Shown here piece after piece: positions 1-64,000 of a stretch of DNA of 64,000 nt. The DNA is taken from positions 1-64,000 of the forward strand of contig JAUTCR010000073.1 of the NCBI GenBank assembly GCA_030673895.1, in the 5' to 3' direction. Every line of letters begins with the position of its first letter. The first letter of the stretch is position 1. The position numbers and the translations under genes were made by a program. The notes under the pieces are model-generated. The model did no database searches, was not told where the DNA came from, and saw only the letters and a program-made list of their open reading frames with translations. This DNA comes from Verrucomicrobiota bacterium JB023 (GTDB taxonomy: Bacteria; Verrucomicrobiota; Verrucomicrobiia; Verrucomicrobiales; Akkermansiaceae).

Positions 1-69
1 CGTGTGACCACGACTCAACCGGCGGATGTTGAGAAGCGTTTCTATCGAGTGGAATTGCGAGCTAACTAA
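1..69 (+). CDS. C-terminal end of a secreted protein (partial)
   Basis: An open frame enters from the left edge and stops at 67-69, giving 22 residues that end in KRFYRVELRAN. The FYRVEL ending resembles the C-termini of three large exported proteins in this window (FFRVTV, FFQIRE and FYRLRV at the ends of the proteins at 13901, 34748 and 42654). In Verrucomicrobiota this ending usually closes a small beta-rich module of big secreted proteins. I infer it is the tail of such a protein; the body lies outside the window. Confidence 0.6.
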   Translation, partial: RVTTTQPADVEKRFYRVELRAN

Positions 70-153
70 AGAGGCTGCAGACGAGGGAAGCGGGCCAAAT
101 TCCCGTCGACCGATTAAGGGACGGCGGGATTGGACGCTAAGGGTGAACGGTAA

Positions 154-174
154 GGATGCCTCGCCGAGGTATCC
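154..174. repeat. REP-like palindrome, copy 1
   Basis: Two 10-base arms flank one central base: GGATGCCTCG, C, CGAGGTATCC. The arms pair fully if one G-T wobble is allowed. It has the same architecture as the element at 250-270 (GGA, three variable bases, CTCG, one base, CGAG, three bases, TCC), although the variable bases differ. It lies in the space between the partial gene and the end of thiC. There is no T tract, so it is not a classical terminator. Confidence 0.5.
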
Positions 175-249
175 GCAGAGCCGTGTGAGAAGCCGGTGAC
201 CTTGTGAAGCGGACGCAGGCAGGTTGGTCGACGAGGCCGGTCATTCGGC

Positions 250-270
250 GGAGGTCTCGGCGAGACCTCC
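250..270. repeat. REP-like palindrome, copy 2
   Basis: A perfect inverted repeat: GGAGGTCTCG, G, CGAGACCTCC. It sits 14 bases beyond the thiC stop codon. Together with the copy at 154-174 it looks like a pair of repetitive extragenic palindromes. It could also slow or end thiC transcription, but there is no run of T to support intrinsic termination. Confidence 0.5.
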
Positions 271-283
271 CTACCGCAGGCTG

Positions 284-2467
<2,184 letters not shown>

Positions 2468-2515
2468 AGAGAAGAAAGTGACGCGGGATCGAGGTTCACA
2501 TCCCCAAACCATGTT

Positions 2516-2612
2516 CTGACTCCCTCCGGCGGTACAACCCGCTTCAGGTTCGAAGGGTATCCCGGCGCGCCCGGTGTTCTCAGCTTAACGCACGAAAAGC
2601 TCCCCTGTCTGA
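2516..2612 (-). promoter_or_regulatory. TPP riboswitch (THI element)
   Basis: The minus-strand sequence has the conserved TPP aptamer blocks in order: GGGGAGC near 2605-2599, GCTGAGA near 2583-2577, ACCCTTCGAACCTGA near 2559-2545, GGGTTGTACCGCCGGAGGGA near 2540-2521, closing with GTCAG. It sits about 120 bases upstream of thiC. The 200 bases beyond it, up to the divergent gene at 2815, are AT-rich and presumably hold the promoters of both genes; I could not assign a convincing -35/-10 pair. Confidence 0.95.
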
Positions 2613-2814
2613 ATCGTAAGGATCGCCTTGTCCTATCCAACTGTCAAGCCAACAGGAGTTCTTAAGAAGGTCGAAGTGATGCGGAGATTTTGTAAAATTA
2701 ATGAAAGATTTCTCTAAAATTTATGGGTTTCTAAAATAATCCTTGCGGGATTGTTGCGGAAAATTGTATTGGCGAGGTGTTGACACTTAGGGGTCAGCAA
2801 ACTGCTACACTTCC

Positions 2815-3507
2815 ATGAAAATCAAACTGGCTTCCAAGAAGATTGGGGCTTTCCTTGGCGCTGCGTTGTCGCTCACGCTCGCCAATGGAGAAGAAACGGT
2901 CCCGGTGGGATGGCTCGAGGCAAGCCCCAAGCTTGTTCGTGCCGGAACCTACCCAAATCTCGAATGGGAAATCAACTATCCCGTTGTCGAGAACCTGGTG
3001 ACTGTTCCGCCCGATAACACGATTGTGCCTCTGCAGGAACTGACCATGAAGGTCCGCATCCTGGGGGCTTCATTCCAGTACAGTGCCACGCAATACCTCT
3101 ACACCCAGCTGTGGTATAAGAAGAACAACGGCAGCTGGCAAAATCTGTGGTACGGAAAGCAGAATCAGGTCAATCCCAGCGAAGTTCGCTACCAGACGAC
3201 TGTCAGAGCAGACGATACCTTGTATTTTGGTGCCCGGGGATATCGAAGTGGTTGGCTCCCGTTCTATTACTCGACGGATGATTCGCCGAACATGATCGTG
3301 CTCAAGGACGGCGACTCCGTGCCAAGCTCGCGCCCTGCTTTCTATCAAGGCAGTATCGAGAGCTTTTTGCAGCCTTACCTTGATGACAACAGGGTGATTG
3401 ATATCGGGCCCCGTGATGTGATCATTCTCTATGAGTTGGGTCAAACCAATCCCTCAAGTTCAGGTTTTGATATGCAGGACTTGGTGGCATTGATCACCTT
3501 TGAATAA
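2815..3507 (+). CDS. Exported protein of unknown function
   Basis: The 230-residue product starts with a signal peptide (Lys-rich start, hydrophobic core GAFLGAALSLTLA, likely cut after ANG). The rest is rich in Tyr, Trp and Asn with beta-strand spacing, for example YLYTQLWYKKNNGSWQNLW near residues 97-115, and contains no recognisable domain. It ends in a short DMQDLVALITFE helix. It is the first gene of a plus-strand run that continues with two more exported proteins and ribF (23 bases to the next gene). I do not recognise the family. A periplasmic or surface location is inferred from the signal peptide only. Confidence 0.75.
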   Translation: MKIKLASKKIGAFLGAALSLTLANGEETVPVGWLEASPKLVRAGTYPNLEWEINYPVVENLVTVPPDNTIVPLQELTMKVRILGASFQYSATQYLYTQLWYKKNNGSWQNLWYGKQNQVNPSEVRYQTTVRADDTLYFGARGYRSGWLPFYYSTDDSPNMIVLKDGDSVPSSRPAFYQGSIESFLQPYLDDNRVIDIGPRDVIILYELGQTNPSSSGFDMQDLVALITFE

Positions 3508-3530
3508 GTGATTCTCCAACCCCTGAGCTA

Positions 3531-4043
3531 ATGAGTTACCGAGTGCTCTTCGTGCTGCTGCTCAGCTTGTCTTGCACCTTTGGCGAGCCCGCGTCCCAGA
3601 AAGCCTTCGATTCCTTGACCGAGGAGCAATTGCTTGCCCTCCAAGCGAAAAGAAAGGCGGCCTACGAAGACTTCAAGCCTCTCGAAGAGAAGTCGGGTCG
3701 GAGGCATCCCTCGCAGGCGAGCCTGACCGAGCGTTCGGTCATTATCTCCGACGGTCGCTCTTGGACGCTCGTCCCCAAGGGGGCGATCATCCATTTACCT
3801 GAATCGTTGAAGAATCGGGTCAATGCGGCGAAGAGCGGACAATTGAGGAAGTTTCCTGACTTCTTCAGGATCAATCGAGGATGGGTCGCAGTTCATGAGG
3901 TGACGATGGAACAGGCGATAGGGGAAAAAGCGATCTCCCAAGAAGTGATGGACTCGTTCAAATACCAAGACCGGATCGTCATCGCAACTCGCTCTTTTTG
4001 CCCTATCACCGTTCTGAAGCCCGAAGTGAATGCCACGGAATAA
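3531..4043 (+). CDS. Exported protein of unknown function
   Basis: This 170-residue product has a signal peptide (VLFVLLLSLSCTFG, likely cut before EPASQ), then a charged helical stretch near residues 25-60 (LTEEQLLALQAKRKAAYEDF), then a mixed strand/helix region with SVIISDGRSWTLVPKGAII and GWVAVHEVTMEQAI. No family is recognised. It lies 23 bases after the preceding exported protein, and its stop codon is one base before the start of the next gene, so translation of the pair is probably coupled. Confidence 0.72.
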   Translation: MSYRVLFVLLLSLSCTFGEPASQKAFDSLTEEQLLALQAKRKAAYEDFKPLEEKSGRRHPSQASLTERSVIISDGRSWTLVPKGAIIHLPESLKNRVNAAKSGQLRKFPDFFRINRGWVAVHEVTMEQAIGEKAISQEVMDSFKYQDRIVIATRSFCPITVLKPEVNATE

Positions 4044-4044
4044 G

Positions 4045-5088
4045 ATGAAGGCATTGGCACGTCCTTGCTTGAGCCTGCATTGGCTTTTCTTGCTTGCCGC
4101 CCCCACGCAGGCGCAAGAATACGTTAACTGGGTGAGGCAAGTTCAGAACGTTCAGCGAGCGGATGGGTCCCTGCAGCAGGTTGAGCTGGACTATTATGTT
4201 TCCCGGGAAGGAACCCAGCTCTCCGAGGACCCCGTTCCTGAGACCGGAGCTCTTTTTGAGCTCTGGACCATCAATTCGGATACGGGTGAAGAGTATCTTC
4301 TCGATTCAACGACGGTAGGAGCTTACCTGCCGAGCGCCATCGTCAATATCGAGACGGAAGATCCCTATCCCAACGTCAAACGCACCCGGGCAGATAGGCC
4401 CTTCACCGTGAGGGTGGATGTGGATGGGCTTGTCGCCGATGCCGATGCCCAGGAGGCGGCTCGCAACGTTCTTTTTCAGCAATTCGCCGAGAACTATCCG
4501 GACGGTCAGGCCGCGCTTCCCAATGGGGAAATTACCTCTGATCCAATATGGGAAACCTTGTTGGAGCAGAACGGACAACACGTGTTGAGCTTTCCTGCTT
4601 CTGCTCTGGAGGGAGCAGTGCCCGGCAAAGTGTCCGGCGAGGAGCACTTTTTTATTCAAGCGATGCAGGATTACGGGGTGGATCCGATTGTGGTCGCTCA
4701 GGATAAAATCCAGATCTGGCCGGTCACCGACGGGCATTTTGAAGGAATCACGGATAACGAAGCGCTGAATGGTCATCCCACGGACGTTCGCATGATTGTG
4801 AATGACGCTTATCCTGGCAGCACGATCTATGCGCAAACCTACCCAGGTACTCCCGAGCTGGGTACGGACGGCAAGTTGATTCAGGGCTCCCACAAAAACG
4901 TTACTGAGGACGCCTCAGCCAGCTATGATTTTCAGCTCAACGATTGGGACGGCCATTTCGAAAGTGACGGGGTTTACACGCTGGAGATCTACAGCGAGTC
5001 GGCCTTCGGACGGGAGCGACTTTGCCACCTGACGATCACCATCGATATGAGTATGGTGTTCCAAGGGGGGGTGCATAGCATTCGGTAA
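4045..5088 (+). CDS. Exported protein of unknown function
   Basis: I chose the ATG at 4045 over the in-frame ATG at 4030 because it leaves one base after the upstream stop codon and begins a clean signal peptide (MKALARPCLSLHWLFLLAAP, cut near TQAQ). The mature part, about 320 residues, is acidic with strand-like alternation. It contains two regions that could be Ig-like (near residues 40-130 and 240-335), the second ending GVYTLEIYSESAFGRERL. No catalytic motif is visible. Function unknown; the context ties it to the two preceding exported proteins. Confidence 0.72.
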   Translation: MKALARPCLSLHWLFLLAAPTQAQEYVNWVRQVQNVQRADGSLQQVELDYYVSREGTQLSEDPVPETGALFELWTINSDTGEEYLLDSTTVGAYLPSAIVNIETEDPYPNVKRTRADRPFTVRVDVDGLVADADAQEAARNVLFQQFAENYPDGQAALPNGEITSDPIWETLLEQNGQHVLSFPASALEGAVPGKVSGEEHFFIQAMQDYGVDPIVVAQDKIQIWPVTDGHFEGITDNEALNGHPTDVRMIVNDAYPGSTIYAQTYPGTPELGTDGKLIQGSHKNVTEDASASYDFQLNDWDGHFESDGVYTLEIYSESAFGRERLCHLTITIDMSMVFQGGVHSIR

Positions 5089-5131
5089 ATCAAGGTTGCC
5101 AGCGAAGGCGTCTCTGGGCAACGTCCCGACC

Positions 5132-6046
5132 TTGAAGACGCTGCACGGAACCTCTGAGCTAGAGACGATTCATGAGCCCCTGAGTCTCGCACTGGGCGTC
5201 TTTGACGGGCTCCATGTCGGGCATCAGGAAGTGATTGCCCGAGCCGTGCGGCAAGCCCGCGACGGGGGAGGAATCGCGGGGATGTTGACCTTTGAGCCAC
5301 ATCCTATCTCGGTCCTGGCTCCCGACCGCGCACCCCGTCGGCTTCTGGCTAGTTTGAGGCACAAGGAGGCGCTTTTGACCGAGTTGGGGGTCGATTTGTT
5401 GGTCGTCATTCCGTTCTCAAGGGAGTTTGCAGAAGTTGAGGCTGAGGACTTTCTCGCCGACTTGGCCAGAGCCCCACAGCTCCGATCGCTCGCGGTGGGA
5501 GAGGACTGGAATTTTGGTAAGGGGCGACGTGGTAATGTGGCAATGATGAGGGATTACTGCGCCCAGCGCGGCATCGTCCTTGATGCGGTGCCACCGGTGA
5601 TGATGGATGGTGAACGGGTGAGCAGCACACGCATCCGGCAAGCCCTGCGTGACGGGAATCTGAAGGCCGCGGAGGATATGCTTGGTCGGCCTTATTCAAT
5701 CTTCGGACAAGTGGTGCAGGGGAAACAGCTCGGCCGTCAAATTGGCTTCCCCACCGCGAACATTCGCCCGGAGAATGAACAGCTCCCCGCTGATGGCGTG
5801 TGGAAGGTGAAGATGCGCTGGGAATCGGAGTGGATTCTAGGGATCGCCAACCTTGGGAGGCGCCCAACCGTCGAGGAGGGAGGACAACGATTCCTCGAGG
5901 TTCACTTGCCGAAGTGGAGCGGCGACCTCTATGGCAAGAATGTCGAGGTGCGTTTCCTGCGGCGCATCCGGCGCGAGCAACGGTTTTCCGGAGTCGATGA
6001 ATTGAAGGCTCAGATCGAGCGGGATATCAAAGCGGCGGGATTGTGA
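5132..6046 (+). CDS. ribF: Bifunctional riboflavin kinase / FAD synthetase RibF
   Basis: Converts riboflavin to FMN and FMN to FAD. The N-terminal nucleotidyltransferase half shows GVFDGLHVGHQ (the HxGH type) and TFEPHP, and the later STRIRQALRDG. The C-terminal flavokinase half shows GKQLGRQIGFPTANI. There is no upstream ATG. I place the start at TTG 5132 (KTLHGTSELE) because that gives the usual family N-terminus; a TTG at 5096 would add 12 residues. The stop codon overlaps the GTG of the next gene (GTGA), so the two are translationally coupled. It is the only housekeeping gene in this run of exported proteins. Confidence 0.93.
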   Translation: MKTLHGTSELETIHEPLSLALGVFDGLHVGHQEVIARAVRQARDGGGIAGMLTFEPHPISVLAPDRAPRRLLASLRHKEALLTELGVDLLVVIPFSREFAEVEAEDFLADLARAPQLRSLAVGEDWNFGKGRRGNVAMMRDYCAQRGIVLDAVPPVMMDGERVSSTRIRQALRDGNLKAAEDMLGRPYSIFGQVVQGKQLGRQIGFPTANIRPENEQLPADGVWKVKMRWESEWILGIANLGRRPTVEEGGQRFLEVHLPKWSGDLYGKNVEVRFLRRIRREQRFSGVDELKAQIERDIKAAGL

Positions 6047-6477
6047 AATGGCTTCGCTCTCTCTGGCATCGTTCCCGCCGATGGCAGATTCTCAGCGTCA
6101 TGATGGGGCAGAAGGGGGTGGGGATCAGCCTCCTTGTCCTGGCCGGCTTGCAGTTGGGGTTTTCATACGCCGGACTGCGTTTCTGGCGTTGTCCGTGGCG
6201 CGAGTACCTCGGTTGGCGCTGCCCCGGCTGCGGCCTCACTTCAGGCTGCCGGGCAATCATGAGCGGGAATCTTGAAGAAGGAATCGCCCGGAATTGGCTC
6301 TCGCCTCTCGTGGTCATCGCCCTCCTCGTGCTGGCCGTCTCGTTCGCTATCCCGGGGCGGGCGAGACAAAAATTAGTTCAGCGGATCAAGGCTTTCGAGG
6401 GGGCAACCCGGATAGGCTTGTTCGTCATTGCTTTGCTCCTTCTCCAGACATTGCTTCGTCTCTTCGGAAAAGCTTGA
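6043..6477 (+). CDS. DUF2752 membrane protein
   Basis: A small membrane protein of 144 residues that starts at a GTG overlapping the ribF stop codon. It has an N-terminal membrane segment (GISLLVLAGLQLGFSYAGL) and then the DUF2752 signature WRCPGCGLTSGCRAIMSG with the CPGCG motif near residues 62-72. Two further hydrophobic segments follow: SPLVVIALLVLAVSFAI and GLFVIALLLLQTLL. DUF2752 proteins have no settled function; their paired cysteines could bind metal or form disulfides. Coupling to ribF is positional only. Confidence 0.85.
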   Translation: MKWLRSLWHRSRRWQILSVMMGQKGVGISLLVLAGLQLGFSYAGLRFWRCPWREYLGWRCPGCGLTSGCRAIMSGNLEEGIARNWLSPLVVIALLVLAVSFAIPGRARQKLVQRIKAFEGATRIGLFVIALLLLQTLLRLFGKA

Positions 6478-6512
6478 TCAAGCAAGCTCCAGCATGGAGG
6501 AAGGGCCCGGGT

Positions 6513-6830
6513 ATGGACGATTTGGGTGCTTGGATAATGGTTGCTGCCGGACTCGGTTCATTGGGTTGTTCGCTCATCGTCCTTTTCGCGATTTTCACGC
6601 GTGAGGGAGTTGCCCTCGGGATGGTCGGGCTCTTGTGCAACTTGGTCGCCTTCGTCTGGGGATGGTCAAAGGCTGAAAGCTATGGCCTGAGGAGAGTGAT
6701 GATGGTCTGGACCAGCTGCCTAGTTCTCTCGCTCCTTGGTGCCGGACTCTTGATGCCGCGCATGCTGAGGGCAGCAGAAGAGCAATCGCAGGGAGAAACG
6801 GACGCAACCGGGCAGGAGCCGTCTCACTGA
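6513..6830 (+). CDS. Small membrane protein
   Basis: The ATG at 6513 follows a purine-rich GGAGGAAGG eight bases upstream, so I prefer it over the longer open frame. The 105-residue product has three hydrophobic segments: WIMVAAGLGSLGCSLIVLFAIF, GMVGLLCNLVAFVWGW and VWTSCLVLSLLGAGLLM. A short acidic cytoplasmic or periplasmic tail follows. It closes the plus-strand run that began at 2815, and its stop overlaps the convergent gene at 6824 by seven bases. The family is not recognised. Confidence 0.65.
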   Translation: MDDLGAWIMVAAGLGSLGCSLIVLFAIFTREGVALGMVGLLCNLVAFVWGWSKAESYGLRRVMMVWTSCLVLSLLGAGLLMPRMLRAAEEQSQGETDATGQEPSH

Positions 6831-7591
6831 CCGGGAGCGCTTATGGGAATTGGATTCAGGCGCTTGGTCGTGAAGCGGACGTTCACGGTGTATCCCTCAT
6901 GTTCCTGGCCCGTCCCGAGGAGCACGGAATGGCCCTCGTCGGTCCTCCAGAGGTGGGATGCGAGCATCAAGCCTTCCTGAAGATCCTTTCGTTCCGGATA
7001 AGGGGCCTCGGAAACGGGTCGTCCGTAAAGCTTGTTCAAGAGGTCGACCAATTCACCCCAGTTCGATCTCATCCGCCCGCGATATTCGAGTGCCTGTTGT
7101 GATTCGGTCTGCAGGGTGACTTCCCGCAGGTTTCCTCCCGGCGTCCAGTCGAAATAAAGATAGCAATGCAGTCCTCCGATTGTATTTTTGGTTTTGAAAA
7201 CCCCGTTGAGCCCCGTGCGGCCGAAGAAGCTCTCTTCCACCGAGCATTCGACAATTTGCGATTCCATCAGCTTGGCTTCAACGGTCTCCCGATCGTCACC
7301 AAACTCGAGGGTATCGAAGGCATTGCCTGCGGGCGGGGCTTCGTTGACCGCTGGGCGATGGGGATAGGAGGATTCGATAAACTTCTTGTCGTCAACGTGC
7401 AGCTTCTCGAGGGAGAAGGTGAGCACCCGTCCTGCGGCATTGCGAAGAGTGATCGAGGTATCATCCCGCGAGATGAATTCAGCGCTGAGCGTCTTGGCTC
7501 CGTCGCTACTCCGCCAATTCCTCAACTCGGCGAGGAGGCTGGTCGGGAGAAGAAGGAAAGGTAACAGTGCGAGCGTTGTTCGGGCTGCCAT
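6824..7591 (-). CDS. Exported SHD1-domain protein
   Basis: The ATG at 7591 begins a signal peptide (MAARTTLALLPFLLLPTSLL, cut near LAE), so the longer frame to 7666 is unlikely. Residues 20-70 match the SHD1 pattern common in exported proteins of Verrucomicrobiota and Planctomycetota: RNWRSSDGAKTLSAEFISRD, then TLRNAAGRVLTFSLEKLHVDDKKFI. A beta-rich domain of about 180 residues follows (LEFGDDRETVEAKLMES onward) with no catalytic motif. In bacteria SHD1 probably binds a ligand or partner; its exact role is unknown. A second SHD1 protein lies at 61925. Confidence 0.75.
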   Translation of the reverse strand: MAARTTLALLPFLLLPTSLLAELRNWRSSDGAKTLSAEFISRDDTSITLRNAAGRVLTFSLEKLHVDDKKFIESSYPHRPAVNEAPPAGNAFDTLEFGDDRETVEAKLMESQIVECSVEESFFGRTGLNGVFKTKNTIGGLHCYLYFDWTPGGNLREVTLQTESQQALEYRGRMRSNWGELVDLLNKLYGRPVSEAPYPERKDLQEGLMLASHLWRTDEGHSVLLGTGQEHEGYTVNVRFTTKRLNPIPISAPGQ

Positions 7592-7647
7592 CGGCAATAT
7601 AACGTTTCTCGCGACGATTTGTTCGGAAGAAAATGTGCGATGAACAC

Positions 7648-7680
7648 AAAAAAGCCCGGAAGCCAAAAAGCTACCGGGCC
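7648..7680 (-). terminator. Intrinsic terminator after the TIGR04073-type gene
   Basis: On the minus strand GCCCGGTAGC and GGCTTCCGGGC pair around TTTTT and are followed by TTTTTT. It begins 26 bases past the stop codon at 7706. The stem is GC-rich and the T tract is uninterrupted. Confidence 0.8.
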
Positions 7681-7705
7681 AATTGAAAAAAAAGTTAGAG
7701 ATGAA

Positions 7706-8134
7706 TTACCAAGTCTGGGTGCGGGTGTGGCTGAAGTAGCTCTCGAATCCAAGCTCAGGAGGGAACTCGGAGAGGCCATCGCTTGGGTTCATTTCGACGC
7801 GCCAGTCAGCACCACACTTGGAGTAAGGTGGCTTGAAGGTGCCTTTGTAGGTCGGGCAGTGGAAGGTGAAGAGCTCGTAGAAGCCGTAACCCATGCGCTT
7901 GAATGCCTTCTGAGTGCCGTTGACAAGACCGTAGGACCAGCCAGCTTTACGGCCGAGGCTGTCGTTCTTGCGACCAAGTTGCTCAGGGATTTCCATCACA
8001 CCATAGAGAATGTTGCTGATGGCCCGGCCGAGTTTGCGGGAAGAGGTGTATTCCGCACCTGGAGGCGCCTGAATGTCCCCATGGACGGTGCCAACGAGGC
8101 CGAGTAGCGTAGCTGCAAGGATCAATTTTTTCAT
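7706..8134 (-). CDS. Exosortase-associated protein, TIGR04073 type
   Basis: The ATG at 8134 starts a signal peptide (MKKLILAATLLGLVGTVHG); the upstream extension to 8239 is discarded. The mature part has the pattern of the TIGR04073 family: RKLGRAISNILYGVMEIPEQ, then GWSYGLVNGTQKAFKRMGYGFYELFTF. This family is seen mainly in Verrucomicrobiota genomes with exosortase/PEP-CTERM systems, but its function is not known. No exosortase or PEP-CTERM substrate is nearby. The family assignment rests on remembered motif similarity. Product length is 142 residues. Confidence 0.75.
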   Translation of the reverse strand: MKKLILAATLLGLVGTVHGDIQAPPGAEYTSSRKLGRAISNILYGVMEIPEQLGRKNDSLGRKAGWSYGLVNGTQKAFKRMGYGFYELFTFHCPTYKGTFKPPYSKCGADWRVEMNPSDGLSEFPPELGFESYFSHTRTQTW

Positions 8135-8385
8135 CGCTGAAGTGAAACTATTGAATAGGTCGGGGTGGTGGCAACACAAAATCTGGTCTTTCCGCAGGTT
8201 CTTTCCGGACTTTCCCAGTTCCGATGCTCTCAAACCCAATGATTTCGGGGCTGAATCACGTTGAGGGGAAGTTTAGGAAACCCGAAATATCCGAGGGAAA
8301 TTTCGACTCAGTGCGCGATTCGAGGGAGCTGGCCGCCCTGGCCGAAGCAGGATGGCCGCTCGAGTAGCGTCTTGAGCTATCACCC

Positions 8386-8922
8386 TTAGGGCTCAACCAC
8401 GTAGATTCCGCTAGCATTGACGACGAGATGATCCGCCGACGAGCCTTCGGCAATGGTGCCGGTGACGGTCAGTTCGCTCAACTCTTGGATGCCGCCCACG
8501 CCTTTCAAACTCTCCTTAAGGAGTTTTCCAGAATCGTCGACGAATTGAATCGTCGCGATTGACTTCTTGATCACATCGGGATCGTCACAGCAGACATCCC
8601 AGGGGGTCTCACAATGGTCGTCCGGCATGGCATTGCATGGGGTCAGGGTTTCGTCGTCACCGAGAATGAGCGCAGCTCGATTGGGGATGAAGACTTCCGG
8701 ACGTCCCATGACCAGACCGTTGACGACAACTTCGCGTCCTGCTTCCGGATCGGCGAAGAGATCGGCTACGTTGCTTGCATCCTCAGGGCGCGAATCCAGA
8801 AGAATCCGTTCGCTCAAGGAGGACGGGGATTCTGTCTGTGATGTCGAGGATTCATCCTTCTTTTGGCAGGAGACGAGCGGCAAAACGGCCGCGAGGGCGA
8901 CGGGTAGGGTAGTCAGTTTCAT
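8386..8922 (-). CDS. Cys-rich lipoprotein with TPWD-CC motif
   Basis: The 178-residue product has a lipoprotein signal (LPLVSC, acylated Cys19). After a Ser-rich linker comes a small beta-barrel-like domain (residues 62-176). It contains Cys96, His103-Cys104 and Cys111-Cys112 in the pattern C, seven residues, C, TPWD, V, CC. Clustered cysteines and a histidine suggest metal binding or redox chemistry. I recall similar uncharacterised exported proteins in Planctomycetota with C-M-D-C-TPWD-CC spacing. It starts 22 bases after the last permease gene of the ABC operon, so it is probably the operon's final gene. Confidence 0.75.
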   Translation of the reverse strand: MKLTTLPVALAAVLPLVSCQKKDESSTSQTESPSSLSERILLDSRPEDASNVADLFADPEAGREVVVNGLVMGRPEVFIPNRAALILGDDETLTPCNAMPDDHCETPWDVCCDDPDVIKKSIATIQFVDDSGKLLKESLKGVGGIQELSELTVTGTIAEGSSADHLVVNASGIYVVEP

Positions 8923-8944
8923 TATCTTTGTTTGTTTAATCTTT

Positions 8945-10093
8945 TTAGTTTGAGCGCAGAGCCTTGGGGAGCGCCGGGGCGAGGGTTCTGATTGCGGGAG
9001 GCAGCGTCCCCACCGTTCCGAGGAGCGCGCCGGTGACCAGGCCAGTCAGCACGACTGCGGGGGAAAGTGAGAGCTCGAAGGCTCCCATCGAGAAGGCAAT
9101 CGTGCGGCCCTCGAGAAGAAGTAGTGCCGCAACCATGGCGAGGAGGGTGCCTGTCAATGTGGCGAGCAGCGATTCCTGAATCAGTGACACAAGCAAGGCT
9201 CCTCTGGTGTAGCCAATTGCCTGGAGGGTGGCCATCTCACGAATCCGGGAGGCAAAAGCCGCATAGAGGGTATTGATGCCACCAAAGAGTGCCCCTGCGG
9301 CGACAAGGGCAGCGGTGAGCCAGGTCATGCCCTTGATCGGGCCATAGAAGCGGGAGAGTTTATCGTAGTAGATGTCTTCTCGAATTGAGGACAGCTCGAG
9401 GTCATTGCGCTGGAAGGCAAAGACTTCCACGTCCTCAGGCTCACCGTCGCTCAAGCGGACGTAGACGGCAGACAGGGAGTCGCGCTGCATCAGGGTGGCG
9501 AGGTCATTGCGATCGAGCCAAAATTCGGACTCCAGAACAGTTCCGGGTGCGGCGAAGCGACCGGAGATGCGAAACTCCTGCTCACCGATCACGAGCATCT
9601 CCCCGAGCGCGAGCGCTTCCTCGGCTAGCCCAAGCTTGCGCGGTGCCAACTTGCCCACCATGACCTCGCCAGGCCCGGGGAAGTGTCCTTCGAGGAGGAC
9701 CACCTCCGGGTGAACGAGTAGGGCCACGGGGAGAACACCTCGCATCTGCCCCTGCTTGGATTCGCCGGAAGGGGGGGTGATGGGCGCTTGGAAGATGATC
9801 TCACCCGAGACGGCCGGGGTATTAAGCTGGGAAGCCAGTCCGGGGATGGATGTCTTGGCGGCCGACTCAGCAGCCAGAGGCACCTCAGAGCGCTCGATTG
9901 ATTCCTCCGAGCCTTTTCCCACGAGCATGACATTCTTGGGAGAGCCAGAGGCGGACAGAACACGGTCCATTCCCTCATTGAAGGCGACCGCTGCAGTGAG
10001 CAGAAGCACGACTAGTGCGGATCCGCCAACGGTCTGCAAAAGACGCGAGGGATCCCGGAAGAGATTTCTAACAGCGTATGTGAACGGGAGCAT
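8945..10093 (-). CDS. ABC transporter permease, FtsX/MacB type (second)
   Basis: A 382-residue membrane protein with the FtsX/MacB layout. One N-terminal membrane helix (GSALVVLLLTAAVAF, residues 24-38) is followed by a periplasmic domain of about 220 residues and three C-terminal helices near residues 262-375. The last ends in the family's typical PAIRTLAPALPKALR. It starts three bases after the stop of the other permease, so they should form a heterodimeric permease with the ATPase at 11230. Such systems move lipids, lipoproteins or small molecules by mechanotransmission rather than by a classical pore. Confidence 0.88.
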   Translation of the reverse strand: MLPFTYAVRNLFRDPSRLLQTVGGSALVVLLLTAAVAFNEGMDRVLSASGSPKNVMLVGKGSEESIERSEVPLAAESAAKTSIPGLASQLNTPAVSGEIIFQAPITPPSGESKQGQMRGVLPVALLVHPEVVLLEGHFPGPGEVMVGKLAPRKLGLAEEALALGEMLVIGEQEFRISGRFAAPGTVLESEFWLDRNDLATLMQRDSLSAVYVRLSDGEPEDVEVFAFQRNDLELSSIREDIYYDKLSRFYGPIKGMTWLTAALVAAGALFGGINTLYAAFASRIREMATLQAIGYTRGALLVSLIQESLLATLTGTLLAMVAALLLLEGRTIAFSMGAFELSLSPAVVLTGLVTGALLGTVGTLPPAIRTLAPALPKALRSN

Positions 10094-10096
10094 GGG

Positions 10097-11233
10097 TCAG
10101 GCGTTGAGTGACTGGATGAGAGGTTTGGAGGTAGCCTTCCAAGCGGGATAGATGGAAGCGAGAGCGCCCATCAGCAGGGCGACGCCAATGCCATTGACCA
10201 GCACCTGCGGCGAGGTCTCGAGAGCGAGGGTCAATCCCTCATTGCCAAGGGTGAAGCTCTTCCAACGGAAGAAAATGTCGGCCGCGACGACTCCGAGGAT
10301 GCCCCCGGCAAGGCCCAGCACGAGACCTTCAATCACGACGAGGAGGCAGATGTGCCATCGGTTGAAGCCAAGGGTTTGGAAGATGGCGGTCTCCTTGACC
10401 CGGCCCCGGACCACGAGGAGAATGGCATTGGCGAGTAAGCCGAGCACCGCCAGGACGGCACCCAGCCCGAGCCATCGGGTGAAGCTGATTAGCTCGATCA
10501 TCTGCCGGGCTGTCTCGGCGAAGAACGCTTGCTCCGGCCTCGTGTTGGTGGGCTGCTGGTCGGAGCGAAAGGTCTCATCAATGGCAGCGGCGACTGGCTC
10601 CAGATCGTCAGGAGTCTCCACCTTGACGTTGAACTGGGTCACGATGCCCAAGCCGATTCGGGAGGCCTGTTGAAGGAAGGGAAGGTGAACGTAGGCGACA
10701 TTGTTATCCTGGGGTGAATCGGAGCGGATGATTCCGACCACCTGCACCTTGACGCCGACGGCCTCGAAGGTGTCACCCGGCTTGAGCCCCCGCCTGCTGG
10801 CGAAGTGCTCTCCAACAAGCGCGGCATCGCTGCGGCTAGTGAAGTCGTCGTAGCTGCCAGCGATAACTTCCAGCTGCGGGTTGTAGGACTTGAGAGCCTC
10901 CGGAGGGACGCCTCGGAAGGCAATCACATCGAGAGAGGCGCCGCAGTTGTTGACCGTAATCTGGATAGGGATCACTTCCTTGACCCCAGGGATGCGACGG
11001 ATGGTGGACTCGTAGTGCTCCGGTAGCCGTGAGGTGGTGGGGCAAAACCTGTTCTCCCGGTAAACGACGAGCACATTCTCGGCGGCCGCGGTCCGCGTCG
11101 CCCGATCAAGGGAGTGCTGCATCGTCTCCACGGCGGAGTAGAGGAACATCCCGGCGGCCACTCCGAGGATGGTCAGCAGGGACCGGAGCTTGTGGCGGAC
11201 GATATTCTTAAGTGCTAGAGAGATGAACTTCAT
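10097..11233 (-). CDS. ABC transporter permease, FtsX/MacB type (first)
   Basis: A 378-residue permease. Its N-terminus, NIVRHKLRSLLTILGVAAGM, is the standard start of MacB/FtsX permeases; a MacB-like periplasmic domain follows (residues 45-240) and then three C-terminal helices. The start overlaps the ATPase stop codon by four bases (ATGA), so translation is coupled. The periplasmic domain has two cysteines, near residues 63 (RFCPTT) and 98 (NNCGAS), which is of interest given the Cys-rich flanking proteins. Confidence 0.9.
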   Translation of the reverse strand: MKFISLALKNIVRHKLRSLLTILGVAAGMFLYSAVETMQHSLDRATRTAAAENVLVVYRENRFCPTTSRLPEHYESTIRRIPGVKEVIPIQITVNNCGASLDVIAFRGVPPEALKSYNPQLEVIAGSYDDFTSRSDAALVGEHFASRRGLKPGDTFEAVGVKVQVVGIIRSDSPQDNNVAYVHLPFLQQASRIGLGIVTQFNVKVETPDDLEPVAAAIDETFRSDQQPTNTRPEQAFFAETARQMIELISFTRWLGLGAVLAVLGLLANAILLVVRGRVKETAIFQTLGFNRWHICLLVVIEGLVLGLAGGILGVVAADIFFRWKSFTLGNEGLTLALETSPQVLVNGIGVALLMGALASIYPAWKATSKPLIQSLNA

Positions 11234-11931
11234 GCGACAAAGGTAGCGGGTTCGGGTTCGTCAACGAGTTGCCCCTTTTCCAGGTGCAGGCAACGGTCTG
11301 CGGCAGCAGCCGCCTTGGGGTCGTGCGTGACCATGACGATGGTCTTCTCGTGTTCGCGCGAGAGTTCGCGGAGCAGGCGGAGAATATTATCGGCGGACTC
11401 CCGGTCGAGGTCCCCGGTGGGCTCATCAGCTACGAGGAGGCCGGGATTGTGGACAATGGCTCGGGCGATGGCGACGCGTTGCTCTTGCCCTCCCGAGAGT
11501 TCCGAGGGGCGGTGCCCGGAGCGCTCGGCAAGCCCGACGAGTTCCAGCGCGGATTCCACCTTGGCCTTGCGTTCCCTCCGACTCATCTTACTCAACAGCA
11601 GAGGGAGTTCGACGTTCTCGAACGCGGAGAGGATGGGCACGAGGTGATAGAGCTGGAAAATGTAGCCGACATGTCGGGAACGCCACTTGGCCAAGGCGGC
11701 CCGGGATAGCCCGGCGATGTCTTGTCCGTCGATGATGAGCTGACCGGTCGTCGGGGTATCGATACCGGCGACCAGATTGAGGAGGGTCGTTTTCCCCGAA
11801 CCGGAGGGGCCCATCAAGGCCAGAAATTCCCCTTTTGGAACGCTGAGACTTAGTTTCTCAAGGGGCGTGACCGATGTCTTACCCTTTTGATAGGTTTTCG
11901 AGAGCTGATTGATGTCGATGAAAGGAGTCAT
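11230..11931 (-). CDS. ABC transporter ATPase, MacB/LolD type
   Basis: The 233-residue cytoplasmic ATPase has Walker A GPSGSGKTT (41-49), signature LSGGQ (145-149, followed by EQRVAIARA) and Walker B LLVADEPTGDLD (165-176). The latter is diagnostic of the LolD/MacB/FtsE group. Its start overlaps the membrane-fusion gene stop by four bases, and its stop overlaps the permease start by four. It should power the two FtsX-type permeases. No substrate can be read from the sequence. Confidence 0.94.
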   Translation of the reverse strand: MTPFIDINQLSKTYQKGKTSVTPLEKLSLSVPKGEFLALMGPSGSGKTTLLNLVAGIDTPTTGQLIIDGQDIAGLSRAALAKWRSRHVGYIFQLYHLVPILSAFENVELPLLLSKMSRRERKAKVESALELVGLAERSGHRPSELSGGQEQRVAIARAIVHNPGLLVADEPTGDLDRESADNILRLLRELSREHEKTIVMVTHDPKAAAAADRCLHLEKGQLVDEPEPATFVA

Positions 11932-13349
11932 GATTCTGAGGGTTGGACGCGGGTTCCGGTTTGGAGATTTTGGTAAGGGGGCAGGATGAGTTGTTCTCCG
12001 GAGCGTAGTCCGGAGAGGACTTGGCGGTGGTCGTCCCGCACGATGTCGCCGAGTTGGAGGTTCCGCTGCTCTGCTTCATTGTCAGGTCCCACGACCCAGG
12101 CTTTGGCGGCATCGCCGTTGATGTCAAAGAGTGCCGGAGTCGGTGCCAGCAAGGTGAGGCGACCGTTGGGTGCGGGCGCTTGTTCGTCACCTTCACCTTC
12201 AAGGGCGATGGAATAGAACTTGGCCCGCATGAGCATCTCGGGACGGAGTCGGTCGTCAGGATTCTCGAGGGCGACTTTTGCCTGCAAGGTGTTTCGTTGG
12301 ATATCGGCTTCTCCGGTGATGCGGGTGACCACTCCGCGGAAGGTGGTGTCCGGAAGGAGGTCGGTCACCAATTCGACAGGCTGCCCAACGCCGAGGGCTG
12401 CGGCTTCGTTGAGCGGCACATCGATGCGGGCCTGCATCTGGGTGGGGAGGTAGAGAGAAACGATGGTGGCGGAATCAGGATCATCCATGTCCAGCATTCG
12501 CTTTCTTCCGGGACCTGCGTGAAGCTCGAGCACCCGTCCGGAGACTGGCGAGGTGATGCGGTGGCGGTCGAGAGCCAGCTGGGCAATCTCGACATCGGCT
12601 TCCAGTTCTTGAAATTGTTGCCCCATGGCCACGCGCTCGAAGTCGATGGTCTCCAGCTCGGCATTGAGGCGGGGGATGGCACTCTGGACCTCTGCCACCA
12701 CCGCTTCCTGGCGCTCGACCTGCAGGGCGGCGCGGGTCAGATCCTGGGCGGAGCTTGCACCCTTGGGCAGGGACCGGAGACGGTCCAGTTGGTCCTGCAA
12801 TTCATCCAGCGTGGCTTTCTGGGCAAGCACTTGGCTGCGGGCGGAGTCCAGACGGGCGTGCACCTCGGGAACTTTCGAGCAATGGGCTGCGATGCGGGCT
12901 CTCATTGTCTCAAGTGCGCGCTCGGCTTTTTTCAGCGCTAGACGGGCGTCATCGTCGACGAGCGTGGCCAGTAGCTGCCCTTCAGTCACAGAATCACCTT
13001 CGAGAACGTGCACCTCATCCACGACCCCATTGACGAGGGTGGGGACGATGACGGGGTAAGGATCGGGCTCTAACCAGCCGGATGCCTGGAAGAGGAGCTG
13101 GCTGGGCTGGACCAATCGACTGGCCTGCTCATTGCCCATTGAGCTTGGTTGGCTATCACCCAGGCGAAGGGTGACGACCGGTGCCGTGCGGACGCTTTGC
13201 GCAGGCAGCAATTTCTGCCCGAAGAGAATAGCGAAAAGAAAGAGGAAGCCGATGAGCAATCCCACTGGCAGAAGCCAGGAGGGGAGCCCGCGGCGGGTCG
13301 GGGTGTTAGAGGGGTCAGCGGTTTCGCCGACGAGTTGATTGAGTGACAT
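11928..13349 (-). CDS. HlyD/MacA-type membrane fusion protein
   Basis: A 473-residue periplasmic adaptor with one N-terminal membrane helix (LLPVGLLIGFLFLFAILFG, near 26-44). A biotinyl-lipoyl hairpin half (VDEVHVLEGDSVTEGQLLATL, near 112-132) follows, then a long coiled coil (about 135-270) and the second lipoyl half (RITSPVSGRVLELHAGPG). Beta-barrel and C-terminal domains come last, with insertions. It would link the ABC permeases to an outer-membrane channel; no TolC homologue is encoded nearby. It is the first gene of the tightly overlapping operon and is preceded by the Cys/His-rich exported protein. Confidence 0.9.
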   Translation of the reverse strand: MSLNQLVGETADPSNTPTRRGLPSWLLPVGLLIGFLFLFAILFGQKLLPAQSVRTAPVVTLRLGDSQPSSMGNEQASRLVQPSQLLFQASGWLEPDPYPVIVPTLVNGVVDEVHVLEGDSVTEGQLLATLVDDDARLALKKAERALETMRARIAAHCSKVPEVHARLDSARSQVLAQKATLDELQDQLDRLRSLPKGASSAQDLTRAALQVERQEAVVAEVQSAIPRLNAELETIDFERVAMGQQFQELEADVEIAQLALDRHRITSPVSGRVLELHAGPGRKRMLDMDDPDSATIVSLYLPTQMQARIDVPLNEAAALGVGQPVELVTDLLPDTTFRGVVTRITGEADIQRNTLQAKVALENPDDRLRPEMLMRAKFYSIALEGEGDEQAPAPNGRLTLLAPTPALFDINGDAAKAWVVGPDNEAEQRNLQLGDIVRDDHRQVLSGLRSGEQLILPPYQNLQTGTRVQPSES

Positions 13350-13433
13350 TCCAAGAAGTGATTTGAAGAGTGAATTGAATACGAAAAAGCGGCCTCCGTG
13401 AAGTTGGGCGGAGGATGAGATTCACGTAGTCAC

Positions 13434-13847
13434 TCAAATCAAGAATGTCGCGTGCCTGAGGTAGAGAGGGGGCCCGTCAGGCGGCGGAAGAGAAAGTTGC
13501 GCGAAGGAGAGTTGGGCAATCTGTCGAAGACTCTGAAAGAGGACGTATTCGTCAGAGGGAGCGGGAAGTGCCGCTGTCGGCTGAAGTTGTTTGGCGAGGG
13601 AATCCGAGGTCAGGAAGTCATCGGTCTCGTAGTGGACATTGATGTGACAATCGCCGCAGGGTTCATCCAATGACTCCGCATCATGGTGCCCGTCGCAGCA
13701 ACTCCCCTGAGGAGGCTGCTCGCAACAATCTGCCTTGGTGGCAAAGCTCTCAAGACAGAGGCAATAGGACAACGACAGCCCGTTCCCAGCCACCGCCATC
13801 GGGGTGAAGAGAAGGAGTAAAAACAGAGCTGTCGTCCGTCGCAGCAT
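13434..13847 (-). CDS. Cys/His-rich exported protein, probably metal-binding
   Basis: The ATG at 13847 gives a 137-residue product with a signal peptide (MLRRTTALFLLLLFTPMAVA). The mature N-terminal part carries Cys29, Cys31, Cys41-Cys42, Cys50-Cys51, His54-His55 and CGDCH (64-68): eight cysteines and three histidines within 40 residues. The C-terminus ends with a PPPDGPP turn and YLRHATFLI, resembling the end of small copper/heavy-metal resistance proteins such as CopL/DUF2946 members. Metal binding is inferred from composition. It is 84 bases upstream of the membrane fusion gene, on the same strand, so it may be co-transcribed with the exporter. Confidence 0.7.
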   Translation of the reverse strand: MLRRTTALFLLLLFTPMAVAGNGLSLSYCLCLESFATKADCCEQPPQGSCCDGHHDAESLDEPCGDCHINVHYETDDFLTSDSLAKQLQPTAALPAPSDEYVLFQSLRQIAQLSFAQLSLPPPDGPPLYLRHATFLI

Positions 13848-13900
13848 CAAGAAAAGGGTTCCATAGTTCTGCAAATAGTCAACCCAACGGATTAATAGCT

Positions 13901-16900
13901 TCAGGGAGACGTCACCGTCACCCTGAAGAAGGCCTCTGGGGGAATGGATGCCCCCTCGAAAGCGCCATCTTCATCAAGCAGGAAGTCCTTCCATGAATCT
14001 TCGCGCAGGCTGGTCGAATATTCGTAGTTCAAGGTCACTCCGGTGGCTTCGGGGTTGGTCTGGGCCGTAAGGGACACGGAGGTGGGGGTCACTGTGAGTT
14101 CAGGTCGGTAAGGGAGCTCGAATTCGACGGGACTCAAGCCCACCGCATACTCGAGAAGAGAAGGGTTCTTATCGCCGTCGGAACCCGAATAGAGGGGAGC
14201 GGTAAAGGGGGTGAGTCCCTCCTCGGCAATCCATCCGGCGAAGCCCGAGAGAACGACATTGTCCACAAAAAGCGCATCGAGCCCGTCATCTTCTGCGTAG
14301 TCCTTCACATAAGACCAAGTGAGACTGTGGTAGCCGGCACTGAGGTCGAGGGTCACCGTTTCCCACCCGTTGCCAATGCCGGATGCCTTGGAGACGAGAA
14401 GGCCATCGAGGAAACAAAATCCAAAATCGTAGTCGGCCTCTGAACTCACCCTCCAATCAAATTGAATCTCACCGGGGCCAAGCAGGTAAAGCGACATGGT
14501 GCTGCTCTCCTCGTTTTCAATAGGGCCACTGCGAGCGCTGCTCGAGCCCTGAGTGGTGTAGGAAGACTGACTTTGCGCATACCAATCAGCGTCTCCCTCA
14601 GTCAGAACCTTCAACGTGGCTTCATCCAACGCTGCCGCCAAGGATGTTTCCGTTTCAACGGGGACGAGGGTGAAGGTCCTTGTCGTCGACCCGTTGGCGT
14701 TGACCGCGGTAGCCGTAAAGCTGGTCGAGGCCGTGAGGGAACCAGTGAGGTGATTCTCATCATTCGTTGTGAGTCCTGTGCCAAGGTCGGAGAAGGCAAG
14801 GCTCTCGGAACTGAAGACGGTCTCCGCCGGGATGACAAATTGCTCGTCAGAAGGGATAAGAATTTCCTCGTCTGGCACGAAGGCCGGTGGGGATAGTGAG
14901 GCGATGGTGAATTGATCGACCCAAGCTGAATCCAGTCCGGCGCTCTCGGTCGAATCCTTGGCATAGCGGAACGTTAGCTGATGCTCGCCTTCGGGGACGC
15001 TGTATCGCTGAAGGCTCCAATCCGTGACCCCGCTTAGAGAAGCCACCACGGAATTATCGACGAGGAAATGTAGAAAATCATAATCAAATTCACTGGAAGC
15101 TCTCCACCAGAAGGCAACTTCCTCCGGACCCTCTATGGTAAGGGAAAATGAGGCGCTCTCGCCGTCGCTCAGGCCACTGATGCGGAGGGCGTCCTCGCCA
15201 TCGCGGGTGTAGGCGGATTGTGAGAACCATTGCTCCTCTTCCATATCGAGGGTGGCTCCAGCGGGAAGATCAAGCGCTTCGAAGGCGGCAGAAGCGCTGA
15301 CTGTTAGCAGAAATGAACCGTTGTCAGAGCCAGCCGGATTCGAAACGAACACTTCCACATTGTAGCTTCCTTCGACTGCGGAAGACCAATAGAGGGCTCC
15401 TGTAACTGGGTCGATGGTGAGTCCCTCGGGAGCATTACTGATTTCATAGTAAGTTGGTGTGTTGAGGGTCTCGATTTGCTCCGATAGCGCTTCGCCTTTG
15501 GAAACGTCAATCGTAGGGGGGCCTGTCACTGTTGGGGGGACATAATCATCGTTGAGGATAACAAAACTGGCGGTACTGCCGGAGATGTTGGCGTTAGTTG
15601 CATTTTGGATGATGAACACGATGTCCTCATTCTCCTCAGGTTCGGTGTCTCCAAGGATAGTGATATCAAATGTGGCCGTGGTTTCACCCGGAGCAAAGGT
15701 CAGGATTTGGGTGCCCGGGTTTTGGTAGTCCGTTCCGCTCAAGGCTGTTCCTCCGCTCGCCATGATCTCGCAGGTGATGGTCTCGCTGCTGGCCTCGGAG
15801 AGGGTGACCGAGATTGATCCGGTGGTATTGCCGGAGTCACCTTCGAGAACAAAGGAATCTTCAAGACTGAGGAAGGGGTTATGGTCGACCCCGTCAAGGA
15901 TGAGAGGGGATAGGCCGGCAGGGTCCAGCCAGTCAGACAGCCGCGTGTTGCTCGAGCCCCCGCCCGTCCAAGAGACAGAAAAACGTCCATACCAATCCGC
16001 GCCGTCAGGGTTCGAGCAAGATGCGGCTCCTCCGGAAAGGTCGCCAATCAGGTAGCCATCCTGATTGAACAGGGCGGAACCCGAGGAGCCGCCTTCAGTC
16101 GTGCCTTCGTCCCACTCATTGACGCGCCAATGTGAATCCTGCAAGGCATTGGCCCGATCGTAAATGTCAGTCAAAGGGGAATCCCAATCAAAGGAAATTC
16201 TCTTCTCCGCGACACTCGGATGGTGGATACCCGTAGTCCAGACCGGGATGTCGCCCGTCCGGTCCCATCCTGCAAAGTAGGCCTCAGCGTTCGGATGAAT
16301 CGGGTCATCAAGCTCAATCAGGCAAAAGTCTGTCGCCGCAAAGCTGGCACGGTAGATTGAGCCGCTATTGAAGATGGAGGTCGGGCCATCCCCTGAGAGC
16401 CCGCTGGCCGTGGAGCCCGGCTCTCGGCAAGTCGAGTTCTGGTAGTTCCAGTAAACGACCACCGAGGCGTCGTTGCTTGAATCAATTTCGCAATGCTCGG
16501 CTGTCAGGAAATAGGGCTGGTTGTCGTTCAGGGTGTTGTTAACCAATGCCCCCGAACAGGCATCGGTCCCGTTCAGGGTGAAAGCTCCTACGGAACGAAT
16601 CTGGTCTCGGAAGAGGTCGATGAAACTGCCGAATTCGAGGTCGTCCGCATCACAGATCACATCGATATTGCAGGACCCCGAACTCTTGCCGCCAATCTTA
16701 CGAAACCCGTAATTGACCTTGTTCAGGGCGAGACTGAAGTCCCCAACCAATTGCAGAGGCATCTCGACCTCCAAGAGGACGCGGTGACCCAGAAAGAGGG
16801 GAGTCCAAAGTTCGCCGTGATCGTCATTGTCGCGCGAGGTGAATTCGGCAGAAAGACCATCCTCCAGCGAGGTGAGCTTCAAGGCCGCCCCGGGAGGAAG

Positions 16901-17362
16901 ATAGACGTCATTGAAGGCAAAGTTCAGCGATTCGGCTCCGGGGGATTCGACGACGAGACTCCAGAAGGCCTGCCCGTCGTCCGCCCTCCAAGGGGCCAGG
17001 CGCGAAATGGGTTGGGATACCTCAATGGGGGTTGCGAATCGGTAAGGAAGGTTCGCTTCGTCCCGCCGACGGGCCTCGGCGAGGAGAGGTTGAATGTCGG
17101 GAGCTGGCAGGGTGAGAGTGCCAGATGACGACGAGACCATCGAGCGAGAGGGCGCTTTCGTCGGGCGCGTTGGTGCTTCGGCCGGCTCCCCTTTTCGGGG
17201 AAGGGGGGCAAAGTCGCTTTTTTTCTCCGCAAGTTGCTCCTGCCGATTCACCTCGCGCTCTTCCGCTGACCGTCTGAGAGAGAGCTGAAGAAAGCAAACA
17301 ACGATCAGGAGGGCGATAGCGAGCAGGAGCCAGCGAAGCTTCATTGAAGGGACCATGTTCAT
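13901..17362 (-). CDS. Secreted lysyl-endopeptidase-like serine protease with Calx-beta and Ig-like domains
   Basis: A 1153-residue protein. An N-terminal membrane helix or signal (LRWLLLAIALLIVVCFL) and a linker lead to a pro-region. A chymotrypsin-fold domain follows with the features of Achromobacter protease I: SCNIDVICD (230-238), Cys269, TAEHC (His290), TDFCLIEL (Asp345) and TTEGGSSGSALF (Ser427). After it come a Calx-beta domain (about 500-610), an Ig-like putative domain (about 620-690) and two copies of a jelly-roll-like domain of 110 residues (from about 700 and 950). The C-terminal EYAVGLSP plus FFRVTV ending closes it. The family cuts after lysine. ATGs at 17356 and 17344 are alternative starts. 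Confidence 0.88.
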   Translation of the reverse strand: MNMVPSMKLRWLLLAIALLIVVCFLQLSLRRSAEEREVNRQEQLAEKKSDFAPLPRKGEPAEAPTRPTKAPSRSMVSSSSGTLTLPAPDIQPLLAEARRRDEANLPYRFATPIEVSQPISRLAPWRADDGQAFWSLVVESPGAESLNFAFNDVYLPPGAALKLTSLEDGLSAEFTSRDNDDHGELWTPLFLGHRVLLEVEMPLQLVGDFSLALNKVNYGFRKIGGKSSGSCNIDVICDADDLEFGSFIDLFRDQIRSVGAFTLNGTDACSGALVNNTLNDNQPYFLTAEHCEIDSSNDASVVVYWNYQNSTCREPGSTASGLSGDGPTSIFNSGSIYRASFAATDFCLIELDDPIHPNAEAYFAGWDRTGDIPVWTTGIHHPSVAEKRISFDWDSPLTDIYDRANALQDSHWRVNEWDEGTTEGGSSGSALFNQDGYLIGDLSGGAASCSNPDGADWYGRFSVSWTGGGSSNTRLSDWLDPAGLSPLILDGVDHNPFLSLEDSFVLEGDSGNTTGSISVTLSEASSETITCEIMASGGTALSGTDYQNPGTQILTFAPGETTATFDITILGDTEPEENEDIVFIIQNATNANISGSTASFVILNDDYVPPTVTGPPTIDVSKGEALSEQIETLNTPTYYEISNAPEGLTIDPVTGALYWSSAVEGSYNVEVFVSNPAGSDNGSFLLTVSASAAFEALDLPAGATLDMEEEQWFSQSAYTRDGEDALRISGLSDGESASFSLTIEGPEEVAFWWRASSEFDYDFLHFLVDNSVVASLSGVTDWSLQRYSVPEGEHQLTFRYAKDSTESAGLDSAWVDQFTIASLSPPAFVPDEEILIPSDEQFVIPAETVFSSESLAFSDLGTGLTTNDENHLTGSLTASTSFTATAVNANGSTTRTFTLVPVETETSLAAALDEATLKVLTEGDADWYAQSQSSYTTQGSSSARSGPIENEESSTMSLYLLGPGEIQFDWRVSSEADYDFGFCFLDGLLVSKASGIGNGWETVTLDLSAGYHSLTWSYVKDYAEDDGLDALFVDNVVLSGFAGWIAEEGLTPFTAPLYSGSDGDKNPSLLEYAVGLSPVEFELPYRPELTVTPTSVSLTAQTNPEATGVTLNYEYSTSLREDSWKDFLLDEDGAFEGASIPPEAFFRVTVTSP

Positions 17363-17474
17363 TTAAACGGTTTGAGACAAGAGACGATTTGCGCTGTCGC
17401 GGATTGCGCGACAGCCTGTATTTTCTTGCCTTCAAATGAGTTGAACCCAAACCACACAGAAAAGTAGCATCCGT

Positions 17475-18137
17475 CTAGTCATCCAGCTCGATACGCAACT
17501 CATCTTGCTCGACGACCAAATTTCGGATGCCGGCAATTCCGCCTGAGGGTGATTTCCCTAAAAGCTCCCCGAGCAAATTCTTCCCTTTTAGGTCGCCCAA
17601 CCATGCGTTGGGCAACGAGATGCCCCAGATGGTCAGGTCTTCCAAAATCAGCGCCGGGTTGCCACTGGTGTCCTTGACGAGGAAGCGGGCCTTTCCCTTG
17701 AGTTTCTTCCCCGACATGATGGGAAAGTCTTCGGGAATGTCCGCGCTGATTCTCGCATGCACAGCGTCTTTCGCCAGCTCGAGTTTCAATTGGTCGCCCA
17801 TTCCGGTGTTGTCATGGAGGAGACCATTCAGCTCCCTTTCGGTCAGCACGATGAGCTTCTCACCCGGTTGATAGTCCGGGGTGCCGGGTTCGGAAGGTGT
17901 GGCCCCCTCCGGTTCTTCCAGACGGGCAAGTTTCTCTTCCAATACGGCCTTCTCAGGTTCTGCGAGGACGGTGGCTTTGATCGGGCGATTGAGCCACCAG
18001 AAGATGGCGCCGACTGCAATCACCGCGAGGATGAACAAGGTGAGAAGAATCAGGGGGATACGCCAGCGTCGGCCCGTTCGGGCGGAAGAACTGATTGGAG
18101 GCGATACGGGGGTCATGGAGTCGGATACGGTGCTCAC
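17475..18137 (-). CDS. Membrane-anchored hypothetical protein, YpmS/DUF2140-like
   Basis: The 220-residue product has a cytoplasmic N-terminus rich in Ser and Pro, one membrane helix (IPLILLTLFILAVIAVGAIFWWL, near 28-50) and an external domain. There LIVLTERELNGLL and LELAKDAVHARISADIP resemble the YpmS/DUF2140 pattern of substrate-binding-like anchored proteins. The resemblance is partial and the function unknown. It is divergent from the Pro/Ala-rich gene at 18344 across a 206-base gap. Confidence 0.65.
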   Translation of the reverse strand: MSTVSDSMTPVSPPISSSARTGRRWRIPLILLTLFILAVIAVGAIFWWLNRPIKATVLAEPEKAVLEEKLARLEEPEGATPSEPGTPDYQPGEKLIVLTERELNGLLHDNTGMGDQLKLELAKDAVHARISADIPEDFPIMSGKKLKGKARFLVKDTSGNPALILEDLTIWGISLPNAWLGDLKGKNLLGELLGKSPSGGIAGIRNLVVEQDELRIELDD

Positions 18138-18257
18138 ATTCCTTTAATCGGAAGGCGGCTACAGAATATTCTCAAAATTGGTGAGAAAGAAGTGTTCCTT
18201 TTGTAATCACGAACAAATGAATACAGGCAAAAAGGGGAAAAATTCCACGTTGCAGAT

Positions 18258-18287
18258 TTGACAGGTGTGGGGAATTTTTCGTTTACT
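18258..18287 (+). promoter_or_regulatory. Sigma-70-like promoter of the Pro/Ala-rich gene
   Basis: TTGACA (18258-18263) and TTTACT (18282-18287) are separated by 18 bases, followed by a leader of about 50 bases to the ATG at 18344. The -35 box is a perfect consensus and the -10 box matches four of six. The whole 206-base gap between the divergent genes is AT-rich. Confidence 0.5.
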
Positions 18288-18343
18288 AGCCAGACAGTTC
18301 CGAAAATCGGAATTTCATACGCATACCAAGATTACACACCGAC

Positions 18344-19057
18344 ATGAGCGACGAGGCACCAAAACCACCGAAGCCGATGACGAAAACGTCCGCAGTCCCT
18401 CTCCGTAAGGAGACTGTCCGCGTTACCCTGAAAGCCGACGATGCGCCGGCTCCAAGCGCGGGCGCTCCAGCTCCTTCGTCGGCTCCACCAGCGCCATCCG
18501 CACCAGCTGCTCCGGCGCCACCATCGGCCCCCGCGCCACCAGTAGCGCCATCTGCTCCTGCAGCACCCAAGCCGCCCTCGGCGACCCAAGGTGGTCCTCC
18601 CAAGCCTCCCTCCGCAGCGGGTGGTCCTCCCAAGCCTTCAGCGCCCGCGCCGGCACCCACTGTTCCTCTTAAGACTGCCGCTCCCGGAGCATCCGGTGCT
18701 CCTGCGCCAGCTCCTACCGTCCCTCTCAAGACCGGCGGCGCTGCTCCTGCAGCTCTCAAGACCCAGCCACTGAGCACCCCTCAGGGCACCCAGGCTCTTC
18801 CCAAGGCGACCGTCCCTCTTGGCGGCACCCAGCAGCTGGGCAAGCCCACCGGTCTGCAAACTTCTCCGGGAACGGTCGCCTCTTTTGATGACGAAGAGGA
18901 AGAAGAAGGTAACGAGACCATCACCACCGTTTTGGCCATCGTTGCCTTCGTCGCGGCTCTCGGGGCATTTGCTTTCCAGTTTCTGACGTCTAAAGTGTGG
19001 ATTGACTTCACCGCTGGTGGCGGCGCCCGCACCTTCTCTGACTTCTTCAGCCTCTAA
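18344..19057 (+). CDS. Pro/Ala-rich protein with C-terminal membrane helix
   Basis: This 237-residue product begins with a short charged head (MSDEAPKPPKP, then VPLRKETVRVTLKADD). Roughly 120 residues follow made almost only of Ala, Pro, Ser, Gly and Thr. PTVPLKT occurs twice and TVPLGG once in this stretch, each in PxPTVPLKT-type repeats. An acidic patch (DDEEEEEGN) and one membrane helix (TVLAIVAFVAALGAFAFQF, about 200-218) end it. It has no signal peptide, so it is probably a tail-anchored protein with a cytoplasmic disordered arm. The next gene is a 25-residue membrane peptide, then trxA. Confidence 0.8.
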   Translation: MSDEAPKPPKPMTKTSAVPLRKETVRVTLKADDAPAPSAGAPAPSSAPPAPSAPAAPAPPSAPAPPVAPSAPAAPKPPSATQGGPPKPPSAAGGPPKPSAPAPAPTVPLKTAAPGASGAPAPAPTVPLKTGGAAPAALKTQPLSTPQGTQALPKATVPLGGTQQLGKPTGLQTSPGTVASFDDEEEEEGNETITTVLAIVAFVAALGAFAFQFLTSKVWIDFTAGGGARTFSDFFSL

Positions 19058-19086
19058 GCTCCCAGATTAACTACTACCTCAACATC

Positions 19087-19164
19087 ATGGTCGTACCAAT
19101 CATCACCACTGTTCTCGCTCTCGCTGCTGCCGCTCTCGCATTCATGGCGTCCGGAGCAGTCTAA
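19087..19164 (+). CDS. 25-residue membrane peptide
   Basis: A very short ORF starts 29 bases after the Pro/Ala-rich gene. Its product is MVVPIITTVLALAAAALAF followed by MASGAV, essentially one membrane helix. It is read as a real gene because the frame is pure hydrophobic helix, it follows a membrane protein on the same strand, and an intrinsic terminator (19203-19226) ends the unit just after it. No strong ribosome binding site is visible. Function unknown; it might partner the membrane helix of the preceding protein. Confidence 0.55.
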   Translation: MVVPIITTVLALAAAALAFMASGAV

Positions 19165-19202
19165 ATTCGGCGAAATAGACGCTTCATTGAATTACTTGCA
19201 AG

Positions 19203-19226
19203 GGCGGCGCTTGACGCCGCCTTTTT
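19203..19226 (+). terminator. Intrinsic terminator before trxA
   Basis: GGCGGCG and CGCCGCC form a perfect 7-bp stem around five bases (CTTGA), followed by TTTTT. It ends 19 bases before the trxA ATG, so it either separates the upstream unit from trxA or partly attenuates read-through into trxA. Confidence 0.75.
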
Positions 19227-19245
19227 GCTGCCCATATTCCCCCGC

Positions 19246-19566
19246 ATGGCACTACAATTGACCGAAGATAATTTCGAAACCGAAGTACTGAGCGCAGACG
19301 TTCCCGTCCTTGTTGATTTCTGGGCCGAGTGGTGTGGACCTTGTAAGAGTGTCGCTCCTATCGTCGACGCGGTTGCTGCAGAGACCGAGGGCAAAGCCAA
19401 AGTGGGCAAAGTCAACATCGACGAAGCACAGAGCCTCGCAGCCAAGTATGGCATTCAGTCCATTCCTACCTTCCTCTTCTTCAAGGATGGAGAAGTGAAG
19501 GAGACCATCGTTGGCGCTCGCCTGACTCAGGATGGCTTGAAAGAGAAGCTCGAGTCTCTTGCCTAA
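19246..19566 (+). CDS. trxA: Thioredoxin
   Basis: A cytoplasmic dithiol oxidoreductase. The 106-residue product has the typical start [11 protein letters not shown], the active-site motif WAEWCGPCK (Cys pair near residues 30-33), the cis-proline strand SIPTFLFF, and the final helix region. The ATG at 19246 gives the usual thioredoxin length; the longer frame would run through the terminator stem. A strong terminator follows at 19593. Confidence 0.96.
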
Positions 19567-19592
19567 AGAGTCTCTCTCTCACTCAATCTCAT

Positions 19593-19628
19593 GGTCGCAT
19601 GGAGTCCGTCTCCCTGCGGCCTTTTTTT
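19593..19628 (+). terminator. Intrinsic terminator of trxA
   Basis: GGTCGCATGGAG pairs with CTCCCTGCGGCC (one mismatch, one wobble) around TCCGT, followed by TTTTTTT. It begins 27 bases after the trxA stop. Confidence 0.85.
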
Positions 19629-19710
19629 GTGGCGGTGCTCTCACTAGCGATTTTCCGAGGGGACGCCAGTGGCCTCTGCGCTCGGCTTGCCAAGACCGCA
19701 TCGTAGAAAA

Positions 19711-19745
19711 AAGAAAACCCGTCTTGCGAGGCAGGACGGGCTTGC
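19711..19745 (-). terminator. Intrinsic terminator of the glycine-zipper lipoprotein gene
   Basis: On the minus strand CCCGTC and GACGGG pair around a larger loop and are followed by TTTTCTTTTTT. It lies about 25 bases after the stop codon at 19770. It sits back to back with the trxA terminator. Confidence 0.75.
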
Positions 19746-19769
19746 AAAAAAGAGGGGGAGAAGCGGGCC

Positions 19770-20084
19770 TTAATAGCTGTAGTAACCGCTCTGGTTCTGG
19801 TTGTAGTAACCTTGCTGTTGAGGTTGGGCCTGTGGGATGAGTCCGGTGCCGCCCTGATCCTTGTTATGGCCGTGAGCCGCGCCAGCCGCTCCGCCGAGTG
19901 CTGCACCGAGCAGCGCGCCACGGCCAGCATCACCGTCACCAACATTGTTTCCGACAATGGCGCCGAGAACGCCGCCGACCGCTGCACCAGTGGCTGCATC
20001 CGCCTGCATGTTGTTTTGAGGAGCACAATTGCTCAACGCGAAGGCCAAGCTGACGGAAGTTGCGATTGCGAGTGTTTGTTTCAT
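19770..20084 (-). CDS. Glycine-zipper lipoprotein
   Basis: The 104-residue product has a lipoprotein signal (LAFALSNC, Cys20). A glycine zipper follows at residues 31-69: AATGAAVGGVLGAIVG, then GRGALLGAALGGAAGAA. The tail is rich in Gln, Tyr and Asn (PQQQGYYNQNQSGYYSY). Glycine-zipper lipoproteins of the OmpA-associated/SlyB type sit in the outer membrane and may oligomerise. It is a single-gene unit between its own terminator and pyrD. Confidence 0.82.
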   Translation of the reverse strand: MKQTLAIATSVSLAFALSNCAPQNNMQADAATGAAVGGVLGAIVGNNVGDGDAGRGALLGAALGGAAGAAHGHNKDQGGTGLIPQAQPQQQGYYNQNQSGYYSY

Positions 20085-20165
20085 TTTTCTCTAAGGTTTG
20101 TTTAAGAAAGGTTAATTATTCAGCGCCTCCCGTCAATCGGGAAGATTGAGCGCCTTTCGTAACCT

Positions 20166-21215
20166 TCAGACGGCGGCCTTCGTGTATTTATTCAGGATTT
20201 CTTGGATGAGGGCCGGACCCCGATAGATGAAGCCGGTATAGAGCTGGAGCAAATTGGCTCCGGCTTCCAATTTCTTGATGGCATCATCGGCCTGCATGAT
20301 CCCGCCGACCCCAATGATTGGGATGTCCTTGCCGAGTTCTTGCCGGAAGGCGGCAATTACCTCGGTGGAACGTGTGGTCAGCGGTGCTCCGGAGAGTCCT
20401 CCTTGTTCATCACCCAAGGGATGACTCCCGACCGCTTGTTTATCGATGGTCGTGTTGGTGGCGATAAGCCCGTCCAGCCCTCCATCCCGAAAGACCCGGG
20501 ACAGCTCACGGATGTGTTCAGGCTCCAGATCCGGTGCGACCTTGAAGGCAATCGGAACCTTCCGTCCATGTTGAGAGGCCAGCTGGTTGCCTTCTTTCTT
20601 CAATGCTTCCAGAAGGCGGGCAGTGGCCTCCGGGCCCTGCAGATCGCGTAGGCCGGGCGTATTCGGCGAGGACAGATTGACTGCGACGTAGTCGGCGACG
20701 GGGTAGGCTGCGCGCAGGGCAATTAGGTAGTCATCGAGCGCCTGTTCGTTGGGGGTGACTTTGTTTTTGCCGATATTGAAGCCGACCGGCCCCGGGAAAT
20801 GTTGGCGCCCACTCACATTCGCTACTCCTTTCTCAATCCCGGGGTTGTTGAAGCCCATCCGATTGATAAGAGCCTCGTGCTCAGGTAGACGGAAGAGGCG
20901 GGGTTGGGGGTTACCGGACTGGGGTCGAGGCGTGATGGTGCCGATCTCAATGAAGGCGAAGCCAAGACATCCCAGTGCGTCGATGGTGTTGCCTTCCTTA
21001 TCGAGGCCGGCGGCAAGGCCGACTGGATGGGCGAACTGAAGCCCCATGCACTCAATGGGGCGGGTGGGAGGTAACTTGGGCGCGAGCTTGGCGAGCAGGC
21101 CACTGGATTCCGCCTGACGAAGGCCAGCAAGCGAGAGGTGATGGGCCTTCTCCGCATCGAGTTTGAAAAGAAGCGACTTGAGGAAAGGGTAGGACTGCGT
21201 GAGCACGGTAGCCAC
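20166..21215 (-). CDS. pyrD: Dihydroorotate dehydrogenase (quinone), class 2
   Basis: Oxidises dihydroorotate to orotate in pyrimidine synthesis, passing electrons to membrane quinones. The 349-residue length, the N-terminal membrane-associated helices (YPFLKSLLFKLDAEKAHHL) and motifs GLAAGLDKEGN, MGFNNPG, NLSSPNTPGLRDLQ, KVAPDL and the FMN-phosphate site GVGGI mark class 2. The start is a GTG (21213-21215); no better ATG exists in frame. No other pyrimidine genes are adjacent. Confidence 0.96.
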   Translation of the reverse strand: MATVLTQSYPFLKSLLFKLDAEKAHHLSLAGLRQAESSGLLAKLAPKLPPTRPIECMGLQFAHPVGLAAGLDKEGNTIDALGCLGFAFIEIGTITPRPQSGNPQPRLFRLPEHEALINRMGFNNPGIEKGVANVSGRQHFPGPVGFNIGKNKVTPNEQALDDYLIALRAAYPVADYVAVNLSSPNTPGLRDLQGPEATARLLEALKKEGNQLASQHGRKVPIAFKVAPDLEPEHIRELSRVFRDGGLDGLIATNTTIDKQAVGSHPLGDEQGGLSGAPLTTRSTEVIAAFRQELGKDIPIIGVGGIMQADDAIKKLEAGANLLQLYTGFIYRGPALIQEILNKYTKAAV

Positions 21216-21390
21216 AGCGTCCAGCTTTCTCGGTCGAAAGCCAATTCTGAATCAGTAAGAACCCGTCAACACGACGCAAAACTCGAAAGAGTGCGGTTCT
21301 CGAACAAAAATTCTCTAAGACAAGCGCCTTTTCTGCGGTTGATAAAGTGTTCCCTGGGCTTGTGGGTCAGTCAGCTGGCTCTCTTTGACC

Positions 21391-21645
21391 AGGGGCGGAA
21401 CAACAACCATGAAACCAAAACAACAGCAACCAAACCGGCGCTCCCGCCGGGTCACGCCTTGGAAAACCCTGCTGGCTGGCCTATCGGCCTTGCTAGAACC
21501 AAAAGGGCATCGCCCTTGAGGAGGGAAAGGAGTGACAGGGAAGCCTCAGTCCGCAAATTGGGCTAGATTAGCCGGATGAGTCGGGCCCGGACCTTCCCGG
21601 AATAGGAGAAAAGCGGGAGCCGTCTCTGACGACTCCCGCTTCTAT
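21391..21645 (+). other. Unexplained short-ORF or structured-RNA region
   Basis: This is the only notable content of the 430-base gap between pyrD and the S10 peptidase. A 36-codon ORF (21409-21519) starts MKPKQQQPNRRSRRVTPWK and is preceded by AGGGGCGG. Inside it lie three compact hairpins: CCGGCG/CGCCGG (21435-21450), GGCC/GGCC (21478-21489) and AAGGGC/GCCCTT (21503-21517). A second tiny ORF (GTG at about 21532, 15 codons) has a strong GGAGG site, and its stop overlaps the ATG of a third tiny ORF of nine codons. The region ends in a terminator-like stem at 21611-21640. I cannot tell a peptide gene from a small RNA. Confidence 0.3.
21611..21641 (-). terminator. Intrinsic terminator of the S10 peptidase gene
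   Basis: AGCGGGAG-CGTC and GACG-CTCCCGCT pair around three bases. On the minus strand the stem is followed by TTTTCTCC; on the plus strand by TCTATTTATT. It overlaps the end of the peptidase gene spacing (stop at 21646) and may work in both directions. Confidence 0.75.
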
Positions 21646-23133
21646 TTATTGACTCTGAATGAATTCCACCAAGTCGGTCCTCATTTTCTCAAGGTCCGGC
21701 TGGTTGAGGTAGAACATGTGGCCTGCCTCGTAGGTGGTGTAGGAGATTCGATCGCGGGCCTCACTCGGAAGGTCGATCAGTTGATCGATGGAGTAAGCGA
21801 TGCCGCTTGGCGGTGTCGCGAGGTCCGTCAATCCTCCCATGACCAGAATACGAAGACCGGGATTATCCCGAAGGGCGGTCTGGAGCCGGTCTGCCACATT
21901 GACCACTTTGTTCTCGGCGTTCCATTTCCAGGGATGGACTTTGCCGGTGAGGATCTCATAGGGGTAATGTTGGGTGTAACCCAAGTCACGGGAAAGATAG
22001 TCCAGCATCGCGGTGGAGAAGGCCCCCAGGCATACCGAGTAGGAAGGGTCGTAGCTCGGGTAATCCGATGAGGTCGATTGGGCTGGCCAAGCCACTCGGG
22101 AATCGAAGCGTCCAAGGACAAGATTCTCATCCCGGAGAAGCTCGCGACGGAAGCGCGTTGGCGAGAGGCGCAGATTGGTCTCCATCCAGATCTCGGCCGA
22201 GACAGCGGTCAATTCTTCCAGCTTTTTCGCGAGCGGTTCCTTTTCTGCTTCCAGCAGTCTGGCTCCGGCATGCAGCGCCTTGAGGTAAGGACCATTGGCA
22301 AAAGCCTGGGCCTCTGCGAGCAGCTCCTCGCGCTCGCGGTCGATGCGGTCGTGGTAGTGAGCGGTCGCTGCGAATGCGGGGATGTAGACCACACTCACAA
22401 GATTGTCTCCCTGAGCCCCGCGAAGAGTCCGGTAATCGAGCAGTGAAGAAAGCAGAACCACTCCATTCAGGGACATCCCATAGCGGGATTGCAGATGCTC
22501 GCTGAGGCCAGAGGCGCGCACTCCGCCGTAGGACTCGCCGAGAAGGTACTTGGGCGAATTCCATCGCTTGTTTTCGGTGACCCAACGGCGAATGAAATCA
22601 GCAACGGAGCGGATATCACCTTCCACCCCGTGAAATTCGCTGGCTTTCCCATCCTTCTCGATGCGGGAGTAACCAGTGGAAACGGGATCCACAAAGACGA
22701 GGTCGGCGATATCGAGAATGGAATGAGGGTTCTCCTGCAAGACCACCGGAGGATTAACGATGGTGGTGCCATCAGGCGTGGTCGGCACCAAGCGGGGGCC
22801 GAGAGCACCAAGATGCAGCCAAACCGCGGATGAACCCGGGCCTCCGTTGAAGGCAAACATCACGGGGCGGTTCCCACCTTCCACCCCCTTACGAAGATAG
22901 CTCACGTGAAAAATCGACGCGCGTTCTTTCCCGTCGTCGGTCTTCAGCACCATGGTGTCCGCTGTGACCTCGTAATCCACTTTCTGACCGGCGATGGTCA
23001 CCGTCGCACTCTTCGTGACTGCTTCTAACGGCGTGGACTCTTTTTTCTGCTCAGTTTCCTTTGCTTCAGGCTTGGCTCCATGAAGGTGGCCTAGCAGGCA
23101 GACCATGGAGAGTAGGGTGATCTTTTTAATCAT
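21646..23133 (-). CDS. Exported S10-family serine carboxypeptidase
   Basis: A 495-residue alpha/beta-hydrolase peptidase with signal peptide IKKITLLSMVCLLGHLHGA. Motifs: FNGGPGSSAVW (oxyanion region, about 95-105), GESYGGVR with catalytic Ser201, MGGLTDLATPP with the likely Asp (about 440), and YEAGHMFYL with the likely His (about 471). S10 peptidases remove C-terminal residues at acid pH; bacterial exported members probably degrade peptides in the periplasm or outside. It is a single-gene unit, divergent from the exopolysaccharide transferase. Confidence 0.92.
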   Translation of the reverse strand: MIKKITLLSMVCLLGHLHGAKPEAKETEQKKESTPLEAVTKSATVTIAGQKVDYEVTADTMVLKTDDGKERASIFHVSYLRKGVEGGNRPVMFAFNGGPGSSAVWLHLGALGPRLVPTTPDGTTIVNPPVVLQENPHSILDIADLVFVDPVSTGYSRIEKDGKASEFHGVEGDIRSVADFIRRWVTENKRWNSPKYLLGESYGGVRASGLSEHLQSRYGMSLNGVVLLSSLLDYRTLRGAQGDNLVSVVYIPAFAATAHYHDRIDREREELLAEAQAFANGPYLKALHAGARLLEAEKEPLAKKLEELTAVSAEIWMETNLRLSPTRFRRELLRDENLVLGRFDSRVAWPAQSTSSDYPSYDPSYSVCLGAFSTAMLDYLSRDLGYTQHYPYEILTGKVHPWKWNAENKVVNVADRLQTALRDNPGLRILVMGGLTDLATPPSGIAYSIDQLIDLPSEARDRISYTTYEAGHMFYLNQPDLEKMRTDLVEFIQSQ

Positions 23134-23362
23134 TGAGACGCTGGGTATCTATCGAGACTGAAGGGACGGGACAGCGAAAATCGGTTTCAGGGTCTGTGGA
23201 ACCATAATTTCACTCATGTTCCACGCGGCCTGCAAGCTTCACTTGGCTGTCCCAGCCCTCTTCGAGTGAAGCGAAATTGGCAAGTTGAGGCAAAGTTGTC
23301 AAATCGTAACCAATTACTTCAATTAACCTTCTGGGTTCATTAATAGGCTGATAATTAGGAAG

Positions 23363-23390
23363 TTGAGGATGGTTAGGCTTGTCTTATAAA
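23363..23390 (+). promoter_or_regulatory. Candidate promoter of the exopolysaccharide transferase
   Basis: TTGAGG (23363-23368) and TATAAA (23385-23390) are 16 bases apart. They lie in the middle of a 459-base AT-rich gap (23134-23592) that separates the divergent S10 peptidase. The leader would be nearly 200 bases long and contains the hairpin at 23494-23512. No other gene is visible in the gap. Confidence 0.4.
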
Positions 23391-23493
23391 AAATAATACT
23401 CCAAGGGAGAAAATTTAACATAAGTTTAATAAAAACGAAAGCCAATGATTCAGTAATAACGATTAAATCAATGAGTTAAGGAATTTTGATAAA

Positions 23494-23512
23494 GATTCCG
23501 CTTTTCGGAATC
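23494..23512 (+). promoter_or_regulatory. Hairpin in the leader of the exopolysaccharide transferase
   Basis: GATTCCG and CGGAATC form a perfect 7-bp stem around CTTTT, followed by ATGAATTTTTAT. It is 80 bases upstream of the ATG at 23593. The T-rich tail is interrupted, so it may be a weak terminator, an attenuator or a stability element. Confidence 0.35.
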
Positions 23513-23592
23513 ATGAATTTTTATAAAACCAAAGCATCCGCACGACGAACTCTCTCTCGGAGTTGCGGGTCATCGAAATTTTCTTCTCCCTA

Positions 23593-25098
23593 ATGAATTC
23601 TACGAATTCCGATATTCAGGATGCTTTAAGCCCGGTCGCGGGCCGGATTCACCCTCCGAAAGAGAACTATGAAGTGAGGCACCGAAGCAAAGCTTGGTTG
23701 GCTCATCAGAAGATCATTTTCACGAGCTTCGTGGGAGACCTCTTGGTCGTTGTGGCTTCTCTTTGTGCCGCCTATCTCGTCCGCTTCGAGACCTTTCTCG
23801 GTTCCGTCGGGGTGGCTGATTTCGGTGTGACACTGCACGATTACTTTGGACACATCATCGTGGGAACGGTGGTCATGATGGGATTGATGATCAATTTCCG
23901 TCTCTATGACGCCCGGGGATTTCTCCGCTTTCGACCGATGGTGAAGAGCGTGGTCTACGCCTGCATGGGGTGGTCGGTGGTCTTCATGTCGGTGGCTCTC
24001 GTGCTGAAGATCGACCCTGCGATTAGCCGGATTTACTGCATGGTGGCTGGGTTCATCACCATGAGCTTTCTCCTCGGATGGCGACTTTTGCTCCATCGTT
24101 TGATTCGAAAGAATTCCTGGGGCGACGCCTTGCGACAGCGTGTGGTCTTCCTCGGTTGGAACAACGAGTGTGAGGCGGCGATGCGGCGCTACAATGGGAT
24201 GGAAGGTGACGAGCTGATGGTTGCTGGCGTGGTCAGCCCTCAGATTGGCTCATTTGAGGACACTCCTCCGGAAGATGTCCCGATTCTAGGCTCCTTCGAT
24301 GAGCTGCGCCGCTCGATACGTGAGACCGAGGCCGATATGCTGGTGGCGGTCAATGGCTCCACCGACCGCAAAACGCTTCTTGAGGTCTCCGAGATCTGCG
24401 AGCGGGAGTTTGTCGACTTCAAGCTCGTGCCGAGTTGCTTCCAAGTTCTTGTCTCCGGCCTGCAGTTGGAGACGGTCAACGGAATGCCGGTTCTCGGTAT
24501 CGGCAAGCTGCCCCTCCACTACACCTTTAACAATGGCCTCAAGAGAGCCTTTGATATCGTCGGTGCCTTGATGGGCCTCTGCCTCTTCGGTCCCCTGATA
24601 GGTCTCTTCATGCTCTTGGTTCGCTTGGAGTCCAAAGGGCCCGTCATCTACCGGCAGGTGCGGTTGGGTCTCAATGGCCGACCATTCCATATTTTCAAGA
24701 TCCGCAGCATGAAGACGGATGCCGAGTCCTCGGGCTCACCGGGCTGGACCGTCAAGAACGACCCCCGCTGCCTGCGGGTGGGAGCTTTCATGCGGCGTTG
24801 GAATATTGATGAGCTTCCCCAGTTCTGGAACGTTCTCATCGGCGACATGAGCTTGGTCGGACCCCGTCCGGAGCGCCCGGAGTTGATCAACGATTTCAAG
24901 GAGGAGATCCCTCACTACAACGTGCGGCACAACATCAAGCCGGGCCTCACCGGTTGGGCACAGATTAACGGTTTGCGAGGCGATACTTGCCTGGCCACTC
25001 GCGTCAAGTTCGACCTTCATTACATGGAGAATTGGAACTTCCTCTGGGACCTGCGCATCATGGCCTTGACCTTCGTCAAGCGGAGTGGCGCCTGCTAA
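23593..25098 (+). CDS. Exopolysaccharide polyprenyl glycosylphosphotransferase (WcaJ type)
   Basis: Transfers the first sugar-1-phosphate to undecaprenyl phosphate to start polysaccharide synthesis. The ATG at 23593 gives 501 residues. Four membrane helices occupy about 35-170 (DLLVVVASLCAAYLVRF, GTVVMMGLMINFRLY and others). A CoA-binding-like Rossmann region follows (RQRVVFLGWNNECEAAM), then a fifth helix (RAFDIVGALMGLCLFGP) and the C-terminal catalytic domain. The latter has GPVIYRQVRLGLNGRPFHIF, KIRSMKTDAE, RRWNIDELPQFWNVLIGDMS and GPRPERPE, ending KPGLTGWAQING. Its end overlaps the convergent Wzy-type gene by four bases. Confidence 0.93.
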   Translation: MNSTNSDIQDALSPVAGRIHPPKENYEVRHRSKAWLAHQKIIFTSFVGDLLVVVASLCAAYLVRFETFLGSVGVADFGVTLHDYFGHIIVGTVVMMGLMINFRLYDARGFLRFRPMVKSVVYACMGWSVVFMSVALVLKIDPAISRIYCMVAGFITMSFLLGWRLLLHRLIRKNSWGDALRQRVVFLGWNNECEAAMRRYNGMEGDELMVAGVVSPQIGSFEDTPPEDVPILGSFDELRRSIRETEADMLVAVNGSTDRKTLLEVSEICEREFVDFKLVPSCFQVLVSGLQLETVNGMPVLGIGKLPLHYTFNNGLKRAFDIVGALMGLCLFGPLIGLFMLLVRLESKGPVIYRQVRLGLNGRPFHIFKIRSMKTDAESSGSPGWTVKNDPRCLRVGAFMRRWNIDELPQFWNVLIGDMSLVGPRPERPELINDFKEEIPHYNVRHNIKPGLTGWAQINGLRGDTCLATRVKFDLHYMENWNFLWDLRIMALTFVKRSGAC

Positions 25099-26489
25099 GC
25101 AATCAACGGAGAAGCGGCCTGGGCCGAACGTTGATGCTGGGAAGCCATCCAAGTGGCTCGGTAAAAGCCAGCTTGCGAGAGACTGAATGTCGCCCCGAAG
25201 ATGATTCCGAGCAAGCGCTCGTCAAAGGGATTCGAGGTTGCTGACTCTGACAGCAAGCAGAAGGTCGCGACCACCGGGAGGTAGAGCAGCCAATGGTCCG
25301 GTCCCGGATTGGCGGCATTGGCTGCCGCGCTGCTTAGGCTAAAGGCGACAGCAGTGACGAAAAGGCCGATGAAAGAGGCGAGTGCGATGAAGCCGCCCGA
25401 GAACATGGAATAGGTCCAGATTGAGTGGCCAGCATACCAGATGTCGGAGGATGTTTCCTCCAATTCCTCCGCATCGAGCACCTGATACAATTCAGGAAAG
25501 TAGTCGTCATCCCAATAGAAGGAAGCGCCCACTCCGTAGCCATTGATGTAGTGGACCGGGCTCTCGTCGAGCAGATCAAAGATGGCCTTGGCTTCGGCTT
25601 GCCTTGTTAGCAGCGACGGGTCGCTCGCCATATTCCGGTCGCTGGTCGGGCTGAAAAGTCTTTCCTGCCAGCGCAGGGCGACGGTGGGGAAGGCAAGGAA
25701 CAGCCCCACAATGATGACTAGAGAAGCCACAGTGGCCACCAGAATCGGGCTCAGCTTTCTGGGCAGATCGCGAAGGAGGAAAGCGCCCTGGCTCATGCCG
25801 AAGAAATAGCAGATGAACGTCCCGACTGCTGATGCGGCCATGGGGAAGAGAAGGGCCCGTGTCACCGAGAGCAGCATGGCGGTGAAGAGGAGAAAGGCGA
25901 CCAACAGCATCGTCCAGTGGAAGCGGGAGCGAAGGAGAATGCAGACACCGATGAAGGCGGCAGACCAATTGAGCCCCGGGCTCAAAATCTCGGCGCGGAC
26001 CGTAGTCACATCGACCTCTCCAAAGGCGAAGCCATGAAACATCCGCCATCCGATATTGATGACGACGGTAGTGAGAATCGGTGCCGCTAGATGAGCCACC
26101 CTGACGCCTGAGCTAGCCACGATGTGTGAGTTGAGCATGGCAAAGAATGAGAGCACGAAGGGGAGCCCCGTCCGCAAGGAGCGGCTCAAGGGGACTCCCT
26201 GCAGGAAGGAATTCCCCAGATAGTAGGCGAGGAAGAGAAACCAGCCGATCATGATCCAGCCACCCGGCTTGGAGGGGAGATAGCGGAACCCAATCAGAAC
26301 CAGACATCCGGTGGAGAAGAAGCCACCAGCGAGGAAGGCGTATTGGAAAATTGACGTCCCCGAGCCATCCCGCACTCGATAGTCAAAGGCGAATGACATC
26401 ATGAACAGCCAGAAGAAGAACAGAAGCACGCCCCCCAATCGCTCGGGGCGGGGGAGTGCCGGATCCTTTCCGTCTGCCAGATACCTCAT
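25095..26489 (-). CDS. O-antigen ligase / Wzy-type polymerase membrane protein
   Basis: About 464 residues from the ATG at 26489, four bases after the glycosyltransferase stop, with roughly eleven hydrophobic segments. The central loop region SRSLRTGLPFVLSFFAM, the LSPGLNWSAAFIG stretch and the large periplasmic loop ending YAGHSIWTYSMFSGGFIAL fit the O-antigen ligase/Wzy superfamily, where a conserved His in the last loop (here GHSIW) matters for activity. It would polymerise or ligate repeat units made by the neighbouring transferases. The longer frame to 26621 overlaps the upstream gene and is rejected. Confidence 0.82.
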   Translation of the reverse strand: MRYLADGKDPALPRPERLGGVLLFFFWLFMMSFAFDYRVRDGSGTSIFQYAFLAGGFFSTGCLVLIGFRYLPSKPGGWIMIGWFLFLAYYLGNSFLQGVPLSRSLRTGLPFVLSFFAMLNSHIVASSGVRVAHLAAPILTTVVINIGWRMFHGFAFGEVDVTTVRAEILSPGLNWSAAFIGVCILLRSRFHWTMLLVAFLLFTAMLLSVTRALLFPMAASAVGTFICYFFGMSQGAFLLRDLPRKLSPILVATVASLVIIVGLFLAFPTVALRWQERLFSPTSDRNMASDPSLLTRQAEAKAIFDLLDESPVHYINGYGVGASFYWDDDYFPELYQVLDAEELEETSSDIWYAGHSIWTYSMFSGGFIALASFIGLFVTAVAFSLSSAAANAANPGPDHWLLYLPVVATFCLLSESATSNPFDERLLGIIFGATFSLSQAGFYRATWMASQHQRSAQAASPLIA

Positions 26490-26493
26490 GGTC

Positions 26494-27687
26494 CTAGAGT
26501 TTACGCATCTTATTGGCGAGCTGTTGCCCCCGATCATCCCAAGAGAAGCGGCCTGCGAGGGTCGAAAGATTCGAGTGCGCGGCTGCGGAAAGGGTCTCTG
26601 TCTCATCAATCGATGCCACAATCGCCTCCACCAACTCGGGGTGGGAGTCGCCCTTCACGACATCGGCGCAGACCTCGGGCGGGAGTCCCCTCAGTGAAGA
26701 CGATACGGCTGCCAAGGGGAGGCCATTGAAAATGTAGTCCAAGGCCTTCAGCTTGAAGCCACCACCCAAGGTATCCGGCAAGACGCCCATCCGGGAATCG
26801 CGTAGGAAGGGGGCGACGGCGGGAACATTGGGATGGAACTCGGCCCAAGGATAGTCTCGGCCCAGTCGCTCGAAGTAACCCGGGTCGTCCACTTTCCCCA
26901 CGACGGAGAGTGAGACCTTTGCCGCCTGAAAGGGACCGTCTGCTGCCGAGAGAAATTCCTCTAGATTGCGTGCCTTGGCTACCCATTGGAAAGCCCCCGT
27001 CAGAACCACTTTGCGAGGGCGCTGGCTCAAGTCAGCCGGGGTGGGAGGCGTCAATGCTTCCTGCCGATATCCGGGCATCAGGACAAGCGTCTCCAAATCT
27101 GGCACGAGAGCACGAAATTCGTCCGCATCCTCCCGGGTGATCGCGGTCACCAGAGCGGCCTCTGTGAGAAGTCTTTTCTCCAAGCGCGCGTAACGGGCGG
27201 CATCCCGCTGATAAATCCACTTGATGGGCCAAGGTTTGGAACTCTCGGCCGCGATCTCGGGGCGGATGGCCGCCTCATGATTATGAGACAGGTAAATCAA
27301 TGGAGGGAGCGGCGTCGGCCAATCCAATACCCAAGCGCAAGCGGCTTGGTCGACGATGAGAAAATCCCATTTCTGGGCAAGAAGTCGGCTCAATGGCTCT
27401 TGAATAACCCTCTCACCCAAGCGGGCCGCGTCCGAAGGGAGGGAAGAAAGCAAATGCTTGGCGGTTCGCCGGGGCAGTGGCCCGGCAATTTCCCAGTGAA
27501 TGTTTTCAGGGCTGTCCTGGGGGGAATTGGTATCAGGCGGCTGATAGGTTAACACAGTGATCTCGAGCCCGGCAACCTTGGCCAAGGAATAGAGAAGCCC
27601 CTTGGAGTAAATGATTTCCCCGCTATTCGCCGGGCGGGGGTCTTGTCGAGTGATCCAGAGGCAGCGCACGGGGCGCTCTTTTAGCAC
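26494..27687 (-). CDS. Glycosyltransferase, GT4-like
   Basis: A two-Rossmann-fold glycosyltransferase beginning RCLWITRQDPRPANSGEIIY, where the GEIIYSKGLL segment is the usual N-terminal acceptor region. The C-terminal half has VVLTGAFQWVAKARNLEEFL, LSVVGKVDDPG and VLPDTLGGGFKLKALDYIFNGLP, a variant of the GT4 GGF/E-x7-E nucleotide-sugar site. The open frame extends into metH. I place the start at GTG 27687, after the metH stop; a TTG at about 27738 is possible. It probably adds a sugar to the exopolysaccharide unit, in the same run as the Wzy-type gene. Confidence 0.82.
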   Translation of the reverse strand: MLKERPVRCLWITRQDPRPANSGEIIYSKGLLYSLAKVAGLEITVLTYQPPDTNSPQDSPENIHWEIAGPLPRRTAKHLLSSLPSDAARLGERVIQEPLSRLLAQKWDFLIVDQAACAWVLDWPTPLPPLIYLSHNHEAAIRPEIAAESSKPWPIKWIYQRDAARYARLEKRLLTEAALVTAITREDADEFRALVPDLETLVLMPGYRQEALTPPTPADLSQRPRKVVLTGAFQWVAKARNLEEFLSAADGPFQAAKVSLSVVGKVDDPGYFERLGRDYPWAEFHPNVPAVAPFLRDSRMGVLPDTLGGGFKLKALDYIFNGLPLAAVSSSLRGLPPEVCADVVKGDSHPELVEAIVASIDETETLSAAAHSNLSTLAGRFSWDDRGQQLANKMRKL

Positions 27688-27791
27688 AGCCGCCCCGCTT
27701 TGACTTCTCTTTCGGTCGGCTTTTTTACCACCAAGCAACGGGGAGCCCGAATGTCGATTGCCTGACCCTGCCAGGCCTTGCCGCAGCGCGC

Positions 27792-30530
27792 CTAGTAGCC
27801 CAACCAAGGCCCCAGCCATTTCTCCGCTTCCTCGACAGACATCGATTTCCGGCGGGCATAGTCTTCGATCTGATCCTTCTGCAGGTCGGAGATGACGAAG
27901 TAGTGGGACTCGGGGTGGGAGAAAATGAGTCCGCACACTGCTGCACCGGGATGCATTGCGCAGGACTCGGTCAGGGTGACGCCGATTTTTTCCGGGGCGT
28001 TCAGCAACTCGAAGAGGGCCGGCTTCTCGGTATGGTCCGGCTGGGCGGGATAGCCGGGGGCCGGTCGGATGCCTTGGTAGACCTCTTTGATGAGTTCGGT
28101 ATTATTGAACTGGCCAGGCCGCTCGATGCCCCAGGCAATGCGGCAGCGGTGGTGAAGCAATTCGGCGAAAGCTTCAGCCAGGCGGTCCGCAATCGCCTTG
28201 ATCATGATGGATCGGTAAGGGTCGTTGTTGGCTTCATACTCGTCTGCCAATTCGTGGGCCCCGTGGATGCCCACGACGAAAGTTCCCAGGTGGTCGCCCT
28301 CTGCCTTGACGTAGTCAGCGAGCGCAAAGTTTGGTTTTCCTTCCTTCTTCTTACTCTGCTGGCGAAGGGTGTGGAAGGTCGTGTCATGCTCTGGCAGCAC
28401 GATGTCGTCACCCTCGCGGTGAGCAGGGAAGAATCCGTAGATCCCCTTCGCGGTCAGGAGCTTCTTGGTAATGATATCCTCCAGTAATTCCTGAGCCTCA
28501 GCATAAAGCTTGGCCGCCTCCGCAGGAGCGCCTTCCTTGCGAGTCTTGAGAACCTGCGCTTCGGGATCCCAGACGCCGCGCAATTCCCAGGCGTGGAAAA
28601 ACGGGGTCCAGTCAATATAGGTTGCGAGCTCGCGAAGCGATTGATTTCCGATGACGCGGGTGCCGGTGAATTCGGGGACGGGAGGCTGATAGTGGTCCCA
28701 GCCCGCTTCGGGGACAAAAGGGTTCGCCCGGGCCTCGGTTAAAGTGACCATTTCCTTCTTGGGCCCGCCGGCAAAACTATCGCGTGCCTTCTGGTGCTTG
28801 GCCTCGTTTTCCGCGACGAACTTCTCTTTTTCTTCTGAAAGCAACGCCGTTGTCACCGGAACGGAGCGGGAAGCATCCAGCACATGAACCAGGGGCCCAC
28901 TGTAATGGGGCGCGATCTTGATGGCGGTGTGTGCCGAGGAAGTCGTGGCTCCTCCAATGAGGATGGGCACCCCTTTCGCGCCAAATCCGCGCTTCTCCGC
29001 CTCCTTGGCCACCGTGATCATCTCATCAAGAGAAGGCGTGATCAGGCCGGAAAGACCAATCACATCAGCGCTTTGCTCCTCGAAGGTATCCAGAATCTTG
29101 TCGCAGGGAACCATCACGCCCATGTCCACGACTTCGAAGCCATTGCAGGCGAGGACCACACCGACGATGTTCTTTCCGATATCGTGAACATCACCCTTCA
29201 CCGTCGCCATGATCACCTTGCCGGCGGAGTTCTTGCGTTCAGCAATCTTCAGCGCTTCCTCCTCGGAGAGCTCGGGTTGTTTGGCTTTGATGAGGCGGAT
29301 TTGCTCGGCGAGACCTTCCTTTTTCTCCGCCTCCATGATGGGCTCGAGATAGGCGACGGACTTCTTCATGACCCGTGCTGATTTGACCACCTGGGGGAGG
29401 AACATTTTACCCGCACCGAAGAGGTCGCCCACGATGGACATGCCATCCATGAGAGGACCCTCGATCACGGAGAGAGGCTTTTTATATTTCTCGAGAGCTT
29501 CGGCTGTGTCTTCGGTGACGAACTTATCAATCCCTTTGAGCAGCGCATGCTCGAGTCTCTTCTCGACGGGGGCTTCCCGCCAGGTGAGGTCCTCTTCCTT
29601 CTTCTTGCCGCCCTTGCCTTTGAATTCCTCCGCAAGATCCAGCAGACGCTCGGTCGCTCCGTCATCTGTGTTGAGAAGAACGTCCTCGACCGCCTTGAGC
29701 AGGTTCTTGGGAATCTCGTCGTAAACCTCCAGCATACCGGCATTCACAATGCCCATGTCCATGCCAGCCTTGCCCGCATGATAGAGAAAGGCCGAGTGCA
29801 TCGCCTCCCGGACCGGATTGTTCCCGCGGAAGGAGAAAGAGATATTCGACACCCCGCCGGAGACCTTGGCGTGGGGCAGATTCTCCTTAATCCAACGCGT
29901 GGCATTGATGAAATCAAGTGCGTAGGTGTTGTGCTCCTCGATGCCGGTAGCGACGGTGAGGATATTGGGATCAAAGATGATGTCTTCAGGAGGGAAGCCG
30001 ACCTCGTCGACCAGGATATCGTAAGCTCGTTTGCAGATCCTGATTTTCTCCTCGTAGGTCGCAGCCTGTCCTTTCTCGTCGAAGGCCATCACCACGGTGG
30101 CCGCGCCGTAGCGGCGGATGTGGCGGGCGTGCGTCTTGAAGGCTTCTTCGCCTTCCTTAAGGGAGATTGAATTGACGATACCTTTGCCCTGCAGGTGCTT
30201 CAGCCCTTCCTCGATGATCTCCCACTTAGAGGAATCGACCATGATGGGGACCTTGGCGATATCGGGCTCGGACTGAATGAGATCGAGAAAACGAGCCATC
30301 ATGGCCTTTCCGTCAATCAGGCCATCGTCGAAGCAGATGTCGATGACATTGGCTCCATTTTCCACCTGCTGACGGGCCACATCGAGAGCTGCCTCTAGAT
30401 CGTTGTTCTGGACAAGTTTGCGGAAGCGGGGCGAGCCGGCGACGTTGGTTCGCTCGCCGATCATGAGAAAATTTTTGTCCGGAGTGTGGTCGTAAGGTTC
30501 GGTTCCGGAGAGACGGAGGATTTTTTCCAT
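27792..30530 (-). CDS. metH: Methionine synthase, pterin/B12/activation part (split MetH)
   Basis: The 912-residue product corresponds to residues from about 340 onward of E. coli MetH. The pterin-binding barrel (1-260) has ILRLSGTEP, then [12 protein letters not shown] and [11 protein letters not shown]. The cobalamin cap is at about 300-400 and the B12 Rossmann domain has DVHDIGKN (His449 as axial ligand). The AdoMet-dependent reactivation domain (about 590-912) ends with [15 protein letters not shown] and [10 protein letters not shown]. An insertion of about 27 Lys/Glu-rich residues precedes the B12 fold. The homocysteine barrel is a separate gene 61 bases upstream (30592), and the two should act as a complex. 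Confidence 0.94.
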
Positions 30531-30591
30531 AGCTAGTCGTGGTGGTCGCTGTTGGTTCGGAGGGGCAGGAAGGGGCGAAAACGTGCTGTGT

Positions 30592-31686
30592 TCAGGTCGT
30601 TGGCAGGGAGCGAGGAGCGACTTCTTTCATCGCCTGCGCGATTGCGGCGATGTGTTCAGGCGTATTGCCACAGCAGCCGCCCGCGAGATTGAGGAGATGA
30701 CTTTCGGCGAATTCCTTCATGAACTCATGCATGTGATGGGGCTCGAGGTCGAAGCCGGTAGGGGCGAGTGGATTGGGTAAGCCAGCATTGGGATAGCAGG
30801 AAATGTGAGCCGTCGCGCGAGAGGATAGATCCTCGAGAAATGGCTTCATCAGGTCCGGACCCAGCGAGCAGTTGAGCCCGATGGCCAGGGGATCCGCATG
30901 TGCTACCGCAGTCCAGAGAGCCTCGGCCTTTTGCGCCGAGATCATGGTTTCGCCTCCGCGCCCCACGGCGGCGGAGATGATGATGGGGAGCTTTCGCCCC
31001 CGGGCTTCGAGGACTTCCTGCGAGGCCACCAGCGCGGCTTTGGCATTAAGAGAATCAAAGATGGTCTCGATCATCAGGATATCGACGCCTCCGTCGATCA
31101 GGGCGTTGATCTGCTCCGTGTAGGAGCGCTTGACCTGGTCGAAGGTCACGACCCGGAAGGCGGGATCTTCCGCATCGGGAGAGTTGGTCAGCGAGACGGT
31201 CATCGGCCCAATGGCTCCGGCTACATAGCGCTTGATGCCGGTATCATTGGCAACGCGGTCGGCTTCCTGACGGGCGAGACGGGCGCCTTCCACATTGAGG
31301 TCCACCGTCAACTGGCGGAGGAACTCGTTGTTCAGTACTTTTTCTTCGAAAAACTCCGGATCCTTCCTCCCCGTGCCTTTTTCACGCGGATCTTCGACGA
31401 AGAATTCCGATTGCGAAATGGTCGTCGCCGAGAAGGTATTCGTCTCGACGATATCACTGCCAGCCTCATAAAAGCGCTTGTGGATATCGGCGATGACGTC
31501 GGGTTTGGTAAGAGACAGGATGTCACCGTTGTTAAGCAGGTCCTTCTCGTTCTTTGCGAAGCGTTGACCGCGGGCATCTTCTTCTTCCAGACCATACCCA
31601 CGGATTGTGGTGCCCATGGCTCCATCAAGAACAAGAATGCGCTCGGCGAGAGCCTTTTTGAGTTCGTCGGTTGGGTCGGGTTGCAT
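30592..31686 (-). CDS. metH: Methionine synthase, homocysteine-binding part (split MetH)
   Basis: A 364-residue homocysteine S-methyltransferase barrel. It starts [19 protein letters not shown], carries the zinc ligands in GLNCSLGPD (near residue 259) and [11 protein letters not shown] (near 335), and ends APRSLPTT, exactly where E. coli MetH continues into its pterin domain. Taken with the gene at 27792 it makes a full MetH. It could in principle be a stand-alone methyltransferase, but its close match to the MetH N-terminus and the adjacent remainder argue for a split enzyme. Confidence 0.92.
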
Positions 31687-31771
31687 AGTGGCGGCTGCCC
31701 CAGCCTAGATTTTGTGACGACCATCGTCAAGACGACGCATCATCATATCTTGATTCGTTGATGGGTTGATC

Positions 31772-34033
31772 TCACCTGGGGCCAAGAGAATCGGCCGGGC
31801 AGCCGATGCCTGGATAACGCGCTTGGAAGAGGGAGGTGGCTCGCCGGTATTCTGCCACGGTGTATTGCTCCGAGTCATAGCCCAGTCGCTCGAAGACGGT
31901 TCTCAAGATAGGCACCTCATTCTTGATGGGGTTAGCCTCATTACGCTGGGGATGAGAGAAGAAGGGCTCGAACGAGGGGCTGAGGCGGATTCCTTGAGGA
32001 GGTCGTCGTTCCGAGGTGGCAATGTGGGGGTAATCAAGATAAAGGTTGCTTTCACCTTCCCACGAAAGCCGCTTGTTAACCTCGTGGCGCTTCTCGCGGG
32101 GAAGCCAAATGAGCCCCCGCACGTTGCAGAAGGAATTGCGGTGGGCATTGATCTCATAGGTCGGCATCTTTGTCAGTTTGGCATCCGAAATCAGATTCCA
32201 ACTGAGGCAGGTGCTTCGGGTGAGCTTGAGCTTGACCCGATCACTCTCCGCCAGAGAGGTCACGATGGGATAAGCTGCGGCCAAGGCACAACGCTCCAGT
32301 TTAATACTGACCGGCGCTTGGAGATCCTTGCCTCGAATGGAGAAGATCACCCCGGCGACGGCGATGAGATTACTGTCGGTGACCTGCAGCTCAGTCTTTC
32401 CGCTCAGCGCAATCATCTCTGGAAGCGGGAAAAAGGGCTCTCTCTCGCGAGATAAGGCGAGGTTCCCGTTCTTAATCACCAGTTTGTCGCCATTGGCCCG
32501 GATAAGCGGGGCTCCGACAGGCGTGCCAACGGGGCGCGCAAGGCGAATATTTTCCAAAATCAAAGCCGATTGGGTCTCTAAAAAGGGTCGGCTGGCATCG
32601 ACTGATACGAAGGTGAGCGTGGAGCCCTCTTTGGCACGGATGGTGAGAGGTTTGCCCTTGGGAATTGAGATGGGGCCAACTTCGACGCGACCTTGACCGG
32701 AGAATTCGATCACGTCACCGGGGCGGGCCCGCGAGACGGCGACGGCTAGATCGAATCCTTCTTGAGCGAGCGGAGCTTCAGGGGACGTCGTGTCCGCTTC
32801 CTCACCGGCGGGTTGGTCGGACGAGCGAGTGATCCAGTAGGCACTCGCTGCGATGAGAAATGCCAGGGGAATAAGCAAAAGACTCATCCGGGGCCAGTTG
32901 GTTGCATTCTCAGCGGGGGGCTGACTGTCGAGCTGGGCAAGTGCCTCATTGGCCGAGGTCGGGCGCTGCTCGGGATTCTTGGCGAGTAAGCGGTCGATAA
33001 GGGAGGCGAGAGCGGGGGGCAGTGAGTTGTTGCTCCTGGAAAGAGGGGGTAATTCGCGCTGGGCCACCGCGCCCATGGTTGAGGTGGTCGTTGGACCGCC
33101 GAAGGGCGAAGTGCCCGTTGCCATCTGGTAGAGAACCGCCCCGGCGGAGAAAAGGTCTGTGCGGTGATCGAGCCGCTTGCCGTCAATCTGCTCCGGAGAC
33201 ATGTATTCCGGGGTTCCGAAGACCAGACCGGCCCGCGTCAGGCGCGGAGCGTCCTGGCTGTGGACCAAGCCAAAATCCGCCACCCACAAGTGGCTCTCAT
33301 CCTTCGAGAGCAAAAGGTTGGCAGGCTTGATATCGCGGTGGATGATTTCTCGCTCATGCGCCGCGGCCAGTGCGGAGAGCATCTGCCTGGCGTAGGTCTC
33401 GACGGTCTCTGCCGGAAGCGGACCTTGGGTTCGGATTAAGAGATCCGCCATGGTGGGGCCCTCGACACAAGGCATCACGAACCAAGGACAGGACTCCACC
33501 TTACTGAAATCGAAGATCGGGAGAATGTGGGGATGTTCGATGGCGGCTGCCGCTCTGGCTTCCCGGAGAAAGCGGTTTCGCGAGCGTTCCTCGGAGGCCA
33601 GCACGGGAGCGAGGAGCTTGATGGCCACCGTCCGGTCGAGATCGGGGTCGCGGGCTTTGAAGACGTAAGCCATCCCGCCGGTGGCCAGGAGGGACAGGAC
33701 TTGGTAGCTGCCAAGGTAGCCGAGCACTTCATCCCCATCTTCCTCCTGCGGCGGGAGGAGGCACTGATGCCAGTCGCCCAATTCGGGCGGCGAAGCGACG
33801 GGGCTGTTTTTCAATTCCCTGATCAGCCCCTCAACTTCCTGGCTACAAGCGGGTGAGCGAGATAGCTCGGGGAGGACTCTTTGCTCTTGTTGAGTTAAGG
33901 GAGTCAGCTCTTCCAGCCGGGCCACGAGGTCGGGATTGCTCTCCAGCTCGTTCTCAAGGGAGACGACCTCCTCGGGCGGAAGCTCGTTTGCCAGAAAGCG
34001 TTTTAGTCGCTCGGTGTCGTCGCCGGTGGCCAT
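31772..34033 (-). CDS. Membrane Ser/Thr protein kinase with beta-helix-like sensor domain
   Basis: A 753-residue kinase. Residues 1-85 form a helical acidic head (LANELPPEEVVSLENELESN). The kinase domain runs from about 109 to 370: glycine loop LLATGGMAYVF, AIK with Lys139, IHRDIKPAN with Asp234, DFG at 253-255 and GTPEYMSPEQ. One membrane helix follows (SLLLIPLAFLIAASAYWI, about 384-401). The outer part of 350 residues starts like a pectate-lyase-type beta-helix (SRARPGDVIEFSGQG, PLTIRAKEGSTLTFV). It lies 51 bases after the ECF sigma gene, a common pairing in Planctomycetota and Verrucomicrobiota, so phosphorylation of that sigma factor is a reasonable guess. Confidence 0.92.
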   Translation of the reverse strand: MATGDDTERLKRFLANELPPEEVVSLENELESNPDLVARLEELTPLTQQEQRVLPELSRSPACSQEVEGLIRELKNSPVASPPELGDWHQCLLPPQEEDGDEVLGYLGSYQVLSLLATGGMAYVFKARDPDLDRTVAIKLLAPVLASEERSRNRFLREARAAAAIEHPHILPIFDFSKVESCPWFVMPCVEGPTMADLLIRTQGPLPAETVETYARQMLSALAAAHEREIIHRDIKPANLLLSKDESHLWVADFGLVHSQDAPRLTRAGLVFGTPEYMSPEQIDGKRLDHRTDLFSAGAVLYQMATGTSPFGGPTTTSTMGAVAQRELPPLSRSNNSLPPALASLIDRLLAKNPEQRPTSANEALAQLDSQPPAENATNWPRMSLLLIPLAFLIAASAYWITRSSDQPAGEEADTTSPEAPLAQEGFDLAVAVSRARPGDVIEFSGQGRVEVGPISIPKGKPLTIRAKEGSTLTFVSVDASRPFLETQSALILENIRLARPVGTPVGAPLIRANGDKLVIKNGNLALSREREPFFPLPEMIALSGKTELQVTDSNLIAVAGVIFSIRGKDLQAPVSIKLERCALAAAYPIVTSLAESDRVKLKLTRSTCLSWNLISDAKLTKMPTYEINAHRNSFCNVRGLIWLPREKRHEVNKRLSWEGESNLYLDYPHIATSERRPPQGIRLSPSFEPFFSHPQRNEANPIKNEVPILRTVFERLGYDSEQYTVAEYRRATSLFQARYPGIGCPADSLGPR

Positions 34034-34084
34034 TCGTATTGAGAGGGAATAGGGGAATTTCGGCGTGATCTAACGAGAGAGATC

Positions 34085-34699
34085 TTAGTTTCGTTTCTCG
34101 AGCCCCGGTGCCCAATCCTGGTCGGCCACATTGGCGACTTTCTCGCGCAAACGGCTCAGCACCCGGGAGCGGGACACATAGACCGCCGCGCGCGACATTC
34201 CGAGGTCTTTGGCCACTTCCGCCGGGTCCTCCTCCTTGACGGCAGTACGGTAGAAGGCTTGCCAGTTTCGCGGCGTGAACTCGGGCTCCACTTTATCCGA
34301 AGCCCACTGAAAAAGTCTCAGCCGGTAGTCAAATTCCCAGCGCTTGGCTTCGGGATCGTCAGTGAGTTCCCCATTGTGTTTGAGCTCACTGGGATCCGAG
34401 CTCTGCGGTTGACGGCCGGAGGTTCGCAGGTGCCGGAACACCTCGTGGCGAACGATGGTATAGAGCCACGAGCGAAAGGTCCCTTTCTTGGGATCGTAGT
34501 GAAATTTGGGAATCGCCCGGAAGATATTGTGAAGCACAATTTGCAGGACGTCCCGCGCATCAGCGGGTTGCAGCCCCCGGGAGACTGCGAAGTTGAAAAT
34601 GAGCGGGGTGTAGATCTCAACAAACTCGTTCCATGCCTCTTCATCTCCGGTATCTCGGATCCGGAGGATGAGGGTGGCTCGCGTATCAGGTTGACCCAT
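34085..34699 (-). CDS. ECF RNA polymerase sigma factor
   Basis: About 204 residues from the ATG at 34699; a GTG at 34726 is possible. Region 2 shows EAWNEFVEIYTPLIFNFA, then DARDVLQIVLHNIFRAIPKF and GTFRSWLYTIVRHEVFRHLR. Region 4 shows FYRTAVKEEDPAEVAKDLGM and SRAAVYVSRSRVLSRLREKV. The N-terminus TRATLILRIRDTGDEEAW is typical of the verrucomicrobial/planctomycete group. No anti-sigma gene is present; instead the Ser/Thr kinase follows. Vibrio EcfP, activated by the kinase PknT, is a precedent for kinase control of such sigma factors. It follows the giant beta-helix gene by 48 bases. Confidence 0.93.
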   Translation of the reverse strand: MGQPDTRATLILRIRDTGDEEAWNEFVEIYTPLIFNFAVSRGLQPADARDVLQIVLHNIFRAIPKFHYDPKKGTFRSWLYTIVRHEVFRHLRTSGRQPQSSDPSELKHNGELTDDPEAKRWEFDYRLRLFQWASDKVEPEFTPRNWQAFYRTAVKEEDPAEVAKDLGMSRAAVYVSRSRVLSRLREKVANVADQDWAPGLEKRN

Positions 34700-34747
34700 G
34701 GGTGTCGAAGAATCGGGGAAGATCACAATTTAGCAACCGTCCGGACA

Positions 34748-37700
34748 CTAGGGCAATTCTCGGATTTGAAAAAATTCTTTTCCCGGCTCTCCGGGGGTGT
34801 AGGGCAAGTCATTGGAATCGAGCCCGCCAGTAGCACTGACCGGGCCAAGTTCAGTCTGCCAGTCTTCCAAGTCCGGACTGCTCAGGAACTCGTAGTCAAC
34901 GCCGGCCGTTCCTACCCACTCGATGCGGAAGACGGTGTTGCCGGTCGCGGGATTCTCCCAGAGGTAAGAGGCGACGATGATCACGTCTCCCGAGCCCACC
35001 TCGGGAAGCAAGGGATTGGTGCCTGCTTGGAATTCCTCAAGATTGTTGAACTGGTCCGAATCGGGATCCGAACCCGCATCATCAGTTGATTTGCTGTCGA
35101 AGCCATAGAACCATTCCCAATAGTCGGGAAGCTCGTCCTGGTCACGGTCGAGCTGAGACGCAGCCCTCTCGTGCGGTCCGATGTCGGCCGTCTGACCACT
35201 GACCCGGGGGTAGCCCCTCGCGTCGAAGAGCGGCGGAGGCACCGTATAATCAGTCGCTTCTGGTAACGCTTCCAGCAAAGTGGCCGCGACGTCCGGCGAG
35301 ATAGTCCAAGCCCAGCCACCGTTATCGGTTAAGGGTTCAAGAGGCGGCTCGGCATCGAGCAAAAGCTCCGGCACCTTGATGAAATCGGTGGCGACCTGAG
35401 CGGCCGGCGAGTCGGCGAAGGCGTTGTAGCCGAGGGACTGGACGGTCGAGCCCGTCAGGCTCTCGAAGGAGGGAACGTCCGAAGAACTGTCGGAATTACG
35501 GGCAAAATAGCTCGCATAGACCGTGAGGGTGCTCTCGTCGCTCAGCGAGCAAACCGCGGTCGTGACCAGGTTGGCAGTCAGGGCACAGTGGCTCAGTTCT
35601 AGGTCGCTTCCCTCGGCCAGGATGACACCTTTAGCCGACTGGTTCGCATCGAATGACACATGGGAAAGCGTCGCGGCGCCTCCGATTAACTCGAGCGCGC
35701 TCCCTTTGTAGAGGGAAAGAGATGAGTGGCTCACCACCAAGGGACCATTCTTCCAAATGATAGCTGCCCCGTCGTGAGCAAAACCTTGCCTCGTCAGATT
35801 CAGCCCATGAATGGCCAATGAAACCCCTCCGGAGGGAGGGCCTTCCAATGCGCCATCGAGAGTGAGACCTCGCGGCAGAGAGGTGGCATCTATGCTCATA
35901 TCCTTCTCAACAATGAGAACACCTAGATTTTGAGCGAGCTGGATGGTGCCCCCATCAAGCGCAGGGCTAAAGCGGATCGTCGCTCCCGGCGTGGCATCGC
36001 GGATGGCCTCCCGAAGGGAGACTGCGTCCCCCGCAGGCAGGTGGTTTTCATCGTCGAGGGTAGTCACTTCGATAACCTGACCCGGAGGGCTGGTGGCTCC
36101 GACGGGCAGACCGAATACCGGGCTGGCGGCCAACGGCGGTTGCTCCATCAGGCCATCCCCATCGTAATCGGCGAGAGGCGCGAGGTAGGGGAGGCGGCAT
36201 GCGCGGTCGCCCAGCGATTCTTCCAATACCGGATGGCTGATCTCCGAGAGGTTGCCTCCTAGTGAGACCAGGCGAGCCTCGGCTTCGGCAATCAGAACAG
36301 TGGAAAAGTTGGAGAGAATGGAATGGTCGAGGACCGCCATCGCTTCGTGATTCATATCGAAGTGGCCCCCATTGCGATTGATCGTGCAGTTGAGGTAGCC
36401 TGCATAGGCTGCATCGTTATGGGTGAGTGTATTCGGTCCGAATCCGTTCTCCGCCAGAATGCAATTACGGAACTCGGTCACACTCTGGCCCGAGGTGAAG
36501 CTCATGGCATTGAAGGCTTGCCCTCCTGAGGTGGAATGGTTGCGGACGATCGAGGACCGGTCCATTAGGACAGTGGCCTGCCTGTTGGCATAGAGTATCT
36601 GACCGGCGACTTCGTTCTCGGCGACTTGGCACGAGGCCACACTCAAGCGGCCGGAATCCGAAGCTTGGAAAATGGTGCTGCTTGATTGCGTGATCTCGCA
36701 ATCATTGAAGGAGAGGGCTCCGTCATCGGACACCCGGGAAAGTTGGGCTTGAGAGGGGAATGTTAAACCCTCAAGCGAACAGAGCGATTGACCCATGACC
36801 TTTAGGGTCGCGTCGGTAGAGAGGCTTGTGATCGCAATGTCGAGCGCGGTCGCATTGATGTCATTGGCACCGGTTTCGATGAGGAGTGGTTCCTCGAGAG
36901 TGAAGGTCTGCCCATGCAGACTCTCGTCAAAAGCGATATTGATTCCTCCTGCAGCTTCCGCCTCGGCCAGGCACTCTCGGAGTGAATCCCCCGTGCCAAA
37001 GCCGAGAGCCCCATTGTCCTCATCCGTAAGGGTCGTCACCTTGAGGACAGTGCCGGATTCGACGGCTCCGATATCCGGCTGGCGGCTCGAACCGTATGCC
37101 GCTTGGAAGCGCAGGCCGCGCCTTCCATCCCAAGGACCGCCGTCCAACAGTTTTCCAGAATCGAGACAGGGTGACTCCGTCTGCAGAGGGTGGTGGAAGG
37201 TTCCGTTGAGACCGATGGCCAAGCTACCGAGGTCAGGGTTCATATTGGGCACATCGTCCGCACCAAAAGCAGCGGGGCTCCGATCGCTTAGATTCCCGCC
37301 GCGACTCACCAAGCCATCGCCAGCCAAGGTGAAATCCGTTTCGTTGGAGGAAAGGATGGTATTGGCCAAGGAGATGGCCGCCTCATCACTCGCTCCCAAG
37401 ATCTCATAGGTGCTCGCAGCGGCCAGTTGGTTCTGATAGAAGGTGCCATGGTTGACCTCCATTTCGTTGCGCAAGGACGTCGTGGAGGCGACATGGAGAA
37501 TGGCGGCATGGTGCCCGCTGGAGGCGCTGCCCAGAAGCTGATTGGTCGAGAGGGTGGTGTTCTCAATGAACGCCCAATTGACCATTTCCTTGCTGCTGCT
37601 TCCTAGATCAATGATGGCGGCATCTCCCTCGCCGTCGCCCAGGTCATTGCGGTGCGCGGAAGCTCGTTGAATCACTAAATTTCCTTTTTCGTTCGTGATG

Positions 37701-40258
37701 AGTGATTCACGACAATGGTTGTGAGCCAGATCAGAATCGCGGAGAAACATCGTCGATGCTGCGGAAGAATTGAAAGCCGGTCGCAGAGCGAGGATTGACC
37801 CGCCCATGCAATCCCGAAAACTCGAGCCTTGAATCGAAAGGTTGGCGGTATTCATCGCCGTCAGCACCGAGCCGACATCCGCTTCATAGTTCCGGAAGAT
37901 GCAATCGGAGAAGCTCAAGCTCGCCTGCTGGGAAGCGAGGCTCAAGAGAGATGACTTGGAGATGGAGAATCTCTCCCCCTCGCTGAAAACACAGCGATGG
38001 AAGGCATACTGCCGTCCCGAGCTAGTCACGCTCAGTCCGCGCAGAACGACGCGGCCCTGCAAGCTCCCGTCAATGAAGACGATATCCGGCCCGGCAAGGA
38101 GCGATTGGGTAGACAGATCAATCGGAGGGAGATCCTCAAATTGGATAATACCTCCGTTCTCAACGAGACCGAGAGCTTCCGCGAATGACCCCGGACCGCT
38201 ACTGGCCTCCGAGGTCACGAGAACGACGGGCCCTAGCTCGACAGCACCGACATCCGCCAACCCGAGCCCACTGCCCAACGGGGTGCGGAAGGAGGGCAGA
38301 CCGCGTGCGTCCACCGGAGAGGCATAAGTATCTACCTGCACACTATCGACTCCATCAGAGTCAGCCAAAAGCATGCAGGTTCGCACAAATCCACCGTAGT
38401 ACCCGAGGGGGGCATAGTTCAAATTGGCTCCGGAAACGCCGAGGAAGTATTGGAAATTACCCTCGCTCCCAGTCTCGTAGTTGTCTCCCGGAGAAGCGTC
38501 TAGCGAGCCGGAACCTCGAATAGTCAGGTTGTCTTCAGTGTTAAAGGCTTGGTTGTGCCCCAAGAGTGAAGCGGCGATTTCGATATCAGCCTCACCGATT
38601 GAGAAGCCTCCTCCCTGCAGGCCGGCCACGTTCTCCAGAATCGAGCAATGCCGCAAGGACACGTCGGCCGTGCGGTCCAGATCGGTATAGGAACTTTCGT
38701 AAAGAGCGCCCCCTTCGAGCAGCGCAACATTTTGATAAAAGGTGCAGCGGTCGAAGACGGCCTGCACCGGTGTGCCCGTTGCTGACCTGTTATTCTCGGC
38801 TGCGAAGGCACCGCCGCGGGAGGCTCGATTGTTGTCGAAGGTGCAAGAGTGACAGGTCAGATTCGCGTTGATATTTCCGGTGATGGCTCCGCCACTACTC
38901 GGAGAGGCATTAAGCGCGAATTCACAATGCCGCAGTTCGGCGGTAGCGTTATTAAGGGAAATCGCGCCTGCTGCTCCACTGCCATCCCGCCCCGCGATAT
39001 TGCGGTAGAAGCGGCACTTTTCCGCTTTGATCAGGGCTCCATTTCGACCGGAGAGCGCCCCTCCGGCCGAGTTGGTTTGATTGCGCATGAAGTCGCAGAA
39101 ATGGAAGTGAGCCTGGGAGTTCGCTTCCACATGCACCGCGCCGCTATCAGCTTGGCAAAAATTGTCCAACCAGTGGCAACGGTAGGCAATCAGGGTGGAG
39201 CTGCCGCGTACGCGAATGGAACCGGCGGTGCCGCCGAACCCGGTGATGCGCCCCTCCTCATAGGTGAGGTGAGCCAGACTGCACCAGGCTCCGTTCTGGA
39301 TAAAGTGATGCCGCAGCGCGTTGCGTCCGGTGATCACCACCCGTCTGCGATGCCGAGAGGCATCGATGGCGAGGCTCTTCGCCCCCATATCGATTTTATT
39401 GCCTCGACCGCCTCCGGGGCTCGACAAATCAATTCGCCATCCTCCTTCTTCAAATTCGATTCGTGAGCCGGAAGTCGCGTCACGGATAGCCTCTCTCAGA
39501 GACAGGTCCTCACCCGCCGGCGAATCAAATTCGTCCACCTCAGTCGTTACCGTTAGCACGGGAGGGGTGATCAGCACCGCATAGTTGTCGGGTAGGCTGC
39601 CCTCGGTATCGCAGGCAACTTCCAGCCCGAGTGCGGCTGTCGCGTTTTGGATACCCGTGCTGGAGCCTGCTCCGTTCTCCGGATTGCCCGGCGCATATTG
39701 GAAGAGCAGGTCGAGATTCTCAAAGAGGAGGGCTTGAAAGGAGAACAATTCCTCGCCCTCCCCGGCATGGTGGACATTCTGCCACGTGAAGACATGCACC
39801 CCGCCCTCGTGATGAGGATGGGGGCTTTCTGGGAAAAACTGATAGACGACCGCTCCGTGTTCGGAATGCAGCTGCAGATCGTCATGAAGAACGTAAATCC
39901 GATTCCCCCCGCCAAGGTCCGGGGAGGAGGGGAGAGGACAATCGTTGGTCGAGTCGCTTCCTGGGTCGGTCGGGTCGTTGCTTAGATAGCCATGCTGGCT
40001 AACGAGATAATGGCTCGTCGCATCGCCGTAGATTCCTCCCCAAGGACGCGCCAATTCGACAATGGCTGAGGCTCCACCCGAGGCCGTCAAAATTGGCTCC
40101 GCATCATCGGTCAACTCGATCCACTGGTAAGCCGGACCATCAGCCTCGAGCGAATCCTTCCATGCATAACCGGAAGCATCCGGCCCACCGGTGGCGGCCC
40201 CGACGGGTTGAAAAAGAGCGAGGGACAAGAGAACCAAAAGAGGGGGGAGAGCGTTCAT
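34748..40258 (-). CDS. Giant secreted beta-helix protein with CSLREAI-type modules
   Basis: About 1836 residues from the ATG at 40258, which begins a signal peptide (NALPPLLVLLSLALFQPVGA). The body is a series of right-handed beta-helix regions. Each opens with a TVTTEVDE/SLREAIRDA-type module: near residue 255 (SLREAIRDATSGSRIEF), near 1080 (SLRECLAEAEAAGG) and near 1400 (SLREAIRDATPGATIRF); a degenerate GPGSFAEALGLVENGG lies near 690. Turns rich in Asn and Ser with CxFxxN-like rungs follow each. The C-terminus has a DRDQDELPDYWEW calcium-loop motif and ends KEFFQIRELP. It is probably a surface or secreted adhesin or polysaccharide-binding protein. Confidence 0.85.
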   Translation of the reverse strand: MNALPPLLVLLSLALFQPVGAATGGPDASGYAWKDSLEADGPAYQWIELTDDAEPILTASGGASAIVELARPWGGIYGDATSHYLVSQHGYLSNDPTDPGSDSTNDCPLPSSPDLGGGNRIYVLHDDLQLHSEHGAVVYQFFPESPHPHHEGGVHVFTWQNVHHAGEGEELFSFQALLFENLDLLFQYAPGNPENGAGSSTGIQNATAALGLEVACDTEGSLPDNYAVLITPPVLTVTTEVDEFDSPAGEDLSLREAIRDATSGSRIEFEEGGWRIDLSSPGGGRGNKIDMGAKSLAIDASRHRRRVVITGRNALRHHFIQNGAWCSLAHLTYEEGRITGFGGTAGSIRVRGSSTLIAYRCHWLDNFCQADSGAVHVEANSQAHFHFCDFMRNQTNSAGGALSGRNGALIKAEKCRFYRNIAGRDGSGAAGAISLNNATAELRHCEFALNASPSSGGAITGNINANLTCHSCTFDNNRASRGGAFAAENNRSATGTPVQAVFDRCTFYQNVALLEGGALYESSYTDLDRTADVSLRHCSILENVAGLQGGGFSIGEADIEIAASLLGHNQAFNTEDNLTIRGSGSLDASPGDNYETGSEGNFQYFLGVSGANLNYAPLGYYGGFVRTCMLLADSDGVDSVQVDTYASPVDARGLPSFRTPLGSGLGLADVGAVELGPVVLVTSEASSGPGSFAEALGLVENGGIIQFEDLPPIDLSTQSLLAGPDIVFIDGSLQGRVVLRGLSVTSSGRQYAFHRCVFSEGERFSISKSSLLSLASQQASLSFSDCIFRNYEADVGSVLTAMNTANLSIQGSSFRDCMGGSILALRPAFNSSAASTMFLRDSDLAHNHCRESLITNEKGNLVIQRASAHRNDLGDGEGDAAIIDLGSSSKEMVNWAFIENTTLSTNQLLGSASSGHHAAILHVASTTSLRNEMEVNHGTFYQNQLAAASTYEILGASDEAAISLANTILSSNETDFTLAGDGLVSRGGNLSDRSPAAFGADDVPNMNPDLGSLAIGLNGTFHHPLQTESPCLDSGKLLDGGPWDGRRGLRFQAAYGSSRQPDIGAVESGTVLKVTTLTDEDNGALGFGTGDSLRECLAEAEAAGGINIAFDESLHGQTFTLEEPLLIETGANDINATALDIAITSLSTDATLKVMGQSLCSLEGLTFPSQAQLSRVSDDGALSFNDCEITQSSSTIFQASDSGRLSVASCQVAENEVAGQILYANRQATVLMDRSSIVRNHSTSGGQAFNAMSFTSGQSVTEFRNCILAENGFGPNTLTHNDAAYAGYLNCTINRNGGHFDMNHEAMAVLDHSILSNFSTVLIAEAEARLVSLGGNLSEISHPVLEESLGDRACRLPYLAPLADYDGDGLMEQPPLAASPVFGLPVGATSPPGQVIEVTTLDDENHLPAGDAVSLREAIRDATPGATIRFSPALDGGTIQLAQNLGVLIVEKDMSIDATSLPRGLTLDGALEGPPSGGVSLAIHGLNLTRQGFAHDGAAIIWKNGPLVVSHSSLSLYKGSALELIGGAATLSHVSFDANQSAKGVILAEGSDLELSHCALTANLVTTAVCSLSDESTLTVYASYFARNSDSSSDVPSFESLTGSTVQSLGYNAFADSPAAQVATDFIKVPELLLDAEPPLEPLTDNGGWAWTISPDVAATLLEALPEATDYTVPPPLFDARGYPRVSGQTADIGPHERAASQLDRDQDELPDYWEWFYGFDSKSTDDAGSDPDSDQFNNLEEFQAGTNPLLPEVGSGDVIIVASYLWENPATGNTVFRIEWVGTAGVDYEFLSSPDLEDWQTELGPVSATGGLDSNDLPYTPGEPGKEFFQIRELP

Positions 40259-40350
40259 CCGAGTATCTTGAGTGACGTTTTCACAGATGCCTAGTTTTGA
40301 ACAGTTTGGATTCCTTAAGGGAGACCCTTCGGTGACCAAACCTCATTGGG

Positions 40351-40395
40351 GAAAAAAGAGGGCCCACTTCTCCGGGAGGAACGGTGAAGTGGGCC
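40351..40395 (-). terminator. Intrinsic terminator upstream of the giant beta-helix gene
   Basis: On the minus strand GGCCCACTTC pairs with GAAGTGGGCC (10 bp), with an inner CCG/CGG pair, and is followed by CTCTTTTTT. It is about 90 bases before the beta-helix gene start and faces the same way. It must therefore end a transcript that begins between here and the prfB terminator, or act as a controlled attenuator of the beta-helix gene. Confidence 0.75.
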
Positions 40396-40399
40396 GATG

Positions 40400-40560
40400 A
40401 TTGGTTAGAGACCGGAAAGCTTAGCAAAGTTTTGTTGTTGCACCCTCCATAGAGTCAGGCGACAGCGTTCCCAGAGCCATTCAACCGCTTTGCATTACTC
40501 ATCCGATTCCAACCATCAGCACCCTTGATTAGGAGGATGCTCTAGGGATCTAACGCGAAG
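40400..40560 (-). ncRNA. Candidate structured leader or small RNA
   Basis: The 551-base gap between the beta-helix gene and prfB has no ORF of size. This minus-strand stretch shows two mutually exclusive pairings: AGCATCCT (40541-40534) with AGGGTGCT (40525-40518), or GCATCCTCC (40540-40532) with GGAGGGTGC (40448-40440). The 10-bp terminator at 40351-40395 follows it. Switchable pairing plus a terminator before a gene is the layout of a riboswitch or attenuator, but I match no known class. A tiny 15-codon ORF (MSNAKRLNGSGNAVA) also lies inside. The rest of the gap, 40561-40745, is AT-rich and may hold a promoter. Confidence 0.35.
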
Positions 40561-40745
40561 TTGGAATTTTTATTTGAGAAAGTTTTCGGCCGGAAAATGC
40601 GAAAATTCGCTAGGGAATCGATATTGAATAGGATAGCGACTTTATCCAATCAGACAGCCTGACGTTTCGGCTAAACCTGATCCTACCAAGCAAGCTGGTT
40701 GCGAGCTGCTTACGCGAATATCAACCGAGCGGCAGGCCCTAAAAT

Positions 40746-40780
40746 AAAGAAAGGGAGCCTCGCCGATACGAGTCTCCCTT
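40746..40780 (-). terminator. Intrinsic terminator of prfB
   Basis: On the minus strand GGGAGACTCG and CGAGGCTCCC pair around TATCGG (one mismatch), followed by TTTCTTTATTTT. It begins 30 bases after the prfB stop. Confidence 0.85.
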
Positions 40781-40809
40781 TTCGTAAAAAAAATTTAGGA
40801 TTTCTCAGA

Positions 40810-41926
40810 TTAATCGGCCTGATGGCGCAGCTTGGCCTCAATGAAGGGGGTCAATTCTCCGTCCATCACAGCTTGGATGTTGCCTGTCTCGTGGGCGGTT
40901 CGCAGATCCTTCACCAGCTGGTAGGGCTGGAAAACGTAGGAGCGAATTTGGCTGCCCCAGCCAATCTCACCTTTTTCCGAATAGGTTCGGTCAGCTTCGG
41001 CCTTCTGCTTATCCTCTTCGATCTGGTACAGCTTTGCCTTGAGGATTTCCCAGGCCAGTTCGCGATTTCGCAATTGAGAGCGCTCCTGGGTCGAGCGGAT
41101 AATGATTCCTGTTGGCTTGTGCTTCAGGATCACCGCAGTCTCCACTTTGTTGACGTTTTGCCCGCCTTTTCCGCCTGAACGAGTGGTGGAGATTTCCACC
41201 TCGGATTCCGGCACCTCAATATCAATCTTCGTCGTGATCTCGGGGGTGATATCGACCGCGGCAAAGGAGGTGTGACGTTTGCCAGCGGAATCGAAGGGCG
41301 AGATGCGAACAAGACGATGGACGCCTCGTTCCTGCTTGAGGTAGCCGTAGGCATATTGACCCTCGATTTTTAAGGACGCGCCGGAGATGCCCGCGCCTTC
41401 ACCTTCTTGATAGTCCAGGGTGGTGACCGTAAAGCCTTTCTGTTCGGCCCATCGCGTGTACATGCGGAGCAGCATGGACGCCCAGTCACAGGCCTCAGTG
41501 CCCCCCGCGCCGGCTTGGATATTGAGGAAGCAATTCGAGGCATCCTGCGGCCCATCAAGCAGGGTGATGAGCTCGAAGGAATCGAGATCCTTGCCGATCT
41601 TTTCAAACTCGGCGGCAGCTTCCTTAGCGGAATCGATGTCGTCGAATTCCTTGGCCAATTCCATTGCCGCAGCGAGGTCTTCAAGCCGAGATTCCAGTTT
41701 TAGAAACGGCTCGACCTTGCCCGCGATGCCATTTTTTTTCCCGATTGTTTCCTGGGCGGCACTCTGGTCGTTCCAGAAGTCGGGGTTCGCCATCTTTTCT
41801 TCAAGTTCGGCGAGTTCTTTCTGCAGGGCAGGGATGTCAAAGATACCTCCTGAGTTCCGACATGCGATTCCGGAGGGAATCGGTGTCGATCGCCAGGAGG
41901 TCAGCGATTGTAGATTCGGTAGCCAT
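40810..41926 (-). CDS. prfB: Peptide chain release factor 2 (programmed +1 frameshift)
   Basis: Class I release factor for UGA and UAA stops. Translation starts at ATG 41926, reads 29 codons ([16 protein letters not shown] and so on) to an in-frame TGA at 41839-41837, then shifts +1 and continues with [12 protein letters not shown] to the stop at 40810. The main part has the RF2 recognition motif in [12 protein letters not shown] and the catalytic GGQ in [14 protein letters not shown]. The full product is about 371 residues, normal for RF2. The frameshift lets RF2 level regulate its own synthesis. Confidence 0.97.
41836..41851 (-). promoter_or_regulatory. prfB +1 frameshift site
   Basis: The minus-strand sequence AGGAGGTATCTTTGAC holds an internal Shine-Dalgarno-like AGGAGG, three bases of spacer, the slippery CTT and the in-frame TGA followed by C. 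This is almost identical to the E. coli prfB site. The frame before it ends at this TGA and the frame after it, shifted by +1, is open to the end of RF2. Confidence 0.97.
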
Positions 41927-41978
41927 GTGAGGGCGAGTGGTTAGTCGAGGCAAGGGGTCGGTTCAAGCCGTAATGGAT

Positions 41979-42566
41979 TCATCCGTGGGCTTCCGGGCTA
42001 TCGCGCATCAGCTCCAGCCCGTGCTTGAAGTAGGCGATCCCCGACCAGACGGTGAAAACGGTTGCCAGAATGGCTGGATACAGAGGGGAGAAGGGGACCC
42101 ACTTCAACATCACCCAGCCGAGCGCAAACATTTGGGTCACGGTGCAAACCTTACCCGACCAGTGGGGCTTAATTTTCACGCCGGTTTGATAGTGATGAAG
42201 GATCCACAGGCCTCCAACGATGATGACGTCGCGGGTGACGATGATGATGATAAACCAAGGCGGTAGGCGCCAATCCTCCGGACCCCAGGGAAATACAGCA
42301 AGGGTGGTGAGGGCGAAGAGGAAGAGGCACTTGTCGGCCAAGGGATCCAGGAAGGCTCCGAGTTTCGACCTCTGATCCAGCTTCCGGGCCAGATACCCAT
42401 CGAGCGCATCGGAGAGCGAGGCGACGACGTAGGTGGCGACGGCAAGCCAGCGAAGAGCCTCGTTGGGCTGGCCGTCTGCCCAGCTAAGGCTGTAGTAGAT
42501 CGCCAAGGTCACGAAGACCGGAATCAGGAACAGGCGGCCGATGGTGATCTTGGTGGGCAGTGTCAT
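41979..42566 (-). CDS. pgsA: CDP-diacylglycerol-glycerol-3-phosphate 3-phosphatidyltransferase
   Basis: Makes phosphatidylglycerol phosphate from CDP-diacylglycerol. The 195-residue membrane protein carries the CDP-alcohol phosphotransferase motif SDALDGYLARKLDQRSKLG, continuing to AFLDPLADK (D-G-x2-A-R-x8-G-x3-D-x3-D, near 54-79). Four or more membrane helices follow. The start TLPTKITIGRLFLIPVF is typical of PgsA. It lies between prfB and the giant secreted gene, on the same strand. Confidence 0.93.
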   Translation of the reverse strand: MTLPTKITIGRLFLIPVFVTLAIYYSLSWADGQPNEALRWLAVATYVVASLSDALDGYLARKLDQRSKLGAFLDPLADKCLFLFALTTLAVFPWGPEDWRLPPWFIIIIVTRDVIIVGGLWILHHYQTGVKIKPHWSGKVCTVTQMFALGWVMLKWVPFSPLYPAILATVFTVWSGIAYFKHGLELMRDSPEAHG

Positions 42567-42640
42567 CAGCAGGTCAATGGTGGGGCCGGCCGGGGCACAG
42601 GCCTTGCGGGAAGAGGATGGCAGAGGCCCGAGGGAGTCCA

Positions 42641-42680
42641 GAAAAAAGAGCGCCTACCGCTGGTGCACCCGCAGGCGATA
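42641..42680 (-). terminator. Candidate terminator at the end of the giant gene
   Basis: On the minus strand CGCCT and AGGCG, with partial inner pairing, form a stem that overlaps the last codons and the stop (42654-42656), followed by CTCTTTTTT. The stem is imperfect. Confidence 0.4.
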
Positions 42681-45600
42681 GAAGCCACGAGTCGAGGAAG
42701 GCAGGGAGAGCCTCGCCTCTCCTTCAGCGAAGGCGAGATTGCCTGGCCCCGACCACGGATAGCCCTGGGCCCAGAAGCCAAGCGACTTCCACGATGAGGA
42801 CGAGTCAGCCTCGGCTGCGGGAGCGAGGTGCTCGAGGTAATAGACAAGATCCTCGCGAGTGCCTTTGGCGAGAGGAATGACAAGTTCCAGCCCTTCCTCT
42901 CCTTCCTTCACTTGAAGCCGGGGAAGGTTTTTCCTGTCGGGCGAGTCGGCCCCGATGGCGTAAGCGACCAAATTAGGAAGGCCGTCGCAGCTCTGATCCT
43001 CCATGGCCATTTTGGCGAGACTCCGCCCGGGTTGGCTCATGAATTTGGCAAAGCCGGACTGGGCAAGCGAAAGCTCTTCAACCTCGAGCTGCCAGAACCC
43101 GACAGGATGCTCCGAGGGCGAGGGAAAGGAGACGAAATGATGGCTGCCTGGCGCCGGGCGAGTGCCGGGAATGACGCCTGTCCACTCGCTCTCGCCGATC
43201 TTGCTGGCTCGAAGCTGCCAGCCCTCTGGAGCGAGAGAGGATTGGAAAAGAACCCGGTAGCGGAGATCGGGGCGTCCGGACGCAGGGAGGAAGAAGTCGA
43301 GATTGGGCACGCCTCTGCCAGTGGAGAGGTGAGGGAGAGGAGTGGGTTGCGCGGGGGAGAGACCGTTGACCGGATCGATGTTCAACGCATAAGCGAGGAG
43401 GTTTTCGATGCCTTGGGGGTTGTCCGCGATGAAGGGGAAAGCCGCTTCCCCAGCGAGACCGTAGGCAGCCGTCCACTCATCATAAGTGCTGTGAGAGGCC
43501 AAGGGGACGACCTGGATGCCAAGGGTCGCGGCGGTGACCTGACGATCGGTTGCGGCGGTGACCGGGACCTCGTAGGTACTGGGGACCACCCCCGTGGTAT
43601 TCCAGTAGAGGGTGGCTTGTCCCACGTCTTCCTTCTTGGCCACCCAGCCGGACAAGGCGGAGATGTCGAGACTGACGTCCACGGGCACGCCTTCCGGGTC
43701 ATGAGCGCGGAGGGTGAATTCGCGAGTGGAATCAGTAGGCCAGGAAAGCGCCGCCAGGTTGAGGAAGGCAGGGGGCTCGCCCGGCTTCTCGAGAACGTCA
43801 ACGTAAAGCGTGGCGTGGCCGACGCCGGCAGGGGTTTGATCGTCGTAGGCCTCAAGGAGGATGGAGAAGCTCTGTCCCTCGTGCTCGTCGCCCGGAGTCC
43901 AGACCAGTAGTCCGGAAGAATCATCCACCGTTAGACCAGTGGGTGGGTAAAGGGTGCGGTAGCGAACGACTTGGGATGGGGTATCTCCATCGCTGGCTGA
44001 GAGCTGGACGGTCAATGTCTCGCCGACATCGATGGCGAAGCTGCCTGGCGCGGCCAAGACTGGCTGCTCATTGGTGTCGGTGACGGTGAGGGTGAAGGTC
44101 CGACTGGCGCTCAGCGGCTCGGGAGCCCCGTCAGTCACCGTGACCGTGATTTCGACAGCGGAGCCTCCGTGCTCCTCGCCAGTTCGCCAGCGGAGTTGGC
44201 CGCTGGTTTCTCCAATCGTCAGGCCGGGCTGGGGTGGATTGCTGGTGACAGCGTAGCGCAGGAGGCTGGCTGGGCCGTCCTCGTCGCTGCCCACGATGGT
44301 GCGGCGGAAGGTTTCTCCCTCGATGATGGTGACGTCGCCGAGCGTCGGCAGGGTGGGAGCGAGATTGGCCAAATCGACCGTTGTGCTGGCTTCCGCAGCG
44401 GACTTGGCAGCTTCCTGGTTCCCCGACGTGTCGTAGGCAATACTATAGAAGGAGTAGCTGGAGCCGGTGAGCCCCTGATAGAGGGCGGTGGTGGAGCGGG
44501 TTTTCGTGAGCCAAGGTTCGAACGGCCCTCCATCCCGGGAGACATGGATGTCGTAGCTGGAGACGCCTCCGCTATCGCTCCCGGACCAAGCAACGGGGAA
44601 GAAGTTTCCGCTATTCGACGGCAGCTCGGCAATGCGACTGGTGGGTGCTGTCGTATCGGGCGGAACGATGGCCTCGTAGGTCAGGGAGTATGTCCCGGTG
44701 CCATCGCAATCGAGCAAGTGAAGGATGTTCTCCGCCAGTGGGCGTCGCCCAAGACCGATAAAGGTGCGGTCGGTCGTCCAAACGTTTTCGTCGAGAGGGA
44801 TGCTCTGTCCATCCGAGCGCTGAGCGCTGACGAGGCGGAAATCGCCGGCCCCGGGATCCGGCACTCGGAGGTAGGTCCAGCCGGCTTGGGCAAGATCGGG
44901 GGCCGTCAGGGTGATGGTGAGGGAATCTGCCGAGAGAGGTCCGTGTGTCGCCGTCTCGGTGACGGCAACTGGAGCAGTGGTGCCGTCTGACAGGTGAATG
45001 GTGTCCGGCCGGTCAAGGAAATCGGCTTCCTGATTCACGAGGAAATCGGGCAGGCCATCGTCTTTGCTGCCAAGAGCCCGGACCTGTCTAATGGTTTCAT
45101 AAATTTCGACACTTTCGATCAAGGAGAGGCGGGGATCGCCGAGGTCATCCAGATGCTCGAAGTTCGCTTGATAATCAATAAAGAGCCCCTGCAGGCTGGA
45201 AGTCATCAGCCAACGGCCAATCTTGATCTCGCCGGGTGCGAGCGTGCCGAAATCAGCGGTGAGCGATGGGGACAGGTTTTGGCCCGCGACTTCGGTGGCG
45301 ATGATGTCAAAATCAATGAAGAGTCCCTTATCGTTCTCGATGATCTCCGGCTTGCCGGAGGTGATGCGAAGGTTCTTGGCGGAGCCAGCTCCGGTATTTT
45401 GCACCATGACCCCGAGGCTGAAAGGGATGGAAGGCTCGACGAGATCGGTGAAGGGGTCATCCGAGTAAACGTCGCGCTGGTGGAAGTACTTGAGGCGGAG
45501 ATTTGGATTTGGAAAAACGGTGATACTCTGCGGGGCGAGCGGAACGGTCACGCTCTCGCCATCCTGGACGTAGGATAGCTGGCCTTCCACGAGATAGAGT

Positions 45601-48600
45601 GTTTCTCCGGCTGGTGCGGCATCTTGGGTGGGAATTAGATTCCAGCGCCAACTTCCGGTCGCGTTGCCGGATAGTGAGCCACCGGAGATGTTGGAGACTT
45701 CTGGCTCTGTGACACCGAACAACTCGGTGGAGTCAATGCCGGCGGGAGTGGTGATCTTCAGGGAAACCTCAAGGGCTTCGATGGCGGCGGGATCGTTGTT
45801 GATGAGATCGAGGGAAGCCTCGAAGGCATCCCGAGTCATGACCGCCTCCTGCTCCAAGCGAAGCCTGACTTTGGCACACACGCCATCACCCTGGGTCAGG
45901 AAGGCAAGCGCCTCATCCTGCTTTTCGAAGTAGGGGTCGAACAAGTCCAAGTACCCCATGCCCTCGGCGCGTGCGTGGGCGGCTTGCGCCCGGGTAGCGG
46001 CATCCCTCATCTGGGAGGCGGTGATGAAGTCGGTGCTCTGCCCAGCGGGGACTTGATCCGCTTCGAAGATGCCATTGGCGAAATAGGTGAAGGTGCGATT
46101 CCAGCGCTCCACGACAGAGGCTGGATTAATGCCAAAGTCGCTCCGCGAGTGGAAGGGGTAGGATTCAAGTTCGGCAAGTTCTACCGCATCGACCAGGCCG
46201 GCGGAGCGGCTGAACTCGGACTGGAACTGTCCCAGCGCCTCGGCCCAATCGTTGAAGTCCTCATCGTCGGCAAAGCGAAGATAGACCAGCGAGCCATAGG
46301 TGAGCGAGTCGACCGCGGTCGCTTCAAGAAGGGCGTCGGCTTCTGCCTCGAATGCAGCCATCGCATCTAGAGACGCTTTGTTGAGCGCTCGCTTAGCCTC
46401 CAACGTCTTCGCATGCCCGCCGCCGGTGAGCTTGTCGAGGCAGATCAGGGTCTCCACGAGACACTTGAAGATGAGACAGTAGCGCTTGGCGACGGGGTGA
46501 ACCTTGCCCGCTGCCGAGCAACCGCACTTGATGAATTCGTAGGCGAGCTGGGGCCCATTGTCCGCTGTGAGGAGACCCGCAAGGCATTTCGCGACATCGC
46601 CTCGCACCCCACCTCCTGCGCCAAAGTAGGCTGCGCAACTGGTCGGCGAATTGCACTTCTGATCGGTGCAAGTGAGGATGACCTTGATAAGGCACGGATC
46701 GCAGGAGATCACCCCGCCACCGCGAATCGGGGAGGGGGAGGAAATGACGCCATTCCCCCCAGAGACGGGGCGCCCGGGTGGCGTGCCTCCGCAACCTCCA
46801 CGGCCCGAATAACCAACGCAAGCGGTCCCACAGATGACGAGGTCACCGCAAGGGAAACACCAATCGACGCAAGTGACGGGTGAGCCGCAGCCGGAGGCCT
46901 TATTGCTCTTGGTTGGCTTACCGCTTTTATCATTGCGCTCAATGATCAGCGGAACGGTGATCGAGCTTTTCGCAGGGAGAGTGCCGAGCTGTGTGGCGAT
47001 TGATGAGAGGGTCCACTGGTCGGTGGAGCCGAAGGAGATGCCCACATCGTCCGCAGCGATAAGCCCGTGATTGGTCAGAGTAAGGTCAATCTGATTAACC
47101 TCCTCGGTGAGGGCGTCGAGATCGATGTAAGCAGGCTCGATCGTGACCACTGGCTGGGGGACATTGGTCTCGAAGACGGTCTCGACGACGACTTCGTAGC
47201 GATCGTCAATTTCAGTAGGGACGACGTTCCAGATGTATTCCACGCTGATGCGCGAGAGGAAGGCCCGCTCGGTCGTGGTGGTTCCGGGTTGGACGAAGAT
47301 GGTATTGCGGTAGGGATTGTGCTGCTCGGCGGTCGCTTTGATTTGATAGTATCCCTCATTGAGGTCGGGGAAGGTCACCTCGCCGGAGCTGCCGGTGGTG
47401 GCCCGGGCAACCTCAGTGCCATCGACCGCATCGCAAACGATGACCAAGGCGTCGGCCAGAGGCGGCGTACTGGCCGCATAGTAGGTGTATTCATCTTCAC
47501 AGCGGATGGTTAGGTCGCCGGTGGCATCGGAGAGCGCGCGAAAGGTGAAGGGAATGTTCACTCGATTGTCCGCACCCTGAATGGCGAGGTGGCCGCTGTA
47601 GGCGGTGAGGACGATATCCTCGGGAGGACAGAGCTGGAGGGAAATCTCGGCCGATTCTCCGGGCGCGATGGACGGTGCCGGAGAGAGCGTGGCGGAGGAC
47701 AGGTAATCGGTGGCGGGAAGAATGATATCCAGCGGTCCCGTCGGGACGCTTCCCTCATTGGTCACCGTGAAGGTGACAAAATGCTGTTGGCCTGGGATCA
47801 TGCCTGCCTCAAGGCGTGCTCCGGAGTAGGCTAGACGGCTGGTGAGGTCGCGCAGGCTGAGGCTGACGGGGATATCGGCGAGAGCTCCTTCGATGCTCTC
47901 AACTCGCAAGATGCCGGTCGCTTCGGTCGGTGCGTCGGCAGTCGCTTCGATTGACCACTCGAGGGTCGTGGAGGCTAGGGAGTCGAGCGTGGTATTGCCT
48001 CCGGAGAGGGTGCCGGAGAGGGTGCCGGAGAGGGTGCCGGAGAGGGTGATGCCGGAGGGGAAGCCCTGTCCCGAGACTTGAATATCAGAGAGGGGGACAT
48101 CGGTCAGATTGGTGAGCTCCAGGCTGCCGGTGGTTGCTGCGCTCTCGCGGGTCACGGTCGCGGAGAGGGAGCCCGGGTCGGAGGAGAAGCCAAGGAGGGT
48201 GAAGGAGTCCTGAATGGTCGGAGTCGCGACGCCCGGGTGGGTTGCTCCGACGGTGTAGATGCCTCCCTCGCCCGGGAGGGGGGTGAAGGTGAGAGTGAAT
48301 TGACCGGCGGAATCGGTAAGGGCGGAGAGCACCCGCCGGGTCCCTCGAACGTCGAGATGCACATTAACGAGCTTGGAGACGGCTGGCGTTCCGTCCATCT
48401 GATGAGCTGAACCAAAGAGCTGAATCGGGGTGCCGGAGGGGGCGATATCGAGATCAGCCAGCACCGTGGCGGAGTAGGCTGCCTCAACGGAGACCGGATT
48501 GGTTGAAACCTTGAGATTGTTCGTCTCGCTGACCTCGCTCACCGCATCATCGGGATCGACTTGGATGAGTAACCAGTAATCGCCGGTGGCTCGGGGAGTG

Positions 48601-51600
48601 AAGAGATTTTCAGCTCGCTCAAAGAAGAGGTCCGCTGGCAAATCACCATCGAAGGTGTAGGAGTTCACCATTTCGTCCCCGACGTCTAGAATCGGGTCTC
48701 TGGAGAGATAGGTGCGGACCGCGAAGGGGCCTGGAGCTGGAGAGGCACCTTGATTCTCGATGCGATAGCTGTAGCTGAGCAAGGCATCGGTGCGAGCGGT
48801 GGCGGGGAGCTGAATCTGGGTGACGGCGAGTTCAGGCAGATCGAGATCGGTCACCACCAGAGAGGCTTGGGCCGAGGCGTAGTCGGTGGTTGAGGCTGTT
48901 AGGAGGAGATCGCGGTTGCCCTCCGGAACTCCCTCGTCCGCGGTGAGGGTGAAATCAACGAAATTGTCTCCCGCCGGGATGGTGAGGCTGGGTGGATGAG
49001 TGAGCTGGGAAGGGGACGAATTGCTCAACGAGACGACGAGCTCATCGGTGCCAGAGTTTCGGCTGAGTCGCGCGAGCAGGGACTGACCTTCATGAAGGAC
49101 ATCCTTGGGCAGCTCCAGGACGAGGGCGGCCCCGTCGTCATCAGTGACCGTCAAGGACACCTCATTGCTGACGGCCAGCGGAGCTTGGGTCGTGACGTCG
49201 AGGATACTTGCGGTGATCAGGGCATTGCGGTCGGTCTCGGGCACCTCGTTGTCGAGGGGCCGGAGAGCAAATTGAAGCGTATCGATGAAGGCGGGAAAGA
49301 CGACGCTTTCAGGAACGTCTACCGCCTCCGGAGCTGAATTGTCTAACAAGACAGTGAAAGACGAAGCGGAGGCTGGTTCGCGGGTGAGGGTCGCCATCAC
49401 ATTGGCGTTGCTGTCTCCCTCCGAGATGGTGGTCCGATTGAGAGTGAGCGTGAGAACGGGGCGGTCGTTGTCGATGATGGTCAGCGGAGTCGAAGCCGAG
49501 GTGTAACCAGTGGCTCCGGCGCTCAGGGTGACCGGCTCATCAACTTCTGCGATGGCATCATCGATGGCCGCCACGGTGGTGGAGGCCGATGAACTTCCCT
49601 CGAGGAGGACGAGCTGTTCCGGGAGGTCCAGCTGTCCGTAGATGTTTTCCGAAAACAGAACCGTCGCGGAGCCTTGAGCATGATTGCGGGTCACGGTCAC
49701 CGTCGCGGATTCACCTTCGCTCAATTGGCTTGGCTCCGTGGTGATAGTGAGCGTGGAGCGGAGATTGACCGTGACCGGATGGGAGAGAGCGCTGGAGCCC
49801 GCGCCATTGAGCGCTTGGGCATTGATGCGGTTGGTTCCGGGCCGCAGCGTGAGGGGGGCGCTGAAGGTGCCATCAGTGACTGGAATCGGGCCGCCTTGCT
49901 GCTGGCCATCGCGATAAATCAGGACAGTTGCATCCCGCTCCGCTGTTCCTGTGATGGTGACAAGATCCTGGCCCACGGTGGTTTCATCAGCCGGAGCAGT
50001 GATTGTCGGTGGCGCCGGAATGCCGCGCTGCAGATTGACGGTGCGGGTGATCTGACTCGATATTCCTTCGGGAGTCTCGACGACGACGCGCAGTTGATAG
50101 AGTCCGCTCGGAAAGGCATCGAGCGAGAGAACGGCGGTCAGTCCATCGCCAGGAATCAGGTCACGCCCCAGCGATTGCTCGCTCCCGCCATTGGGCATCA
50201 GGAAAAATTCAGCCGCCACAACGCCATCCTGATCCAGAGCGGAGACGCGCAGCAGCTCATCGATACCTGCTAGAATCATCCCCTCGCTGATCGGCTCGTT
50301 TGATGCCGTGAGGGAGGTGATCACTGGCGGAGGGCGAAGCTCGAGCGTGACGGGCTGCGCGGGCCAGTAGTCGGAATCTCCATCCTGTCGCGCCGTGATG
50401 GAAACCGCGCCCCCCTGAAGTATCGTGAGCGTCGACCCCTCGATGCGGGCGACCGAGGCGTCCGAGGACTGGTATTGGACCGGAAGCCCGCTATCCGAGC
50501 TGGCGGAGAGCGTGATGACTGTTCCGGTGAGCGAGGGAGTGGGAAACGTGATTGCTTGCGCGGACTTCGTTGCCTCCAGCGAGACGACCGAAGGATCGCT
50601 GTCGCCGAGCGGGTTCACCGTGACGACGGCAAAGTGGTCGCCTTGTAGCGACGCCAAGTCCCCGACCGGAGCGGCCAGTCCGGCCGTGGTGGCGATGGGG
50701 GTGAGACCCGTCACCTCGGTGAAGGGTGACGAACTCCGATAAATCTTATAGTGATCGACGAGAGCCTGCGGTTGGGCCGTTTCCCAAGTGAGGAAAACCT
50801 CGCCATTGATGAGGGTGAGGAGCGGGTTCGGCGGGTTAGGAAGCCAAGTGGAGGCATTGAGTGAGGTGCCTGGGCTCACATTACCGAAGATATCGACCGT
50901 TGAGATACGGAAGGGATAGCCGGTGGCCGGAATCAGCCCGGTAGCGGTGTATTCCGTCTGATTCAGAGGCAGTAAGATTGGTTCGCCATCTCCAAGGCTG
51001 ATCTGATAATACTCAAGGAACGAGGAGGCATTCTCCGGAGCATCCCAAGAGAAGGTGAGGCTATCGGCCGTGCTAGAGCCTTGAATCCGGGCCACTTCTC
51101 CCACTCCGGATATCGAGGTTAAGGCGGAATAGGAGCGCACCGAAGCGTCGAAACCTCCGAGGGCATCGACAGCTACCACGGCGAAATGGCGGACCACACC
51201 GCCGGGCAGACCGGCAACGGTCGGGCTGAGCTCGCCGGCAGGGAGAGAGGTGTAAGGCGTGAGCCCGTCGACCGTGTCGAAAAAACTCTCGGCCACAAAG
51301 ACATCATAGCGAACCACATCGAGCTGCGCCGTCTCGTTATAGGATGAAAAGTCGAGTCGCACCGCGCCGAACTCGGAGGTGGAGGTCTCCACGAAAAAGC
51401 CACTCCCGGGACCCGTGACAGGGGCCGGGACCGCAGGATCAGGAACAAGGACATCATATTCCCGCGATACGACCTCGCGGCTGGAGCTTACGAACTCCTG
51501 CCCGACAAACAAAGAGATCTCGCGGGACAGGGCCTGAGGCGAAAGAACATAGGCTGCCCCATAGGTTACCGCAGGATTGAAGTTGCCCATCGCATCGACC

Positions 51601-52556
51601 GGGACGATGGCAAAGAAGTGATCGCGACCCGTCGGAAGGTCGCTCAGAACGACGGAATTTATTGTCCCCGGCACGGTGGTGAATGGCGTGAGGCCGGTGA
51701 CATCGGTGAACGCTTCCGTGCCGGACAGGTAGATGGCGAAGTGGTCGACAGGTGCATTGGCCCATTGATTATAGGAGGACCAGTCGAGTGTCGCGGTGTC
51801 CCCCTGGGGAGAGGTCACCGCAGTGAAAGAGCTGATGGGTGCAGGAGGCTCGGAAGGGCTGACCGCCATGGAGAACTCGCGGGAGATTGTTTGCTGGCGC
51901 GGAGAGGTATTGCTCTCGACGAAGAGGGAGACCTCGCGCGAGAGAGCCTGCGGAGAGACGACATACGCGGCGGCGTATTGTACCAAGGACTGGAATTGCC
52001 CAGCCGCATCGACAGCGACGACCGCGAGGAAGTGATCGGTGTAAGGGGTGAGGTCCGTAAGAGAAGCCGTGGTGACGTCTCCACCAACGATAAGAAGAGG
52101 CTCGAGGCCGGTGATGTCGGTCAGGGGACCGTCATCGGAAAGGTAAATGCGAAACTCGGCAATATCGCCATATTGCCAAGGATTGTAAGAGGTCCAATCG
52201 AGGGAAACCGAGTCGCCAGTCGGCGAGGTATCCACGAGCAACCCGGTGACGGCGGGTGGGATGGACTCATCTGAGACGACAAGGGAAATTTCCCGCGAGA
52301 GGGACTCATTGCCGCCTTGTTCAACGAAGAGTGAGACTTCGCGTGAAACCGTCCGCTTCGTTGCCGAGCCCTCTTCGACGAACAGGGAATACTCCCGCGA
52401 GACTCCTTCGCGGAGAAGCAGATCTTGCGCGGAAAGAGGGAGAGATGCGAGAGCCAGAAGCAGGAAAAACGCCGTGGGGAGCCCCATGCGCCAAGGATTA
52501 CGGGCCGTAGAGAACTCGGCAATCCCTCGGGCAAGGACTGTGAAAACGGTTTTCAT
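42654..52556 (-). CDS. Giant secreted multidomain protein with SRE-repeat, fn3, Calx-beta and Cys-rich regions
   Basis: About 3300 residues from the ATG at 52556; the signal is TAFFLLLALASLPLSAQ. Seven short repeats of the form SRE-aromatic/aliphatic-S-LFV (SREYSLFV, SREVSLFV, SREISLVV, SREFSMAV and others) lie at about 40-370, between fn3-like domains. These continue to about 600. Ig/cadherin-like, Calx-beta-like (about 1000-1230) and CARDB-like (about 1240-1360) domains follow. Next are a carboxypeptidase-regulatory-like domain (about 1670-1750), a Cys-rich block with 18 cysteines (about 1885-2050), helical and beta regions, cadherin-like repeats (about 2720-2930), and two copies of the C-terminal module ending GFWQLEVEE and GFYRLRVHQR. 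Probably a surface adhesin; substrate unknown. Confidence 0.85.
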   Translation of the reverse strand: MKTVFTVLARGIAEFSTARNPWRMGLPTAFFLLLALASLPLSAQDLLLREGVSREYSLFVEEGSATKRTVSREVSLFVEQGGNESLSREISLVVSDESIPPAVTGLLVDTSPTGDSVSLDWTSYNPWQYGDIAEFRIYLSDDGPLTDITGLEPLLIVGGDVTTASLTDLTPYTDHFLAVVAVDAAGQFQSLVQYAAAYVVSPQALSREVSLFVESNTSPRQQTISREFSMAVSPSEPPAPISSFTAVTSPQGDTATLDWSSYNQWANAPVDHFAIYLSGTEAFTDVTGLTPFTTVPGTINSVVLSDLPTGRDHFFAIVPVDAMGNFNPAVTYGAAYVLSPQALSREISLFVGQEFVSSSREVVSREYDVLVPDPAVPAPVTGPGSGFFVETSTSEFGAVRLDFSSYNETAQLDVVRYDVFVAESFFDTVDGLTPYTSLPAGELSPTVAGLPGGVVRHFAVVAVDALGGFDASVRSYSALTSISGVGEVARIQGSSTADSLTFSWDAPENASSFLEYYQISLGDGEPILLPLNQTEYTATGLIPATGYPFRISTVDIFGNVSPGTSLNASTWLPNPPNPLLTLINGEVFLTWETAQPQALVDHYKIYRSSSPFTEVTGLTPIATTAGLAAPVGDLASLQGDHFAVVTVNPLGDSDPSVVSLEATKSAQAITFPTPSLTGTVITLSASSDSGLPVQYQSSDASVARIEGSTLTILQGGAVSITARQDGDSDYWPAQPVTLELRPPPVITSLTASNEPISEGMILAGIDELLRVSALDQDGVVAAEFFLMPNGGSEQSLGRDLIPGDGLTAVLSLDAFPSGLYQLRVVVETPEGISSQITRTVNLQRGIPAPPTITAPADETTVGQDLVTITGTAERDATVLIYRDGQQQGGPIPVTDGTFSAPLTLRPGTNRINAQALNGAGSSALSHPVTVNLRSTLTITTEPSQLSEGESATVTVTRNHAQGSATVLFSENIYGQLDLPEQLVLLEGSSSASTTVAAIDDAIAEVDEPVTLSAGATGYTSASTPLTIIDNDRPVLTLTLNRTTISEGDSNANVMATLTREPASASSFTVLLDNSAPEAVDVPESVVFPAFIDTLQFALRPLDNEVPETDRNALITASILDVTTQAPLAVSNEVSLTVTDDDGAALVLELPKDVLHEGQSLLARLSRNSGTDELVVSLSNSSPSQLTHPPSLTIPAGDNFVDFTLTADEGVPEGNRDLLLTASTTDYASAQASLVVTDLDLPELAVTQIQLPATARTDALLSYSYRIENQGASPAPGPFAVRTYLSRDPILDVGDEMVNSYTFDGDLPADLFFERAENLFTPRATGDYWLLIQVDPDDAVSEVSETNNLKVSTNPVSVEAAYSATVLADLDIAPSGTPIQLFGSAHQMDGTPAVSKLVNVHLDVRGTRRVLSALTDSAGQFTLTFTPLPGEGGIYTVGATHPGVATPTIQDSFTLLGFSSDPGSLSATVTRESAATTGSLELTNLTDVPLSDIQVSGQGFPSGITLSGTLSGTLSGTLSGGNTTLDSLASTTLEWSIEATADAPTEATGILRVESIEGALADIPVSLSLRDLTSRLAYSGARLEAGMIPGQQHFVTFTVTNEGSVPTGPLDIILPATDYLSSATLSPAPSIAPGESAEISLQLCPPEDIVLTAYSGHLAIQGADNRVNIPFTFRALSDATGDLTIRCEDEYTYYAASTPPLADALVIVCDAVDGTEVARATTGSSGEVTFPDLNEGYYQIKATAEQHNPYRNTIFVQPGTTTTERAFLSRISVEYIWNVVPTEIDDRYEVVVETVFETNVPQPVVTIEPAYIDLDALTEEVNQIDLTLTNHGLIAADDVGISFGSTDQWTLSSIATQLGTLPAKSSITVPLIIERNDKSGKPTKSNKASGCGSPVTCVDWCFPCGDLVICGTACVGYSGRGGCGGTPPGRPVSGGNGVISSPSPIRGGGVISCDPCLIKVILTCTDQKCNSPTSCAAYFGAGGGVRGDVAKCLAGLLTADNGPQLAYEFIKCGCSAAGKVHPVAKRYCLIFKCLVETLICLDKLTGGGHAKTLEAKRALNKASLDAMAAFEAEADALLEATAVDSLTYGSLVYLRFADDEDFNDWAEALGQFQSEFSRSAGLVDAVELAELESYPFHSRSDFGINPASVVERWNRTFTYFANGIFEADQVPAGQSTDFITASQMRDAATRAQAAHARAEGMGYLDLFDPYFEKQDEALAFLTQGDGVCAKVRLRLEQEAVMTRDAFEASLDLINNDPAAIEALEVSLKITTPAGIDSTELFGVTEPEVSNISGGSLSGNATGSWRWNLIPTQDAAPAGETLYLVEGQLSYVQDGESVTVPLAPQSITVFPNPNLRLKYFHQRDVYSDDPFTDLVEPSIPFSLGVMVQNTGAGSAKNLRITSGKPEIIENDKGLFIDFDIIATEVAGQNLSPSLTADFGTLAPGEIKIGRWLMTSSLQGLFIDYQANFEHLDDLGDPRLSLIESVEIYETIRQVRALGSKDDGLPDFLVNQEADFLDRPDTIHLSDGTTAPVAVTETATHGPLSADSLTITLTAPDLAQAGWTYLRVPDPGAGDFRLVSAQRSDGQSIPLDENVWTTDRTFIGLGRRPLAENILHLLDCDGTGTYSLTYEAIVPPDTTAPTSRIAELPSNSGNFFPVAWSGSDSGGVSSYDIHVSRDGGPFEPWLTKTRSTTALYQGLTGSSYSFYSIAYDTSGNQEAAKSAAEASTTVDLANLAPTLPTLGDVTIIEGETFRRTIVGSDEDGPASLLRYAVTSNPPQPGLTIGETSGQLRWRTGEEHGGSAVEITVTVTDGAPEPLSASRTFTLTVTDTNEQPVLAAPGSFAIDVGETLTVQLSASDGDTPSQVVRYRTLYPPTGLTVDDSSGLLVWTPGDEHEGQSFSILLEAYDDQTPAGVGHATLYVDVLEKPGEPPAFLNLAALSWPTDSTREFTLRAHDPEGVPVDVSLDISALSGWVAKKEDVGQATLYWNTTGVVPSTYEVPVTAATDRQVTAATLGIQVVPLASHSTYDEWTAAYGLAGEAAFPFIADNPQGIENLLAYALNIDPVNGLSPAQPTPLPHLSTGRGVPNLDFFLPASGRPDLRYRVLFQSSLAPEGWQLRASKIGESEWTGVIPGTRPAPGSHHFVSFPSPSEHPVGFWQLEVEELSLAQSGFAKFMSQPGRSLAKMAMEDQSCDGLPNLVAYAIGADSPDRKNLPRLQVKEGEEGLELVIPLAKGTREDLVYYLEHLAPAAEADSSSSWKSLGFWAQGYPWSGPGNLAFAEGEARLSLPSSTRGFYRLRVHQR
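48000..48047 (-). repeat. 12-bp tandem repeat inside the giant gene
   Basis: On the plus strand the unit GCCGGAGAGGGT is repeated four times head to tail (the first copy lacks one base). In the protein it gives SGTL repeated (TLSGTLSGTLSGTLSGG, near residues 1502-1518). Multiples of three keep the frame, so copy number can vary without breaking the gene. Confidence 0.9.
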
Positions 52557-52633
52557 TGCGATCCGAGACGGCAAATGAGCGAGTGATTCGTGTCCGGGAA
52601 AGGGCGTCTTGGACCCGCCGCTTCCCGGGCCGC

Positions 52634-53881
52634 CTAGGGTCGGACAACCTTGACTTGGATGGCCGAGTAGCCGGTGTTGACCGGCAATTCGGCTGTCCAC
52701 TGGATCACCAGCGGGTCGGTGCTGACCACGGTGTCAACAGAGGCATCAATGATGGTCGCATTCGCATCGGATCGCGGAGTGATGCGGACTTGCACGGTGG
52801 AAGCTTGCTCGACGTTTGTGGTCTGGATGACGATAGGAGTCGTGGTGGTTTCGCCTAGCGAGACATCAGCACCTTCCGCTCCGAAGGAGGCGCGGGGATC
52901 CGCCGGTGCGGTCTCTCCGCCGATGGATAGAATCTCGACCTCGGGCGCGGTTGCGGGAGGCCAAAGGACGGCGGTGTCCCCACTGCTCAGCGGCACAACG
53001 GAAGGGTCGGGAGTCAACGAAAGCGTGCTGTTATTGGCCACGCGTTCCACACGGATGCGGCCTAGTCCTCCCGACTGCCAACCAGACCCACCCAGTGCGG
53101 TGAGGGCGCCGCTGCCAGCGAGGGAGTCGCAGACCAGGCGGAGTCCACCACCCGAGCCACCGCCGGTGTCATTATAGGAACTGTAGCCTGTGTCGATGCC
53201 AGCTCCACCATTGGCTCGGAGCTCGCCATTAATGGTGATGCCTTGGGCTGCCGCGATGAGGAGAGCGCCGCCGCCCGCACCGCCCCCACGGCCGCGGCCA
53301 CTTTCGGGGTCGCCAGCTCCACCAGAGCCACCAAGGAGAGGGATGAGAGAAGGATTGCCATAAGTTGGGGAGTTGGAGACTGCCGTTCCGTAACTTCCGC
53401 TGGTTCCCGCGTCACCTTGGCGAAACCCTCCGCCGGGCCCAAAACCGGCTGAGGCGCGAGGTGTCCCGCTGAAGGATCCCGCCGCACCCCGGAACCCGCC
53501 GGGGCCTCCTTCGGCAACAAGCGGAGCCAGCTGATGATCCTGACCATCCAGCGCCACCGTGCCATCAATGGTCACGTCTCCATTGACTAACCAGACAACG
53601 GGAGCTTTGGAGGGATGATTCGTGAAAGTCAGGGTCGCGCCCTCGGCAATGGTTACGGTCGAGTAGTTGAAAACAACCGCCCACTTCTCCGCATCATAGA
53701 TTCCGCTCGCGCTATTGGCTGCATCCCATTGTCCAGTCGCGGCGAGGGATAAATCGATGGTTGTGTCCTCGGTGATGTTCAGGACTCCGCTTGACCCATC
53801 CGCTCCGGGAATCGTGATAGCTCCCAAGCTGGCGTTTTGAGTAAAAACAACGAGGGAAATTAGGGTGAGGGTTGTTCTCAT
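52634..53881 (-). CDS. Glycine-rich exported protein
   Basis: About 415 residues from the ATG at 53881, which begins a signal peptide (RTTLTLISLVVFTQNASLGA). Residues 20-110 look like the start of a beta-helix (VTIAEGATLTFTNHPSKAP, then VVWLVNGDVTIDGTVALDGQ). Residues 115-260 are very Gly-rich (FGPGGGFRQGDAGTSG, GRGRGGGAGGGALLIAAAQG). An Ig-like C-terminal domain ends STVQVRITP and TGYSAIQVKVVRP. No catalytic motif. The next gene, 77 bases on, is the giant protein, so the two form a likely operon. Confidence 0.78.
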   Translation of the reverse strand: MRTTLTLISLVVFTQNASLGAITIPGADGSSGVLNITEDTTIDLSLAATGQWDAANSASGIYDAEKWAVVFNYSTVTIAEGATLTFTNHPSKAPVVWLVNGDVTIDGTVALDGQDHQLAPLVAEGGPGGFRGAAGSFSGTPRASAGFGPGGGFRQGDAGTSGSYGTAVSNSPTYGNPSLIPLLGGSGGAGDPESGRGRGGGAGGGALLIAAAQGITINGELRANGGAGIDTGYSSYNDTGGGSGGGLRLVCDSLAGSGALTALGGSGWQSGGLGRIRVERVANNSTLSLTPDPSVVPLSSGDTAVLWPPATAPEVEILSIGGETAPADPRASFGAEGADVSLGETTTTPIVIQTTNVEQASTVQVRITPRSDANATIIDASVDTVVSTDPLVIQWTAELPVNTGYSAIQVKVVRP

Positions 53882-53893
53882 GCTTACCCGATT

Positions 53894-53923
53894 TTTATAG
53901 AATCGATCTTTTGCCCATATCAA
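53894..53923 (-). promoter_or_regulatory. Promoter of the glycine-rich/giant protein operon
   Basis: On the minus strand TTGATA (53923-53918) and TATAAA (53899-53894) are separated by 18 bases, each matching five of six consensus bases. The expected transcript start leaves only about six bases before the ATG at 53881, so the mRNA may be nearly leaderless. Confidence 0.55.
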
Positions 53924-54066
53924 AGGCTTTCACCGTCACCTCGGATCAGAAGTAGTAACTCGCTTGAGGTCAGGAGTCAGTGAATCGTGACAAGTTCGCC
54001 TGATAAAATGGAAAGGTTGACGAAAGTGAGCATTCGCCTTTTTTTCCGTTCGCTGACCGCTTTCGT

Positions 54067-54104
54067 TAAAAAGGCCCCGGCGGTCTAAGCGCCGGGGGAG
54101 GCCG
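54067..54104 (-). terminator. Intrinsic terminator of galM
   Basis: On the minus strand CCCCGGCG and CGCCGGGG pair (8 bp) around CTTAGAC, followed by CCTTTTT. It begins about 25 bases after the galM stop at 54126. Confidence 0.8.
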
Positions 54105-54125
54105 TCTTGTTTGTCCGGGCCCGGC

Positions 54126-55172
54126 TCACCAACTGAAGCGATGGACAAGGGAGTGGGAATAGGTTTCGCCCGGCCGCAGAATACAGTCGGGGAATTCTGG
54201 TTGGTTTGGAGCATCAGGGAAGCCCTCTGTCTCCAGACAGAGCCCCGTGCGTCGCTTGTAGGCGATGCCATCTTTGCCTGTGACGGTGCCATCGAGGAAG
54301 TTCCCGCCATAGAACTGGACCGCGGGCTGGTCGGTGAAGATCTCCATGGTGCGACCGGACTTGGGATCGGAGACCTTGGCTGCCAAACGCATGCCTTCGC
54401 CATTGATCACCCAAGCGTGGTCATAACCTTCACCAAATTGAAGCGCCTGGAAAGGGGCGTCAACACGCTCGCCGATTGGAGTCGGTTGGGTGAAGTCCAT
54501 CGGCGTATCTTTGACCGATGCCAACTCTCCGGTCGGGATCAAGCCCTTGTTCGTCGGTAGATAGCGGTCCGCATTCAGCATCAGGATGTGGTCATTGATG
54601 CTCGTTGTCATGTCTCCACTAAGATTCCAGTAGCTGTGATGGATGATATTGATCGGGGTCGGCTGGTCCGTGGTGGCGGTGGCCTTCCATGTCAGCTGGT
54701 TGTCATCATCCAGGGTGTAGCTCACCTTGACGCGCAGATTCCCCGGATAACCTTCCTCTCCGTCGGGCGAGTGATAGCTGAGTTCAAGGCTGTCATTGCT
54801 AACTTCCCCAGTCCAAAGAACCTTGTTGAAACCCACCGTCCCGCCATGGAGATGGCAGGGGATGCCTCCCGGCTCATTGTTGGTCACCAAGTCATATTCT
54901 TTGCCCTCAAGGGAGAAGCGACCGTTGGCAATTCGATTGCCAAAGCGACCGACAGTCGCTCCAAAGTAAGGCGGGTTTTCCATCCAACCACTCAAGTCAT
55001 CGAAGCCCAGGGTCAGATCCTGAAGAGAGCCCTCGGACGTTGGAACCTTAACAGAGAGAAGAAGGGCTCCAAATTCCGAGATGGTCGCCTCCATTCCATT
55101 CCGATTCTTGAGAGTGAATGCCTTCACCTCGCGTCCGTCAGGCATTGTTCCAAAGTGGTTCACATTAATCAT
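54126..55172 (-). CDS. galM: Aldose 1-epimerase (mutarotase)
   Basis: Interconverts alpha and beta anomers of galactose, glucose and similar sugars. From the ATG at 55172 the product has 348 residues. Motifs: GATVGRFGNRIANGRF (near residue 65), NIIHHSYWNLSG with the catalytic His (near 170), DHAWVING, and CLETEGFPDAPNQPEFPD with the catalytic Glu (near 308). It ends LRPGETYSHSLVHRF, as in the family. No signal peptide from this start, so cytoplasmic. It is a single-gene unit; no sugar operon is nearby. Confidence 0.93.
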   Translation of the reverse strand: MINVNHFGTMPDGREVKAFTLKNRNGMEATISEFGALLLSVKVPTSEGSLQDLTLGFDDLSGWMENPPYFGATVGRFGNRIANGRFSLEGKEYDLVTNNEPGGIPCHLHGGTVGFNKVLWTGEVSNDSLELSYHSPDGEEGYPGNLRVKVSYTLDDDNQLTWKATATTDQPTPINIIHHSYWNLSGDMTTSINDHILMLNADRYLPTNKGLIPTGELASVKDTPMDFTQPTPIGERVDAPFQALQFGEGYDHAWVINGEGMRLAAKVSDPKSGRTMEIFTDQPAVQFYGGNFLDGTVTGKDGIAYKRRTGLCLETEGFPDAPNQPEFPDCILRPGETYSHSLVHRFSW

Positions 55173-55342
55173 TTCTGGAGAAAAAGGAAAACCTGAAGGC
55201 GGAAAAGGCAAGGATAACAGGGATCTTTAGTTCTGCTGGGAGAGCTGAGGCAAGTCATCGGCAGGAGAAAAACAGAGAGTAGCAGAATCTTTCATTTTTC
55301 TTGTGCTTGTGCAGGTGCGACACGGGCTTAAGGTCTCTTGCC

Positions 55343-56395
55343 ATGACAGTTGATGTCCCACTTTTGGCACGTATTTGTGAAGCTCCCGGCGCACCTGGTT
55401 TCGAGAAACCAATCCGGGATTTGGTTCGGAAAGAACTTGAGGAGTTCGGCGACGCGGTCCGGGTTGATGGCATGGGCAGCGTGGTGGTCCACGTTAAGGG
55501 CCAGTCCAGTGAGAAGAAGGTCATGGCTGCCGCTCATATGGATGAGATTGGCTTTATCGTTACTCACATCGACGACCAGGGATTCCTTCGTTTCAATCCC
55601 ATCGGTGGATTCGATGCCAAGACGCTGACCGCTCAACGGGTCATCGTCCATGGTAAGGAAGACATTGTTGGAGTGATGGGCACCAAGCCCATTCACATCA
55701 TGAGCGACGAGGAGCGCCGCAAGCTACCGAAGATCGAGGACTATTTCATCGACCTCGGCTTGAGCAAAAGCGAAGTGGAGAAGGTGGTCAGCGTGGGAGA
55801 CTCCGTGACCCGGGAGCGTAATCTCATCGAGATGGGGGATTGCGTGAACGTGAAGTCACTCGACAACCGAGCTTCCGTCTATCTTTTGATCGAGACCCTG
55901 CGCAAGCTCAAGGACACGCCCCCGGCCTATGACTTCTACGGAGTTTTCACCGTGCAAGAAGAGGTCGGCATCCGTGGCGCGAATGCCTCGGCGCTCGAGA
56001 TCCAACCTGACTTCGGCTTCGGTCTCGATACCACCATTGCCTTTGACACGCCGGGTGCGAAGCCCGAGGAGCGTTGCACGCAACTGGGTAAGGGCGCAGG
56101 CATCAAGCTGATGGACAGCTCCGTGATCTGCGACCAGCGGATGGTCGCGTATCTTAAATCCGTGGCCGGGAAGCATGAAATCACTTGGCAACCAGAGATC
56201 CTCAAGCGTGGTGGCACCGATACTGCCGGCATCCAGCGGATGTCTCCCGGGGGCGCGATTGCTGGTGCCATCTCAATCCCGACCCGGAACGTTCACCAGG
56301 TCATCGAGATGTGCCACAAGGATGATATCGCCAATGCCATCGAGCTGCTGACCGCAGCCCTCGTCGAGCTGGATCAATGGGACTGGCGTCCTTAA
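55343..56395 (+). CDS. M42-family metallo-aminopeptidase
   Basis: A dinuclear-metal aminopeptidase of the glutamyl aminopeptidase/FrvX group, likely a dodecameric cytoplasmic enzyme that trims peptides. The ATG at 55343 gives 350 residues. Ligands and catalytic residues: AAHMDEIGF (His, Asp), KSLDNRAS (bridging Asp), TVQEEVGIRGA (Glu pair), LDTTIAFDTP (Asp) and PTRNVHQVIE (final His). GTDTAGIQ is the family signature near the C-terminus. Its stop codon lies inside a 21-base direct repeat. Confidence 0.93.
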   Translation: MTVDVPLLARICEAPGAPGFEKPIRDLVRKELEEFGDAVRVDGMGSVVVHVKGQSSEKKVMAAAHMDEIGFIVTHIDDQGFLRFNPIGGFDAKTLTAQRVIVHGKEDIVGVMGTKPIHIMSDEERRKLPKIEDYFIDLGLSKSEVEKVVSVGDSVTRERNLIEMGDCVNVKSLDNRASVYLLIETLRKLKDTPPAYDFYGVFTVQEEVGIRGANASALEIQPDFGFGLDTTIAFDTPGAKPEERCTQLGKGAGIKLMDSSVICDQRMVAYLKSVAGKHEITWQPEILKRGGTDTAGIQRMSPGGAIAGAISIPTRNVHQVIEMCHKDDIANAIELLTAALVELDQWDWRP

Positions 56396-56432
56396 GGTTC
56401 GCGCCTCAGAGCTTAAGGCTCGCGCCTCAGCG
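56391..56432. repeat. 21-bp tandem direct repeat between convergent genes
   Basis: CTTAAGG-T/C-TCGCGCCTCAG plus two bases occurs twice in a row (56391-56411 and 56412-56432) with only a few differences. The first copy contains the stop codon of the M42 gene. The second ends eight bases before the stop of the TPP gene on the other strand. Confidence 0.75.
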
Positions 56433-56439
56433 CTCCTTG

Positions 56440-58794
56440 TTAGTCGAGGCTCTTCAATAGGTCTTCATACCGCCTCGCTTCAGCAAGCGAGGTGGCATCA
56501 CCCTTCTCCTGGTAGAGCCCGATGGCCTTATTGAGGGCGAGCCTCTTCGTCTCACCCTTGCCGATCAACTCGGCCACGGTGACGTAGTGCGCGAGCGCCT
56601 CGTCGAGCTTGTTCTGCGCTCGCTCAATGTCCCCGAAGGTCAGTCTCAGGAGAGCGTTCAGTTCTCCCTGAGGCTTTAATTCGAGGCCGGCTTCCGCGGT
56701 TTTTGCCGCTTGGGTGAAGCGACGGAGTGCGAGTTCGCCCTTTGCCTTGCGATGCAGCAGCACCGCACGGAGGTAGGGGCTCTCCTCACGAGGAAGAAGG
56801 TAGTCGATGGCCGTTACGCTCTCGGCATGCTTCCCAAGCGCTTCGGCCGATTTGGCATAAGCCTTCCACACCACGATTCTTGTCTCCTCCGGGTTGTTCG
56901 GAGTGACCACCTCAGCCAGGTATTTCCATGCCTCCTCATGACGACCCTCGGCTGATTCCTTTGCGCCGAGCCAAGCGAGGACCGGACGAGGCAGTTTGGT
57001 CGACGGACTCTCGCGCAGGAGGCGATCCAGCTCGGGCTTGAGCGTGGTTTCATCCTGATTGGCGAAGGCGATGAGCACGAGATGCAGGGTGGCATCCTGG
57101 GACAAGCCCGTCGGATTCAGCTCGCGCGCTTTCTTGAAGTGGGGAACCGCTTGGGAGAAGTCATCCTGATGATAGTGAGCCCAAGCGAGAACGAAGTGGG
57201 ACGCTGCCCGTTCCCGAGCCGCCCGATCGGGATAGTCTTTCAGAAGCAAGCGATGAAGCGTGATGAGCTCGGCATAGTTTTTCTTCTCCCGATAGATTTC
57301 TGCTAGTCCAGTAAGAGCTTGTAGGCGGAGTTCTGGCGTCGATGCCGTTCTGCGCAAGGTCAGGTAGTCGGTGAGCGCCGCTTCTTGAGCGCCAAGCGAC
57401 TGTTGGAGTCGGGCCCGGTGAGCCAGGGCCCGGTTGGCTCGCTGGTCGTCGGGGTGATTGGAGAGAAAACGACTAAAGCTATCACGCGCTTGTTCGGGAT
57501 GACCCAGCTTGAGATGGCAATAGGCCAGCCGGTAGCGGATTCCGGCCACGTTGGTGGCGTCCATCCGGTTAAGGTCAAGGACCTGATAGAGCTTGAGGGC
57601 CTCGGTAAAGTTTTTGACGGCGAAGTTTTTCTCCGCGAGCATGAGGCGCGTGTTGTCCAGGCGTGCGTCGCCTGCGTGGCTGTTGCCGTAACGGGCGAGG
57701 AAGTCGCGCGCACTCTTGACGAAGGAACGGTCTCCGCTGGAATACTGCCTGGTCAGGACCGCATACGCGGCATCGAAGGCTTGGCCCCGGTCAGGCGCGA
57801 TCTTCGAGAGGCGGGCAAGTAACTCATTGGCGGCTGCCACATTGCCCAGAGCCCGATGTGATTCAGCGGCGATAGCCACCCGCTGGGCCTCTTCATTCTT
57901 CTCCAGCGGGAAGTTCCCCTTTCCGAGGAGGGCGATGACCCGCCCGTGCTCGCCAGCCTGATAGGCCTCGGTCATCAGGGTCAGCTGGGCCTTGCCATGC
58001 CATTTCTTGAGACCGGGCCGGGCCATGATGCGCTCGAACCATTGACTGGCTTCCTCGGAGCGCTTCAGTTCCCGAGCGAGAAGGGCGGATTGCAGGATTG
58101 CTTCATCCGCGATTTGAGCATCATCCGAGGCGGCAAGGATCTTGTAATTGGCGTATGCCCGGTCCTTTTCTCCTTCCTTGGCGTAGAGCGCTGAGATGGC
58201 CGCCCGGGCTCTTTCGGAGTAGGGGGACCCTTTGTCGAAGACGACCTTGCGAAGCGCCTCCTTCAACTCATCGCTCCGATTGAGATGTTGCAAACAGAGA
58301 GCTCGCTTGAAGAGAGCGAGATGCCGCGTCGAGTCCGTTCTCGTCAGACGGGCTATCCGGGCAAAATAGGGTTCTGCCTCCTTGTATTGACGAGATTGAT
58401 AGTAGTTCTCGGCGAGGTGGAGGGCGGCTGTTTCTGCAAACTCGCCGAAGGGCACGCTCTTGGCGACCGCATCGAAGTGGCGTGCTGCTTCCTCCGCATT
58501 GCCCAGCTTCTGCTGGGAGGAGGCGATGATGAAACGGGCTTCGACGCTTCTGGGGTCATCTGGGAAGTGGCGGAGAAAGCGCTCGAAGGTTCTGACCGCA
58601 CTTCCCAAGGCCATCCTGCGCGCGTCCGCCTTGGCTGCTTCTAGGCCTTCCGTGTACGCCAGCTGACCTGCCGTGAAGAGGTCGTTGGCAGGATCGGCTT
58701 GCAATGGAGGAGCCGGAAGTTCGGCGGAAGGGCTCTCTTGCGCGCAAGCTATTCCGTGGATGAGAATCAGGGTGAGGGCTATTAATCGACGCAT
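56440..58794 (-). CDS. Exported TPR-repeat protein
   Basis: A 784-residue protein with a signal peptide (RRLIALTLILIHGIACA). Tetratricopeptide-like helix pairs fill nearly the whole length, for example AYTEGLEAAKADARRMALGS, SVEARFIIASSQQKLGNAEE and MDATNVAGIRYRLAYCHLKL. No enzymatic motif. It starts 10 bases after exbD. Similar large TPR proteins accompany ExbB/ExbD pairs in Verrucomicrobiota and probably scaffold a periplasmic complex. I infer it belongs to the proton-driven machine encoded here. Confidence 0.88.
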   Translation of the reverse strand: MRRLIALTLILIHGIACAQESPSAELPAPPLQADPANDLFTAGQLAYTEGLEAAKADARRMALGSAVRTFERFLRHFPDDPRSVEARFIIASSQQKLGNAEEAARHFDAVAKSVPFGEFAETAALHLAENYYQSRQYKEAEPYFARIARLTRTDSTRHLALFKRALCLQHLNRSDELKEALRKVVFDKGSPYSERARAAISALYAKEGEKDRAYANYKILAASDDAQIADEAILQSALLARELKRSEEASQWFERIMARPGLKKWHGKAQLTLMTEAYQAGEHGRVIALLGKGNFPLEKNEEAQRVAIAAESHRALGNVAAANELLARLSKIAPDRGQAFDAAYAVLTRQYSSGDRSFVKSARDFLARYGNSHAGDARLDNTRLMLAEKNFAVKNFTEALKLYQVLDLNRMDATNVAGIRYRLAYCHLKLGHPEQARDSFSRFLSNHPDDQRANRALAHRARLQQSLGAQEAALTDYLTLRRTASTPELRLQALTGLAEIYREKKNYAELITLHRLLLKDYPDRAARERAASHFVLAWAHYHQDDFSQAVPHFKKARELNPTGLSQDATLHLVLIAFANQDETTLKPELDRLLRESPSTKLPRPVLAWLGAKESAEGRHEEAWKYLAEVVTPNNPEETRIVVWKAYAKSAEALGKHAESVTAIDYLLPREESPYLRAVLLHRKAKGELALRRFTQAAKTAEAGLELKPQGELNALLRLTFGDIERAQNKLDEALAHYVTVAELIGKGETKRLALNKAIGLYQEKGDATSLAEARRYEDLLKSLD

Positions 58795-58804
58795 CACAAT
58801 ATTT

Positions 58805-59239
58805 TCAGGGGGATGTTGCCGTCGGGCCGCCGGCCTGCTGGGTCGCGAAGGAGACGTTCCACACCCCGGCCCGTGTGCAGATGTCCATGACCTTGACGAC
58901 GTACTGGAAGTCGGTGGCCGCGTCGCCTCGCACCCGGATGGGCTGGTCCCGGTTGACGCGGGTGATCGCGGAGAGCTTCGCGAAGAGAGCGTCCTGGCTC
59001 AGCTCCTCTCCATTGACAAAGGTCGAGCCATCCTGCCGGACATTGATGATGATTTCCTGAAAGCTGCGGCTCTGTGTCTCCTTGCTGTCGGTCGAGGAGG
59101 GAACGGACACCTTGAGATCGAGCTCGGACCGCGAAAAGTTCCAAGTCACGATGAAAAAGATGAGCAGGAGAAAGACGATGTCGATCATCGGAGCCAGCTG
59201 GAAGCCAGCGGGTTCGAGAGGGGGGCGCTTGAATTTCAC
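58805..59239 (-). CDS. exbD: ExbD/TolR-type biopolymer transport protein
   Basis: The 144-residue protein starts KFKRPPLEPAGFQLAPMIDI and has one membrane helix (IVFLLLIFFIVTW, residues 21-33) with the essential proton-path Asp20. The rest is periplasmic: LDLKVSVPSSTDSKE, then IRVRGDAATDFQYVVKVMDI and ending AGVWNVSFATQQ. It couples proton flow through ExbB to a TonB-like or Tol-like partner. It sits 18 bases after exbB and 10 before the TPR gene. Confidence 0.92.
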   Translation of the reverse strand: MKFKRPPLEPAGFQLAPMIDIVFLLLIFFIVTWNFSRSELDLKVSVPSSTDSKETQSRSFQEIIINVRQDGSTFVNGEELSQDALFAKLSAITRVNRDQPIRVRGDAATDFQYVVKVMDICTRAGVWNVSFATQQAGGPTATSP

Positions 59240-59257
59240 GATGAGAAAGTAGAGTGA

Positions 59258-60070
59258 TCAAGACTGTGGATAGACCACCTGGTGGCTGGGATGCTGGTCG
59301 GCCTCCGGTAGATAAACCGGCTGGGGCGGATAGCCGGGAGGGGGAGCCTGGGGTGGGGTCTTCAACTGCGCGGAGAGCAAGGAAATGATGTGGGTGCTGG
59401 CCGCCTCAAATTCCGAGAGATACCGATTCACTCGACCTCGGAAGTAGGAGTGGAAGATCATCGCGGTGATGCCGATGACCAGCCCTGCCGCCGTGGTAAC
59501 GAGAGCCTCATAGACACCCCGGGCCAGCATCTGCTGGAGCACCCCGACCTCGCCGGCGGAGATTTGCATGAAGGACTTGATCATCCCGATGACGGTACCG
59601 AGCAGTCCCACCATGGGAGCGATCGTTCCGATGTCACCCAGCCAAGTGATCCGCTGGGCGAGGATACTTGATTGGCGGGAACCCTCGGCCTCAGCCACTT
59701 CCCGCACCTCGCCGATGGTGGCGTTGGGATTCTCGGTATAGAAGTGGAGCGTCCGCTGGGTGACGCGGGCGACCAGCTCACTGCGGCGGCTGGCGTAGGA
59801 GAGCAGGCCCACGTTATCCGGCTGGCGCAACATCGTCTCAGCGGCATTCATGAATCGCTTGGTCACCACCGCCGAACGACGGATGGTCATGAGATAGAGA
59901 ATGGCGAGAATCACGGTGACGAGCGCCAGCACCGCGAGCGGATACATCATGACCCCGCCGCGGGAGATGATATCGAGCAAGGGCACTTCGGTGGAGGCCT
60001 CGGCAGGAGCCCCATCGTTTTGGGCGAGCAGAGGTAGGGTCGAGAAGAGAAGGAGGGGAGCGAATTTCAT
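59258..60070 (-). CDS. exbB: ExbB/TolQ/MotA-type proton channel protein
   Basis: From the ATG at 60070 the product has 270 residues: an N-terminal signal-like segment (KFAPLLLFSTLPLLAQ), then a helix (MYPLAVLALVTVILAILYL). A cytoplasmic stretch follows, and two C-terminal helices (IGTIAPMVGLLGTVIGMIKS and EALVTTAAGLVIGITAMIFH) match the MotA/TolQ/ExbB domain. A Pro-rich tail (PPQAPPPGYPPQP) ends it. It forms the proton channel with ExbD. The start at 60151 is rejected because it lacks family similarity. Confidence 0.92.
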   Translation of the reverse strand: MKFAPLLLFSTLPLLAQNDGAPAEASTEVPLLDIISRGGVMMYPLAVLALVTVILAILYLMTIRRSAVVTKRFMNAAETMLRQPDNVGLLSYASRRSELVARVTQRTLHFYTENPNATIGEVREVAEAEGSRQSSILAQRITWLGDIGTIAPMVGLLGTVIGMIKSFMQISAGEVGVLQQMLARGVYEALVTTAAGLVIGITAMIFHSYFRGRVNRYLSEFEAASTHIISLLSAQLKTPPQAPPPGYPPQPVYLPEADQHPSHQVVYPQS

Positions 60071-60274
60071 ATTCACGGCAAGACCCAAGCGTATCAGCGA
60101 GTTGTCCTCGCGCAAGGGTAGGGAGTGTGACGCAAAAGCGATCCGGGCCATTCAATTTGTCTCAAAGATGTCCGCAAGGCCTTCCCAGGGGACTGACCGG
60201 AAGGGTGAGGAGAACCAAGTCAGCCCATATTGTGAAAGTCGGGTTTCGCTGCTAGATTGCCCCCCTTCCGAAAC

Positions 60275-61831
60275 ATGTCGGCCGATCTTAAAGAAAAACT
60301 GCGGGAAGTCCCCCATAAGCCAGGTGTCTATTTGATGAAAGACCGCTTGGGTTCTATCATTTACGTGGGAAAAGCACGGGATTTGCGTAAACGGCTGAGC
60401 AGCTACTTCATGCCCTCGCGGAAGACGAGAGCCGATGTGAAAACGCGCGCGCTGATTGACTCCATTAGCGACTTCGAGACGCACCTGGTTCGGAATGAGC
60501 AGGAATCCCTCCTCCTGGAGACCAAGCTGATCAAGCAATACCGTCCTCGCTATAACGTCTCAATGCGTGATGACAAACGCTTCCTGCTGGTCCGCATCAA
60601 TCTCAACGATCCTTGGCCTCGCTTTGTCCTGACGAGATTGAAGAAAGACGATGGTTCACGCTATTTCGGGCCCTTTGCCCATTCGAGGGCTCTGCGTTCT
60701 ACCATCGCCTGGCTCAATCGCGAGTTCGGTCTCCGCAGCTGCCGCCCTGTCAATCCCGGCGAAGTGGAATACCGGCACTGCAATGCCGATATCATCCGCA
60801 ATTGCACCGCTCCCTGTGTGGGAAAAATTGATCGCGCCGCCTACCTCGCCCGCGCCGAGGAAGCCTGCGAACTCCTGGAGGGAAGGGGCCGCCGCGAGCG
60901 ACTCCGGACCTTGAAGGCGGAGATGGAAGGAGCCGCCGCCAAGATGGACTTCGAACGGGCAGCTCGCCTCCGCGACATCATGCAGAACCTCGAGAAAACC
61001 CTCAGCCCGACCCGCCAGTTTTCCCGCGGGCGAGGGGTGCCCACCACCGTCAAGCCCACGGAGGACCTGGAGGAGCTCGGCCGCGCGCTCAATCTGCCGG
61101 GCCCCCCGGTGATCATGGAGTGCTTCGATATTTCCAATATCTCGACGACGCACATTGTGGCCAGCATGGTGCGCTTTCGCAATGGGATGCCGGATAATCA
61201 GAATTACCGGCGCTACCGCATTAAGACCGTCGATGGGCAGGACGACTTCGCCAGTATGGCGGAAGTGGTGCGCCGCCGCTATGCGCGGATCCTTTTCGAG
61301 AACGGTGAAGCCAATCCCGACGTGGCCGAGGAGAGTCAAGAGCGCCCTCTGGCCGCCTTGCGTCGCCTCGCAGCCGAGGGTAAGAGCCCCATCACCATCC
61401 CTGATTTGGTGATTGTCGACGGGGGGAAAGGGCAGCTCTCGTCGGCGGTGGCGGAGTTGCGGAATCTCGGCTTGGGAGAGCTGCCCATTGTCGGTCTTGC
61501 CAAGCAGCGGGAGGAAATCTTCTTTCCTGACGAGAGTGACCCCCTGCGAATCGACCATGACAAGGGAGCCCTCAAGTTGATGCAGCGCATCCGCGATGAG
61601 GCCCACCGTTTCGCCAATGGATACAACGAGCTTCTGCTTAGGAAGAGGATGAAGGAATCGATCCTCGATGATTGTCCGGGCGTCTCACCGCGACGGAAGG
61701 CAGCCCTCCTTAAGCAATTCGGAAGCGTCGCGCGCATCCGGTCAGCGACCCCGGCGGAACTGGCGGAGCTGCCCGGCATCTCAACGAAGACTGCGGAAGG
61801 TATCCTTGAGTGGATCGATAACGTGAAATAA
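60275..61831 (+). CDS. uvrC: Excinuclease ABC subunit C
   Basis: Makes both incisions around DNA damage in nucleotide excision repair. From the ATG at 60275 it has 518 residues, against about 610 in E. coli. GIY-YIG domain: PGVYLMKDRLGSIIYVGKAR (near 13-32). UVR motif region: LKAEMEGAAAKMDFERAARL. RNase-H-like endonuclease domain: ECFDISNISTTHIVASMVRF and VIVDGGKGQL. HhH domain: LLKQFGSVARIRSATPAELA, then LPGISTKTAEGI. The shorter length comes from loops between domains; all four domains are present. A TTG at 60257 would add six residues. Confidence 0.95.
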   Translation: MSADLKEKLREVPHKPGVYLMKDRLGSIIYVGKARDLRKRLSSYFMPSRKTRADVKTRALIDSISDFETHLVRNEQESLLLETKLIKQYRPRYNVSMRDDKRFLLVRINLNDPWPRFVLTRLKKDDGSRYFGPFAHSRALRSTIAWLNREFGLRSCRPVNPGEVEYRHCNADIIRNCTAPCVGKIDRAAYLARAEEACELLEGRGRRERLRTLKAEMEGAAAKMDFERAARLRDIMQNLEKTLSPTRQFSRGRGVPTTVKPTEDLEELGRALNLPGPPVIMECFDISNISTTHIVASMVRFRNGMPDNQNYRRYRIKTVDGQDDFASMAEVVRRRYARILFENGEANPDVAEESQERPLAALRRLAAEGKSPITIPDLVIVDGGKGQLSSAVAELRNLGLGELPIVGLAKQREEIFFPDESDPLRIDHDKGALKLMQRIRDEAHRFANGYNELLLRKRMKESILDDCPGVSPRRKAALLKQFGSVARIRSATPAELAELPGISTKTAEGILEWIDNVK

Positions 61832-61924
61832 GTGCCATGTTGCTCGCCAGGACCCTGCCGACTCTAATTTTTGATAACTGAAAGGATTGCTAAACTCTTT
61901 TCTATTTATCATTAATGACGAGTC

Positions 61925-63196
61925 ATGAAATGGCTCTTTTCCCTGCTCATCCTTGTCCTCACATCGCAACTTGTTCGTTCAGAAGCGACCGAAGAACGCG
62001 TCTGGACGTCAACCGCCCAGACAACGATCACAGGCCAAGCGCTCTCCTTGGCTAACAACCAGGTAACTTTCGAGACCACAGATGGCCGAAAGCTAACCGT
62101 CCCTCTCAACAAGTTGGTCTCAGAAGACCAAGCCTTCCTCAAAAAGCATTTCGCCGGAAAGCTGCCTAGCCTTCCCGCGCTGCCCGCTCCGCCAAATCTT
62201 CCCTACGAACAAGGCAAGGTCCATGGTCCCATCGACACGGGGCAGGGCTCCAGTTACTATCTCTATCTGCCGAAATCGCTCTCAGCAGAGTATCCCGCTC
62301 CTTTGTTTCTCTGGACTGGATCGGCGCCCAGTCGTGCCGGCGCGCTGAATCACTTTATCGAGGGAGCCGAATTGACCGGGATGGTCATCGCCGCCTCCGT
62401 GGAGAGTTGCAACAAGAACCGGGGGCCCATCTCGAATACTGAGCATGCCGGGAACTGCCTGGAGCATCTCGAGCAGACCTTGCCTGTTGAGCCCGGCCGC
62501 TATTTCTTCTGCGGCCAATCGGGTGGGGGCGCGGAGGCCTTCGTCAATGCCGATACTTACAAAAGCGTGGGGGTCTTCTCTTATGTCGCCTATATTCCTG
62601 AGGGAAAACTACCGAAATACTGCGACTACGTTTACGCCGCTGGCGGAGCTTGGGATTACAACCGTTATCTCTCGGCCTACGCCGCGCAATGCGCTGGTAA
62701 GAATGGAACCCATCGCCTCTACCCGGGAGGTCACCGCACCGATCGAGGTGAGGTGCCGACGGAGGGGATGTGCTGGCTCTACACCCGCGAGCTTTATGAT
62801 AATCTGGAAGGTCGGGAGATGGAGCAGCGACGCTTCGAGGATCGCTTTCTCCGCTATCTGCGGGATGACTTGCAGAGCAACAAGCCGCATCTGGCCTACT
62901 ACTGGTGCGACCATCTGCTGGAGGCCTGTGAAATCGAGGGGCAATTCGCTTCCCTCGTGGAGGAGATTTCCCAGAGCCTGGCTCCAACTCAGCAACGCTA
63001 TCTAGACGGTCGGAAGGCTCTCGACGAATTTTCAGATGATCACTTCGCCAAACACGGCGAAAGCACCGGCTCGAAGATGAAGCACTCGACGGCCTCAATC
63101 AAGTCGGCCGCCAAGAAGTTAGAGGAGGAGTTCGCCGGAGTCGTTGACATTGCCGAGACCGCGGCCGAGCTGCAGAAGCCGACCGCAGGCAATTGA
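61925..63196 (+). CDS. Exported SHD1-domain, hydrolase-like protein
   Basis: A 423-residue product with a signal peptide (KWLFSLLILVLTSQLVRS). SHD1-like region near 26-78: VWTSTAQTTITGQALSLAN, then TFETTDGRKLTVPLNKLVSE. From about 95 an alpha/beta-hydrolase-like fold follows (YYLYLPKSLSAEYPAPLFLW) with a nucleophile elbow FCGQSGGGAEAFVN (Ser near 199). The GxSGG form departs from GxSxG by a Gly. PGGHRTDRGEVP (near 262) could supply a His. A helical tail ends it. Activity is inferred from fold only. Confidence 0.75.
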   Translation: MKWLFSLLILVLTSQLVRSEATEERVWTSTAQTTITGQALSLANNQVTFETTDGRKLTVPLNKLVSEDQAFLKKHFAGKLPSLPALPAPPNLPYEQGKVHGPIDTGQGSSYYLYLPKSLSAEYPAPLFLWTGSAPSRAGALNHFIEGAELTGMVIAASVESCNKNRGPISNTEHAGNCLEHLEQTLPVEPGRYFFCGQSGGGAEAFVNADTYKSVGVFSYVAYIPEGKLPKYCDYVYAAGGAWDYNRYLSAYAAQCAGKNGTHRLYPGGHRTDRGEVPTEGMCWLYTRELYDNLEGREMEQRRFEDRFLRYLRDDLQSNKPHLAYYWCDHLLEACEIEGQFASLVEEISQSLAPTQQRYLDGRKALDEFSDDHFAKHGESTGSKMKHSTASIKSAAKKLEEEFAGVVDIAETAAELQKPTAGN

Positions 63197-63198
63197 CA

Positions 63199-63226
63199 CA
63201 GCTCGACCCTGAAAGGCCTCGAGCTG
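63199..63226. terminator. Weak stem between convergent genes
   Basis: CAGCTCGA and TCGAGCTG form an 8-bp stem around 12 bases, two bases after the hydrolase-like gene stop. There is no T tract on either side, so its role as a terminator is uncertain. Confidence 0.3.
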
Positions 63227-63263
63227 GCTGTGGTGGATGGACGAGTTTCGTTAGGCGAGAGCT

Positions 63264-64000
63264 CTAATCGTCGTTCAGCCAGGAGTCGTTCTCTCCCTTC
63301 GACCGACCGACCGTATCCGCCACGTAGGCTCCCCGCTCACCACGTGGGCGGTCGGGTCCTATTGTGGTGTCGACCACCGTTTGATGCTCGATTTCAGAAT
63401 CAAGCTCCGCTCCGACGAGGAGGCTGAAGCCGAAGCTGTAGAGCCAAAGCAAGAGAAGAGCGATCCCCGCGAGCGAGCCATAGGTTTTGCCCAGATCGAG
63501 AACCGCTCCGGCCGCCCAAGAGAGAAGACCTGAGCTAACGATCCAGAGTATCGTGGCCAGGATAGAACCCACCGTCACCCACCGCCAACGGGGAGGGCGA
63601 CGGGAGGGCCCGTAGCGAAAGGTCACCATGACCCAGAGCCAGAAAACAATCGCGAGAAAGGGCCAGCGAATCACCGAAAGGAACGGAGCAAAATCGGCGA
63701 CAAGAGCCTGCGCCACATGAGGACCGAGGACCAGCAGACCGAGGATGATCACACTCCCGGCGGTCGTCAGGAGCGCGAAAGCGAGGGCACGTAATTTGGC
63801 TGCGATGAAGTTGCGCGAATTCTTCTGCCCGTAGGCGACGTCCAGCCCGGTAGCAATTCCCTGATGCGCCTTGGATGCGCCCCAGAGAGCGAAAAGCAGA
63901 CTGATCGCGACCCCGGTGCCACCGAGGTTCTGTTGACTAGACAAGCGGGTGAGTTCGCTCTCCGCAAAGTCAATGACCCCAGAGGGAATCACGCCCCGGA
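63264..64000 (-). CDS. YihY/BrkB-family membrane protein (partial, N-terminus missing)
   Basis: The frame is open to the right edge, so the true start lies outside; the apparent GTG at 63992 is an internal valine. The visible 245 residues contain LSSQQNLGGTGVAISLLFALWGAS, five further membrane segments, FRYGPSRRPPRWRWVTVGSI (the YihY core) and GKTYGSLAGIALLLLWLYSF, the family's C-terminal helix. A polar tail of about 35 residues ends it. YihY proteins are inner-membrane proteins of unclear function. Confidence 0.9.
   Translation of the reverse strand, partial: RGVIPSGVIDFAESELTRLSSQQNLGGTGVAISLLFALWGASKAHQGIATGLDVAYGQKNSRNFIAAKLRALAFALLTTAGSVIILGLLVLGPHVAQALVADFAPFLSVIRWPFLAIVFWLWVMVTFRYGPSRRPPRWRWVTVGSILATILWIVSSGLLSWAAGAVLDLGKTYGSLAGIALLLLWLYSFGFSLLVGAELDSEIEHQTVVDTTIGPDRPRGERGAYVADTVGRSKGENDSWLNDD

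What the first reader, a model, noticed from the sequence alone, without database searches (positions are those of the whole stretch)
42654..53881. Two-gene surface system: glycine-rich protein plus 3300-residue multidomain protein
Seen: both have signal peptides, share one good promoter and lie 77 bases apart. The giant combines SRE-LFV repeats, fn3-like, Calx-beta-like, CARDB-like and cadherin-like domains, and a Cys-rich block; the small one is beta-helix-like and very Gly-rich. Inferred: a surface adhesion or fibre system, the small protein possibly a partner or base.
Basis: partly seen in the sequence, partly recalled or inferred. Interest (0 to 1): 0.52.

Follow-up and report, generated by a model that had tools for sequence, protein, structure and literature searches.

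The report
Repeat-motif protein with glycine-rich partner
Next to a giant secreted protein sits a small glycine-rich secreted protein, and related bacteria show that the small one goes not with the giant as such but with a short repeated motif at the giant's front end, which suggests that the two proteins fit together outside the cell.

Summary
The two genes are real. A 415-aa Gly-rich secreted protein (52634-53881, -) lies 77 bases upstream of a 3300-aa multidomain secreted protein (42654-52556, -), in a relative of Roseibacillus. Giants that share this protein's core are widespread and mostly lack the partner: 6 of 27 giants with a readable 5' side have it. The partner goes with the tandem SRE motif (SRExSLF) at the giant's N-terminus. 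In three SRE-led genome searches (387, 24 and 384 genomes, partly overlapping), 19 of 20 distinct SRE loci lie beside a gene of the P0002 family. Five of these were new loci found after the rule was stated. SRE proteins range from 236 to 3911 aa on unrelated scaffolds, and gene order can be reversed. The SRE-linked Gly proteins form one side of a supported branch (96/96), with subclades that follow SRE architecture. The model of the giant's N-terminus shows three fn3 modules joined by unstructured SRE stretches. Best reading: an undescribed extracellular pair in which SRE stretches dock the Gly-rich protein. The association is shown; the binding is inferred.

The parts
52634..53881 (-). Gly-rich secreted protein P0002, 415 aa: signal-peptide-like N-terminus, probable beta-helix (res. 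about 23-262 with a Gly-rich unstructured insert 119-202), Ig-like C-terminal domain (res. 314-415)
   Evidence: no Pfam or NCBIfam match
42654..52556 (-). Giant secreted multidomain protein P0001, 3300 aa
52269..52427 (-). SRE stretch 1 (res. 44-96): three SRE motifs, modelled as unstructured
51960..52268 (-). fn3 module 1 (res. 97-199)
51858..51959 (-). SRE stretch 2 (res. 200-233): two motifs
51543..51857 (-). fn3 module 2 (res. 234-338)
51441..51542 (-). SRE stretch 3 (res. 339-372): two motifs
51114..51440 (-). fn3 module 3 (res. 373-481)
48513..48836 (-). CARDB domain (res. 1241-1348)
   Evidence: E 9.7e-12
46926..47261 (-). core1, conserved segment before the variable slot (res. 1766-1877)
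46332..46904 (-). Cys-rich block, start of the variable slot between core1 and core2 (res. 1885-2075)
44496..45887 (-). core2, best conserved segment of the giants, unnamed in Pfam (res. 2224-2687)
43782..44354 (-). cadherin-like/He_PIG-like pair, below Pfam cut-off (res. 2735-2925)
42657..43529 (-). C-terminal region (res. 3010-3300); first copy of a C-terminal module shared with many secreted proteins of relatives, and by eye a second copy
53894..53923 (-). Promoter-like TTGATA-18-TATAAA before the pair (read by eye, not listed by the scan)
54075..54097 (-). Terminator-like stem between the upstream gene and the pair

Best explanation
The locus is one case of an undescribed extracellular two-protein unit: a secreted protein that carries tandem SRE motifs and a secreted Gly-rich protein (probable beta-helix plus Ig-like domain) made from the next gene. 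Shown: the two families lie side by side on the same strand, in either order, across unrelated scaffolds and several families and classes of Verrucomicrobiota/Kiritimatiellota, and the Gly tree follows the SRE architecture. Inferred: both are co-expressed and exported, and the SRE stretches, which are conserved yet unfolded in the model, are docking strands that become ordered when the Gly-rich protein binds them. In the window the giant's fn3, CARDB and cadherin-like chain would be the long arm outside the cell and its N-terminal 3+2+2 SRE stretches the place where Gly-rich subunits attach. The giant core is an optional extension, not the defining part.
For: SRE-led searches: 6 of 6 loci in 387 genomes beside a Gly gene (a seventh hit, G303 at E 4e-4, shows no repeat); 9 of 10 in 24 hand-picked genomes; 12 of 12 in 384 genomes, five of them new and tested after the rule was stated. 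Distinct total 19 of 20, all same strand, gaps -140 to 225 bp on longest ORFs. Core giants: SRE 5 of 5 with Gly, non-SRE 1 of 22. Gly tree of 25: 15 SRE-linked rows on one side of a 96/96 branch; subclades D (8 rows, 100/99), U (4 rows, 96/91), A (2 rows, 100/99) match SRE architecture; the R. persicicus exception falls with non-SRE relatives at 100/100. SRE stretches have pLDDT 24-34 yet hold 21 invariant columns, all within or next to SRE motifs.
Against: No physical evidence of binding; no complex could be modelled. The alignments behind both models are shallow (7 and 8 rows), so low pLDDT over SRE may reflect failure on a repeat rather than disorder. The SRE model A3 was built only from SRE proteins beside Gly genes, so diverged SRE arrays elsewhere could be missed. 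One SRE array (G427:C396, a truncated gene on a 3.7-kb contig) has no Gly gene beside it. The Gly superfamily is wider than the SRE system: R. persicicus Gly sits beside a giant without SRE. For G050 the pair is inferred from two contig ends.
Confidence: 0.5

Rival explanations
1. Adhesion or fibre system: the giant is a surface adhesin and the Gly-rich protein a base, cap or matrix component that does not bind the SRE stretches.
For: Signal-peptide-like starts; fn3, CARDB and cadherin-like modules; beta-helix and Ig-like or CBM21-like fold in the partner.
Against: Most giants with the same core lack the partner (21 of 27), and small SRE proteins of 236-343 aa without any giant chain have it.
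Confidence: 0.2
2. SRE motifs are self-assembling beta strands (solenoid or amyloid-like, about 18-21 aa period) and the Gly-rich protein is their nucleator or chaperone.
For: Regular repeats of about 20 aa, alternating polar/hydrophobic residues, mostly 3-7 copies.
Against: In the window and in most type-D proteins (Gly first) the motifs come as 3, 2 and 2 split by fn3 modules of about 105 aa, which gives no long stack; the model shows no strands there.
Confidence: 0.13
3. Co-expression without contact: two secreted proteins that bind the same polysaccharide or act in the same uptake step.
For: C-terminal domain of P0002 resembles CBM21 and N-terminal domains of alpha-glucan enzymes (Z 8.4-9.0), close to the background level for common folds.
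Against: It does not explain why SRE, rather than other modules, predicts the partner across unrelated scaffolds, nor why Gly subclades follow SRE architecture.
Confidence: 0.12

Closest known systems
Cohesin-dockerin systems, including the proposed 'planctosome' (PMC6461901, passages read)
   Same: Secreted multidomain proteins held together outside the cell by short repeated docking modules; distant Gly relatives lie beside cohesin genes (L210, L211) and in an operon with a dockerin protein (L074).
   Different: No cohesin or dockerin in P0001 or P0002; the SRE motif is about 6 residues in an 18-21 aa repeat, unlike a dockerin.
Core giants of Verrucomicrobiota, Planctomycetota and Cyanobacteria (core1, variable slot, core2)
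   Same: P0001 has both cores in order; 80 best relatives fetched of 387 confirmed.
   Different: Most lack SRE and the Gly partner; other N-termini, slots and C-termini.
RHS/YD-repeat and Hint proteins (polymorphic toxin systems, PMC3482391, passages read)
   Same: In two relatives the slot after core1 holds RHS repeats (L067) or a Hint domain (L069).
   Different: P0001 has neither; its slot is Cys-rich and helical-looking, and the protein continues into core2.

Membership tests
SRE + Gly-rich pair (defined here) | Tandem SRE motifs, 12-30 aa apart, in a secreted protein | tested here: met
   Seven motifs at the N-terminus of P0001; signal peptide by eye
SRE + Gly-rich pair (defined here) | Adjacent same-strand gene of the SRE-linked clade of the Gly family | tested here: met
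   P0002 is in that clade, type D
SRE + Gly-rich pair (defined here) | Physical binding of the two proteins | not testable with these tools
   No complex modelling or bench data
Cohesin-dockerin complex | Cohesin domain in one partner and dockerin in the other | tested here: not met
   Pfam scan of P0001 and P0002 up to E=1 lists neither
RHS/YD-repeat polymorphic toxin | RHS repeats and C-terminal toxin domain | tested here: not met
   No RHS or named toxin match in P0001; RHS present only in relative L067
Two-partner secretion (TpsA/TpsB) | POTRA/beta-barrel transporter as the small partner and TPS domain in the large one | tested here: not met
   No such Pfam or NCBIfam match
Core giant family (core1-slot-core2) | core1 and core2 in order in one protein | tested here: met
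Functional amyloid (curli-like) | Strand-turn-strand repeats that polymerise | not testable with these tools
   Repeat period fits loosely; AF2 shows no strands in the SRE stretches; polymerisation needs the bench

The most novel reading that the evidence does not exclude
The SRE motif is a new class of extracellular docking peptide and the Gly-rich beta-helix/Ig protein its dedicated receptor: a plug-and-socket system, independent of cohesin-dockerin, that Verrucomicrobiota attach to secreted proteins from about 240 to 3900 residues to build multi-subunit assemblies outside the cell.
Probability: 0.35. Interest if true: 0.75.

Novelty: new variant of a known kind. Interest (0 to 1): 0.52.

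Why it matters
Giant secreted proteins of Verrucomicrobiota and Planctomycetota are mostly unexplained. Here a short motif predicts a specific neighbour gene across unrelated scaffolds, which turns 'a giant of unknown function' into a testable binding question with small, expressible parts (a 415-aa protein and a stretch of about 55 residues with three SRE motifs). If the docking holds, it gives a new extracellular assembly module and a handle on what such giants build. The core2 segment, found in 387 confirmed places and unnamed in Pfam, is a second open family.

Tried and rejected
Pairing as a property of the giant: rejected. Pfam/NCBIfam/PDB sequence searches for P0002: nothing useful. PDB search with core2: nothing (best E 0.68). 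Pfam on the core2 alignment: only three weak single-member hits. Foldseek for P0002: no match at E<=0.001; VIA-align places its C-terminal domain near lmo2446 and CBM21 (Z 9.0 and 8.4) and the beta-helix part near the Awp1 A-domain (Z 7.6), all near the background level, so no function is drawn from them. SRE in Planctomycetota: 0 of 294 genomes; the tool warns that without a positive control this shows little. Literature: the strings SREVSV, SREVSL, ISREVS, SREFSV, ISREYS give only three unrelated papers; searches on Verrucomicrobia giant proteins, Roseibacillus adhesion (66), cohesin/dockerin (67), Pontiella (68) and fn3 surface operons (86) gave no description of the pair; most were seen as listings, four papers by passages. 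My first neighbour list missed the Gly gene of L118 because a longer antisense ORF was preferred; corrected by scanning all ORFs.

Full report
What is there. The window is part of contig C73 of a 4.03-Mb genome. On the minus strand a 415-aa Gly-rich protein (52634-53881) is followed after 77 bases by a 3300-aa protein (42654-52556). A terminator-like stem lies upstream of the pair. A -35/-10-like site is visible at 53923-53894 but the scan's rule does not accept it; co-transcription is plausible, not shown. One search supports fn3 and CARDB above the Pfam cut-off; the cadherin-like match is below it and Calx-beta is not found.

The giant family. Residues of about 960-3020 form a conserved frame found in other giants of the same order, including a 4943-aa paralogue in the same genome on contig C64. 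The best conserved segment, core2 (residues 2224-2687), has 387 confirmed relatives in the genome contigs, of which the best 80 were kept; they are mostly Verrucomicrobiota, with Planctomycetota, Cyanobacteria and one Sedimenticola genome. It has no Pfam name. Between core1 and core2 lies a slot whose content differs: Cys/Gly-rich and helical-looking in the window and five others, a different segment of about 400 aa in G001:C9 and G055, RHS repeats ending the gene in G051:C81, a Hint domain ending the gene in G011:C12, and a Gly run then stop in G037:C92.

The partner is not tied to this frame. Among 27 distinct core giants with an intact 5' end and at least 800 bp upstream room, 6 have a Gly gene within 600 bp. 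Five of these six carry SRE motifs, and none of the 27 has SRE without the partner. The sixth, R. persicicus, has a Gly relative (32% identity to P0002) and no SRE. Seven further giants with less upstream room were left out of this count; one of them is G050, whose Gly gene lies on a facing contig end.

The partner is tied to SRE. A regular expression for two SRE-like motifs 12-30 aa apart, run over 4470 ORFs in 115 loci, found 18 ORFs (15 distinct) against 1 in shuffled sequences; all 15 lie beside a Gly gene, one of them (G050) by way of two facing contig ends. These loci had been chosen by core2 or by Gly, so I then searched by SRE alone. In 387 phylum genomes: 6 loci, 6 beside Gly, plus a marginal hit without repeats. 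In 24 hand-picked genomes: 10 loci, 9 beside Gly; the miss is a truncated gene on a 3.7-kb contig. In 384 class genomes: 12 loci, 12 beside Gly, five of them new and checked after the rule was stated; two of the 12 are the same records as loci seen before under other handles, judged by identical coordinates. Removing overlaps gives 19 of 20. All pairs share a strand. Fourteen have Gly first and five have the SRE gene first; the latter encode small proteins of 236-496 aa with the motifs towards the C-terminus. The SRE model was built from proteins beside Gly genes, so strongly diverged arrays could escape; this is the main bias.

Co-inheritance. A tree of 25 Gly-superfamily proteins (made before the five new loci were found) puts all 15 SRE-linked ones on one side of a branch with 96/96 support. 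Inside it, Gly proteins followed by fn3-SRE proteins (8 rows), preceded by small SRE proteins (4 rows) and followed by AREFSL-type proteins (2 rows) are each one side of a supported branch (100/99, 96/91, 100/99). R. persicicus and the cohesin-linked relatives fall on the other side at 100/100. The root is at the midpoint only. The carriers include Pontiella sulfatireligans (Kiritimatiellota in NCBI taxonomy).

How it may work. The AF2 model of the giant's residues 44-481 has three fn3 modules with block averages mostly 75-90 and three SRE stretches with pLDDT of about 24-34 and no assigned secondary structure; Foldseek confirms fn3 (E 4e-12). Those stretches (121 residues) hold 21 of 82 invariant columns of the seven-row alignment, all in or next to the motif. 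Conserved but unfolded, repeated 3+2+2 in the window and several type-D proteins, this looks like a set of linear docking motifs. The P0002 model has probable beta-helix strands, a Gly-rich unstructured insert and an Ig-like C-terminal domain. The inferred mechanism is that the Gly protein binds SRE stretches outside the cell, perhaps several copies per giant. Binding, export, surface location and function are all untested.

Comparison and novelty. No cohesin, dockerin, RHS, Hint, TPS or sorting family was found in the two window proteins. Distant Gly relatives lie beside cohesin-bearing proteins (L210, L211) and, fused to Kelch repeats, in operons of which one was scanned and holds a dockerin protein, which fits a general role in extracellular assembly. 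No paper describing the SRE motif or the pair was found in the held library. I rate it a new variant of a known kind (modular extracellular assembly); if docking is shown it would be a new docking class.

Noticed in passing
window 45887-46926 and L067, L069, L065, L066, L068: Giants share core1 and core2 but the segment between them is a variable slot: Cys-rich/helical-looking, a different segment of about 400 aa, RHS repeats, Hint domain, or a Gly run and stop; in two cases the gene ends after the slot and core2 starts its own secreted gene.
   Followed up: partly
window 44496-45887 (core2): A conserved segment of about 460 aa with 387 confirmed relatives across Verrucomicrobiota, Planctomycetota, Cyanobacteria and one proteobacterium has no Pfam family.
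   Followed up: partly
window 42657-43529; L019, L021, L022, L024, L025, L026, L028: C-terminal module (NLLxYAL...FxRLxV) recurs at the C-terminus of other proteins in relatives (7 of 9 loci looked at end 4-108 aa after the match; the other 2 could not be read); possible sorting or anchoring domain without a Pfam name.
   Followed up: partly
L072 (G002:C159), L073 (G050:C49), L074 (G057:C95): A conserved run of about six same-strand genes has a Kelch + Gly-rich fusion protein (694-785 aa) with a neighbour that in L074 carries a dockerin domain.
   Followed up: partly
L210:3169-10061: Distant Gly gene followed by an 1854-aa protein with a cohesin domain, a caspase-type peptidase domain and a match to the core2 profile.
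   Followed up: no
L059, L060, L064, L065 (downstream of the giants): Giants without the window's C-terminal module are followed by a small secreted protein of 243-255 aa ending in a PEP-CTERM-like tail (by eye), a candidate alternative anchor partner; the window giant has none.
   Followed up: no
L204:1728-18287 (G013:C49): A 5519-aa secreted giant without core1, core2 or SRE lies 58 bp downstream of an SRE-Gly pair.
   Followed up: no
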